Positions 1-45,961 of a DNA stretch of 45,961 nucleotides are shown one piece after another. Each line of letters opens with the position of its first letter. The stretch's first letter is position 1. The stretch is from Alphaproteobacteria bacterium (lineage in GTDB: Bacteria; Pseudomonadota; Alphaproteobacteria; DSM-16000; Inquilinaceae), in assembly GCA_028281265.1 (NCBI GenBank), contig JANQKE010000044.1:1-45961 (forward strand). Direction: 5' to 3'. Under the pieces are notes generated by a model. The model made no database searches. It saw only the letters and a program-made list of their open reading frames with translations, and was not told the DNA's origin. The translations under genes and the position numbers were made by a program.

Positions 1-81
1 TCATCTGAACGCAGATAAGATGATCTAGTTTAAAGAGTTAGAGCATCTTATCTGCGTCCGTTCGGATGCAGGATGCTCTAG
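1..81 (-). repeat. Palindromic repeat family A, copy 1 (left border)
   Basis: Two-hairpin element in reverse orientation, cut at its left by the window edge. The visible part holds one arm of hairpin II (starting with TCATCTGAACGCAG), the linker TTTAAAGAGTTA, and all of hairpin I (GAGCATCTTATCTGCGTCC ... ATGCAGGATGCTC), ending in CTAG at 78-81. It matches the reverse complement of the copy at 17310-17416 with only two mismatches over about 80 bases, so the two copies bracket the 17.3-kb segment as inverted repeats. Confidence 0.85.
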
Positions 82-230
82 CACCACAGCCGGGCGGGCT
101 CCGAGTCCCAGAGCGCCATTTCATAGGCCCCGATTTGGAGCTGAGCCAGACCCACACCTGGCGGTCCGGGCGCCTCAAGGCGTGCTTGTCACCACGCACC
201 CAGCAATCTGAACAGTGGAGGAAGGAAGTC

Positions 231-1196
231 ATGCAATTCAACAGAGATGAGTTGATCGCCGCCTACCGGTCGATGCGAACAATCCGAGACTTCGAGGAAC
301 GGGTCGCCGAAGAATTTTCTTCAGGGGGCATTCCCGGCTTTGTTCACCTCTATGCCGGTGAAGAAGCTTCGGCCGTGGGCATCTGCGCGCATCTCGACGA
401 CCGTGATGTGATCGCCAGCACTCACCGGGGGCATGGCCACTGCATCGCCAAGGGCGTCGATGTGAGGGGCATGATGATGGAGATTTACGGCCGCCGTGGC
501 GGCGTGTGTGGCGGTAAGGGCGGATCCATGCATATCGCGGACCTGAGCAAGGGGATGCTTGGCGCGAACGGCATCGTGGGCGGCGGCCCGCCCTTGATTT
601 GCGGCGCTGCAGTCACGGCGAAATACAAGAAGACCGGCGGCGTCGCCGTGGCGTTCGTTGGTGACGGCGGGTCGAACCAGGGCACCACACTGGAATCCTT
701 CAACCTCGCCAATGTCTGGAAGCTACCCGTGCTCTTCGTGGTCGAAGACAACGGTTATGCCGAGGCCACGTCTTCGAAGTGGTCGGTTTCCGGGTCGCAG
801 CTCGACCGCGCGACGGGCTTCGGCATGCCGGGCGTTGCCGTGGACGGGCATGACTTCTTCGCCGTTCACGAGGCTGCCGGTGAAGCCATCGCGCGGGCCC
901 GGGCTGGAGAAGGCCCGAGCCTGTTGCATGTCTCGCTCAATCGCTTCTTCGGCCATTTCGAAGGCGACGCAATGACCTATCGGGGCGACGGAGAGATCGA
1001 AAGGATCCGCGCGGACAAGGACAGCCTCAAGATCTTCCGCCAGCGCGTCACCGAAATGGCGCTCCTCGAGCACGAGCAGCTCGACGCTGTGGACGCCGAA
1101 ATCGCGAAACTGATCGACGATTGCGTCAAGGATTCGGAGAAGGCGGCCCCGCCGACCCAAGCCGATCTCACCACTGACGTTTACGTCGCTTACTAA
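231..1196 (+). CDS. acoA: Acetoin dehydrogenase E1 alpha subunit (TPP-dependent)
   Basis: 321 residues. This is the alpha subunit of the thiamine-pyrophosphate E1 component that, with AcoB, oxidatively cleaves acetoin to acetaldehyde and passes the acetyl unit to the lipoyl arm of AcoC. The TPP/Mg motif GDGGSNQG lies near residues 144-151 and is closed by EDN near 172, the normal GDG-x(about 26)-N spacing. GGKGGSMHIAD, upstream of it, is typical of the AcoA/PdhA family. The start at 231 follows GGAGGAAGGA; an in-frame ATG at 66 would add unrelated residues. It heads an acoA-acoB-SDR-acoC run. No acoR and no sigma-54 promoter were seen upstream, where a palindromic repeat lies within 150 bases. 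A general 2-oxoacid E1 alpha is possible, but the AcoC-type partner argues for acetoin. Confidence 0.9.
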   Translation: MQFNRDELIAAYRSMRTIRDFEERVAEEFSSGGIPGFVHLYAGEEASAVGICAHLDDRDVIASTHRGHGHCIAKGVDVRGMMMEIYGRRGGVCGGKGGSMHIADLSKGMLGANGIVGGGPPLICGAAVTAKYKKTGGVAVAFVGDGGSNQGTTLESFNLANVWKLPVLFVVEDNGYAEATSSKWSVSGSQLDRATGFGMPGVAVDGHDFFAVHEAAGEAIARARAGEGPSLLHVSLNRFFGHFEGDAMTYRGDGEIERIRADKDSLKIFRQRVTEMALLEHEQLDAVDAEIAKLIDDCVKDSEKAAPPTQADLTTDVYVAY

Positions 1197-1210
1197 GGGA
1201 GGCTTTTGAC

Positions 1211-2215
1211 ATGGCGAAGAAATCATATCGCCAGGCGATCAACGAAGCGATTGCCCAGGAGATGCGTCGCGACGAGAACGTGCTCGTTTGGGGCGAAGAC
1301 AATGCCGGCGGCGCGGGCGCGGACGGCGAGGACGACGCGTGGGGCGGGGTGTTCGGCGTCACCAAAGGTCTCTATCCGGAATTTGGTCCCGAACGCGTGC
1401 TCGACACGCCGATCAGTGAGAGCGCCTTCATCGGCGCCGCCGCCGGTGCCGCGGCGACGGGACTCCGACCGATCGCGGAGCTGATGTTCGTCGACTTCAT
1501 GGGGGTCTGCTTCGACCAGATCTTCAATCAGGCGGCCAAGTTCCGTTACATGTTCGGCGGCAAGGCGGTCACGCCGATGGTCATCCGCACCATGTATGGC
1601 GGCGGCTTCCGGGCGGCGAGCCAGCACAGCCAATGCCTCTATCCGGTCTTCACCCACATCCCCGGCCTCAAAGTCGTCGTGCCGTCCTCGCCCTACGAGG
1701 CCAAGGGGCTGATGATCCAGTCGATCCGCGACGACGATCCCGTGGTCTTCTTCGAGCACAAGGTCATGTACGACGAAGAGGAGGAGGTTCCGGACGACGC
1801 CTATACCATCCCCTTCGGCGAGGCCAATCTGACCCGTGAAGGTGATGACGTGACCATCGTTGCCTTTGGCCGGATGGTCGGGTTTGCCAACCAGGCCGCC
1901 GATACGCTCGAGAAAGACGGCATTTCCTGCAATGTCGTGGATCCCCGCACCACCTCACCCCTCGACACCGATACGATCATCGAGTGCGTCGAGGAGACGG
2001 GACGCTTGGTCATCGTCGATGAATCATATCCGCGATGCTCCATGGCCTCGGACGTATCCGGCATTGTGGCGCAGGAGGCCTTCAAGGCCCTGAAAGCGCC
2101 GATCCAGATGGTCACGCCGCCGCACACGCCCGTGCCGTTCGCACCGGAGCTGGAAGACGCCTATCTGCCCGACGCCGCGAAGATCGCAGCGGCGGTCAGG
2201 ACGACGATGGCCTAA
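1211..2215 (+). CDS. acoB: Acetoin dehydrogenase E1 beta subunit
   Basis: 334 residues, full length for the transketolase-like beta subunits of acetoin and pyruvate dehydrogenases. It forms the alpha2beta2 E1 with AcoA. The N-terminus (SYRQAINEAIAQEMRRDENV), the GLRPIAELMFVDF block and the C-terminal ESYPRCSMASDV and PHTPVPFAPELEDAYLP blocks are family hallmarks. It starts 14 bases after acoA behind AAGGGAGG, which implies co-transcription and coupled synthesis of the two subunits. Codon use matches acoA. The family is certain; acetoin specificity is inferred from the adjacent acoC with its hydrolase-fold domain. Confidence 0.9.
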   Translation: MAKKSYRQAINEAIAQEMRRDENVLVWGEDNAGGAGADGEDDAWGGVFGVTKGLYPEFGPERVLDTPISESAFIGAAAGAAATGLRPIAELMFVDFMGVCFDQIFNQAAKFRYMFGGKAVTPMVIRTMYGGGFRAASQHSQCLYPVFTHIPGLKVVVPSSPYEAKGLMIQSIRDDDPVVFFEHKVMYDEEEEVPDDAYTIPFGEANLTREGDDVTIVAFGRMVGFANQAADTLEKDGISCNVVDPRTTSPLDTDTIIECVEETGRLVIVDESYPRCSMASDVSGIVAQEAFKALKAPIQMVTPPHTPVPFAPELEDAYLPDAAKIAAAVRTTMA

Positions 2216-2294
2216 CCGTGCCTAGCCAGGGTGTCGGCCGACTGTCGGTCGACAACCCGGCGACTCTCTTCTTCTTCAAAATCGGAGAGGACCC

Positions 2295-3083
2295 ATGTCC
2301 GGACGTTTGAGTGGACAACGCATCATCGTCACGGGTGCCGGGCGCGGCATCGGTGCTGAAATGGCAAAAGCCCTCGCAGCGGAAGGCGGCAGCGTTCTCA
2401 TCGGCGATATCGACGAGGAGATCGCGCGGGAAACCGCAAATGCCATCACGATGGCCGGTGGCAAGGCAGCACCTTGCAAGGTCGACGTGCGTGACCGCGC
2501 CAGTGTCGCCGCGATGATCGCGGCCGCGGTCGATGCCTTCGGCGGCCTCGATACGATCTTCAACAACGCCGGCATCGCCCAGGTGCGCAAGTTCCTCGAC
2601 ATCTCCGAGGAGGACTGGCGCGCGGTGATGGACGTCAACGGCCTCGGTGTCCTCATCTGCATGCAGGAAGCCGTCAAGGTGATGCTCAAGCAAGGCAGTG
2701 GTGGCTCGATCGTCAACACCGCCTCGATCGCCGGCAAGCAGGGCTACGAGCCGCTGGCTCACTATTCGGCCAGCAAGTTCGGGGTTGTCGCTCTGACCCA
2801 GACCGCCGCCCGGGCATTCGGTGAATACGGCATCCGGGTCAACGCGATCTGCCCGGGCGTCGTCGCCACGGATATGTGGAAGCTCATCGACCAGGGCTTC
2901 CGCGACACTGGCCTGTCCACATCGGAAAACGAGGCCTTCAACAGCTTCGCCGAGACGGCGCTTCTGGGGCGCGCCTCCCAGCCGGATGACATGGCGGGTG
3001 TGGCGACGTTTCTCGCGTCCGCGGACTCTGCCTTTATGACCGGCCAAACGCTTCTTGTCGACGGTGGGATCGTTCTCGACTGA
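2295..3083 (+). CDS. SDR-family oxidoreductase, probable acetoin/diacetyl reductase
   Basis: 262 residues, classical short-chain dehydrogenase. The Rossmann motif TGAGRGIG lies at residues 13-20, NNAG follows near residue 91, and the catalytic Tyr-x3-Lys is YSASK with Tyr157 and Lys161. The C-terminal TGQTLLVDGGIVLD is typical of the family. It lies between acoB and acoC, so interconversion of acetoin with diacetyl or 2,3-butanediol is the natural inference. The sequence alone does not fix the substrate, and a generic 3-oxoacyl-ACP-reductase-like SDR cannot be excluded. RBS GGAGAGGA precedes the ATG; the gap to acoB is 79 bases. Confidence 0.85.
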   Translation: MSGRLSGQRIIVTGAGRGIGAEMAKALAAEGGSVLIGDIDEEIARETANAITMAGGKAAPCKVDVRDRASVAAMIAAAVDAFGGLDTIFNNAGIAQVRKFLDISEEDWRAVMDVNGLGVLICMQEAVKVMLKQGSGGSIVNTASIAGKQGYEPLAHYSASKFGVVALTQTAARAFGEYGIRVNAICPGVVATDMWKLIDQGFRDTGLSTSENEAFNSFAETALLGRASQPDDMAGVATFLASADSAFMTGQTLLVDGGIVLD

Positions 3084-3109
3084 GGTGCGTACCGCCAGGA
3101 GCAAAAGCA

Positions 3110-4225
3110 ATGCAAGACAAGATCATCCCCATCGTCATGCCCAAGTGGGGCCTGGCAATGACCGAAGGCGCGCTGACCACCTGGAGTATCGAAGAAGGGG
3201 TCGAGGTCGCGCCTGGCGCCGAAATTGCCGAAATCGAAACTACGAAGATCACCAATGTCTTCGAGGTGTCCGTATCGGGCCCCGTACGCCGACTTGTTGC
3301 CTCGGAGGGTGAGACACTACCGGTCGGCGCGTTGCTTGCGGTCGTTGCCGACCCCACCGTTTCCGATGCTGAGATCGACGCCTACATCGCCGAGTTCCAA
3401 GCCAATTTCGTGCCGGAGGAAGATGGCGGCGACGACGGACCGGAACCCGAAACCATCGAGATTAGCGGCCGGTCGATTTCGTACCTCGCCATGGGTCCGG
3501 GCGAGGGCGATGTGGTGCTCCTGATCCACGGCTTCGGGGCTGACGTGAACGGTTGGATGTTCAACCAGCCGGCGCTGGCGGAAAAACGCCAGGTCATCGC
3601 CCTCGATCTTCCCGGACATGGGCGCTCCGCCAAGAATGTCGGCTCCGGTGAGGTCGCCTTCTTCGGCGAGATCGTGGCTGATTTCATCGGCCAGAAAGGC
3701 TTCGAGCGAGTTCATCTGGTTGGCCATTCGCTCGGAGGCGGCGTCGCTCTGCAGGCCGCCAGTCATCCAAGCGTCGTATCGCTCACGATCATTGCCCCGG
3801 TCGGTTTCGGTAGGGAGATCAATACCGGGTTCCTCGAGGGTTTCCTCGCGGCCAAGCGGCGCAAGGCGTTACAGCCGGTGCTCGAGCAGCTGGTCGCCGA
3901 TCCGGGCCTGATCAGCCGGGACATGCTGGAAGACGTTCTGAAGTTCAAGCGCATGGACGGCGTGGAGACGGCACTTAGGACAATCATCTCGGCGAGTTTC
4001 GACGACGGGTCTCAAACCATCGATCTGCGCGGCGCGCTCGCAAGTCTCTCGATTCCGGTCACCGTGATCTGGGGTAAGGCCGACCAGATCATCCCGGCCG
4101 GCCATTCCGAGGGTTTGCCGGCGGGAGTGGCGGTCGAGATCATTCCGGATGCCGGACACATCCCGCAAATGGAAGCCTCCGCGAAGATCAACGATCTCAT
4201 CACGGCAACGCTCGGAAAGGCATAG
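3110..4225 (+). CDS. acoC: Acetoin dehydrogenase E2: lipoyl domain plus alpha/beta-hydrolase fold (AcoC)
   Basis: 371 residues. Residues 5-80 form a biotinyl/lipoyl domain with the lipoylated lysine in [10 protein letters not shown] (Lys46). Residues about 120-371 form an alpha/beta hydrolase with the nucleophile elbow GHSLGG near 205-210 and a C-terminal histidine in DAGHIPQME. This lipoyl-hydrolase architecture is the known AcoC type, in which the hydrolase-like part replaces the usual chloramphenicol-acetyltransferase-type catalytic domain. It would accept the acetyl group from AcoA/AcoB and transfer it to CoA. No E3 (dihydrolipoyl dehydrogenase) gene follows: the stop codon directly abuts a broken IS3 element, so a downstream part of the operon may have been lost. 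Start after AGGAGCAAAAGCA. Confidence 0.92.
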
Positions 4226-4229
4226 GGCG

Positions 4230-4887
4230 ATCACAGCGAACTAAAGCGATCATGTCATTCAGCAGTTCATCGCGCAGTCTCCCGTTGAAGCTCTCGATGA
4301 AGGTATTCTGCTGGGGCTTGGCCGGCGCGATGTAGTGCCAGGTCACGCAGGTCCGGTTCTGCCACGCGAGCATGGCTCGGCCGGTCAGTTCGCTGCCGTT
4401 GTCGCTGACGATGCTCAGCGGTTTGCCGTAGAGCCGGACGACGGCATCGAGCTCCCGGGCGATCCGTTGGTCCGGGATCGACGTGTCGGCGACCAGCGCC
4501 AGTCACTCCCGCGTGTGATCGTCGATCCCTGACAGGAAGCGGAAGCGCCGGCCGGCCCCGAAGACATCCGACAGGAAGTCGAGCGACCGGCGTTGCCCGG
4601 GAGCGTCGGGAACCGGCATCGGCGGCCCGCTTGCGGCCCTTGCGACGACGCACCGACAACGGCTCTTCGCGATACAGCCGCCGCAGCTTGTTGTGGTTCA
4701 TGACGGTCCCTTCGCGTTCCAGCATCAGGCCGATCCGGCGGTAGCCGAAGCGGCGGCGCTCACCGGCGATCGCCCGCATACGGGCTCGGATCTCCGGATG
4801 GTCCGGGGCTCGTTCACGCCGGACGGTCTTTGGATCGACGCCGACCAGTCGGCAGGCCCGGCGCTGGGCGAGATCATGGGTCGACAT
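4230..4887 (-). pseudogene. IS3-family transposase OrfB, frameshifted and truncated
   Basis: The N-terminus is normal for OrfB (STHDLAQRRACRLVGVDPKT, then RRFGYRRIGLMLEREG and NHNKLRRLYREEPL). Near 4610 the frame slips: the integrase-core text SLDFLSDVFGAGRRFRFL is only readable in another frame. Near 4515 the expected DDHTREC/LALV carries TGA in place of the middle codon. The 3' end is lost after [12 protein letters not shown]. The catalytic DDE core therefore cannot be made. Confidence 0.85.
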
Positions 4888-4925
4888 CGCCCGGAGCGCC
4901 GTGGCCCGTCGCGACTGGGGCGTCG

Positions 4926-5189
4926 TCAGGGCTTCCCCAACAGATCCTTCAGAACCGCGTTGTCGAGCATGGCATCGGCCAGCAGCTTCTTCAGCCGGGC
5001 GTTCTCAGCCTCCAGCGTCTTCAGGCGCCGGGCCTCCGATACGTTCAGCCCGCCGAACTTGGCCTTCCACTGGTAGAATGTCGTCTGGCTGACGCCGTGC
5101 CGCCGGCACATCTCGGCCGTCGACAGCCCGCGCTCCTGCTCGGCAAGGACCGCGATGATCTGCTCTTCCGTGAACCTGCTCTTGCGCAT
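4926..5189 (-). CDS. IS3-family transposase OrfA (helix-turn-helix)
   Basis: 87 residues. RKSRFTEEQIIAVLAEQERG is the canonical start of IS3 OrfA proteins, followed by the HTH (STAEMCRRHGVSQTTFYQW) and a leucine-zipper-like tail (LKTLEAENARLKKLLADAML). It binds the element ends and is normally joined to OrfB by programmed -1 frameshifting. The frame is intact, but its partner is broken, so no active transposase is expected. Confidence 0.88.
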   Translation of the reverse strand: MRKSRFTEEQIIAVLAEQERGLSTAEMCRRHGVSQTTFYQWKAKFGGLNVSEARRLKTLEAENARLKKLLADAMLDNAVLKDLLGKP

Positions 5190-5241
5190 CGTCCGTCTCC
5201 TCTGCGACGGACTCCCTTATAACCAAGGGATCAAACCGGGC

Positions 5242-6021
5242 TCAGGTCAATCCAGGCAACACCAAGACCTTACCAGAATGGGGATGGTTTTGGATCGTCA
5301 CATCGACACCGTAAACGTCCCAAAGCAACGCGGGCGTCAGAACGTCCTCTGGCTCGCCGAGCGCCACCACACGCCCGTTGTTCATCAAGCAAAGCTGATC
5401 ACAAAACATCGCCGCGAGGTTCAGGTCGTGCAGCGCCGCGATGACGGTGACCCCGACTTCTCGCAGGAAGCTCAAAAGGGAGAGTTGATACCGGATGTCG
5501 AGATGGTTCGTCGGCTCATCCAGCACCAGGATTTGAGGCTGCTGCACAAGTGCGCGCGCCAACAGGACCCGCTGTCGCTCACCGCCGGACAGCGTTCGGA
5601 AGGCACGGTGCTGGAAGTTTTCCAGACGTTGCAGGGTGATGGAGGCATCGATCAGCGCTGCGTCATGCTTGGTGTCCGGCTCTAGCAATGCCTTGTGCGC
5701 CGATCGGCCCATGGCGACCACATCGCGGACCGTCAAGGGAAACTCGGTGGGCATATCCTGCAACACGGCGCCGACATGCTGCGCAACCCAGGTCGCCGAG
5801 CGTTGCCACACGTCTTCACCGTTCAGGCGAACGACCCCTGCATCTGGTTTCGTCATCCGGTAGACCGTGCGCAGGAGCGTCGACTTGCCTGCGCCGTTCG
5901 GCCCTAACAGTCCCAGAAACATGCCCGGGCGGACCTCAAGGGTGACGTCCTCGACCAATGGTTGACCCTTGGCACGCACGGTGACGCCCGTGATCTCCAA
6001 TCCTGCCGGGGGGGTCGTCAC
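5242..6021 (-). CDS. FecE-type ABC importer ATP-binding protein (metallophore/heme/B12 class)
   Basis: 259 residues. It energises uptake of an iron-siderophore, cobalamin or other metal chelate through the FecCD-type permease encoded just upstream. Walker A is GPNGAGKST at residues 40-48, the signature is LSGGERQRV near 145, and Walker B is ILVLDEPTNHLD near 168; the H-loop is ALHDLNLAAM. The start is GTG at 6021, overlapping the permease stop in GTGA, so the two are translationally coupled. It is the last gene of the minus-strand operon that begins at the Zur-like box near 9.79 kb, so zinc-chelate uptake is a reasonable inference; the protein itself does not reveal the substrate. Confidence 0.9.
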   Translation of the reverse strand: MTTPPAGLEITGVTVRAKGQPLVEDVTLEVRPGMFLGLLGPNGAGKSTLLRTVYRMTKPDAGVVRLNGEDVWQRSATWVAQHVGAVLQDMPTEFPLTVRDVVAMGRSAHKALLEPDTKHDAALIDASITLQRLENFQHRAFRTLSGGERQRVLLARALVQQPQILVLDEPTNHLDIRYQLSLLSFLREVGVTVIAALHDLNLAAMFCDQLCLMNNGRVVALGEPEDVLTPALLWDVYGVDVTIQNHPHSGKVLVLPGLT

Positions 6022-7181
6022 CGGACCACTCCGAGGGATCGCGCGTCGCGGCGCAGAAGCCAGATGAAGAACGGCCCGCCTACCAAGGCGGTAACAATAC
6101 CCACGGGCAGTTCGATGGGGGCGATGATCGAGCGGGCGACAAGATCCGCAGCAATGGTGAAGCTGGCCCCCAGGATCGCCACCGCCGGCAATGCATGGCG
6201 GTGGTCGGAACCAACCAACAACCGCACGATGTGCGGCATGATCAGCCCCACGAAACCGATGACACCGGAGACGGCCACCGTGATCCCGGTCAGTGCAGCT
6301 GTCAGCACGAACATGGTGCGCCGAAATCGCTCCACGTCCAATCCCAAAGCCACGGCGCTTTCATCCCCAGCCATAAGCAGGTTGAGACGCCGCGCCTGCA
6401 CCAGCATGATTGCCAGCCCGAGGATCAGTGCAGCGACCGGGATCGGCAAGAGCTTCCACTGCGCTGACCCGAAGCCGCCGAGGGTCCAGAACAGGACCCG
6501 CGCCGCCAGTTGCGGATCGGGCGAGGTCAGAACGAGAAGGCTCGTTATCGCGCTCAAAACAGCGCTCATCGCCACCCCGGCCAAGACCAGCCTCGTTGGT
6601 GTCATCTGCCCGCCGGTGCGTGCGATCCAGAAAACAATGCTCAACGCCGCCAGCCCGCCGACGAACGCCGCGATATGCAGCGTGAATGCACCCAACGCCA
6701 CAAGGCCGAAACGCATCACCACCACCGCACCCGTCGCTGCGCCCGAAGAAACACCCAGGATCGACGGACCGGCCAACGGGTTGCGAACGATCGCCTGGAT
6801 CACCATCCCTGAAACGCCCAGGCTGGCCCCGACAACGGCCGCCAGGATGACACGCGGGATGCGTGTCTCGACGATGATGATCTCATGCGCTTCTCGCCAG
6901 TCCGGTGTCGATAGCAGCCCGCCCGACAGCCAATGCACAACGATCGACGCAGCGGTTCCGGCGGGGATCGAGACGGAACCGATCATGAGACCCACCAGCG
7001 CACAGATGAGCAACAAAGTGACCATGCCGGCCATGGCCAGAAGATATCGTCTGCGGCCGGGAGTACTGGCGATCTCTGAAGAAAGGGCAACGCGGGGAGC
7101 GCGACGCCGAGGTGGTGGTGGCGTCCTGAGGGTTCTCAGAAGATCCGCCCTGTCGCAGGCGCCGCTGCTGCTGCTGTCCAC
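6018..7181 (-). CDS. FecCD-family ABC importer permease
   Basis: 387 residues, slightly long for the roughly 330-350-residue family because of an Arg/Pro-rich N-terminal extension (PPPRRRAPRVALSSEIA). Multiple hydrophobic helices fit the BtuC/FecCD fold. Hallmarks are the RIPRVILAAVVGASLGVSG block (binding-protein docking and ATPase coupling), NPLAGPSILGVSSGAATG, and GLIMPHIVRLLVGSDHR near the C-terminus. The start is GTG at 7181, ten bases after the stop of the binding-protein gene; GGAG of that stop region can act as RBS. It overlaps the ATPase gene by four bases. Inner-membrane channel of the metal-chelate importer. Confidence 0.9.
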   Translation of the reverse strand: MDSSSSGACDRADLLRTLRTPPPPRRRAPRVALSSEIASTPGRRRYLLAMAGMVTLLLICALVGLMIGSVSIPAGTAASIVVHWLSGGLLSTPDWREAHEIIIVETRIPRVILAAVVGASLGVSGMVIQAIVRNPLAGPSILGVSSGAATGAVVVMRFGLVALGAFTLHIAAFVGGLAALSIVFWIARTGGQMTPTRLVLAGVAMSAVLSAITSLLVLTSPDPQLAARVLFWTLGGFGSAQWKLLPIPVAALILGLAIMLVQARRLNLLMAGDESAVALGLDVERFRRTMFVLTAALTGITVAVSGVIGFVGLIMPHIVRLLVGSDHRHALPAVAILGASFTIAADLVARSIIAPIELPVGIVTALVGGPFFIWLLRRDARSLGVVR

Positions 7182-7190
7182 TACCGCTCT

Positions 7191-8165
7191 TTACTCCGCG
7201 AATGCTTCGGGATGAAAGGTGCGTGCCAGCTTCTCCAATGCATCCACGGAACTCGGGCCTGGCTGGCCGATGACAGAGACGATCAACGTGTAGGCGTCGT
7301 TCTGGATAGCCGGCAGGCTCGCGATGATCGGATTGGCTTCCAGTGTGGCGACCCGCGCCTGGCCGAGATTGACCTCTGGATTCTCGATGACCTGCCCACT
7401 CGCTGTCCCAGAGTAGAAGACCACGATGTGTTCTGGCGCCTGCTCGACGAGTTGCTCCCAGGATGTGCTCCCATAGCGGTTGTCAACATCGCCGAGGATG
7501 TTTCGGCCTCCCGCCCGTTCGACCACATGGCTGAGCATCGTGTTGCCCAGCACAGCGCGCGGCGTGTCGTCGCCACCATTGTAGATGAAGACGGAGACCG
7601 GCTCGACGCCCTCCAGCGCGTCTTCGACCGCGGCGATCCGGGCCTGCATCTCCGCGATTAGCGATTCACCCCGCTCCGGCACGCCAAAGATGCCGGCAAC
7701 GGACCGGATCTCGGCAAACAGATCGTCGAAGCCGAACTTGCCGAGGTTGCAACCCTCGGTGTTCAGGCGTGTCGCCATGCCCAGATCATGGAGCATCGGG
7801 CGGGGATTGCGGCTCTCTGAAAACCCGTCAGGATAGCCAGCATAGACGAAATCCGCCTCAACATCGATCAGTTGCTCGGTCGTCGCCACGAGCGGCGAGA
7901 GGATCGGCACTGAATTGTAGGCCTCTTCGTATTGCGGGCTGATCTGCATATTGGCCATGTAGGACGTGCCTGCCATGCGGTCCTCCAGCCCAAGGGCGAG
8001 CATCAGCTCGGTGGCGTTGTTGGAAAGGGTGACGGCGCGCTCCGGTGCCGCTTCATAGACCGTCGTGACGCCGCAATTTTCGTCGGTATACGGAAAATGC
8101 TCGTCGGCAAAGGCGGCCGGAGCGAACGCGAAAAGCGCTGCGCTGATGTACAAGGCAGGTCTCAT
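7191..8165 (-). CDS. Periplasmic metal-chelate-binding protein (FecB/BtuF-like)
   Basis: 324 residues. An N-terminal signal peptide (MRPALYISAALFAFAPAAFA, cleavage after AFA) is followed by a periplasmic-binding fold of the TroA/BtuF class: PERAVTLSNNATELMLALGL and DRMAGTSYM at the N-terminal lobe and VFIYNGGDDTPRAVLG in the second lobe. It delivers a metal chelate to the permease encoded downstream. It starts four bases after the monooxygenase gene stop, with AAGGACG as RBS, so the genes form one operon. Two Cys residues (ENCGVTT and EGCNLG) could form a disulfide. The ligand is not determined; the Zur-box context suggests a zinc chelate, while B12 or siderophore remain possible. Confidence 0.87.
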   Translation of the reverse strand: MRPALYISAALFAFAPAAFADEHFPYTDENCGVTTVYEAAPERAVTLSNNATELMLALGLEDRMAGTSYMANMQISPQYEEAYNSVPILSPLVATTEQLIDVEADFVYAGYPDGFSESRNPRPMLHDLGMATRLNTEGCNLGKFGFDDLFAEIRSVAGIFGVPERGESLIAEMQARIAAVEDALEGVEPVSVFIYNGGDDTPRAVLGNTMLSHVVERAGGRNILGDVDNRYGSTSWEQLVEQAPEHIVVFYSGTASGQVIENPEVNLGQARVATLEANPIIASLPAIQNDAYTLIVSVIGQPGPSSVDALEKLARTFHPEAFAE

Positions 8166-8169
8166 GGGA

Positions 8170-9228
8170 TTACGTCCTTTCGAGATGGATGTCTGGATGT
8201 CCGGGAATCGCGTGGCCGGTGAAGGCCGGCAGGATCTCAGTTGCGAAGAGCGCCATCGCGGAACTGGCTTCGTTAAGCGGGATCAGACCGTTGGCGTCGA
8301 AGAGGCAGCGCAGATTGCGACAGCCGGTGCGGGTGACGAGAGCCAGGATCTGCCGATGGCAGTCCTCGGGGGTTCCGGCGATGGCATAGTCGGCCAGCAT
8401 CTCCGCGCGATCCCGCGGGACTGGCGAAGCCTGACCACGTGCTGCAGCGCGAGCGGCGCGGCGGCGGTTCAATCGGTCCGTCAGCCGATCCAACTCCGCC
8501 TCTGCCCGCGCGCGAGTGGCGGCAGGCACGACATAGCGGGCCAGCGACGAGGCCGCGAGTGGGCTCGACCCGGCCCCGACGCGCGCCAGAGCATCGCGAA
8601 ACACCGGCAATTGCCGCGCCTCGTTCGGCTCCAGGCTCAAGAGCAGAGGGAAACGATGCCGTGCTGCGATTGCGACGGTCTCTGCGGACACGCCGGCAAC
8701 ATGGATGGGCGGATGCGGGGTCTGTACCGGTGGCGGACCAACCTCCGTTTCGGCAAACGGCCATGTCGGCCCGTCCGAGGCCACCCGCTTCAACGTCCAC
8801 GCCCGCAACATGACCGTCAGGGCCTCTTCGAACCGCTGCCGATCCGTTCTCTGGTCGATGCCCAGCGTCTCGAACGTGGCGGGTTCAGTCCCACGCCCTA
8901 CCCCAACATCGACACGCCCACCGCTCTGATAGTCCAGCTGTGCGATCTGCTCGGCTAGCAGTAAAGGATGGTGCAGCGGCAAAACGAGGACGGACGTGCC
9001 GAAACGCAGATGCACGGTCCGAGCCAGGATATCCGCCCCCAACAGCAAGGTGTGTGGATAGGGCAAGGCACGGCGACGGAAGTGAAACTCGTTGAACCAG
9101 ATGCAGCCGAAGCCATACTGGTCCGCGCGCTCTGCCAAGCGCATCAGTGCCCGATGATCGCCCAATCTCCCGTCCCGCGCCAATCCGGCGAGGTCGAAGC
9201 GAAGAGGGGTGTCAGCCTCGAGTGCCAT
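8170..9228 (-). CDS. Luciferase-like flavin-dependent monooxygenase
   Basis: 352 residues from the ATG at 9228; sequence further upstream in this frame lacks family character. Bacterial-luciferase-like TIM barrel: AERADQYGFGCIWFNEFHFR near the N-terminus, then LRFGTSVLVLPLHHPLLLAEQIAQLDYQSGGRVDVGVGRG in pieces, then the C-terminal GTPEDCHRQI motif. Such enzymes use reduced flavin and O2. It lies between a DUF1636 gene and FecBCD-type transporter genes in a probable Zur-controlled operon, so a role in modifying or breaking down a metal chelate, or in sparing a zinc enzyme, is a context inference. No reductase partner is encoded nearby. Confidence 0.85.
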   Translation of the reverse strand: MALEADTPLRFDLAGLARDGRLGDHRALMRLAERADQYGFGCIWFNEFHFRRRALPYPHTLLLGADILARTVHLRFGTSVLVLPLHHPLLLAEQIAQLDYQSGGRVDVGVGRGTEPATFETLGIDQRTDRQRFEEALTVMLRAWTLKRVASDGPTWPFAETEVGPPPVQTPHPPIHVAGVSAETVAIAARHRFPLLLSLEPNEARQLPVFRDALARVGAGSSPLAASSLARYVVPAATRARAEAELDRLTDRLNRRRAARAAARGQASPVPRDRAEMLADYAIAGTPEDCHRQILALVTRTGCRNLRCLFDANGLIPLNEASSAMALFATEILPAFTGHAIPGHPDIHLERT

Positions 9229-9307
9229 CAGTCGATCTTCCAGCGGAGCGGCAGGCAATAGACACCCACTAACAAGCGACGATCGATGCCAGGAGAACGC
9301 AGTCTTC

Positions 9308-9772
9308 TCACTTGGCCCGGACAAGCGTATGGGCGTCTTCGCGCTCGATGTGGATCGCTTCGACAAGCTCACCCGAGAATGAAAGGGGCGGTATCCTGCC
9401 GAGGATACCGGCCTGCACGACCGGGGGCCGGTCATTCCGACGCATGAAGCCGTCCGGTGCTCCTGCGTATGCCGCAGCAAGCGTCAGGACATCGATAGCG
9501 TGAAGGGTGGGATCGAGATCCCCGAAAAGGTAGGTGAACCGATCGCGCCCCGAGAGCGCGATGGCGCATGGCCGCTTGCACTGGCTCATACAATTGACCC
9601 CGCGCAGGGCAACACCACGTTCCGCGGCCGCGCTTGTGCCAAACTCAGCCGCAACGGATTGAGCCAGCCGCCGACCACCGCGTTGGGACAGGTCAGTTGC
9701 GCGGTTCTCCCGTCCGTCGCGGCAACGCAGGCAGATCGACAGGATTGATGGTTTCTGTTGGGGATCAAGCAT
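9308..9772 (-). CDS. DUF1636 predicted metal-binding (thioredoxin-like ferredoxin-type) protein
   Basis: 154 residues. Conserved cysteines occur as LSICLRCRDG near the N-terminus and GVNCMSQCKRPCAIAL in the middle, followed by YLFGDLDP, as in the DUF1636/COG5469 family. The spacing resembles thioredoxin-like 2Fe-2S ferredoxins; the function is not established. It is the first gene of the minus-strand operon, starting 85 bases from the divergent zur gene with a Zur-like palindrome between them. DUF1636 genes are often found with CobW-type chaperones and cobalt or zinc genes, which agrees with this cluster. Confidence 0.78.
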   Translation of the reverse strand: MLDPQQKPSILSICLRCRDGRENRATDLSQRGGRRLAQSVAAEFGTSAAAERGVALRGVNCMSQCKRPCAIALSGRDRFTYLFGDLDPTLHAIDVLTLAAAYAGAPDGFMRRNDRPPVVQAGILGRIPPLSFSGELVEAIHIEREDAHTLVRAK

Positions 9773-9781
9773 GGCATCAAG

Positions 9782-9803
9782 ACGTAACGTTGTAACGTTG
9801 CAT
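9782..9803. promoter_or_regulatory. Zur-like operator between divergent operons
   Basis: The palindrome AACGTT-GT-AACGTT (9786-9799) sits between the divergently transcribed DUF1636 gene (ATG at 9772) and zur (ATG at 9857). Its centre GTTGTAAC resembles the GTTATA-TATAAC core of alphaproteobacterial Zur boxes. The position is suitable for repressing both directions when zinc is plentiful. Assignment is by eye and by context. Confidence 0.55.
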
Positions 9804-9856
9804 CGAGTAGCCGTACGGCCTATCCTTCGTCAAGCCTTTCGGGCCGGAGACGAGAG

Positions 9857-10261
9857 ATGGCAACCAGTCCAAAACGCAAGACCCACGCTGAGCGGGTGTT
9901 CGAGCACCTGAAACGTCAAGCCAAACCCTTGTCGGCCTATCAGATCCTGGAAGACCTCCGGGGGGACGGCGTGACGGCGGCAACGACGGTTTACCGTGCG
10001 CTGGAGCAACTCGTGAGGTCGGGTCGCGTGCATCGCATCGAATCGCTCAACGCATTCACGGCGTGTTGCGATCCGAACCATGACGAGGTGCCTGTGTTCG
10101 AAATCTGTGAAAGCTGCGGCGCGGTGACCGAACATGTCGACGCCGGCCTCGCCAAGAGTATTGCCGCTCTATCAAGCCACTCGGGTTTCACCCCCGAGCA
10201 CTCCGTCATCGAAATCCGCGGTCGCTGCGGCGCTTGTCGAGCGGACGCACCAACCGTCTGA
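9857..10261 (+). CDS. zur: Fur-family zinc uptake regulator Zur
   Basis: 134 residues, the usual size. The N-terminal winged helix includes [17 protein letters not shown] and [19 protein letters not shown]. The structural zinc site is formed by Cys84/Cys87 (CESC) and Cys124/Cys127 (CGAC), and His75 plus nearby His/Glu residues belong to the regulatory site. Zur is favoured over Fur by its short length, the two-CxxC arrangement and its place next to a COG0523 GTPase. It would repress the divergent operons through the palindrome at 9786-9799. It ends 11 bases before the GTPase gene, so it is probably co-transcribed and autoregulated. Confidence 0.85.
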
Positions 10262-10272
10262 AGGAGCCCAAA

Positions 10273-11241
10273 ATGGATCAGATTGCACAAACCCCCGTAA
10301 CCGTGCTGACCGGCTTCCTTGGTGCCGGGAAGACTACTCTCCTGAACCGTATCCTCACCGAGCGCCACGGAAAGCGATACGCCGTGATCGTGAACGAATT
10401 TGGCGAGGAAGGCATCGACAACGACCTTGTGGTGGATGCCGACGAAGAAGTGTTCGAAATGAACAATGGCTGCATCTGTTGCACCGTGCGGGGCGATCTG
10501 ATCCGCATCCTCGGCGGTCTTATGAAACGCGCCGACAAGTTCGACGCGATCATCGTCGAAACGACCGGTCTGGCTGACCCGGCCCCGGTCGTGCAGACAT
10601 TCTTCGTCGATCAGGATGTCGCCGACCGCACGCGGCTCGATGCCATTGTGACCGTCGCCGATGCCGTACATCTCGACAACCAACTCGGCGAACATCACGA
10701 AGCCGAAGAGCAGATCGCGTTCGCTGACATTGTCCTGCTGAACAAGACCGATCTTGTCGAGGCGAGTGGACTGGGTCGCGTTGAGGATCGCATCCGCAAG
10801 ATCAATCCCTATGCCAAGATCATACGGACCGAACGCTGCGGGGCCGATCTCGACGAGGTTATCGGGCTCAACGCCTTCAGCCTCGACCGTGTGCTGGAAG
10901 TGGAGCCGGATTTCCTGACGTCCGACCATGATCACGAGCACGACGACGATGTCAAAAGCATCTCGCTCGTCTCAGACGCGCCGCTCGACCTCGACAAGTT
11001 CCAATCCTGGTTCGGGCAGCTTCTGCAAACCCGTGGACAAGACGTCTTACGCTCGAAAGGTATCCTCGACTTCAAGGGCGAGACGGATCGCTACGTCTTC
11101 CAGGGCGTTCATATGCTGATGGATGGGGCGCCAATGGGGCCCTGGCCCGAGGGCCGGCGTCAATCCCGCATCGTTTTCATCGGCCGCGATCTGGAGAAGA
11201 TGGGGCTTGAAGATGGTTTCGCCGCATGTCGGGCGGCATGA
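10273..11241 (+). CDS. COG0523 (CobW/ZigA-type) GTP-dependent zinc chaperone
   Basis: 322 residues. G3E GTPase: P-loop GFLGAGKTT at 14-22, the diagnostic metal site CICC at 67-70, and the base-recognition motif NKTD. A histidine/acid-rich stretch DHDHEHDDD near 217-227 precedes the CobW C-terminal domain ([16 protein letters not shown]). In Zur-controlled COG0523 proteins such a protein hands zinc to essential enzymes during zinc starvation. Start at 10273 after AAGGAGCCCAAA; an upstream GTG at 10234 overlaps zur and lacks an RBS. It overlaps the WD40 gene in ATGA. A cobalamin role (CobW proper) is less likely beside zur. Confidence 0.88.
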
Positions 11242-12299
11242 CCGCAGAGGCCGTTCGACAGAACCCGCGCCGCGAGGGCTTTGCCGAGACGCAGCTTGAA
11301 CGGCAGGCACTCGCGATGGATGCCGGCGCTCCGGTGACGGCCGCTGTTTCTAGCGGGGCAGGCGTTGCGGCGGGCTTCGGAGATGGGGTCGTCCGGTTTT
11401 TCCGACCCGGTGAGCCGCCGATTGCGGTCGAAGCCCATGGCGGCCCGGTTCTGAGCCTTGCGGCGGACGGCCCATCGGGTTCTGTCTTCAGCGGCGGAGA
11501 TGACGGCAGGTTCCTACACGTCTCGCCAGACAGGACAATCGAAGAACTCGAAACTTTCGGCACACGCTGGGTGGATTGCGTCGCTTCGGCACCGGGTTTC
11601 TATGCTTGCTCTTCAGGCAAAACGGCACATGTCTGGCGGAATGGCAACGCCAATGCGAAAGTCTTCGAACACCCCAGCACGGTTGGCGGGTTGGCCTTCG
11701 ATCCCAAGGCCCGGAAATTGGCCGTCGCGCACTATGGCGGGGCCACAGTCTGGGAACGCGGCGAACGCCGTTGGAAATCCTCGAAGCTTGTCTGGAAGGG
11801 CTCACATGGCGCAGTTGCCTTCAGCACTGACGGAAAATACCTCGTCACGGCGATGCAAGAGAATGCCCTGCACGGCTGGCGCCTGCGCGACAAAGCCGAC
11901 ATGCGGATGTCGGGCTATCCGGCCAAGGTAAAAAGCTTCGCCTGGGTGGGTAATGCCCCGTTTCTTGCCACATCGGGCGCTGATGAAGCCATCTGCTGGC
12001 CGTTCGACGGGAAGGATGGCCCAATGGGGCGTGCACCGGCAACATGCGCATATAGCGGGAAGCAAATCTGCACTTGCGTGACGGGGCTGGTCGGTCACAA
12101 CAGCGTTTTCGCCGGATTTGCGGATGGCAGTGTGCTCGCTGGCCGGCTTTCCGCTGACGAAACGCTGGAAGACCTTGTCGTCAAGGGATCGAGCGGCAGT
12201 GCCATTGCGGCTCTCGCTCTCACGCCGGATGGTTGGCTCTTCGTCGGCGAAGAATCCGGTCGCGTGCTCTGGATGCGGCTTAGCGGAGACGCGTCATGA
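11238..12299 (+). CDS. WD40-repeat protein of the Zur/COG0523 cluster
   Basis: 353 residues from the ATG at 11238, whose ATGA overlaps the COG0523 stop; an ATG at 11226 is the alternative. Repeating blade sequences ([60 protein letters not shown]) fit a seven-bladed beta propeller. There is no signal peptide, so it is probably cytosolic. The tight coupling GTPase-WD40-85-aa protein suggests it acts with the zinc chaperone, perhaps as a scaffold for client enzymes; this is inference, as no function is established that I know of. Confidence 0.82.
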
Positions 12300-12553
12300 C
12301 AAACATGTTCGCCCGTCGAAATGCACCTGGCCGTGCGGGAGACGTGAAGGCCTGGGTGGCGCAACAGCTTGAGCTTACAGAGGCCGACCTCGTGACCGTC
12401 GCCGAACTTGCATGTCACGAACCGGGCTGCCCGCCAATCGAGACTGTCGTAACCGTGCACGGATCCGATAATCGGCGCCGTACATGGCACATTCACAAGC
12501 CATTGGCGGAGGTCGAGCAAGCTGACATCGTCGCCGCATTGTCTGAAATGTAG
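12296..12553 (+). CDS. Small conserved protein following the WD40 gene
   Basis: 85 residues, starting in an ATGA overlap with the WD40 stop. Visible features are NAPGRAGDVKAWV at the N-terminus and ELACHEPGCPPIETVV with two cysteines and a histidine, a possible metal site, then WHIHKPLAEV. Similar small proteins are known next to COG0523 and WD40 genes in alphaproteobacteria, sometimes labelled nitrate reductase without good reason. The function is unknown; a metal-related role is suggested by context only. Confidence 0.75.
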   Translation: MTNMFARRNAPGRAGDVKAWVAQQLELTEADLVTVAELACHEPGCPPIETVVTVHGSDNRRRTWHIHKPLAEVEQADIVAALSEM

Positions 12554-12594
12554 GGCCGCTGCCGGCAGGAAACGAACCCTCAATAGCCAACCGT

Positions 12595-12861
12595 TCAGGC
12601 GCAAAATATCCGACACTCCCGGGCAATGCCGAACACGCGCTGTGCGACCAGGGTCTCAACCCGGTGCTCGATCAGCTCCGGGCGCCGTCGATCGTGGAAG
12701 CAGCCGGCAAAGCGGTCGATCAGGCCGATCACCCGGTCCGTCTGGCCCAACAGCAGCGCCCCGGCATCCGAGGTGATCACCCCGCCGTCGAACCCAGCTT
12801 CCACCCGCCGACCTGCGATGGGGGCAAAGGCGAACCGATCCGCGCTACAGTCCGTTCGCAT
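12595..12861 (-). pseudogene. IS1380-family transposase, N-terminal fragment
   Basis: About 88 residues. VEAGFDGGVITSDAGALLLGQTDR, read in two pieces, and LIDRFAGCFHDRRRPELIEH match the start of IS1380-type transposases (AAFDGG-LTSDGG-LLL pattern). The frame ends after QRVFGIARECR, where the family normally continues for more than 300 residues with the DDE core. It is therefore a truncated remnant. The rest of 12554-13018 holds no gene that I recognise. Confidence 0.75.
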
Positions 12862-13018
12862 CGGGCGTTCCTGTGAAAGCCGATAACTCGTTCTCGCAAA
12901 ACAAGTCTCTCAGCTTTCCCACCCCGATGCACCTCCCAGTGTGAGATTTCCGAGCTAACCACACCAATGCGTCGGATTGGCCCTAATCGGACATTGCGTT
13001 TGGCCAAGGGAACTGAAT

Positions 13019-13048
13019 TGCTCCGCCGCGCCCGTACACGGCGGAGCA
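13019..13048 (-). terminator. Hairpin downstream of metE
   Basis: A perfect 10-bp stem, TGCTCCGCCG / CGGCGGAGCA, with a 10-base loop, seven bases past the metE stop codon. The strong G/C stem suits an intrinsic terminator on the minus strand, but the following bases (ATTCAGTTCCC) lack a clear T run, so Rho-assisted termination or 3'-end protection is also possible. Confidence 0.55.
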
Positions 13049-13055
13049 GCAGCGT

Positions 13056-15425
13056 TTAGGATGCAGCGGATTGGATGGTCGGCGCCTCGGTCTCAGCCGA
13101 AGCCGAGCGAAGCGCCTGTGCGGCGGCCACCATGTTTTTCAGAGACGGAATAACCTCCGACCACTGACGTGTCTTCAGGCCGCAATCGGGATTAATCCAG
13201 AGGTGCCGGCGCGGCAGCACCGCTTCAGCTTTGCTCATCAGGCCCACCATCTCTCCTTCAGCGGGAACACGCGGAGAGTGGATATCGTACACGCCTGGTC
13301 CAATCTCATTCGGATACTCAAAGTCGACGAATGCATCGAGCAACTCCATGTTGGAGCGGCTTGTCTCGATGGTGATCACATCGGCGTCCATGTCGGCGAT
13401 CGACGTCATGATGTCGTTGAACTCCGAATAGCACATATGCGTGTGGATCTGCGTGTCATCCTTCACCCCGCAGGCGCTGAGACGGAAGGCTTTGACCGCC
13501 CAGTCGAGATAGTCATCCCATTCGGCGCGACGCAAAGGAAGGCCTTCGCGAAAGGCAGGTTCGTCAATCTGAATGGCGGCGATGCCGGCGGCTTCAAGGT
13601 CGACGACTTCATCGCGAATGGCGAGCGCGATCTGATGCGTCGTCAATGAGCGCGGCTGATCATCCCGCACGAAGCTCCACTGCAAGATGGTCACCGGGCC
13701 GGTGAGCATGCCCTTCATCGGCCGTTTGGTGAGAGACTGTGCATACTCCGACCAGTAGACCGTCATGGGCTTCGGACGGCTGACGTCGCCAAAGATGATC
13801 GGCGGTTTGACGTAGCGGGAGCCAAAGCTCTGCACCCAACCGTTTTTGGTAAAGGCAAAGCCTTCAAGCTGCTCGCCGAAATACTCGACCATATCGTTGC
13901 GCTCGAACTCGCCATGAACCGGCATGTCAATCCCGATATCTTCCTGGAAAGAGACGCACTTTGCCGTCTCTTCTTTGAGGAAGCGGTCATAGTCGGCATC
14001 GCTCAGCGCGCCTTTCTTCCACCGGGCGCGGGCCTGGCGAACGTCCTTGGTCTGCGGAAAGGAGCCGATCGTCGTCGTCGGGAACTCGGGTAGGCTGAGC
14101 TTTGCTGCCTGCATGTCCTGACGAGCCGAGAAAGGGGACGCGCGTCGGTAGTCTTTCTCCTGCACAGCGTTGACGCGCGCCTTGACCGCTTCGTTGTGGA
14201 TGCGCGCGCTTGTTCGCTGGGAAGCAGCGGCGGCTTGGTTCGCGGCCAGCGCCTCCTGGTCGCCTGTACCTTCCAGAAGCTTCCTGAGGTCAACCAGTTC
14301 GACGAGCTTCTCGTCGGCGAAGGCAAGCCAGCTTTTCAGTGCGTCATCGAGTTTGGTTTCATTCTTCAGCGTAATGGGTGAATGGAGCAGCGAACAGCTT
14401 GGCGCGATCCACAGGCGCTCTTCGCCGACGGCGTCTTTGGCTCGTTCCAAAACTGTGAGCGACACATCATACTCGTTCTTCCAGACGTTGCGACCGTCCA
14501 CGATCCCGACCGAAAGAACTTTGTCTTCGGGAAACTTTGCGAGCACATCGTCGATGTCTTCAGCCCCCCGAACAAAGTCGAAGTGCAGGGCGTCGACCGG
14601 CAACGCCAGGTACGCATCGAGATTATCGCGTACGCCGCCGAAATAGGTCGTGACTAGGATTCTAGCCGAACCCCTGGCCTTGGCGATGCGCTCATAGGCG
14701 CGCTTGAAAGCAGCGCGTTGTTCGTCGCTGAGGTCGAGCGAGAATACCGGCTCATCCAGTTGAATCCACTGCGCGCCTTGTGCGGCGAGCTTCTCGATGA
14801 TCTCAACGTAGACGCTCACTAGGTCGTCGAGCAGCGTGAACGGATCGAAGTCAGGGTTCCTGGAATCCTGCACCTTGCCGAGGGACAGGTAAGTGACTGG
14901 ACCGATTAGCACCGGCTTGGCGTTGACGCCAAGCGCCTTGGTTTCGGCAAACTCATCGAACACCTTCGCGCCGCTTAAGGAAAACGTCGTGTCCGCATGA
15001 AACTCCGGCACGATATAGTGGTAGTTGGTGTCGAACCACTTCGTCATCTCACTGGCGAAGGTCGAGATCTTGCCAGTCTGGCAGTCCTTTTCGTCATCCA
15101 CGAGCGATGCGCCGCCCTGCGTGCCGCGTGCGATGGTGAAAGCTGTGTCGATGTCGGTCTGATCGCCTTTCCACTGGAACCGCGACGGCACGTTGCCTAG
15201 CAGGCAGCTCATATCGAGGACCTGATCGTAGAATGAAAAATCATTCACCGGGATAAGGTCAATTCCGGCCTCCTGCTGTTTGCGCCAGTTTGTCCGCCGG
15301 ATGTCCGCCCCCGCCTGATGAAGATCGGCTTCGGACAGGTCTCCCTTCCAATAAGCTTCCGTTGCGCGCTTCAGTTCGCGCCGCTCGCCGATGCGGGGGT
15401 AACCAAGAGTGTGGATCGTCGCCAT
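13056..15425 (-). CDS. metE: Cobalamin-independent methionine synthase
   Basis: 789 residues, typical size. It transfers a methyl group from 5-methyltetrahydropteroyl-tri-glutamate to homocysteine in the cytosol. The N-terminal barrel begins TLGYPRIGERRELKRATEAY; the catalytic C-terminal barrel carries the zinc ligands His and Cys in THMCYSE near 665 and Cys in INPDCGLKTRQW near 747. ATG at 15425 follows GGAGG with six bases spacing. The divergent metR and a TGAA-N5-TTCA-like box just upstream indicate homocysteine-responsive MetR control. MetE is an abundant zinc enzyme, a fitting neighbour for a zinc-homeostasis cluster. Confidence 0.97.
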   Translation of the reverse strand: MATIHTLGYPRIGERRELKRATEAYWKGDLSEADLHQAGADIRRTNWRKQQEAGIDLIPVNDFSFYDQVLDMSCLLGNVPSRFQWKGDQTDIDTAFTIARGTQGGASLVDDEKDCQTGKISTFASEMTKWFDTNYHYIVPEFHADTTFSLSGAKVFDEFAETKALGVNAKPVLIGPVTYLSLGKVQDSRNPDFDPFTLLDDLVSVYVEIIEKLAAQGAQWIQLDEPVFSLDLSDEQRAAFKRAYERIAKARGSARILVTTYFGGVRDNLDAYLALPVDALHFDFVRGAEDIDDVLAKFPEDKVLSVGIVDGRNVWKNEYDVSLTVLERAKDAVGEERLWIAPSCSLLHSPITLKNETKLDDALKSWLAFADEKLVELVDLRKLLEGTGDQEALAANQAAAASQRTSARIHNEAVKARVNAVQEKDYRRASPFSARQDMQAAKLSLPEFPTTTIGSFPQTKDVRQARARWKKGALSDADYDRFLKEETAKCVSFQEDIGIDMPVHGEFERNDMVEYFGEQLEGFAFTKNGWVQSFGSRYVKPPIIFGDVSRPKPMTVYWSEYAQSLTKRPMKGMLTGPVTILQWSFVRDDQPRSLTTHQIALAIRDEVVDLEAAGIAAIQIDEPAFREGLPLRRAEWDDYLDWAVKAFRLSACGVKDDTQIHTHMCYSEFNDIMTSIADMDADVITIETSRSNMELLDAFVDFEYPNEIGPGVYDIHSPRVPAEGEMVGLMSKAEAVLPRRHLWINPDCGLKTRQWSEVIPSLKNMVAAAQALRSASAETEAPTIQSAAS

Positions 15426-15456
15426 TGCTGTCCTCCAGTGCTAATAAATCACCGAT

Positions 15457-15469
15457 TGAATAGCTCTCA
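15457..15469. promoter_or_regulatory. Probable MetR binding site
   Basis: TGAATAGCTCTCA fits the MetR consensus TGAA-N5-TTCA with one mismatch. It lies 32 bases upstream of the metE start in the metE-metR divergent intergenic region, the usual position for MetR activation of metE and autorepression of metR. Confidence 0.5.
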
Positions 15470-15525
15470 TTGAACATGACGAAAAATGGGATATTATCAG
15501 GTGTCCATGACAAGGAGTCATATCA

Positions 15526-16443
15526 TTGATTGATACCCAGCCTCTCGCCATCCTTCGCGAAATCGACCGAACCGGGAGCCTCACTCAGGCCGCGGATAAG
15601 CTGTGCCTCACACAATCGGCGGTCAGCCATGCAGTTCGCCGGTTCGAGGAGCGCCATGGCGTTCGTCTCTGGACACGCGAAGGGCGCACGCTGCGGCTGA
15701 CAGCGTCCGGGCAATACCTTCTGGGTCTCGCCAATCGTGTTCTGCCCCAATTGGAGCACGGGACGACCGTTCTGGAAGACTATGCCCGTGGACGCCGGGG
15801 CGCCATTCGCGTGGGCATGGAATGTCATCCGTGTCAGGATTGGCTGATGCGCGTCGTTGATCCATTTCTCGCCGATTGGCCCGACGTCGACTTTGATGTG
15901 ACGTCAGCGTTCCAATTTGGAGGACTGGCGGCGCTGATGCAGCACGAGATCGATATTCTCGTCACGCCGGATCCTGTTGAGCGACCAAAACTCGAGTACA
16001 TTCCGGTCTTCGATTATGAGCTTGTCCTGGCGGTTGGCGCTTCACACGCCCTTGCTGGAAAGGGCCGGGTCGAGCCGAGCGACCTGACCCGTGAAACGCT
16101 GGTCACCTATCCGGTGGCGAGGGAGCGACTTGATATCTTCACGAGGTTCCTTGGCCCAGCCGGGATCCTGCCGCGTCGCCACCGGACGGTCGAGACAACA
16201 GACTTGATGCTCCGGCTGGTCGCCTCGGGCCGGGCCGTCAGTGCGACGCCGGACTGGCTGCTCAATGACTCGAAGTCCATAAAGGGCCTCCATATCGGAG
16301 ATGGCATCTTCAAGAGCATTCACATCGGTCTGCGTGCGGGCGACAGGCCCGACTACCTGTCTGCGTTCATCGAACTCGCGCGGGACACGTCCGGTCAGAA
16401 TGGGTCTGGTCAAATTGGAGCTGATGAGGGCCCACGATCCTGA
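15526..16443 (+). CDS. metR: LysR-family regulator of methionine synthesis
   Basis: 305 residues. The N-terminal winged HTH shows LAILREIDRTGSLTQAADKL and TQSAVSHAVRRFEERHGVRL; the effector domain begins near residue 90 (GAIRVGMECHPCQDWL, the cysteine/histidine pattern seen in MetR proteins). It starts with TTG at 15526, nine bases after AAGGAG. Divergent placement from metE across a MetR-type box supports the name: it would bind homocysteine and activate metE. A homologous LysR with another ligand is unlikely here. Confidence 0.87.
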   Translation: MIDTQPLAILREIDRTGSLTQAADKLCLTQSAVSHAVRRFEERHGVRLWTREGRTLRLTASGQYLLGLANRVLPQLEHGTTVLEDYARGRRGAIRVGMECHPCQDWLMRVVDPFLADWPDVDFDVTSAFQFGGLAALMQHEIDILVTPDPVERPKLEYIPVFDYELVLAVGASHALAGKGRVEPSDLTRETLVTYPVARERLDIFTRFLGPAGILPRRHRTVETTDLMLRLVASGRAVSATPDWLLNDSKSIKGLHIGDGIFKSIHIGLRAGDRPDYLSAFIELARDTSGQNGSGQIGADEGPRS

Positions 16444-16534
16444 ATGACAGAAACCGCGATGGGGGGCACACAACTTATACCAACCTGACTATCAGTCTGT
16501 CGGATTTTGGTTTGGATTTGTTTAGGATGCTTTT

Positions 16535-17313
16535 ATGGCGAACTTCAGATCGAGTGACCGCTCTCAAGCGCTGTTGTTGCCGGTGGATCTGCGGGAGTGG
16601 GTTCCGGAGGACGATCTGGCGCACTTCATGATCGAAGCGGTCGAGCGATTGCCGATCGATCGGTTCAAGGTCAACGGGAAGGGCACGGGCAAGGCGCAGT
16701 ATCATCCGCCTATGATGCTGGCGTTGCGGGGGCAGCTGGACCGGGACATCGCGGCACTGATGGCGCAGGCTGAGGTGGCGGACGCCGAGGAGGGTCCGGA
16801 CCTGCAAGCTCTGCCTGAGGAGATTGGCCGGCGGAAGGCACTGCGGGCGAAGCTGGATGCGGCCTGTGCCCGGCTGGAGGCCGAGGCGCGGGACCGGGCG
16901 GCCGACCAGCAGGCCGATTACGAGGACAAGCGGCGTACCCACGAGGCCCGCAACGGCCGTGGCCGGGCCCCGAAGCCCCCTGACGAGACCCCGCCGGCGG
17001 AGGCGCAGTGGCGGTGTCGCGGTTGCAGGAGCGGCGGGTTTACGATTTCCGTCCGCCTGACCCGGAGGCCAAGCCGCCGCCCGAGCCCAAGGCGGCGTGG
17101 CGGCGGCGTATGCAGGAGAAGATGCAGACCGACGATGCCAAAGCCAGATACAAGCGTCGAAAGTGTACAGTCGAACCGGTATTCGGGATCATCAAGAACG
17201 TCCTCGGTTTCTCCCGCTTCCACCTGCGTAGTCTCGACAATGTCAAAAACGAATGGACCCTCGTCAATCTCGCTTACAACTGCAAGCGTCTCCATAAACT
17301 CAAGACCGCCTAG
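16535..17313 (+). pseudogene. IS1182-family transposase with internal deletion and frameshift
   Basis: The N-terminus is typical of IS1182/IS5-group transposases (SQALLLPVDLREWVPEDDLA, FMIEAVERLPIDRF, YHPPMMLAL). The sequence then jumps directly to a later coiled-coil region (GQLDRDIAALMAQAE), losing the first catalytic Asp region. A frame change near 17000 is needed to reach the C-terminus (YKRRKCTVEPVFGIIKN, NLAYNCKRLHKLKTA). The TAG stop at 17311-17313 is part of the palindromic element that follows. No active enzyme is expected. Confidence 0.85.
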
Positions 17314-17416
17314 AGCATCCTGCGTCCGAACGGACGCAGATAAGATGCTCTAACTCTTTAAACTAGATCATCTTATCTGCGTTCGGATGAGTCCATCTGA
17401 ACGCAGGTTGATCTAG
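17310..17416 (+). repeat. Palindromic repeat family A, copy 2 (complete, right border)
   Basis: The reference copy, 107 bases, CTAG at both ends. Hairpin I: TAGAGCATC, CTGCGTCCG-AA-CGGACGCAG, GATGCTCTA, with an unpaired ATAA in the right arm. The linker is ACTCTTTAAA. Hairpin II: CTAGATCA ... CTGCGTTC ... GAACGCAG ... TGATCTAG. Its left TAG is the stop of the IS1182 pseudogene and its right CTA is the stop codon (minus strand) of the SirB1-like gene. It is inverted relative to copy 1 at position 1. Confidence 0.9.
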
Positions 17417-18249
17417 CTCTCCTGCAGACGCAAGTGTCGCAGCAGGCCCCCGATCTCCTGGCGGTCGCCGTCGGCGATGTCGAGCATCAGATAGGCCTCG
17501 AGATGCTCGATCGCTGCGGCGCGATTGCCCATGCGGTGATGGACCAGACCCAGCTCCCGCCGGAGCCGCGGGGTATCCGGTGCGATCAGCACCATGGCCT
17601 GGAGGATCGCCGCGGCCTGGCCCAGGTTCCCGGCCCTGATCTGGCGGATCTTGAGATTGTCCTGGAGGCGGAGCAGCACCGACCGGTCGTCGACGGGCGC
17701 ATGATAGTGCGGTTGCAGCTCCGCCCCCGCCCCCATCAATGCCTTCAGCAGGCCGCGCAACTCGGCCGTGTCGCGGACGGTGCCGCCATCGAACGGGTCG
17801 AGGATCAGCCGTTCCCCGGCGACCTCCAGCCGGACCAGGAAATGGCCGGGGAAGGCGATGCCGTGCATGCGCCAGCCCAGGCCGCGGGCGACGTGCATGT
17901 AGATGATCCCCAGCGCCACCGGCAGGCCGCGCCGCCGGTCGATCACCCGGACCAGATTGGCGTTCTGGAGGTCGTCATAGGCTTCGGCATCGCCGCGATA
18001 GCCGTACTGGCCGCTGATCACGCCGGACAGCGCGGTGACGGCCCGGGTGCCGTCGACCAGGTCCGGCGCTTCCCCCAGCCAGTGGGCGGCCGTCAGGGTC
18101 AGCTCGTCGAGATGGTCGCGGTAGCGTCCGATTTCGGCCTTGGGATAGTCGATCGCCGCCAGGCTGAGGGCGGCTTCGGCGATGTCGATCTGGTCGACCT
18201 CGGCCCGGCCGACTTCGGCCAGGGACCGGTGCAGCTCCGGTGTCATCAT
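17413..18249 (-). CDS. SirB1/transglutaminase-like protein with TPR tail
   Basis: 278 residues. The N-terminal part belongs to the SirB1/transglutaminase-like family (AALSLAAIDYP, YDDLQNANLVRVIDRRRGLP, LGIIYMHVARGLGWRMHGIAFPGHFLVRL in segments), and residues about 195-270 carry a TPR-like pair (GNLGQAAAILQAMVLIAPD, GNRAAAIEHLEAYL). Homologues are often annotated as peptidase-like or as sirB1; the biochemical role is not settled. ATG at 18249 follows GGGGAGGG. The stop codon is contributed by the terminal CTAG of the adjacent palindromic repeat. It is a high-GC chromosomal gene with no operon partner here. Confidence 0.82.
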   Translation of the reverse strand: MMTPELHRSLAEVGRAEVDQIDIAEAALSLAAIDYPKAEIGRYRDHLDELTLTAAHWLGEAPDLVDGTRAVTALSGVISGQYGYRGDAEAYDDLQNANLVRVIDRRRGLPVALGIIYMHVARGLGWRMHGIAFPGHFLVRLEVAGERLILDPFDGGTVRDTAELRGLLKALMGAGAELQPHYHAPVDDRSVLLRLQDNLKIRQIRAGNLGQAAAILQAMVLIAPDTPRLRRELGLVHHRMGNRAAAIEHLEAYLMLDIADGDRQEIGGLLRHLRLQES

Positions 18250-18479
18250 CGACGGCCCTCCCCTCGGCAGGTGCAACGGGTGCGATGGAATTCAACCCGC
18301 ATCGCGACCCGGATCATGACCTGATTTGGGATCGATTCAAATGCCGCCTATGGGATAGATCGGCGATTGCTGTGGAGGGCTGCAGTGGCTTGCGCTCAGA
18401 CGCATCCATGATGGTTGTGGTGATAATCAGTTGCGGTCTGCATTTTGGATCGAATAATCATTCTTTTTATATTTTCCTA

Positions 18480-20063
18480 TTATTCAAAGAACCTCAATGA
18501 TAAATTATCAATCTCTTCCTGCTCAGGTTTTATGTAGTAAAAATGTTCAAATTTTCGAGATTCTCTTGCCTTATGATCCTCAGTTTTTGCTACTTTTTCA
18601 GCTTCCCTTGACAGACTATACCGTTTCTTAAGTACATCGCTATGAAACTGAGAAGGACTTCTATGGATATATAGATTAGAAAGCCAGTCTATCGAGAGAG
18701 AATTTCCATGTTCTTTTGATAGATTTTCCGATGCGTCACTACCGTTCTGTAGAAAAAACGGTACGATTGGAAATGAGGTCCGGTCCTTTATGATATCCTC
18801 AATGATTTCGAGGAGCTTCTCATGTTCGGGACGGAACTCCATAGTCTGTGAAGAGGGTTCGCGCATTAGATTTGCCACGTTAAAACTTACTTTGGAATGC
18901 ACTGTTTGCTTAGCGTTGGTATCGCCATCCTTCCGTAAAGCTGAAGCTATTACGGGGTAATCAACACCGATATCGATTCCTTTTATGGGCGTGCTTCGAA
19001 TATAACGAATGTATTTGGCATAATCAGCGTTAAATATTTTTTGAAATATATGATTGTATAATCTGATTGTTGTTTCATTAGATGTTCCATTTATTATCTT
19101 TCTTCCTGATTTATATATATTCAGCATAATATACGCAATATCAATTGAATAATATATTTTACTTTCCTCAGATATCTCAGAAAGGCGAAAACCATGATCC
19201 ATTGCTGGACCAATGAATTCAAGTGATCGAATAGCTTTATCAATTGTTCTCCTTCGGAGAGCTTTTTTGTCAGTGGAAGGGATACTGAGATTATCAATGG
19301 TTTTCAATTCAAGATCGAGCAATTTTGAGAACTTTCTTCCTAATCTCTGTATGTTAGCGAAAAAGGCACCGTCATCTGCGCGCCTCTCTTCCATCTCAAT
19401 ATCAAAATCAGACTGTGATAGGTTATCTGTGAAGGTGAAGTCAGGATGCTGAGGCGTTGCCAGCTGTTGTCCTGCCCGTTCGAACGGGTTGCTGATGGGG
19501 AACTGTGCATTCAGCAGCGGGAATCCGGCCAGCCAGATGGCGCTTTTCACTGAAAGCCTTGGCCGGTTTATACCTTTATTCCATGACTGGGATTCAAACG
19601 AGTTCAGAAACTGACTTAGAGCTTCTGACCACAGACTACAAGCTAGAGGAACTGTCAGAGGGTCTTTGGCCCATACCATGTAGATAACTTCATCGCCGAT
19701 GAGTTTCCACCGGCAGAACCTCGGTGAACAAAGCTTGTAGAATTCATGTATACTTTGACTGATGTTGTCTGTTAAGCTAGGATCACTATCAATTGAAGTA
19801 ATTTCATTCAAATCTTTCTTTATTGACTCATAAGTTGCATTGGTATGATACCGCTGAATTATTGCGGCTAGATATCTCTCAAACGCGATTGGCAGGCGGG
19901 CAAAGGGTTCCAGCCAGCTCATATTCAAAATGTCGTCTCTTTGAAAACTATCTATTTCTTCTGTCTTAATGTTATTTGGGACCATATCGGTCTTGAAACG
20001 TGTAGAACCTGTCAGGTCTATCGAAAAGAATATCCGAACTTTGGGATCGTCTAAATCAGTCAT
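18480..20063 (-). CDS. Class III nucleotide-cyclase-like protein (candidate defence cyclase)
   Basis: 527 residues, AT-rich (roughly 38% GC by eye) in a high-GC genome, which signals transfer. IFFSIDLTGSTRFK near 11-24 carries the first metal-binding Asp (Asp16) of class III adenylate/guanylate cyclases. WKLIGDEVIYMV near 119-130 carries the second (Asp124). GPAMDHGFRLSEIS further on matches the D-x-AaRL substrate-binding block. The catalytic core is split by insertions and followed by about 170 residues of unknown fold. No membrane segment. It follows an unknown gene by 52 bases on the same strand, probably one operon. Pyrimidine cyclases of Pycsar anti-phage systems share this fold, so a phage-defence cyclase is plausible, but the base it cyclises, and any activity, are not shown. 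Confidence 0.65.
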   Translation of the reverse strand: MTDLDDPKVRIFFSIDLTGSTRFKTDMVPNNIKTEEIDSFQRDDILNMSWLEPFARLPIAFERYLAAIIQRYHTNATYESIKKDLNEITSIDSDPSLTDNISQSIHEFYKLCSPRFCRWKLIGDEVIYMVWAKDPLTVPLACSLWSEALSQFLNSFESQSWNKGINRPRLSVKSAIWLAGFPLLNAQFPISNPFERAGQQLATPQHPDFTFTDNLSQSDFDIEMEERRADDGAFFANIQRLGRKFSKLLDLELKTIDNLSIPSTDKKALRRRTIDKAIRSLEFIGPAMDHGFRLSEISEESKIYYSIDIAYIMLNIYKSGRKIINGTSNETTIRLYNHIFQKIFNADYAKYIRYIRSTPIKGIDIGVDYPVIASALRKDGDTNAKQTVHSKVSFNVANLMREPSSQTMEFRPEHEKLLEIIEDIIKDRTSFPIVPFFLQNGSDASENLSKEHGNSLSIDWLSNLYIHRSPSQFHSDVLKKRYSLSREAEKVAKTEDHKARESRKFEHFYYIKPEQEEIDNLSLRFFE

Positions 20064-20115
20064 AGTGATTATATCTCATAGATGAAGAAGCAAAAGTATT
20101 GGATGCGAATGTCCT

Positions 20116-20823
20116 TTAAGCTGCCAATCCATCAATATTATACTTATCATTGAAAAATATAGAAAATATATTGCTCGGTAGAATATCAAATAAGTCCTTA
20201 AGAAATGCTTCATTTTTTGAGCCATGTTGCATGAACACAGAATGATAAATAGCAGCGATTGCAAATTGTACCGCTTCGCCATCGGCTTGTCGGTGATCCA
20301 TTCCATCCCCGGCGATGAAGCCATCTCCAATCGGTCGTTGGTTTAACTTTCGGCCGATTATCCAATTCCCAAGTTCGACGATGGCTGTAAATCGGGTTGC
20401 ACGTGAAGACAAATCAGGTAATAATATCATTATACCTTTATAGATATTTTTCTCATCTTCTGGATAAGCTTGTTCTGCCGTTTTTAGATAGGCTTCAACA
20501 GCGTTGCGGAGCTTGTGGTTCGATTCCCAGGCAATCAAAATCCCCCGGAACGGGTACGTGGGATTATTCGTTTTATTTTCTTCCTCGTCGATAAAACTGA
20601 ATTTCAGGCGCAACTCATCCACTAGATCTTGCATTCGTATCCAGTCGAGATAGACAAGCTTCAGTTTCATTTTCTCCATCATGATCTCACATGGATGTTT
20701 ATGGAGAAAATCGCCAAATCTCTGATAATAAGATTCAGCGAAAATAACTCCTTTTTTGGTGATTTGTTCGACCGATTCATGAGTAGGCACAGGTCGACCT
20801 AATTTCAGCTCATGATCGCTCAT
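20116..20823 (-). CDS. Unknown protein paired with the cyclase-like gene
   Basis: 235 residues from ATG at 20823 (GGAG nine bases upstream; a GTG at 20841 is less likely). AT-rich like the cyclase gene it precedes. I recognise no family. It shows no signal peptide and no membrane helix, and looks alpha-helical with a Gly/Asp-rich patch, RPIGDGFIAGDGMDHRQADG, near residues 175-195. Conserved-looking features are YPFRGILIAWESNHKLRNAV and SSRATRFTAIVELGNWIIG. As first gene of a two-gene foreign module it could be the sensor, effector or regulatory subunit of the cyclase; that is inference. Confidence 0.6.
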   Translation of the reverse strand: MSDHELKLGRPVPTHESVEQITKKGVIFAESYYQRFGDFLHKHPCEIMMEKMKLKLVYLDWIRMQDLVDELRLKFSFIDEEENKTNNPTYPFRGILIAWESNHKLRNAVEAYLKTAEQAYPEDEKNIYKGIMILLPDLSSRATRFTAIVELGNWIIGRKLNQRPIGDGFIAGDGMDHRQADGEAVQFAIAAIYHSVFMQHGSKNEAFLKDLFDILPSNIFSIFFNDKYNIDGLAA

Positions 20824-21019
20824 ATTACACCGCTCCAACACACAATGGTTGCTGTGTCACAATGATCTGCTTCTCAGGCGACTCGGCTGGATAGCATATT
20901 TCATTATCCGACAACATCGGGGACGAAGCGGATAAGAGATATGCATTATCAGCAGATCTGGAGGTTTGTCAAATCAGTTGGGTAGTTAGCAGGTCCTTGA
21001 GGTACGAGGGGGCCCGGGT

Positions 21020-22405
21020 TCACTCAGCGGCCAGGTCGGCCGGTTCGGGGTCGGGTGCGCGGGTGCGCAAGGTGACGAACTCCTCGGCCGCCGTGGGATG
21101 GATGCCGATCGTCCGGTCGAAATCGGCCTTGGTAGCGCCGGCGGTGATGGCGATGGCGATGCCTTGCAGGATCTCCGCGGCATCGGGGCCGACCATATGC
21201 GCGCCCAGCACCTTCTGGCTCGCCCGATCGACCACCAGCTTCATCAGGCTGCGTTCCTGCCGGCCGGACAGGGTGTGCTTCATCGGCTTGAAGCGCGACT
21301 TGTAGACGTCGACCGGGCCGCGGGCGCGGGCCTGTTCCTCGGTCATCCCGACGGTGCCGATCGGCGGGGTCGAGAACACCGCGGTGGGGATGTCGGCATA
21401 GCTGACCGCCCGGTCGCGGCCGGGCCCGAACAGGGTGTCGGCCAGAAAGTGCCCCTCGGCGATCGCCACCGGGGTGAGCTGCACCCGGTCGGTGACGTCG
21501 CCCACCGCGTAGATGTGACTGGCCGAGGTTGTGTAGCCGGCGTCCACGGTGATCGCCCCGTTGCCGTCGGTCGCCACCCCGGCCGCATCGAGCCCCAGGC
21601 CGCGGGTGTTGGGGCGGCGGCCGATCGCATAGAGCACCGCGTCGGCCGGCTGCACCGAGCCGTCGGACAGCTCGACCATCAGGCAGTCGTGGCTCTTTTC
21701 GATCCGGGTGATGATGGTGTTGAAGCGCAGGTCGATCCCGGACCGGGCCATTTCCTCGGCCAACGTCTCGCGCACATCGCCGTCGAAGCCGCGCAGGAAC
21801 ATCGGCCCGCGGTAGAGCTGGGTGACCTCCGCACCCAGCCCGTGGAAGATCCCGGCGAACTCCACGGCGATGTAGCCGCCGCCGGCGACGATCACCCGGC
21901 GCGGCCGCTCCGGCAGGAAGAACGCGTCTTCGGAGGTGATGCCGTGCTCCCGGGCCCCCGGCTCGTCCGGCAGGACCGGCCGGCCCCCGGTGGCGATCAG
22001 GATGCGCTCGGCCGTTACCTTACGCTCGTCGACCTTGAGGGTGTGCGGGTCGAGCAAGGTGGCGCGGGCCTCGAACAGGGTCGCCCCCGCCCCTTCCAGC
22101 AGCCGGCGGTAGATGCCGTTGAGCCGCTCGATCTCCGCATTCTTGTTGGCGATAAGGGTGCGCCAGGAATGGGTGGCGGAAGGTACCGACCAGCCGAACC
22201 CGGCCGCATCCTCGACGTCGTGGCCGTAATGGGCGGCGTAGACCAGGAGCTTCTTCGGCACGCAGCCGACATTGACGCATGTGCCGCCGAGATACTGCTC
22301 CTCGGCGATGCCGACCTTGGCGCCGTGCTGTGCGGCGATCCGCGCCGAGCGCACCCCGCCCGACCCCGCTCCGATGACGAAATAGTCGAAATCGTACCCG
22401 GCCAT
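21020..22405 (-). CDS. gor: Glutathione-disulfide reductase
   Basis: 461 residues. FAD-binding [11 protein letters not shown] at 12-22, redox-active disulfide in [13 protein letters not shown] (Cys43, Cys48), NAD(P)-binding [20 protein letters not shown], and the C-terminal catalytic His in [12 protein letters not shown]. It reduces oxidised glutathione with NADPH. The Gor-type VNVGCVPKK and [12 protein letters not shown] separate it from lipoamide and mercuric reductases. The start at 22405 follows GGAAGGGTACGGC; an upstream in-frame ATG would translate through a palindromic repeat and is rejected. Monocistronic, with a palindromic repeat immediately upstream. Confidence 0.9.
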
Positions 22406-22440
22406 GCCGTACCCTTCCCGCCGCCTGATCCCGCCCGCTC

Positions 22441-22541
22441 GATCGACCCGGCGTTCGGATGGCCTCATCTGAACGCCGGGTCGATCGGTTTCGAAGAGTG
22501 AGAGCCTCTTACCGGCATCCGGTCGGACGCTAAGGATGCTC
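22441..22541 (-). repeat. Palindromic repeat family A, copy 3
   Basis: Reverse orientation, upstream of gor. Hairpin II is GATCGACCCGGCGTTC.GATG / CATC.GAACGCCGGGTCGATC, nearly perfect. The linker is TTTCGAAGAGTGA, then a diverged hairpin I from GAGCCTC to GGATGCTC. The remainder of 22406-22721 holds no gene. Confidence 0.8.
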
Positions 22542-22721
22542 TCATGGCTCGGCGCCCACCAAACCCGCGCGCCGGCCCCAAGGGCAACATCGGGATGACG
22601 GCCGCCGGCGGAAAGCCCTGGACGGTCACGCCAGCCATCCGATGGGATCAAACGGCCTCGCGATGGCGTGAACGGGGCCCGGGCTTGCCGCTCCGCTCCA
22701 ACTCCGGCCCCTTCCGCGCCG

Positions 22722-23651
22722 TCATCCCAGCGGGCCGGTCTGGTGGCGGGCGGTCTCCCGGATCCAGCGGGCGACCTTCTTGGCGGCCAGGGTGAGCTCC
22801 CGCCCGGCGGGGCGGATGAGAGAGTAGGCGTAGCCGCTGCGGTGACAGGCGCCGAAGGGGGCGACCAGCCGCCCGTCCTCGAGATAACGGTCGACCAGCG
22901 GCCGGCAGCCGATCGCCAGGCCCAGCCCCTCGGCGGCCGCTTCCATGCCGTCCTGATGGCTGTCGATCTTCAGGGTCGGCATGCCGTCGGGCAGGGTCTG
23001 GCCGCGGGCGGACACCCATTCGTGCCATTCGTCGGCCATATAGACGATCAGCCGATAGGAGGCGAGGCTGGCGGCGATGTCGGCACTCGCCGACGTGGTC
23101 ATGTAACCCGGCCGGCAGACCGGAAACGCCTCCTCGTGGAACAGGTGCTCGGCCTCCACCCCCGGCCAGGGGGCGCAGCCGTAGCGGATGCCGAGATCGA
23201 TCTGCTCCCGGGCGAGATCGACCAGCCGGCTGGTGGCGACGAGCTGCAGGGTGATCTCGGGGACCGCCCGTTCCAACTGGCCCAGCCGGGGGATCAGCCA
23301 CAGGCTCGCCAGCGATTTGGTCAGTGTCAGCGCCACCTGGCCGCTGGGACGGGTCATCGCCTCGGTCGCCTGGCGGATCTGGGAGAAGGCCGGGTCGATG
23401 CGCTCGTAGTAGTGCCGGCCATGGGCGGACAGGACGAGGGTCCGGCCGTCGCGCTCGAACAGCCGGGTGCCGAGATAGGCTTCGAGCTTCTTGATCTGGT
23501 GGCTGATCGCACTTTCGCTCAGGCCGAGCGCCTCGGCCGCGTCCTTGAACCGGCCGAAGCGGGCGGCGGCGTGGAAGGCACGCAGCGCGTGCAGCGGCGG
23601 CAGGGCCGGCAGGGTCGGTCCGCCATCGCCCGTCGCTTGAATCTCGATCAT
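22722..23651 (-). CDS. LysR-family transcriptional regulator, GcvA type
   Basis: 309 residues. The winged [23 protein letters not shown] with [20 protein letters not shown] is the GcvA/AmpR-type N-terminus, followed by [20 protein letters not shown] and the type-2 periplasmic-binding-like effector domain ([35 protein letters not shown]). It would regulate a nearby or distant gene in response to a small ligand. It is divergent from a DUF1127 gene, with a palindromic repeat between. The target is not evident. Confidence 0.87.
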
Positions 23652-23744
23652 CTATCGCTGAGCCCTATGCGTTGGACCCGGGCGCGGGGATCAGGCTTTC
23701 TGATCATGGGTTTCGAAGATATCGGCCGGGACGGGCGAAGGCCA

Positions 23745-23842
23745 GATCGACCTGCGTTAAAATGGACTTGTCTGAACGCCGGTCGATCGACGTCAAGGAG
23801 TGAGAGCGTCTTGTCCTTGTCCGGTCGGACGCAAGGCCGCTC
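23745..23842 (-). repeat. Palindromic repeat family A, copy 4
   Basis: Reverse orientation. Decayed hairpin II (GATCGACCTGCGTT ... CTGAACGCCGGTCGATC), linker GACGTCAAGGAGTGA, then decayed hairpin I (GAGCGTCTTGTCC ... GGACGCAAGGCCGCTC). It lies between the LysR and DUF1127 genes. Confidence 0.7.
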
Positions 23843-23873
23843 CAGCCCGGGCCCCGCAGCGACGGAGGACGCC

Positions 23874-24152
23874 ATGACCATCCTGCATCTGTTGACCCGC
23901 CTCTGGGCGCGCCGGGTGCACCGGGCCCGTCGGATCGATGCGATCCGGGAGATGCGCCGGCTCCCCGCCCATGTGCTCGCCGATCTGGGCATCGGTGCGC
24001 ATCAGATCGAGGCCGCGGTCGACGGCCTGCTCGGACCCGATCCGCGTCCCGTGCTCGGGGCCGGGTCCGCCGGGCGGCCGGCCAACGACCGGTTCCCGCG
24101 CATCACGGCCTCGCCGGGCCGGACCCCGGCCTCGACCTGCGGGGCCGGATAG
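23874..24152 (+). CDS. DUF1127 (YjiS-like) small protein
   Basis: 92 residues. The Arg-rich DUF1127 domain spans about residues 10-50: RRIDAIREMRRLPAHVLADL then GIGAHQIEAAV, the usual L..LDIG-R motif in altered form. Alphaproteobacterial relatives are small stress-related proteins, some of which affect RNA turnover or phosphate/carbon regulation. The roughly 40-residue Gly/Pro-rich tail is unusual and may result from fusion to sequence left by the decayed toxin locus immediately downstream. Start after GGAGGACGCC. Confidence 0.72.
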   Translation: MTILHLLTRLWARRVHRARRIDAIREMRRLPAHVLADLGIGAHQIEAAVDGLLGPDPRPVLGAGSAGRPANDRFPRITASPGRTPASTCGAG

Positions 24153-24155
24153 CGG

Positions 24156-24499
24156 GCGGCCTGTGTTTCCCCCCATCTATCCGCGGTATAGGACCGGATC
24201 GCGAGAAGGTCTTCCCGAGCCGATTTGGTGAGCCGGAGGCCTGTCGGGTCACGGTCTCCGTCGGGCACGGCCTTCCCGCATGATCTCATCCAACGAGGGG
24301 TCGAAAAACGGCTCGGCCTCCGCTTCTGGATCCGCGCGGCCAGGAACCCCCTCAGCGCGTCCAGCGCGTCCTTTTCCGCTTCTGGATCCGCGTCCTGGGC
24401 AGCCGTAATCGTCTGGTCTCGAATGAATTCCGGCACGCTCTGCCCTTTGCTGGTGGCGACCAGGGTCACCTGGCGGAGTTCATCTTGCGACAGTTCCAT
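24156..24499 (-). pseudogene. ParDE-like toxin-antitoxin remnant
   Basis: Antitoxin-like N-terminus (MELSQDELRQVTLVATSKGQ, then SVPEFIRDQTI) followed by DALRGFLAAR. The natural C-terminus (DPSLDEIMREGRARRRP then stop) is found only after a frame change. GCGGATCCAGAAGCGGA occurs twice, 56 bases apart, which explains the shift as a duplication. The antitoxin end overlaps a ParE-type N-terminus (LRLTKSAREDLLAIRSYTAD, RWGETQAARY) that loses similarity after about 45 residues. Both parts therefore look inactive. Confidence 0.6.
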
Positions 24500-24588
24500 G
24501 AGGATCTGGATCATCGGCCGTCTGCGTCCGGCACGGTCGAGCGTTCATCCTCACCTGTGGTGCGCCGAGAACACCAGCACAAGCACTG

Positions 24589-24665
24589 GAGCATCCTTAT
24601 GCTCTTACTCTCTTTGAAGGAGATCGACCTGCGTTCAGAGGAGTCCATCTGGACGTGGCACGGTC
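24589..24665 (+). repeat. Palindromic repeat family A, copy 5 (shortened)
   Basis: Forward orientation. Hairpin I is reduced to GAGCATCCTTATGCTC, followed by linker TTACTCTCTTTGAAGG and a decayed hairpin II beginning GATCGACCTGCGTTCAG with right arm CATCTGGACG. The rest of 24515-24740 contains only a 17-codon open frame (24691-24744). Confidence 0.7.
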
Positions 24666-24740
24666 GCTTCGGCATCGGGGTCGCGCAACCATGGTCTGGC
24701 AGGAGATCTGGGCGGAGGTCGACGCCCGGAACCTGCTCGC

Positions 24741-25157
24741 GTGACCGGTCCGGTCTGCGCCACCACGGCGTCGGCGCAGGGCCTGGTTCGACGTGTCTGC
24801 TGCGTGACCGTCCTGGTGTCGCCGGACGGCACCGTCGGTTGCATCGACCGACGCGAGGGTACGTGGTCCATCGGCGACACGGCGTTTCAATCGGTCGAGA
24901 GCACCCTCGCTTCGGAGGGTATCCGGCTCGAGGCCATGTCCGTCATGGTTCACCCGGTCACCCGGTCCATCGAAGGCTGCCATGCCTATCTGGGCTTCAT
25001 CGCCTATGCCGACGACACGGCCGGACCGGTGAGGCTGCGGTTCGCGGATAGGGGACGACTGCCTGTCCTGGCGCGCGTGCGCGCCCATTCGGACGGTTTC
25101 CCGGCCGGGACGTCGTGGCACATCATCTGGGACGGCGGTGTGCTGACCATCGGGTGA
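24741..25157 (+). CDS. Hypothetical protein
   Basis: 138 residues from a GTG start. I recognise no family. A possible 17-residue upstream frame (24691-24744, MVWQEIWAEVDARNLLA) ends in TGA that overlaps this GTG as GTGA, which hints at coupled translation. No signal peptide or membrane segment; a compact beta-rich protein is suggested by CVTVLVSPDGTVGCID, SIEGCHAYLGFIAYADD and SWHIIWDGGVLTIG. Base composition matches the chromosome, unlike the following AT-rich module. It may be a fragment of a larger gene cut by the palindromic repeat upstream. Confidence 0.45.
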   Translation: MTGPVCATTASAQGLVRRVCCVTVLVSPDGTVGCIDRREGTWSIGDTAFQSVESTLASEGIRLEAMSVMVHPVTRSIEGCHAYLGFIAYADDTAGPVRLRFADRGRLPVLARVRAHSDGFPAGTSWHIIWDGGVLTIG

Positions 25158-25202
25158 GCGGCGCAATGATCATCTTTTCTATTTTTAATCAACAGAGCAA
25201 TG

Positions 25203-25637
25203 TTAGGCAAGACTTCTCTTCTTCATCAAATCTGACAATGTGTCATGAAAAATAAGTCCACTGCCATTTGATTTTGCTCTTCTAAGATTCAATATTGCTC
25301 CAGATGTTGTGCGCGATACTCCAAATGAAATTGTGCAGCCTGTTGTTTGTTGGAAGACAGACATCATGCTGCCAAGCAGCTTATTAGAATAGCTATCTTG
25401 TTTTATTTTCATAAGTATGTCATCTCCACCTGAAAAAATGACAGCCCATCCTGGCAGCTTTATAGCGTTATTGGCAATATTATTGATGCCTAGTTTGATA
25501 GAATCGGATAGCTTTGCACAAGATTCAGTATTTTCTTCGAGTAATAGCCTTTCTATTTTAACTCCAATATTATCTCCATCTCCTAATGCGAATAGAAAGT
25601 AGCTATTTTGAATGGAAGATCGAGAAGAATATTTCAA
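25203..25637 (-). CDS. Minimal CRISPR polymerase (mCpol), Panoptes OptS-like cyclic-nucleotide synthase
   Basis: 144 residues, AT-rich. A stand-alone palm domain: GDGDNIG at 19-25 and GGDD at 70-73 supply the metal-binding aspartates (Asp20, Asp22, Asp72, Asp73), all present. SFGVSRT near 104-110 with LRRAKSNGSG near 118-127 completes the GGDEF/Cas10-like pattern. mCpol proteins were predicted, and in Panoptes systems shown, to make cyclic dinucleotides that hold a membrane effector in check; phage nucleotide sponges relieve this. The start is TTG at 25637, with GGAGGTGA six bases upstream, and TTGA overlaps the stop of the 2TM gene, so the two are translationally coupled. No cas genes or CRISPR repeats lie nearby. 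Confidence 0.82.
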   Translation of the reverse strand: MKYSSRSSIQNSYFLFALGDGDNIGVKIERLLLEENTESCAKLSDSIKLGINNIANNAIKLPGWAVIFSGGDDILMKIKQDSYSNKLLGSMMSVFQQTTGCTISFGVSRTTSGAILNLRRAKSNGSGLIFHDTLSDLMKKRSLA

Positions 25638-26470
25638 CTGTCACCTCCGTTTAGGATAAACTTATTGAACTTTTCGCTTAGATCGGGATACAATGTTGCA
25701 ACTTCTGATTTGTAATCATCAGCATTTAGATCTTCAGAAGCTGTTTTTAATAAATTATCGCTGTCTTCATGTCTTCCCATATGTAACATACAGAATGCCA
25801 AAGCGATCTTAGGCCAAAATCCAAACTCACTTGGGGTCGACAGTTTTACCTTTCTCAGTATCTTGTATGCTTCAGGAATTATATTAAGATTAATTAGACA
25901 GTATGAACGCATAGAGAGGACGCGACGTTCTTGTGTTTCGGAGAGTTCTACTGAGTGTTCAATTCGGTCCAATAGATTCATACAAAATCGGAACTTTTTT
26001 GATTTCAGATATCCTCGTGTGAGATGAAGAGCAGTGTCAATTTGGCCAATGATGCAAAGTTGAGTGACAAGCTCAAGCGGAGTCTTAAAATCACTGCGCG
26101 GATCTACTAATGTAGCCTCATGTTTCATGTCTATTACACGAATTCTCTTTTCACTTTGAGATAGTCTTTCACTGACGGTTTCGACCTTACGGTTCATCTC
26201 TATGAAGCTGCTATCCTCTCTATAATCCAAAGGTGAGTATAGCTTACCTGTGTGTTTGACGAGAAGCCAAATGAGTGACATTAGTAGTACGATTGGGAAG
26301 AGGATTATGAAAGAAATTATGAACCATTGTTGATTAGTAGTAAGATTCTCAAAAGTGTTATTGAAAACAAGAGAAGAAACTGAATATATAAATAATATAA
26401 AGAAACCTAATAGTCCGAGTGGGCTCTTAACAATGTCCATTGATGTCTTGATTGGAAGTGGATCTGACAT
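25634..26470 (-). CDS. Two-TM membrane protein with TPR-like C-terminus, partner of mCpol
   Basis: 278 residues, AT-rich. TM1 spans about 18-37 (LGLLGFFILFIYSVSSLVFN) and TM2 about 49-71 (WFIISFIILFPIVLLMSLIW and on), followed by KLYSPLDYREDSSF, the juxtamembrane motif of 2TM effectors linked to nucleotide-signalling defence. Residues 88-110 look coiled-coil (RKVETVSERLSQSEKRI); residues about 127-270 are helical repeats of TPR type (LALAFCMLHMGRHEDSDNLL is partly of this pattern). It would sit in the inner membrane with its C-terminus in the cytosol and act as the toxic effector kept silent by the mCpol product. The helical C-terminus differs from the beta domain I know from Panoptes OptE. 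It is the first gene of the pair. Confidence 0.7.
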   Translation of the reverse strand: MSDPLPIKTSMDIVKSPLGLLGFFILFIYSVSSLVFNNTFENLTTNQQWFIISFIILFPIVLLMSLIWLLVKHTGKLYSPLDYREDSSFIEMNRKVETVSERLSQSEKRIRVIDMKHEATLVDPRSDFKTPLELVTQLCIIGQIDTALHLTRGYLKSKKFRFCMNLLDRIEHSVELSETQERRVLSMRSYCLINLNIIPEAYKILRKVKLSTPSEFGFWPKIALAFCMLHMGRHEDSDNLLKTASEDLNADDYKSEVATLYPDLSEKFNKFILNGGDS

Positions 26471-27027
26471 GGGTACTGTACTCGAATTCTACAGTTATTA
26501 GGGAATCCAGTGAACAGTAATGTGAACAAAAAGACTAATTAGCAGTCATCACTTGACTGCAGGTATGAAGGGTGGAGGAAGATTGTGATATGAACTCGGG
26601 AAGGCCGTGGCAACTGCTGCGGTTGGGAGTACGACATATTGCGCAAGCCTTTTGCGTTGTCCGCCAACATGGGACTGGAAAATGGTGTTGCGATCGCTGG
26701 AAATCAGCGTACCAGGATCTTCTGGGCCAGTACAGCTTGCATTGCGTAAGCACTCTATCGATTCACAACACATAAGAGTATGCCATATTGGTCTACGGTT
26801 CCAGGCCAATATCCTTCTTCCCTAGCTAGCCGTCGCGGGCCGTGTGGCAGCAAGATGTTGCCGGCGTCGATGGCGGACCAGCCGATCGATTCCGCCGGGG
26901 CGTGGCCGATGCCCCGTGCGGCCGGAGCGGTTTCAGGGACTTCCGGGCCGATCATGAGACCGAGGCCATCCGCCTCCCTCCGTTCGCAGCCGGTTCCGGG
27001 TCGACCCGCAGCGGCCCGTCGCGTCGG
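26471..27027. other. Intergenic stretch without recognised gene
   Basis: The first 90 bases are AT-rich and must hold the promoter of the 2TM-mCpol operon (minus strand), though no convincing -35/-10 pair was found. From about 26560 composition becomes intermediate and then GC-rich; short open frames on both strands resemble no family I know. It may contain a decayed gene at the junction of the foreign module and the ABC-transporter operon. Confidence 0.5.
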
Positions 27028-27825
27028 TCATCCGGTGGCGCGGGCCAGTGCCGGTACGCTGTCGAGCAGGGTCCGGGTGTAGGCGTGTTGCGGGTCGCCC
27101 AGGACCTTGTCGACCGGTCCTTCCTCCACCACCGCACCGTCGGTCATCACCGCGACCGTGTCGCAGACATGGCTGATGACGGACAGATCGTGGGAGATGA
27201 ACACGAAGGTCAGTCCCAGCCGGGTGCGCAGATCGTCGAGCATGGTCAGGATCTGCGCCTGGATGGAGACGTCCAGCGCCGACACCGGCTCGTCCAGCAC
27301 CAGGATCTCGGCCTCCGCGGCCAGCGCCCGGGCGATCCCGATCCGCTGGCACTGTCCGCCCGAGACCTCATGCGGGTAGCGGTCGACGAATTCCGGGCGC
27401 AGGCCGACCATGTCCATCAGCTCGGCCACCCGCCGCTTCCGCGCCGCGCCGTCCATGCCCAGCAGCTCGATCAGCGGTACCTCGATCAACTGCCGGACCG
27501 TTTTGCGCGGATTCAGGGAGCCCAGCGGGTCCTGGAACACCATCTGGATGCGGCCGCGGATGGCGCGGTCGGCGAAGCCGCCGGTCCGGATCGGCACGCC
27601 GTCGAGCCGGATGGTGCCGCCGGTCGGGGGCAGCAGGCCGACCAGCATGCGGGCGACGGTGGACTTGCCGCAGCCGCTCTCCCCGACCAGGCCCAAGGAC
27701 CGGCCGCGGTCCACCGCAAGGTCCACGCCGCGGACGGCCCGGACCTCGGCCCGGGCGGCCCAGGGCAGCCGGCGGGTGCTGCGATAGGTCTTGGTCAGCC
27801 CCTCGGTGGTCAAAAAGGTCGTCAT
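27028..27825 (-). CDS. DppF-like ABC ATPase (internal start of the fused frame)
   Basis: 265 residues if translated from ATG 27825. Walker A GESGCGKST, Q-loop FQDPLGSLNPR, signature VSGGQCQRIGIARAL, Walker B ILVLDEPVSALD, H-loop ISHDLSVISHV, all in normal order for OppF/DppF proteins; TRTLLDSVPAL at the end is typical. It drives oligopeptide, dipeptide or similar uptake with the adjacent permeases. With the companion OppD/DppD-type ATPase deleted, it would have to work as a homodimer or the transporter may be dead. Confidence 0.75.
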   Translation of the reverse strand: MTTFLTTEGLTKTYRSTRRLPWAARAEVRAVRGVDLAVDRGRSLGLVGESGCGKSTVARMLVGLLPPTGGTIRLDGVPIRTGGFADRAIRGRIQMVFQDPLGSLNPRKTVRQLIEVPLIELLGMDGAARKRRVAELMDMVGLRPEFVDRYPHEVSGGQCQRIGIARALAAEAEILVLDEPVSALDVSIQAQILTMLDDLRTRLGLTFVFISHDLSVISHVCDTVAVMTDGAVVEEGPVDKVLGDPQHAYTRTLLDSVPALARATG

Positions 27826-29013
27826 ACCGCCCCTCGTGCCGCCGGCGCGGCTTCGGCGAGAGGGGCGTCGATCCGCAGGCAGCGGGCGGCCCGCCCCGGG
27901 CCCAGCACCCGCTCGGCGATCGGTCCGGCGTCGCAGCCCGGCCCGGCCCGGTGGCAGCGCGGGGCGAAGGCACAGCCCGGCGGCAGCGCGTCGAGCGCCG
28001 GCGGCAGCCCTTCGATCGGCTCGATCGCCCGGCGGCACCATGGCCGGTGCGGGGGCGGCCGGCGGCATGGCGCCGGCGGGCGCGGGCGGCAGATCGGTCG
28101 CCGTGCGCGCCGCCGGCCGGGTCAGGGCACCGCCCTTGAGCCGCGGATCGAGCAGGTCGCGCACCCCGTCGCCGACCAGATTGATGCCGATCGCCAGGAT
28201 CAGGATCACCGCCCCCGGCAGGATCGACACCCAGGGGGCGGTGTAGATCAGCTCCCGCCCGTCGCCGAGCATGGAGCCGAGATCGGCCGTCGGCGGCTGG
28301 GCGCCCAGGCCGAGGAAGCTGAGCCCCGCCGTCTCCAGGATCATCCAGGACAGGGTGGTCGACATCGTCACCACGATGACGGGGACGACGTTCGGGACCA
28401 CTTCCGTGACGATGATCTTCCATTCCGGCATGCCGGACAGCCGGGCCGCGGCGATGTAGTCGGTCGCCCGGATCGCCAGGGCCTGGCCGCGCACCGCCCG
28501 GGCGAAGAACGGGATGTTGACGATGGAGATCGCCAGAAGCGCGTTCATCAGGCTCGGGCCCAGCGCCGCGACGATGGCCAAAGCCAGCAGGAGATAGGGG
28601 AACGCCATCAGCGCATCGATCGAGCGCATCAGCAGCATGTCCACCCAGCGGCCGTAAAAGGCGGCCAGAAGGCCGATCCCGCCCCCGATCAAGGCGGCGA
28701 CCAGGGTTGCGGCGACCCCGACGGCGACCGAGACTTGCGTGCCCCACAGCAGGCGGCTGAGCAGGTCCCGGCCCAGATGGTCGGTGCCGAGCGGCCCGGC
28801 ATCGGCGAAGGGCGGGGTCAGCCGGGCCGACAGCACCGTGTCGTCGGGGTCGGCCAGCGGCAGCACCGGCGCCAGCAGGGCCGGGACCAGCACCAGGGCG
28901 AGGCAGCCCATGCCGACCAGGGTCATCGGATTGGCGGTCAGCCGGCGCCACCAGGCAAGGCGGTTCCGGCGTGCCGGGCGCGGGGCGGCGGCGGGCGCGG
29001 GCGCGTCGGTCAT
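27028..29013 (-). CDS. Fused peptide-type ABC importer permease (DppC-like) and ATPase (DppF-like)
   Basis: One open frame of 661 residues. Residues 1 to about 300 are a DppC-like permease: AWWRRLTANPMTLVGMGCLA at the N-terminus, GTDHLGRDLLSRLLWG, and the coupling-loop block DYIAAARLSGMPEWKII; it ends at LVGDGVRDLLDPR. No stop codon follows. The frame runs through an Ala/Pro/Arg-rich stretch, which is an out-of-frame reading of a dppD tail, straight into the complete DppF-like ATPase beginning at residue 397. The start ATG at 29013 overlaps the DppB-like gene stop as ATGA. The ATPase can also initiate at its own ATG at 27825. The arrangement arose by deletion of the ATPase gene that normally lies between. 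Confidence 0.7.
   Translation of the reverse strand: MTDAPAPAAAPRPARRNRLAWWRRLTANPMTLVGMGCLALVLVPALLAPVLPLADPDDTVLSARLTPPFADAGPLGTDHLGRDLLSRLLWGTQVSVAVGVAATLVAALIGGGIGLLAAFYGRWVDMLLMRSIDALMAFPYLLLALAIVAALGPSLMNALLAISIVNIPFFARAVRGQALAIRATDYIAAARLSGMPEWKIIVTEVVPNVVPVIVVTMSTTLSWMILETAGLSFLGLGAQPPTADLGSMLGDGRELIYTAPWVSILPGAVILILAIGINLVGDGVRDLLDPRLKGGALTRPAARTATDLPPAPAGAMPPAAPAPAMVPPGDRADRRAAAGARRAAAGLCLRPALPPGRAGLRRRTDRRAGAGPGAGRPLPADRRPSRRSRAGGTRGGMTTFLTTEGLTKTYRSTRRLPWAARAEVRAVRGVDLAVDRGRSLGLVGESGCGKSTVARMLVGLLPPTGGTIRLDGVPIRTGGFADRAIRGRIQMVFQDPLGSLNPRKTVRQLIEVPLIELLGMDGAARKRRVAELMDMVGLRPEFVDRYPHEVSGGQCQRIGIARALAAEAEILVLDEPVSALDVSIQAQILTMLDDLRTRLGLTFVFISHDLSVISHVCDTVAVMTDGAVVEEGPVDKVLGDPQHAYTRTLLDSVPALARATG
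27832..28036 (-). pseudogene. C-terminal remnant of a DppD/OppD-type ATPase gene
   Basis: In the frame different from its neighbours, the minus strand reads EPIEGLPPALDALPPGCAFA then PRCHRAGPGCDAGPIAERVL and ends with a stop a few bases before the DppF start. PPGCAFAPRC is the C-terminal cysteine-containing oligopeptide-transport domain of DppD-type ATPases. Everything upstream (Walker motifs, about 250 residues) is missing: the sequence joins directly to the end of the DppC-like permease gene. Confidence 0.8.
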
Positions 29014-29960
29014 CGCACCGCGATCCGGGGGTCGAGCAACGCCTGGACGATGTCGGTGACCAGGTTGATGGCGACGAAGGCGACGGCGATCACCATCACC
29101 CCGCCCTGGACCAGCAGGATGTCCCGGGTGGAGATCGCGGTGACCAGCATCCGGCCCAGCCCCGGCCACTGGAAGATCTCCTCGATATAGACCGCGCCGC
29201 CCAGCACGAACCCGGCCTGGATGCCCAGGATCGGCACCAGATTGACCAGCGCGTTGCGGAACGCGTGACGCCGGATCACCGTCCGCTCCCGCAGGCCCTT
29301 GGCCCGGGCGGTGCGGACATGGTCCTGCCGGAACACCTCCAGCACATTGGCCCGGGTCAGCCGGGCGACGACGCCGGTCGCGACCACCGCCAGGGCGGTC
29401 GCCGGCAGGGTGAGATGCCACAGCAGGTCCAACGGGCCGCCGCCGCCGAACAGGGAATACATGTCCCCGGTCGGAAACCATCCCAGAGTGATGGAGAACA
29501 GGACGATCAGCATCAGCCCCAGCCAGAAGGACGGGGTGGAGATCCCGATCAGGACCAGGATGCTGAGGATCCGATCCGGCCAGCCATACTGATGCACCGC
29601 GGCGACGGTGCCGGCGGCCAGGCCCAGGATCGCGCACAGGACCAGGGCGGTGGCGGCGAGGATCAGGGTCGGTCCGGCCCGGTCGGCCAGCTCGTCGAGC
29701 ACCGGCCGGTTGAGGGTGAAGGAGCGGCCGAAATCGCCGTCCAGCACGCCGCCGAGCCAGGTCAGGTACTGCACCGGCAGCGGCCGGTCGAGCCCGAGCT
29801 GGCGGTTGAGCCGCTCCACATTCTCCGGCGTGGCGAAACTGCCCAGGATCGCGGTGGCCGGGTCGCCGGGGATCAGGCTGATCACCAGGAACACGATCAC
29901 CGAGATGCCGAACAGCACCGGCAGGGCGTAGAGCAGCCGCCGGGCGACGTAGCTGGCCAT
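29010..29960 (-). CDS. DppB-like ABC importer permease
   Basis: 316 residues, full length. The start YVARRLLYALPVLFGISVIV with LIPGDPA is the DppB/OppB signature; about six membrane helices follow, and the coupling loop is HVRTARAKGLRERTVIRRHA. It pairs with the DppC-like half to form the channel for peptides or similar solutes. The stop overlaps the next gene start (ATGA). The operon order binding protein, DppB, DppC is normal; the ATPase part is not. Confidence 0.92.
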   Translation of the reverse strand: MASYVARRLLYALPVLFGISVIVFLVISLIPGDPATAILGSFATPENVERLNRQLGLDRPLPVQYLTWLGGVLDGDFGRSFTLNRPVLDELADRAGPTLILAATALVLCAILGLAAGTVAAVHQYGWPDRILSILVLIGISTPSFWLGLMLIVLFSITLGWFPTGDMYSLFGGGGPLDLLWHLTLPATALAVVATGVVARLTRANVLEVFRQDHVRTARAKGLRERTVIRRHAFRNALVNLVPILGIQAGFVLGGAVYIEEIFQWPGLGRMLVTAISTRDILLVQGGVMVIAVAFVAINLVTDIVQALLDPRIAVR

Positions 29961-30045
29961 GGCGCGGGCGCCTCGGGCGGGCGGAAGAGAGGTCGGCCGG
30001 CGGCTTGTGGCGGGGCCGGGGACATCCCTGCCGCCGGCGCTCCGG

Positions 30046-31611
30046 TCAGTTCTTGGTCACGTCCTGGAGCTGCAGCAGGAAGGAGGGCTGCAGGCGGAAA
30101 TCGCCGACCGCGGTCGTGGCGACGGCGTTCTGCTGCCAATTCGCCACGAAGGCCCAAGGCGCGTCCTCATGGACGATCGCCTGGACCTGGCGATACAGCG
30201 CCGCCCGCTCGTCCTGGTCGGTCGAGACCCGCGCGGCTTCCAGGAGCGTGTCGACCTGCGGGTTCGAGTAGTAGCCGGAGTTGAACCCGCCCGCCTCGGG
30301 GAAGGCCGCCGTGCGCAAGGCCAGGAACGGCAGCGTGTCGGGGTCGTTGGTCATCCAGGCCATCTGGGCCATCGCCCCCTTGCCCTCCAGGCCCGGGTTC
30401 ACCAGGCCGAGATAGGTGTTCCACTCATAGGTCTCGATGCGCGCGGCGATGCCGACATCGGCCAGGTCGGCCTGGATCGCGGTGCCCATGGCGACCGGGT
30501 CGAGCATCCCGGAGCCGCCTTCGGTGACCAGGAAGGTGACCTCGACCCCGTCACCGTAGCCGGCCTCCTCGATCAGCGCCCGGGCCCGGCCGGGATCGTA
30601 GGGATAGGGTTCCAGATCGTCGTTGTAGGCCCAGGCGAAGGCCGGCGGGATCGGGCTGTCGGCGACGGTCGCCGTCCCTTGAAGGACCTGTTCGACCAAG
30701 CTTTCCTTATCGATCGCGTAGTTTACGGCTTGCCGCATGGCCAGGCTGTCGAATGGCGGCTCGCGCAGGTTGAGGATCAGGAACCACAGATGCGGGCCCG
30801 CCTGCTCGTAGACGGTGAACGCGTCGTCCTCGCGGAAATCCGCCACCATGCTCGGCGGCACCTCCACCATCAGGTCGATGCCGCCGGACAGCATCTCGTT
30901 GACCCGGGCGTTGGGGTCGGTGATCGGGCGGAACACGATCCTGCGCAGCGGCGGGGCGCCGTCCCAGTAGTCCGGATTGCGTTCGACGGCGACCTGCCGG
31001 TTGGGCTGCCAGACGCTGAACCGGAAGGCCCCGGTGCCGGCCGGGTTCCGGCCGTAATCCGCGCCATGGGCCATGACCGCGGCGGGGGAGACCATCAGCC
31101 CGGTCGGGTAGGCGAGGTTGGACAGCAGCGGCGCGTAGGGCGCGCCGAGGATCAGCCGGACGGTGTGCGCGTCGACCACCTCGACCGCCTCCACGGCCGA
31201 GAAGAAGAACGCCAGCGGGAACGGCCCCGTGTCGTGATAGGGGTGGGTCTCGTCCAGCATACGGTCGAAGTTGAACTTCACCGCCTCGGCGTCGAACGGC
31301 GTCCCGTCGTGGAAGGTCACGTCATCCCGGAGGGAGAAGGTGTAGACCGTCCCGTCTTCGGAGATCTCCCAGTCCCGGGCGAGTGCCGGCTCCACCTCCA
31401 GCGTGCCGTCCTGGAAGCGGACCAGGCCGTCATAGAGGTTCACCAGGATCCGGAAATCGTTGACGGCCGTGACGGTATGGGGGTCGAGCGATTTCGGCTC
31501 GGCGACCTGGCCGATGGACAGCACGTCGGGCGGGACTTGCGCCAGCGCCGGGGCCGCCGACGCGGTGAGGATCAGCGCCGTCGCCAGCATCGTGGGGGTC
31601 AATGCTTTCAT
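30046..31611 (-). CDS. Periplasmic solute-binding protein of peptide-type ABC importer (family 5)
   Basis: 521 residues from the ATG at 31611. A signal peptide MKALTPTMLATALILTASAA with cleavage near APALA is followed by the family-5 binding fold: VAEPKSLDPHTVTAVNDFRI, ALARDWEISEDGTVYTFSLR, VTFHDGTPFDAEAVKFN and AINYAIDKE-like AVNYAIDKESLVEQVLQG. It delivers peptides, opines or similar compounds to the DppBC-like permease encoded next. A second in-frame ATG at 31629 comes from an 18-base tandem duplication (GGCTTTCATCGCGTGCGG twice on the plus strand), so the exact start is uncertain. Confidence 0.9.
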   Translation of the reverse strand: MKALTPTMLATALILTASAAPALAQVPPDVLSIGQVAEPKSLDPHTVTAVNDFRILVNLYDGLVRFQDGTLEVEPALARDWEISEDGTVYTFSLRDDVTFHDGTPFDAEAVKFNFDRMLDETHPYHDTGPFPLAFFFSAVEAVEVVDAHTVRLILGAPYAPLLSNLAYPTGLMVSPAAVMAHGADYGRNPAGTGAFRFSVWQPNRQVAVERNPDYWDGAPPLRRIVFRPITDPNARVNEMLSGGIDLMVEVPPSMVADFREDDAFTVYEQAGPHLWFLILNLREPPFDSLAMRQAVNYAIDKESLVEQVLQGTATVADSPIPPAFAWAYNDDLEPYPYDPGRARALIEEAGYGDGVEVTFLVTEGGSGMLDPVAMGTAIQADLADVGIAARIETYEWNTYLGLVNPGLEGKGAMAQMAWMTNDPDTLPFLALRTAAFPEAGGFNSGYYSNPQVDTLLEAARVSTDQDERAALYRQVQAIVHEDAPWAFVANWQQNAVATTAVGDFRLQPSFLLQLQDVTKN

Positions 31612-31921
31612 CGCGTGCGGGGCTTTCATCGCGTGCGGGGTCCCTGTCTGTCGCGCGTATGGCCTGCCCGTCATGGCGGCCGGCAAGGGTCGGGGTGGCA
31701 CGGACACGGCCTCGGACCGTGACCGGCAGGGGGAGCATTGGTTGCGCGGGCTCAAGGCTGGCACCACGGATGCCGTCCGGTCAACCACGGTACCGGGCCG
31801 GCCGGCGGACGCGGTCGGCCGGTCCCGCCGCCGCAGGATCGCGATCACCGGGTGTGGCCGCACCGCTCCAAGGGGCGGGATTTCGAGGTGCGATTTCATA
31901 TCCGGAGCAAGAGGAGCGTTC

Positions 31922-31981
31922 GAGCGGGGTTCCGACGCCATGCGCGATCGCGGAGCGATCGTACCGGACGCCATCCCGCTC
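31922..31981. repeat. Palindromic repeat family B, copy 1
   Basis: An imperfect 60-base palindrome: GAGCGGGGTTCCGACGCC, GCGATCGCGGAGCGATCG, GGACGCCATCCCGCTC. The same pattern recurs at 44337-44397. It lies in the 630-base gap between the binding-protein gene and the chemotaxis gene; the rest of that gap shows no gene and becomes AT-rich after 32000, probably the promoter region of the chemotaxis gene. Confidence 0.6.
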
Positions 31982-32243
31982 CAGGAAATGGATCTGCATG
32001 AAAGACTTCAAGAAGATGTCAAAGATCTGTAATGAAGGCACTATAATACTGTAATAAGATAGAAATGACCGGTTTATGACAGATTAATGCGGTGCCATTT
32101 GATAACTAATTCTTAAGTGATGGCCGCGTTTTTGCGGTGCAACAGCGCGCGGCCGGGCAGCCAGGCGACTCGTCGCCCGGCCGATGCGCGCCCGCGGCCC
32201 GCTTGGCGGCGGTGGGGGTGCACTTGGGACAGGGGAGATGCCG

Positions 32244-34445
32244 ATGGCCCGTTTTCGTCTGCCGTCCTTGCCGATCGGCCACAAGGCCTTGGCCGGGGTC
32301 GGTCTGCTGGGCGTGGCCGGTCTGGCGATCGGCGTGGTCGGGGTGGTGATGCTCGACCGGGTCGAGGACCGGCTGATGCGGATCACCAAGGGCACCGCAC
32401 CGGTGGTGCACGCCACGGGCCGTCTCGATCACGAGATGGCGATGATGCACAAATACGCCCTGCAGATCCTCTCGGAAGCCGATGGGGCCACGGTCGCGGC
32501 CCTGGGCACCGCGGTCGATCGGGCGGAGGCCCGGTTCGGGGCGGCCCGGCAGGACCTCGACGGCTTGGATCTGTCGCCGGACATGCAGGCCATGGTGGCG
32601 GAGGTTCTGGCGGTCTATCCGGACTTCGCGGCGGCGGTCGCGGATCTCGAAGCCGCGCATCGGGCCCGCCTGGCGACGACCGCATTGGTCGGGGAGCGGT
32701 TGGCCAGCTTCTCGTCCATGGGGGCCGACATCGTCATGCAGCTTGGCCGCCTGGGCCGGTCGAACCGGCGCGACATGGACGACCGGGCGGAGATCCTGGG
32801 CACGATGAGCGACACCGTCCGGCAGGGACAGGCCAACCAGTCCACCCTGGGCCAGATGGCCGGGATGGTGGACACCGTGTTCGCGCGCGACCTGCCGGCG
32901 ATGCAGGCGTCCTATGAGCTGATCGTCGTCATCGAGCAGCTTCAGGGTGTCGCCAGGGCGTATCTCGCCGAGACCGACGCGGCGGCGCTGCCGCCGCTGC
33001 GCGGGCAGTTCGAAGGGCTGGCCGGCCGGGTGGCCGAGCCGATGGGAACCCTCGCCGCCCAGGCGGAGAACGAGCGGGAAGCCGCCCGGGTCGAGCGTCT
33101 GGCCGGAACGGTCGACGCCTGGGTGGTGGCCGTCCTGGGGGCGGATCAACTGTTCGAGGCGCATGACCGCCGGGTCGCGCAGTCTTTGGTGACCGCGGAT
33201 CTGGCGGCCCGGATCAATGCGTTGGGCGATCGGGCGGCCACGGGCTTCGATGCGATCGCGACCGCCGGCGCGCAGGCGAGCGTCGCGGCGGAGCGCGCCG
33301 CCGGGGCCTCGGTGCTGCTGGCGTATCAGGTGATCGGCGCCCTGTCGGTGCTGCTGCTGGTCGGTATCGGCGCGGTCGGCCTGTTCGTCCGACGCGGCGT
33401 CGCCCGGCCGCTCACGGCGATCGCCGGGATGATGACCCGGCTGGCCGACGGGGACACGGCGATCACGGTGACGGGCCGGGACCGTGGCGACGAGATCGGG
33501 GCGATGGCCGAGGCGGTGGCGGTGTTCCGCACCAATGCCGTCGAGCGGGAGCGGCTGGCCGCCGATCAGGCTGCCGAACAGGCGGCGCGGGCCGCGCGGA
33601 CCGAGGCGGTCAACCGGTTGATCGTCGAGTTCGACGGGGCGGCGCGCACGGTGTTGAGCGCCCTCGATCGGTCGTCTCGGGACCTCGGCGCGACCGCGGG
33701 CCGGCTGACCGAGACCGCCACCCGGTCGACCGACCGGGCGGTGGCGGTGGCCGCGGCGACCGAGGAGTCGACGGTCAAGGTCAACACCGCGGCCGGCGCG
33801 GCCGAGGAGATGGCGAGTTCGATCGGGGAGATCCGCCGCCAGGTCGGCCGGTCGCGGGACATCGCCCGGGAGGCGCAAGAGTCGGCCGCCGCCTCGGCCC
33901 GCACCGTGGGGGCTCTGCTGGAGCGGGCGGACCGCATCGGCAGCGTGGTCGACCTGATCGACGGCATCGCCGACAAGACCAACCTGCTGGCCTTGAACGC
34001 CACCATCGAGGCGGCGCGCGCCGGGGAGGCCGGCAAAGGCTTCGCCGTCGTCGCCAGCGAGGTCAAGTCGCTGTCCCAGCAGACCGCCAAGGCGACCGGC
34101 GAGATCGCCCGGCAAGTCTCGGCGGTGCAGGCCGGAACCCAGGACGCCGCCGCGGGGATCGAACGGGTCGGCGAGATCGTGCGCCAGATGGCGGAGATCT
34201 CGAGCGACGTCGCCGGCGCCATCGAGCAGCAGGACGCGGCCACGGCCGAGATCTCCCGCAACGTCGCGGTGGCCGCGGCCTCGAGCCAGGAGGTGGCCGG
34301 CGGGATCGCCGAGGTGTCGAGCGGGGCGCGGGACACCGACGCCGCCGCCGGCGAGGTCGAAGCGGCGGCCGGCGATCTGACCCGCGAGACGGCCGCGATG
34401 GCCGAACGGCTGCAGGCGTTCTTCAAGGCCGTGCAGGCAGCCTGA
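32244..34445 (+). CDS. Methyl-accepting chemotaxis protein
   Basis: 733 residues. TM1 about 14-36 ([20 protein letters not shown]), a periplasmic region of about 320 residues that looks all-helical (four-helix-bundle type), TM2 about 357-382 ([20 protein letters not shown]), HAMP near 383-440 ([29 protein letters not shown]), and a signalling domain with the kinase-contact tip [20 protein letters not shown]. It senses an unknown attractant or repellent and controls CheA. The start at 32244 has GGGGAG six bases upstream; ATG at 32238 overlaps that RBS. No pentapeptide tether for CheR is seen at the C-terminus. Confidence 0.93.
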
Positions 34446-34610
34446 CCGGACCGTCGCGCCGGATCCGGCAGCGGCGTTGCGCTTGGCGGGCTGTCGGCGA
34501 CGTCGCGCCGGCGAGGTGTCCGCGGCGGGGATGCCCCCCGGTGCCCGGGAAATCCGGGTCCTCGCCCGTCGGGTGATCGGCCTGGGACCGTCCCCTTCCG
34601 GGGGGCCGGT

Positions 34611-34748
34611 TCAGGAAGGCGGCGCGCGTCGATGTCTTCGCACGGGCGGCTTGTCCTCAAGGGCGGACAGCGTGCCGAGACCCGGCCGGCGCAGGATGGT
34701 GCCGATGGTGGAGCGGGACATCTGCAAGGCGCGCGCGATCGGATTCCA
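34611..34748 (-). pseudogene. IS481-family transposase fragment
   Basis: WNPIARALQMSRSTIGTILR, then RPGLGTLSALEDKPPVRRHR resembles the second HTH region of IS481 transposases (IARALGLSRSTV, LRRAGL, RYERAAPGEL pattern). The frame breaks off before the DDE core and no other part is present. It is the only recognisable content of 34446-34839 besides a promoter-like pair. Confidence 0.6.
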
Positions 34749-34775
34749 TGTGGTGATTGACAGAAACGACCGCTT

Positions 34776-34804
34776 TTGACAGATGGGTTTTGGTGAGATG
34801 TTAT
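34776..34804 (+). promoter_or_regulatory. Possible promoter of the LAS-peptidase-like gene
   Basis: TTGACA at 34776-34781 and TGTTAT at 34799-34804 are separated by 17 bases, 35 bases before the ATG at 34840. The -35 is perfect and the -10 is weak. No clear RBS precedes the gene. Confidence 0.35.
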
Positions 34805-34839
34805 GATCACAATATCCTATCACTGGTGTTGACCTTCGT

Positions 34840-35607
34840 ATGGAGTGGCTTGTTTCTGAGATGCTCCGTTTTCTTGCCCATTCTTTCGTCACTCTGTTTT
34901 TGACGATCTTGACCCAGATAGGTGGCCTGGCATGGATCGTCGCGATTTTCTTTCGACGAAAGCTGATCGCGTTCATTTTTGCCTACGCAGCTTTGACCGT
35001 GGCGGCGATAGGGGTTGCGCCAAGCTTTGGTCGTGTCGCGCTGGACTGCTTCGATGATGGGCCACTCCAAGTTCAGAGCTGGATGTACTGCGCCCTCAAT
35101 CGCAACTATGTCGCGCCCGAACTCGGCGACGTACTGGTTGATACTGCCAAGGAGATGGACAGGCGGTTTCCCGGCACCGTAACGCTTGTCCTCGATGCGA
35201 ATTTCCCGTTTCTGGACGGGTTTCCTCTGTTACCGCATCTGTCTCATGACGATGGCAATAAGGTCGACTTCGCCTTTTTCTATCGAGATGAGACAGGCTA
35301 CCGTCCGGGGGCGACCCGGTCACCGATAGGCTATTTCGCCTTCGAGCAAGGTCCGACCGATTGCCCCCAGGAATGGCCGACGCTCAGATGGGACTTCGAT
35401 ATCCTGCAACCATTGTGGCGTGAGTACGATTTGGATGAGCCACGCAACAGGGCCATTCTACAGATCCTGTCCAATGACGCCCGAGTTGGAAAAATATTCG
35501 TCGAGCCACATTTGCTCCGGGCAATGGATATATCGCATCCGAGCATTCGTTTCCAAGGTTGCCATGCAGCCCGACACGACGACCATATTCACTTTCAGCT
35601 TAGGTGA
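34840..35607 (+). CDS. Membrane-anchored LAS-type metallopeptidase-like protein
   Basis: 255 residues, lower GC than its neighbours. Two N-terminal membrane segments (about 11-38 and 41-61, KLIAFIFAYAALTVAAIGVA) are followed by a soluble domain. SHDDGNKVD places His136 and Asp143 in the H-x6-D pattern, and the C-terminal HDDHIHFQ supplies His249 and His251 (H-x-H), together the zinc-site pattern of LAS peptidases (MepA, VanY, D-Ala-D-Ala carboxypeptidases). It would cut a peptidoglycan peptide on the outer face of the inner membrane. The overall sequence is divergent, so activity is inferred from motifs only. An orphan gene between transposase remnants, so probably acquired. Confidence 0.62.
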   Translation: MEWLVSEMLRFLAHSFVTLFLTILTQIGGLAWIVAIFFRRKLIAFIFAYAALTVAAIGVAPSFGRVALDCFDDGPLQVQSWMYCALNRNYVAPELGDVLVDTAKEMDRRFPGTVTLVLDANFPFLDGFPLLPHLSHDDGNKVDFAFFYRDETGYRPGATRSPIGYFAFEQGPTDCPQEWPTLRWDFDILQPLWREYDLDEPRNRAILQILSNDARVGKIFVEPHLLRAMDISHPSIRFQGCHAARHDDHIHFQLR

Positions 35608-36039
35608 TGTGCCAAAGTTCATACGTTTATCGGTGAGAACGACCGTTTTTCCTCGCCGGTGAGGAGCGTGCATTCGGTGAGCATTCTGCGACGCCGGCGT
35701 CGTCCGCTGACCGGACCTTGGTTGACTGGACACCCTGCCCGGTCCTTACGCGCCATCGCCCGGCGCCGTCTTCCCCTCCGTTGGTCCGCGCCCCATGGAG
35801 CGGTTGCCGCAGCCTCTTCTTCCGCCCCGGCCAGATCGACCCAGGCCAGATCGACATGGATCCGGTCCATCAAGCGGCCGGTGCGGGCCAGACCGAAGGC
35901 ATGGTCGACTCGGGTGCGGGCGCTCGCACCCATCGCGGGGTGCCGTGCCTGACCACCAGCCGCCTCGTCGGTTGCGTCCCACCTGCCGTCGAGCGACAAT
36001 CGGCGTTGACCCAGATCGCCGCGCGGGAAACCTTGTTCC
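35608..36039. other. Gap without recognised gene, possibly a decayed insertion sequence
   Basis: The minus strand has a continuous frame (about 36041 to 35620) with low-complexity Arg-rich stretches. VDHAFGLARTGRLMDRIHVD reads protein-like, but I cannot assign it to a family. Its position among transposase fragments suggests IS debris. Confidence 0.35.
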
Positions 36040-36864
36040 ATGGCTTCTTATGGGACCACTATGGACCAAGTTGCGCAGAAGACGCTCTTTCAACTTTACC
36101 GCCAAATGAGTACCGTTCATGCATTGAAACCCGATTGGAACGACCTTGGATTCCGCGTTTTCTCACAAAACGAAGAAGACGGCCTTCTCTTGTTTATTTT
36201 TTCATTGATCGGCTTCAAGACACGTCGCGTCGTTGAAATCTGCTGCGGCAGTGGCCGTGAAAGTAATACGGCCAATCTCTTGATCAACCATAACTGCGTG
36301 GGATTACTGTTCGAAGGTGATGAAACGCGTGCGAAGCAGGCAAGGCAATTCTTTCAGGCGCATCCTGATACGCGCTACTGGCCACCCCAAATCGTCCATG
36401 CTTGGGTCACGGCCGAAAATGTGAACCTGCTGTTGGCGGACGACGGTATGATCGGCGATGTCGATCTTCTGTCGATTGATGTCGATGGGGTCGATTACTG
36501 GCTCTGGCGGGCCATAGATGTGATAAAGCCCCGTGTGGCGATCACCGAGATCAACCATTTGTGGGGCGCCGACGCAGCGGTGACCGTTCCCTACGCGCCG
36601 GATTTCAAAGCGGTGTTCACCAAGTACGGATCCGACTATGCAGGTGCCTCCATCGCTGCCTTCTGCAAGCTGGGCGCAGCGAAGGGCTACCGTCTCGTCG
36701 GGGCGAATGCGTTAGGCACCAACGCCATCTTCGTCCGCAACGAGCTGCAGCACCCCTGGCTTCCGGAGACTGCCGCCGGCGACATCTTCTGGCATCCGCG
36801 CACGGAGTTCGGCCGCACCGTCCGGTTCGCCGGGATCGAGGATATGGATTGGGAGAGGGTGTAG
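36040..36864 (+). CDS. FkbM-like/SAM-dependent methyltransferase-like protein
   Basis: 274 residues. FSQNEEDGLLLFIFSLIG leads to a nucleotide-binding glycine motif VEICCGSGRESNTANLLI (near 66-83), an acidic loop GLLFEGDE, and DVDLLSIDVDGVDYWLW, in the order seen in FkbM-like methyltransferases and related proteins from polysaccharide loci. Substrate unknown. GC is lower than the flanking chromosome and no sugar genes accompany it, so it looks like an orphan brought in by transfer. The ATG at 36061 (MDQVAQ), with GGGA close upstream, is an alternative start. Confidence 0.65.
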   Translation: MASYGTTMDQVAQKTLFQLYRQMSTVHALKPDWNDLGFRVFSQNEEDGLLLFIFSLIGFKTRRVVEICCGSGRESNTANLLINHNCVGLLFEGDETRAKQARQFFQAHPDTRYWPPQIVHAWVTAENVNLLLADDGMIGDVDLLSIDVDGVDYWLWRAIDVIKPRVAITEINHLWGADAAVTVPYAPDFKAVFTKYGSDYAGASIAAFCKLGAAKGYRLVGANALGTNAIFVRNELQHPWLPETAAGDIFWHPRTEFGRTVRFAGIEDMDWERV

Positions 36865-36865
36865 G

Positions 36866-37182
36866 CAGGAGTCCGATGAACCGCCGTATCCGCTCCGGCA
36901 GGAGGATGCCGACCCGTCGGGCCATGGCAGCCTCGTCGCGGAAGATGAAGACCCCATCGGCGCCGCGTTTGATCTCGCCGTTGCGCCGCTCCAGCGGCTT
37001 GGTGGCGTGCAACTTGGCGGGATGGGACGGCCGGCCGTCTTCTCGCCATAGCCGGCGGCGGTGCGCGCACCGACCTCCAGCGCCCTCGGCCGCACGGCGG
37101 CAAGGCCGATCATGTCGCGCGGCAGATCGGTATCGGCACTCCTGTCCGGCAGCCCGCGCGAGGTCATGACGGCGTCGGTCAT
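36866..37182 (-). pseudogene. IS256-family transposase, N- and C-terminal remnants joined by deletion
   Basis: The first part (37182 to about 37030) reads DLPRDMIGLAAVRPRALEVG and AAYGEKTAGR-like AGYGEKTAGR, as in IS256 N-termini. The second (about 37012 to 36866, shifted frame) reads HATKPLERRNGEIKRGADGV and FIFRDEAAMARRVGILLPE, the IS256 C-terminus. The 300 or so residues between, including most of the catalytic core, are missing. Confidence 0.72.
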
Positions 37183-37255
37183 CGTGGTTCCTTTCTGGTT
37201 CGAGGTCAGGTCGCCGACCTCACTCCAACCAGGCACCGCGATGGCCGCTCGCCGT

Positions 37256-37313
37256 GGATGACCGGCTTGCCGAGGCCGGACCCGTTACCGTCGCTCCGGC
37301 AAGCCGGTCATCC
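37256..37313. repeat. Perfect 16-bp inverted repeat with 26-base spacer
   Basis: GGATGACCGGCTTGCC at 37256-37271 and its exact reverse complement GGCAAGCCGGTCATCC at 37298-37313. It is unrelated to repeat families A and B. It lies in a gene-poor kilobase (37183-38198) in which I recognise no protein-coding gene. Confidence 0.75.
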
Positions 37314-37870
37314 GCAGCTACACCATTCCGGGGGACCTGACCGGGCAGCGACCAGACCGAACGGCGGGGCGAGGGACGGTCCGCCCGATGCCTCGGCTCC
37401 GCTTCCCTGCGCACCTCCCTTGCCGGCCGGGCCGCCGCGCCCATCCCGGTACGGGTGCTCGGAACGGGCCGCCCCGGCGCACCTCCCCACCGGACGCGCA
37501 AGCGCGGCCGACTCCGCCGGGAAGGCGTCTGCCGCCACGCTGGGGCGCGAAGGCTGCGCTTGCGGGGTCTTCCGCGACAGCATGGCGCCCTCCGGGGTGA
37601 CCGGGGCGGGCACGGCCGGCCGGTATCGGGGCGGTCCGAGGGTCGGCGCTGGGCGGGGTGGTCCGGTGTCCCGTCGAGGCCGATAGGGGACGGGGTCGTC
37701 GGATCGTCCACCGGTACGGACGGCCCCGGCTGAGGTGATGCGGGACCGCCGAGGTCATCGCGGACGGGACGTGGCGATGGCGGTGTCGCCGGTCGGGCCG
37801 GATCCGGGGTGCGGCACGGCCGCAGGGGTGTCCCGTCGGCGAACCCGGCCGGTCCGGTCGCCGCGGACTG
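37314..37870. other. GC-rich gap without recognised gene
   Basis: Several overlapping open frames exist on both strands, but all are Arg/Pro/Gly-rich and lack recognisable motifs, as expected from high GC alone. No RNA gene was recognised. It separates the IS256 remnant from repeat copy 6 and the parB terminator. Confidence 0.5.
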
Positions 37871-37956
37871 GATCAACCTGCGTTCGGATGGACTCATCTG
37901 GACGTAGATAAGCTGATCGACGTCAAAGAGGGGGAGCGCCCTGCGTCCGGACCGAG
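37871..37956 (-). repeat. Palindromic repeat family A, copy 6
   Basis: Reverse orientation. Hairpin II with unequal arms (GATCAACCTGCGTTCGGATG ... CATCTGGACGTAGATAAGCT then GATC), linker GACGTCAAAGAGGGG, and a truncated hairpin I (GAGCGCCCTGCGTCCGGACC). One arm carries the ATAAG variant also seen in copies 1 and 2. Confidence 0.72.
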
Positions 37957-38110
37957 GAGTGGCCGGTGCCGGTGACGCGCCGGGCCGGGATCGGTGGGGC
38001 CGGGATCAGCCGGCGGGTGGTGCGCGCCGGCCCCGGCGGTGGTGGGATCCCGCCGGGGTTGCGGTGCCGCGGCCGTGATCGGATGGCGGCGGGGAGGATG
38101 ACTATGAATC

Positions 38111-38149
38111 TAAAAATTCTGATCGGGAAGTGTGCACCGCACAATTTCC
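38111..38149 (-). terminator. Possible terminator after parB
   Basis: On the minus strand GGAAATTGTGC-GGT-GCACACTTCC forms an imperfect hairpin (38126-38149), followed after about eight bases by AATTTTTAG. It lies 50 bases downstream of the parB stop and may end the mnmG-rsmG-parAB transcript. Confidence 0.4.
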
Positions 38150-38198
38150 GATAACGATATCTTTTCGAAAGCCCTGGCATGTCGCTTCCGGCAAAGAT

Positions 38199-39158
38199 TT
38201 ATTCGTCAGATCCGGAAAGGATCCGCAACAGCCCGTCGAGCTGCTCCAGCGTCTGGTATGCCACGGTGACCGCACCGCCTTGGCCGCGAGGGGTGATGAG
38301 GACGGCGAGGCCCAGTCTCTCCGACAGCTGTTCCTCTAGCGCCAGGGTATCGGCATCCTTGCCGCCGCCGCCGGGATCGGCCTGCCGGGACCGGCCGGGC
38401 GGCCGGCCGCCGCGCCGCCCGCGCTCGGCGTCGGACCGCCCGCTGCGGTCGCGGACCAGGGCTTCGGTCTGGCGGACCGACAGCCCGTCGCCGACCACCG
38501 CTTCGGCCAGACCGACCGGGTCCGGACTGCCGATCAGGGCGCGGGCATGGCCGGCCGACAGCGTCCCGGCCACCACCATCTCCTGGACCTCGACGGGAAG
38601 GTCGAGCAATCGCAACAGGTTGGCGATGTGGCTGCGGCTCTTGCCGATGATCTCCGAGAGCTGCTGCTGGGTATGGCCGAACTGGTCGATGAGCTGCCGG
38701 TAGCCGCGGGCCTCCTCGACGGCCGACAGATCGGCCCGCTGGACGTTCTCGATGATCGCCAGATGCAGGGCGTCGCCGTCGCTGAGCGGACGAATATGGA
38801 CCGGCACGTCATGTAGCTGAGCCCGCTGGGCGGCGCGCCACCGGCGTTCGCCGGCGATGATCTGGAACCTGTCCGGTTGTCCTGGCTTCGGCCTGACGAG
38901 GAGGGGTTGGATCACCCCTTGAGCTTTCACTGAACTGACCAGATCGGCTAATTCTTCTTCATCAAAATACTGTCTAGGCTGGTACGGATTCGGTTCCAGC
39001 CAAGCTACGGCGACGCGGCGCATGTCCCGGTCCTGTCCGGCGGCGGGAGGATCCGCTGCCTCGGTCTCGGCTGCCGGGTCGCCGGCGTCACCGAACAGGG
39101 CGTCCAGGCCGCGGCCCAGGGACCGGCGCTTGGGGGACGAGGGGATGTCCTGGCTCAT
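38199..39158 (-). CDS. parB: Chromosome partitioning protein ParB
   Basis: 319 residues. The N-terminus RRSLGRGLDALFGD, the box I-II region NPYQPRQYFDEEELADLVSS and GVIQPLLVRP, the CTPase motif GERRWRAAQ, ENVQRADLSAVEEA, and the HTH TQQQLSEIIGKSRSHIANLL are all in order; the C-terminal dimerisation domain ends LEQLDGLLRILSG. It binds parS, spreads as a CTP-dependent clamp and is moved by ParA. The ATG at 39158 overlaps the parA stop (ATGA). GTTTCCCGTGAAAC sites nearby are its probable targets. Confidence 0.96.
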   Translation of the reverse strand: MSQDIPSSPKRRSLGRGLDALFGDAGDPAAETEAADPPAAGQDRDMRRVAVAWLEPNPYQPRQYFDEEELADLVSSVKAQGVIQPLLVRPKPGQPDRFQIIAGERRWRAAQRAQLHDVPVHIRPLSDGDALHLAIIENVQRADLSAVEEARGYRQLIDQFGHTQQQLSEIIGKSRSHIANLLRLLDLPVEVQEMVVAGTLSAGHARALIGSPDPVGLAEAVVGDGLSVRQTEALVRDRSGRSDAERGRRGGRPPGRSRQADPGGGGKDADTLALEEQLSERLGLAVLITPRGQGGAVTVAYQTLEQLDGLLRILSGSDE

Positions 39159-39991
39159 GCCGCCGGCCGCCGCTCCCGCTTGAGGATCTCCGAGGCGAGA
39201 TGCACATAGGCCTGCGCGCCCGCACATTTGAAGTCGTACAGCAGCACCGGCTTGCCGTGGGACGGCGCCTCGGACACCCGGACGTTGCGCGGGATCACGG
39301 TGCGATAGACCTTGTCGCCGAAATAGGCGCGGACATCGTCGGCCACCATGTCGGACAGGTTGTTGCGCTTGTCGTACATGGTCAGGACGACGCCATGCAG
39401 CTCCAGCCCCTGGTTGAGCACCTTGCGCACCCGTTCGATGGTCCGCATCAGATGGCTGAGCCCTTCCAGGGCGTAGAACTCGCATTGCAGCGGCACCAGG
39501 ACGGCATGGGCCGCGACCAGGGCGTTGAGGGTCAGCAGGCCCAGCGAGGGCGGGCAGTCGATCAGCCCGTAGTCGAAGCCGGCCGCGATCGGGCCGATGT
39601 GATCGTGCAGGCAGTATTCCCGCCGCAGCATGCCGACCAGTTCGACCTCCGCCCCGGACAGATGCACCCCGGCCGGCAGCACGCCCAGGCCGGGCACGGC
39701 GGTCGGCCGCACCCGGCAGCGCTCCGGCGCGCCGAACAGGAGCTCATAGGTGCCGTCGGTCCGGTCGCCGGGGTCGAGGGCGAGGCCGGTGCTGGCATTG
39801 CCCTGGGGATCGAGATCGACCACCAGCACCCGCTGGCCGGCGGCGGCCAGGGCGGTGCCGAGATTGATCGCGGTCGTGGTCTTGCCGACCCCGCCCTTCT
39901 GATTGGCGATGGCGATCAGGCGCGGCTTCGGGGCCGCACCTTGGGTCAGCCCGGTGAGGGCGTCGCCGGCGGGGGGCGGGCTGTCGGACAT
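39155..39991 (-). CDS. parA: Chromosome partitioning ATPase ParA (Soj)
   Basis: 278 residues. Deviant Walker A KGGVGKTTTAINLG starts near residue 32; Walker A' LVVDLDPQGNASTGL and Walker B YGLIDCPPSLGLLTLNAL follow, with IPRNVRVSEAPSHGKPVLLY at the C-terminus, typical of chromosomal ParA. It partitions origins with ParB on the nucleoid. The first 36 bases of the frame overlap rsmG; the ATG at 39991 was chosen because the sequence before it is rsmG-coding and lacks ParA character. Confidence 0.96.
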   Translation of the reverse strand: MSDSPPPAGDALTGLTQGAAPKPRLIAIANQKGGVGKTTTAINLGTALAAAGQRVLVVDLDPQGNASTGLALDPGDRTDGTYELLFGAPERCRVRPTAVPGLGVLPAGVHLSGAEVELVGMLRREYCLHDHIGPIAAGFDYGLIDCPPSLGLLTLNALVAAHAVLVPLQCEFYALEGLSHLMRTIERVRKVLNQGLELHGVVLTMYDKRNNLSDMVADDVRAYFGDKVYRTVIPRNVRVSEAPSHGKPVLLYDFKCAGAQAYVHLASEILKRERRPAA

Positions 39992-40596
39992 CGGACCAAT
40001 CCCTGTAGACGCAGGACGGTGCTGTCCGGACTTGTCCGGCTGGGCACCCGATCGGCGATGAATGTCCATGATTTGCGGGCATCGGTCAATTCACGCCCCA
40101 CATCTTGTCCCTTGGGGAGCAGGAACGTGGCGGTTTCCGTGCCATAAGGGGCGGCCAGGCCGAGCAGCCGGGGCAGCGGCGCCAGCGCGCGGGCGGTGAC
40201 GACGTCGCCGCGACTCGGCGGCGGGGCTTCGAGTCGCTGGCACCGTATGGTCACAGTGGCCGATGTTTCCCGTGAAACCTCGCGCAGGAAAGCGGCCTTG
40301 CGGCTGTCGGCGTCGATCAGCGTGGTCGGCAAGCCGGTCATGATCGCCAGGACCAGCCCGGGAAAGCCGCCGCCGCTGCCGAGATCGACGATCGAGCGGG
40401 CGTCCGGCGGCAGCAGCGGCACCAGTTGAGCGCTGTCGTAAACGTGCCGCCACCAGATCTCGGGCACGGTCTTCGGGGCGATCAGGTTGATCCGCGGCTG
40501 CCAGCGCCCCAGAAGGGCGGCATGGGTCTCCAGCCGGGCCAGTGTTTCCCGTGAAACACCGGTGGCGGCCCGGAACGCCGCCGGACCGAAGCTCAT
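39946..40596 (-). CDS. rsmG: 16S rRNA (guanine-527 N7) methyltransferase
   Basis: 216 residues. [20 protein letters not shown] and NLIAPKT at the N-terminus, [12 protein letters not shown], and the SAM-binding loop [16 protein letters not shown] are diagnostic of RsmG (GidB). It methylates G527 of 16S rRNA. The ATG overlaps the mnmG stop (ATGA) and the 3' end overlaps parA by 46 bases. The coding sequence contains two parS-like sites, each translated in frame as VSRET, so the protein sequence accommodates the centromere sites. Confidence 0.95.
40265..40278. promoter_or_regulatory. parS-like site 1 (inside rsmG)
   Basis: GTTTCCCGTGAAAC, one base away from the symmetric consensus GTTTCACGTGAAAC. 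Near the parAB genes, so a probable ParB loading site. Confidence 0.75.
40544..40557. promoter_or_regulatory. parS-like site 2 (inside rsmG)
   Basis: TGTTTCCCGTGAAACA in full, matching the 16-base parS consensus except for one central base. Confidence 0.78.
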
Positions 40597-42554
40597 GCGC
40601 TCAGGCGGGTGGGGTCCGGGTCCACCGCCGCCCCGGTGCCGGCCGGCCGCCGCTTGACGTGGCGCAGCAGCGCCACCGCCGCCGCCGGGGTCACCCCTTC
40701 GATCCGCATCGCCTGGCCCAGGGTGGCCGGGCGGTGCCGGGCGAGCTTGGTGCGGGTCTCCGCCGACAGGCTGCCGATGGCGGCGTAGTCGAGATCCTCC
40801 GGCAGGGCCAGGCCCTCATCGGCCTTGAAGGCGCGGATATCCGCTTCCTGCCGGTCCATGTACCCGGCGTACAGCGCATCGATTTCGATCTGCTCGACGA
40901 TGTCGGCCGCCAGGTCGGTGAGCTCGGGCCACAGCCGGCACACATCCGCCCAGCCGATCTCGGGGTAGCGCAGGAGATCCATGGCGGAGCGGCGCTGGCC
41001 GTCCCGGTTGACCGGGAGGCCGGCGCGGCGGGCCGCGGTCGGCGTGATCGACAGGGCGTCGACGCGGGCCCGGGCCGCGGCCAGCCCGGCCTTCTTGTCG
41101 GCCCAGGCCCGGCGGCGCTCGGCCCCGATCGCGCCGGCGGCGAGGCCGAGATCGGTCAGCCGCTGGTCGGCATTGTCGGCCCGCAGGCGCAGCCGGTACT
41201 CGGCCCGGCTGGTGAACATCCGGTAGGGTTCGGTCGCGCCGTTGCGGATCAGGTCGTCGATCAGCACGCCGATATAGGCGTCGGCCCGGTCGAGCACGAA
41301 GGCCCCGGCGCTATCCGCCCGGGCTCCGGCGCGCCCCGCCGCCCGGGCCGCATTGAGGCCGGCCATCAGACCTTGCGCGGCCGCTTCCTCGTAGCCGGTG
41401 GTGCCGTTGATCTGGCCGGCGAGATACAGCCCCGGCAGCCGCTTGGTTTCCAGCGTCGGTTTCAGTTCGCGCGGATCGACGAAGTCATACTCGATGGCAT
41501 AGCCGGGCCGCAGGATCGAGGCCCGCTCCAGACCCGGGATGGCGGCCACCATCGCCGCCTGCGCGTCCCGCGGCAGCGAGGTGGAGATGCCGTTGGGGTA
41601 GACGGTGGGATCGTCGAGCCCCTCGGGTTCCAGGAAGATCTGGTGGCGCGGCTTGTCGGCGAACCGGACCACCTTGTCCTCGATCGACGGGCAGTAGCGC
41701 GGCCCGACGCCCTCGATCTGCCCGGAATAGATCGGCGAGCGGTGCAGATTGTCCCGGATCGCCGCATGCGCCGCGGCAGTGGTGTGGGTGATGTGGCAGG
41801 CGATCTGCGGCACCCGGATCCGGTCGGTCAGGGTGGAGAACGGGACCGGCGGATCGTCGGCCGGCTGGCTGTCCAGCCCGGACCAGTCGATCGTCCGCCC
41901 GTCGAGCCGTGGCGGGGTGCCGGTCTTGAGCCGCCCCATCCGGAACCCGGCACCGTAGAGCGTGTCGGACAGGCCGATCGCCGGTGCCTCGCCGGCCCGG
42001 CCGGCGGCCCACCGCTCCTCGCCCAGATGGATCACGCCCTTCAGGAACGTGCCGGTCGTCAGCACCAGAGCCGCGCCGCCGATCACTCGACCGTCGGCCA
42101 GGACCAGGCCGGTGACCCGGCCCGCCGGATCGCGCCGGATGTCCTCGGCCGAGCCTTCCAGCAGATCCAGACCGGCCTGATCGGCCATCAGCCGCTGCAT
42201 GGCCTGGCGGTAGAGCCTGCGGTCGGCCTGCGCCCGCGGTCCCCGCACGGCCGGTCCCTTCGACCGGTTGAGCATGCGGAACTGGATCCCGGCCCGGTCG
42301 ATGGCCCGGCCCATGACGCCGTCCAGAGCGTCGATCTCCCGCACCAGATGGCCCTTGCCGAGCCCGCCGATGGCGGGATTGCACGACATCTCCCCGATGG
42401 TGGCGAGCGTGTGGGTGACTAGCAGCGTCGCCGCACCGGCCCGTGCTGCGGCCGCGGCCGCCTCGCAGCCCGCGTGACCGCCGCCCACGACGATGACGTC
42501 ATAGGCGGGACGCGGACTGACCGAGGTGAGGGGGAGGGGCGTTGCGGCGGCCAT
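40593..42554 (-). CDS. mnmG: tRNA uridine-5-carboxymethylaminomethyl modification enzyme, FAD subunit
   Basis: 653 residues. FAD-binding [20 protein letters not shown] near 20-39, [20 protein letters not shown], the family signature [15 protein letters not shown], and [20 protein letters not shown]. With MnmE it forms the complex that installs cmnm5 at U34 of several tRNAs. The usual upstream partner mnmE is absent: a broken IS5-family element occupies that side. It leads the mnmG-rsmG-parA-parB operon, each gene overlapping the next by 4 to 46 bases. Confidence 0.97.
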
Positions 42555-42706
42555 GGCGCGCCGGACTGTAGGGAGCGGTGGCTGTCAAGTCAAAGCGCGG
42601 CAGGGCGGCGGGACCGGCGCGGGTCCGATCGGGCATGGCCGTGCCGGGCGGGCCGACCGGCCGTGGCTATCCGGGCCACGCCGGTCCGGCGCCGCGGGCC
42701 GGTCCC

Positions 42707-42720
42707 GTTTCCCGTGAAAC
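42707..42720. promoter_or_regulatory. parS-like site 3 (upstream of mnmG)
   Basis: GTTTCCCGTGAAAC, identical in its 14-base core to the sites in rsmG. Confidence 0.72.
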
Positions 42721-42839
42721 GTCCGGGGGCGGCCATCGACGCCGCGCCCGACGCCTGCGATCCCGCCGGCATCGCACGGTCTCGCCACCAGGACCGGCTG
42801 GCAGGCTGTTGAAGAGGTCTATTGCGGCTACGATGAGGA

Positions 42840-43870
42840 TTACTTCGGTGGTCCTGTTGTCGAGGGAGCCGGTGAGGTGGGGACGGGATGAGCTTTCAGG
42901 ATCGCTGTTATCGTATGTCGCCCTTGAGGCACGGGTTCGCGGTGACCATCCGCTCGCCAATGATTCGGGAGATAGCGCACGAAGCGCTTTCGGCATTGGA
43001 CGACGCGTTTGCAGTACTCTATCCGCGTCGGTCGGGTCGCCCCCCCGCTTCCTCCGGAACGCTCGCGTCGTGCCATGTTGCCGCCAGGCTTTCCACGGCA
43101 TCCGCTCCGAGCGGTGAGGAGGACGACGATGGCCTGGCCAGGCCGCCGAGCCGGAACGCAAGGTGCAATGGGGGGCGCAACGCGGAGCGTGATTGCCACG
43201 GCGAGAAGCGCTCCAACCCACCGCATCGGAGCACGACGGACCCAGAGGCTCGGCTCTACCGGAAGGGTGATAGCCAGCCGGCCCGGCGCTGCGACCTCGG
43301 CCATGTCCTGATGGAGAACCGCCATGGCCTGGTGGTCGAGGCCGGCGCGAGCCTGGCGACGGGGACGACGGAGCGGGAAACGGCCCTGGAGCTGCCGGGC
43401 CGTCGGCAGGCCGCGCATCGGATGACGACCAAACGGATGACTTTGGGCGCCGACAAGGCTTATGATGTCGTCCAGTTCATCCATGATCTGCGCCGCCGCC
43501 CGATCACACCCCATACCGCCATCGACGGCCATGTCACCGAAACCGGCACGCAGCGCGAGACGACGATCGACCGACGCACCACACGGCATGTCGGCCATGG
43601 GATCAGCTAGAGCATCCTGCGTCCTAACGGACGCAGGATGCTCTAGCTCATTGAAATAGATCAACCTGCGTTCAGATGAGTCCATCTGAACGCAGGTTGA
43701 TCTAGCATGGCAGCACGCGCATCGAGGACGTGTTCGGCCGGCTCGGAGGCTCGGCGGGCTTGAACACGGCGAAGGTTCGCCGGCGCGACCGCGTCGATGC
43801 CGCCGTCACCTTGGCGCTGGCGGCCTGCAACCTCGTTCGCTTGCCCAAGCGCCTGGGGGCACCGGCATGA
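42840..43870 (+). pseudogene. IS5-family transposase, broken by frameshifts, deletion and a palindromic element
   Basis: Pieces in several frames: LSGSLLSYVALEARVRGDHP, IREIAHEALSALDDAFAVLY, FHGIRSER, then a deletion, then HGEKRSNPPHRSTTDPEARL, YRKGDSQ, GHVLMENRHGLVVEA and MTLGADKAYDVVQFIHDLRR, up to TTIDRRTTRHVGHGIS. At 43607 a 99-base family A repeat interrupts the gene, and the reading continues after it with STRIEDVFGRLGGSAGLNTA and ACNLVRLPKRLGAPA and a TGA stop. The order is that of IS5-type DDE transposases. Its terminal TGA overlaps the next gene start. Confidence 0.85.
43607..43705 (+). repeat. Palindromic repeat family A, copy 7 (most perfect, inserted in a transposase gene)
   Basis: 99 bases bounded by CTAG. 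Hairpin I: CTAGAGCATCCTGCGTCC, TAAC loop, exact complement, 18-bp stem. Linker CTCATTGAAAT. Hairpin II: AGATCAACCTGCGTTCAGAT and G, AGTC loop, exact complement, 21-bp stem. Removing the bases from the TAG to the last CTAG restores an open IS5 transposase frame (GHGIS joined to HGSTRIEDVFG), so the element arrived after the transposase. Confidence 0.9.
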
Positions 43871-44196
43871 CCGTCCGGGGCAGGTGGCGCATCGTCGCGA
43901 TGCCGGACTACGAGGCGGACTATCCCGACATGATGGAGCCCGCCTCCATCTTCTTCGATGGTGCCGGTGCCGGCGACTTCGCCTTCGGCTGCGTCACCGG
44001 CTCCCTCTACGGAGCCGCTGATGCCAACGCCGTCGATTTCATCTGGGACGGCAATAATGAGATGGACCAGGCCTGCGGTGATGGAGAGGCCGAGCTCCAG
44101 CCCGACGGCACCCTCGACGGTAAGATCCGTTTCCATCACGGCGATGAGATCCCCTTCACCGCACGCCGTTGGCAAACCTCTTCAACGGCCGGTTAG
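43867..44196 (+). CDS. Conserved small protein of unknown function
   Basis: 109 residues. I know of similar small proteins across bacteria with the pattern GRWRIVAMPDYEADYPDMME, FFDGAGAGDFAFGCVTGSLY, VDFIWDGNNEMDQACGDGEA and HHGDEIPFTARRW; their function is unknown. The sequence is acidic, suggests beta-rich structure, and has no signal peptide. It starts in ATGA with the IS5 pseudogene stop, so it probably relied on readthrough transcription or has lost its own promoter. Its TAG stop is the start of repeat copy 8, placed right at the natural C-terminus. Confidence 0.75.
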   Translation: MTVRGRWRIVAMPDYEADYPDMMEPASIFFDGAGAGDFAFGCVTGSLYGAADANAVDFIWDGNNEMDQACGDGEAELQPDGTLDGKIRFHHGDEIPFTARRWQTSSTAG

Positions 44197-44260
44197 AGCC
44201 TCCTATCTGCGTCCGACTGGACGCAGATAGGAGGCTCTCACTCTTTGACGGCGATCTGGA
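44193..44260 (+). repeat. Palindromic repeat family A, copy 8 (hairpin I complete)
   Basis: Hairpin I is a perfect 19-bp stem, GAGCCTCCTATCTGCGTCC, loop GACT, exact complement. The linker is TCACTCTTTGACGG, then a short remnant of hairpin II (GATCTGG). The left boundary is TTAG rather than CTAG, and the TAG is the stop of the 109-residue protein gene. Confidence 0.82.
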
Positions 44261-44336
44261 GCAAGATGTGATGAGGGTGAGGTATCCTTTGCCCGGCTCC
44301 TGCTCTCGAAACTCTTGCTCTCGACGGTGAGCGTCG

Positions 44337-44397
44337 GAGCGGGGTTCAGACATCCGACGCGATCGCAAACGGGATCGCACCGAACGCCACCCCGCTC
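44337..44397. repeat. Palindromic repeat family B, copy 2
   Basis: GAGCGGGGTTCAGACATCC, CGATCGCAAACGGGATCG, GAACGCCACCCCGCTC: the same plan and about the same length as the element at 31922-31981. It lies just upstream of the EEP phosphodiesterase gene. Confidence 0.6.
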
Positions 44398-44454
44398 TGG
44401 GGACGTCCCGTCATGCGGCGGCCCGCCGCCCCGTTCGCAACCCGCCCATCACCC

Positions 44455-45357
44455 ATGAAGATCGTCACCTACAACATCCAGTACGGCCGCGGCCGGGACG
44501 ACCGGATCGATCTCGACCGCACGGCGGCCGCCATCGCCGGGGCCGATATCGCCGGCCTGCAGGAGGTCGACCGCTTCGCCCCGCGATCGGATTTCCTCGA
44601 TCAGCCGGCGGAGCTGGGATCCCGGCTGCCGAACCATGCCTGGGTATTCGGGCCCACCGTCGATATCGTGGACCCGCGGACGCCGGTGAGCGGTCGCCGG
44701 CGGCAATTCGGCATCATGATCCTGTCGCGCTGGCCGATCCTGACCTCCCGCACCCTGCTCTACTGGCCGAAGATCGGCGGCGGCAATCACCTCTCCCTCC
44801 AGCTCGGGGTCATCGAGGCGATCGTCGCGGCGCCGGCCGGGCCGCTCCGGGTCTATTGCACCCATCTGCACCATCTGTCGCCGCTGTTGCGGGCCCGGCA
44901 GATCGAGCAGCTTCTGGCGATCGTCCGCACCGCGCCGCAGGAAGGCACGGTCGTTTCCGGCGCCCCGCCGGACGGGGAGTGGTACGAGGGCGAGGTCGGC
45001 CCGAAGATGCCGGCCGAAGCGGTGCTGCTGGGCGACTTCAACCTGACCCCGGACAGCGAGAACTACACCCAGATCGTCGGTCCGCCGGTGCCGCACGATC
45101 GGGCCGCGAACGGCCTGGGACCGGCCGGTCACCCGCGGCTGATCGCAGCCGATGGGTTCGTCGACGCCTGGGTCGCGGCCGGCCATGGGGAGAGGGACGG
45201 GGTCACCGTACCCGAGCCCCGGGGGAACCCGACCCCGTGCCGGGTCGATTACGGCTTCGTCTCGGCCGCGCTGGCGGCACGGGTCCGGCGGGCCTGGATC
45301 GACGGTGACACCCCGGCCTCCGACCATCAGCCGGCCTGGTTCGAGCTGGATGGCTAG
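44455..45357 (+). CDS. Endonuclease/exonuclease/phosphatase-family protein
   Basis: 300 residues. EEP-fold motifs in order: MKIVTYNIQYGRGRDDRIDL (Asn), GLQEVDRF (Glu metal ligand), VYCTHLHHLSPLLRARQIEQ (His), LLGDFNLTPDSENY (Asp/Asn), and the C-terminal SDHQPAWFEL (Asp-His). It is a Mg-dependent phosphodiesterase of uncertain substrate, perhaps nucleic acid, phosphoinositide-like lipid or other phosphoester. No signal peptide. The start was set where family similarity begins; upstream bases contain repeat B. The stop TAG belongs to repeat A copy 9. Confidence 0.88.
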   Translation: MKIVTYNIQYGRGRDDRIDLDRTAAAIAGADIAGLQEVDRFAPRSDFLDQPAELGSRLPNHAWVFGPTVDIVDPRTPVSGRRRQFGIMILSRWPILTSRTLLYWPKIGGGNHLSLQLGVIEAIVAAPAGPLRVYCTHLHHLSPLLRARQIEQLLAIVRTAPQEGTVVSGAPPDGEWYEGEVGPKMPAEAVLLGDFNLTPDSENYTQIVGPPVPHDRAANGLGPAGHPRLIAADGFVDAWVAAGHGERDGVTVPEPRGNPTPCRVDYGFVSAALAARVRRAWIDGDTPASDHQPAWFELDG

Positions 45358-45393
45358 AGCATCCTGCGTCCGAACGGATGCAGGTCGATCCAG
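45354..45393 (+). repeat. Palindromic repeat family A, copy 9 (hybrid, short)
   Basis: CTAGAGCATCCTGCGTCC, AA, then GGATGCAGGTCGATCCAG: the left arm of hairpin I joined to a right arm ending like hairpin II. It looks like a deletion between the two hairpins. The TAG at 45355-45357 ends the upstream gene. Confidence 0.75.
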
Positions 45394-45519
45394 GCCGGAT
45401 CTTTACCGGCCTGGCGGCGACGGCCCGGTGACGGACCGATGTCGGTACGGTGAGATCGAAGGGACGGGCAGCGGATCGGGGTGGGGTGGTGGAGTGGCCG
45501 GTCGGGGCTGGGTGGCGGT

Positions 45520-45533
45520 GTTTCCCGTGAAAC
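45520..45533. promoter_or_regulatory. parS-like site 4
   Basis: GTTTCCCGTGAAAC, same core as the other three sites, in the intergenic region between the EEP gene and the TPR gene. Confidence 0.72.
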
Positions 45534-45553
45534 CGACGGGCCTGCGGTGGGGC

Positions 45554-45961
45554 TCAGTCGTCCGGCCGTAGCCGCGATCGGAGGATGGCGATCCACTCCG
45601 CAGCTTTCGCCCGTTCCCGCGGCGGCATGCGCTCGGCCCAGGCCTCAAGCTCCTGCAGTCGGGTTGCCACCTCGTCCGGTTGCATCCGGGCGAACGCTAC
45701 GACCGTCGACCGAACGAGACTGGCCGTCAGATCCCCCAGGCTTTCCGGTGTGCCGAGCCGGTCGGCGAGGGTGCGGGCGATGTCGAGGCCCTCACGATAG
45801 GCATTGTCTGCGTCGTCCCAGTCGCCGCGGGCTTGGGCGACGTCGCCGACCTTGTTGAGGGCGACGGACAGGTCGCGTTGGCTTTCGGGCGTGCCGAGCC
45901 GGTCGGCGAGGCCGCGGAGGATGTGGAGGCTTTCGCGATAGGCATTGTCTACGTCGTCCCA
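45554..45961 (-). CDS. TPR-repeat protein, C-terminal part (cut by window edge)
   Basis: The last 135 residues of a larger protein whose 5' part lies beyond 45961. Two copies of a 47-residue TPR-type unit are visible: WDDVDNAYRESLHILRGLAD, RLGTPESQRDLSVALNKVGD and a second copy starting WDDADNAYREGLDIARTLAD. The units are very similar at DNA level (141-base period), so the array expanded recently. The C-terminal 70 residues are helical (EVATRLQELEAWAERMPPRE) and non-repetitive. Such arrays occur in large sensor or NTPase-TPR proteins; the N-terminal domain that would tell is not in view. Confidence 0.82.
   Translation of the reverse strand, partial: WDDVDNAYRESLHILRGLADRLGTPESQRDLSVALNKVGDVAQARGDWDDADNAYREGLDIARTLADRLGTPESLGDLTASLVRSTVVAFARMQPDEVATRLQELEAWAERMPPRERAKAAEWIAILRSRLRPDD

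Follow-up and report, generated by a model that had tools for sequence, protein, structure and literature searches.

A twin-hairpin repeat at a CTAG site in a decayed IS5-family transposase gene: probable insertion of a MITE-like element

The host element and the repeat within it

The window analysed here is a stretch of 45,961 nucleotides from an alphaproteobacterial genome assembly, near the right end of which lies a decayed IS5-family element (Table 1). A second copy of this host IS was sought in the source genome and none was found. A full relative from another genus, L019, is 1499 bp long with ends CAGGCTGTTGAAGAAG... and CTAG on either side, and its transposase is assigned to the IS5 family by NCBIfam (NF033581, 233 bits against a cut-off of 140), while the window fragment scores 38 bits with the same model, under the cut-off. 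The flanks of the window element have drifted to CTGG and TTAG, and about 220 bp of its transposase gene have been lost. A small passenger ORF follows the transposase, for which a Pfam search gave no match.

Within the transposase gene lies a repeat of two hairpins (99 bp), whose span in the initial annotation is exact when read from the window sequence. The transposase frame runs ...RTTRHVGHGIS, meets a TAG stop (43608-43610) and is in frame again 3' of the repeat as HGSTRIEDVFGRL...LVRLPKRLGAPA, so the translated frame agrees with the earlier reading that the gene enters the repeat and resumes after it. Of the two uninterrupted stems that had been described, the 18-bp one was confirmed, whereas the second has 22 bp rather than 21. 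Folded as single-stranded DNA, the 99 bases reach -49 kcal/mol, compared with -10.7 +/- 2.3 kcal/mol for shuffled sequences (z = -16.8), and none of 200 shuffles folded as well. The structure is not a product of chance, because the repeat is a member of a high-copy family, of which it represents the short form. It had been called the most perfect copy, which holds loosely, since several other copies in the genome are equally perfect. There is no transposase gene or other coding capacity in the element of 93-103 bp.

The host IS was probably dead before the repeat arrived, because it has lost about 220 bp while the inserted element is nearly perfect. The insertion thus marks the mobility of the repeat, and silencing of a working transposase was probably not its effect.

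Table 1. Coordinates of the host element, the repeat and related features (window positions unless a locus is named)
Feature	Coordinates	Strand	Basis or remark
Host IS5-family element, decayed, single copy	42802-44192	+	terminal repeats 42802-42818 and 44176-44192; flanks CTGG and TTAG
Deletion site, about 220 bp lost from transposase gene relative to L019	43114-43171	+	query 2-314 and 373-807 align to L019 2514-2203 and 1920-1501
Transposase fragment STTDPEARLY...GHGIS	43230-43607	+	
Twin-hairpin repeat including CTAG on each end	43607-43705	+	sequence, fold, genome copies
Hairpin 1, 18-bp stem, 4-nt loop	43607-43646	+	arms 43607-43624 and 43629-43646
Left TA, putative copy of target duplication, within in-frame TAG stop	43608-43609	.	
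Element proper, 93 bp, GAGCATCC...GTTGATC, if the duplication is TA	43610-43702	+	boundary inferred from end variation in 56 young copies and terminal-repeat symmetry
Left terminal repeat GAGCATCCTGCGTCC	43610-43624	+	sequence and family consensus
Linker CTCATTGAAA (family consensus ACTCTTTGAAA)	43647-43656	+	
Hairpin 2, 22-bp stem, 4-nt loop	43657-43704	+	arms 43657-43678 and 43683-43704
Right terminal repeat GATCAACCTGCGTTC, read inwards	43688-43702	-	sequence and family consensus
Right TA, putative copy of target duplication	43703-43704	.	
Transposase C-terminal fragment HGSTRIEDVFGRL...RLGAPA	43706-43870	+	
Small passenger ORF of host IS	43867-44196	+	alignment; match behind L019 transposase (about 1009-1340)
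Family copy cut by contig start	1-81	-	
Full family copy, CTAG at both ends	17310-17416	+	
Old family copy	22439-22542	-	
Old family copy	23744-23843	-	
Partial old family copy	24599-24658	+	
Partial family copy	37868-37950	-	
Hairpin-1-only copy adjoining host IS right end at TTAG	44194-44256	+	
Collapsed copy, hairpin 1 5' arm joined to hairpin 2 3' arm	45354-45391	+	left TAG is stop of ORF 44413-45357
Fourth dispersed repeat	L084:1630-1950, L073:18228-18366, L149:16765-16900 and others		

Empty sites in related transposases

Since the host IS has a single copy in the source genome, relatives of its transposase were searched across 385 genomes of the class. Six relatives from other genera (L019-L024), each aligned as two pieces, one on either side of the site, lack the 99 bases without exception. 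The distance from the serine codon of G(Y/H)xxS to the arginine codon of R(I/V)E is 15 nt in all six and 110 nt in the window. The net insertion is therefore 95 bp, which matches the distance between the two CTAGs, so that the gene regains its expected length and frame once a single repeat unit is taken out. With the window flanks joined, the sequence aligns across the junction to L019 over 305 nt (72%). The host frame without the element reads GIS-TAG-HGSTRIED, and a TAG remains where a Gln codon is expected. In related transposases the codon at this position is CAG, CAA or CTG, usually CAG, which indicates that the stop is part of the CTAG target and not of the element interior.

The initial annotation had proposed such a comparison and had pointed out that the repeat would belong to the IS if uninterrupted copies carried the same 99 bases; none of the six relatives does. 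The idea that the bases are a native part of the host IS, suggested by nothing but their position inside it, is refuted by their absence from the six relatives, all of which have precisely 15 nt at the site, and by their occurrence at hundreds of unrelated sites, and can be given virtually no weight. The annotation had further taken the locus as proof of mobility. Insertion is well supported, but it is strongly indicated rather than proven, because the comparison crosses genera and there is no second copy of the IS in the genome.

Independent support for mobility comes from a copy at L084:1725-1827 that interrupts an unrelated dispersed repeat; it is absent from ten further members of that repeat that were aligned, the exact boundary being blurred by variation. 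This fourth dispersed repeat of the genome is about 125-140 bp long (ATGCGCTGAGGTGACCTCATC...TCGCGATGAG...GCTCATCGCGACG). Usable empty sites were not found in stretches of the sister-genus genome G003 or in MAG PL25a_bin.161, and no presence/absence pair was found within the species.

The repeat family, its ends and its target

An iterated profile search identified 192 family loci, 119 of them near full length, in 1.67 Mb of the source genome. Extrapolation from an unselected subset of 0.94 Mb gives about 390 loci and about 220 near-full copies per genome. Family members are 99-107 bp long and occur in forms of 99, 103 and 107 bp, the main difference being whether a 4-nt TTAT/ATAA block is present in one stem, in both or in neither (consensus CTAGAGCATCCTGCGTCCGAACGGACGCAGATAAGATGCTCTAACTCTTTGAAnTAGATCAACTTATCTGCGTTCAGATGAGTCCATCTGAACGCAGGTTGATCTAG). 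The terminal repeats of the window copy are inverted and imperfect, and they are supported by the consensus of 57 seed copies. Some copies have collapsed by deletion between the repeated arms, as at 45354 and in the hairpin-1-only copy at 44194. The element is also borne by 39 of the 181 contig ends examined, and such repeats account for many breaks in the assembly.

Of the 56 copies with high scores, 38 have CTAG as the left tetranucleotide, eight have TTAG and ten another sequence, while the right one is CTAG in 51. The outer G on the right is constant in 54 of these copies and the outer C on the left in 41. The eight TTAG-left copies have CTAG (seven) or CCAG (one) on the right, and one copy has CTGG at both sides. 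CTAG is 2.5-fold rarer in the genome than expected (604 observed, 1520 expected). Adjacent copies have one CTAG in common, as predicted if an element inserts into the edge of an existing copy.

The two CTAGs had been described as either a four-base target duplication or part of the element. The former is contradicted by the TTAG-left copies with CTAG or CCAG on the right; the C has thus not been duplicated, and the right C is read as element. The latter would hold for the inner C and G, which look like element, whereas the outer C and G look like a preferred target. The 15-nt empty sites point to some duplication of the target. The best alignment of the terminal repeats has the element starting with GAGC and ending with GATC, which leaves TA outside the element. 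Duplication of TA in a preferred CTAG is consequently the simplest and most economical reading and fits best, with TAG as the alternative, although the greater constancy of the right outer G than of the left outer C runs against a simple symmetrical TA model. The element ends are TAGAGC and TAGATC, and the GTAG/GTGG head of REP type is absent.

Two other repeat families of this genome are associated with CTAG. One is larger, modular and bounded by CTAG (CTAGAGCGTTTTCAGGGA...TCCCTGAAAACGCTCTAG, TAGAGCGTTTTCAGGGA), with 60 termini in 1.67 Mb (L049:18903, L057:16088 and L130:8339, all on the plus strand, and about 57 more). It is frequent at contig ends and often has one CTAG in common with a twin-hairpin element, and Rfam gave no match in the four loci searched. 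The other is palindromic and starts with CTAG (CTAGAGCGGGATGGCGTT...GCGATCGC...GACGTCTGAATCCCGCTC; about 44330-44402 in the window, L060:117, L072:2783 and about 210-290 of L146).

Mobilisation, distribution and gene-end sites

The family is short and without a transposase gene, has terminal inverted repeats, and is dispersed in high copy number with empty sites, as is expected of MITEs. We consider it probable that the repeat is a non-autonomous, MITE-like element, represented at this site by a recent copy, and that a TA-duplicating DDE transposase acting in trans brought this copy into a CTAG of the dead IS5-family transposase gene. A transposase supplied in trans would cut out or copy the element, which would then be inserted at the TA inside CTAG with duplication of this TA; the window copy would have landed in such a CTAG after the host gene had died. 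The cognate enzyme is perhaps now lost, or missing from the assembly. A search for an autonomous partner bearing the complete terminal repeat found none in the sequence examined, lone arms being listed for 1.17 of 4.33 Mb.

An enzyme of IS630/Tc1-mariner type is the leading candidate, with roughly an even chance of being the right class. IS630-family elements duplicate TA (PMC2170065), and the preferred target of IS630 itself is given as TA in CTAG (PMC2170065, and Tenzen & Ohtsubo 1991 as listed among its references). The start of contig C170 bears an IS630 transposase fragment of which 63 codons are left (46.7 bits, under the full-length cut-off of the family model). It ends at CTAG with the terminal repeat TAGAGCGTTGTG, which has TAGAGC in common with the twin-hairpin element (beyond TA, GAGC only) and TAGAGCGTT in common with the larger CTAG-bounded family. 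However, IS630-type genes were not found in the repeat-bearing genomes G006, G009, G095 and G371, which counts against this class. Ends of IS630-type (DDE_3) genes are cut at two contig starts of the source genome, C170 (L146:1-215) and C2 (L067:1-260), and the remainder was not found elsewhere in the assembly.

The IS5 type is possible as the enzyme class but is not favoured. Movement by an IS5-family transposase with YTAR targets and a 2-4 bp duplication, as for MITEPsy1 or IS711 and possibly by a relative of the host IS, seems unlikely. It would agree with the CTAG on both sides of L019, with the behaviour of IS711, for which palindromic Bru-RS repeats are a favoured target and which duplicates TA on insertion at YTAR (PMC2266754), and with MITEPsy1, whose insertion at CTAG or YTAA duplicates 4 nt and whose origin has been ascribed to ISPsy2 (PMC3189936). 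Nevertheless, the terminal repeat of the host IS (CAGGCTGTTGAAGAGGT) is unlike GAGCATCCTGCGTCC, and the copies with TTAG on the left and CTAG on the right contradict a 4-nt duplication.

Judged by DNA similarity, the family is strongly represented in G003 and more weakly in G006 and G009. In G009 the ends and the TTGAAATAGATCA linker region are kept, while the stems differ in sequence yet are still paired. A covariance model built from 25 copies matches 30 of the 385 genomes at E <= 0.001, of which the weaker matches may be unrelated hairpins; in G095 and G371 the E-values lie below 1e-13. The family thus has relatives in sister genera and, as far as structure shows, in scattered places across the Alphaproteobacteria. 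Exact pattern matches elsewhere were found only in MAG PL25a_bin.161, labelled Rhizobiaceae, and a blastn search against PLSDB for plasmid carriage gave no match.

The pairing kept in G009, together with double changes in 11 of 33 pairs and the frequent position of element edges at gene ends, might suggest that ancient transposition spread the family and that selection now keeps it mainly as an RNA or DNA structure (a transcript end, RNase site or protein-binding site). We regard this as improbable: the covariation term within the genome is near zero (-0.15 kcal/mol), copies lie in dead genes and other repeats, and no Rfam family reached its gathering score. The weak Rfam matches were nearly all to microRNA models that fit a perfect hairpin, and membership of a known RNA family was therefore rejected.

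Less probable still is an element of REP/REPIN type, which a Y1 tyrosine transposase (RAYT) would move in single-stranded form. The high-copy paired palindromes recall REP doublets and BIMEs (PMC2817692), and some other genomes with related repeats (G006, G009, G371 and G138) do have Y1 transposases. Against this, a search found no Y1 (RAYT-type) transposase in the source genome (99.4% complete) or in G003, the two genomes richest in copies; the GTAG head is missing, and the insertion appears to have duplicated TA.

For the preferred reading of a MITE-like element moved in trans, several known systems offer comparisons. Correia elements of Neisseria are MITE-like, with a TA target and paired structure, and resemble the twin-hairpin family in these respects; they differ in host and terminal repeats. 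RIME1 of Rhizobium, about 106 bp with two large palindromes, and Bru-RS of Brucella (103-105 bp) are, by description, likewise palindromic repeats between genes of Alphaproteobacteria, and their length is comparable. IS711 has a hot spot of insertion in Bru-RS (PMC2266754). REP/REPIN sequences have high-copy paired palindromes in common with the family, but differ from it in their RAYT, their GTAG head and the putative TA duplication.

The family probably works like a MITE, most like RUP and MITEPsy1. RUP of Streptococcus pneumoniae (107 bp, IS630-Spn1) is alike by description in size, copy number (about 110 or more), terminal repeats and, probably, target duplication. It differs in being AT-rich and in having ends that match a resident IS630, whereas the twin-hairpin family matches the resident IS630 end beyond TA by GAGC only. 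RUP has been proposed to insert preferentially in or near IS elements (PMC3049150). MITEPsy1 of Pseudomonas syringae is similar in length (100 nt) and in its CTAG target, but it has a 4-nt duplication and IS5-type (ISPsy2) ends, whereas the twin-hairpin family has two hairpins and appears to duplicate TA only. MITEPsy1 has 18-nt terminal repeats and is experimentally mobile (PMC3189936). The twin-hairpin family is apparently undescribed, though it belongs to a known general kind of small parasitic DNA. Many bacterial palindromic repeats lack demonstrated mobility; here the ends, target and size can be read from an empty site, and the insertion resolves the boundaries of the repeat.

Element edges also often lie at gene ends. 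Of 168 element-edge CTAGs in 1.67 Mb, 33% end an open frame of at least 150 codons, compared with 20% of the CTAGs that lie outside elements and 12% of a sample of TAGs; the contrast is informative and the absolute figure is not, because GC-rich DNA has long open frames by chance. The overlap may result either from target choice or from selection against other insertions, and it suggests a reason why such repeats pile up between genes. It is a rather speculative extension that the family is one branch of an alphaproteobacteria-wide twin-hairpin class with common TAGA(G/T)C ends and a CTAG target, whose stem sequences would be freely swapped, which would rely in trans on any TA-duplicating transposase that the host happens to have, and which would survive because the rare CTAG is enriched at TAG stops that insertion leaves intact. 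An example of the overlap is seen in the window, where the TAG stop of ORF 44413-45357 is the edge of the copy at 45354. To the right of this copy, an open frame on the minus strand (45554-45961) is cut by the contig end and consists of tandem similar units (RGLADRLGTPES...WDDADNAYREGL) that look TPR-like by eye.
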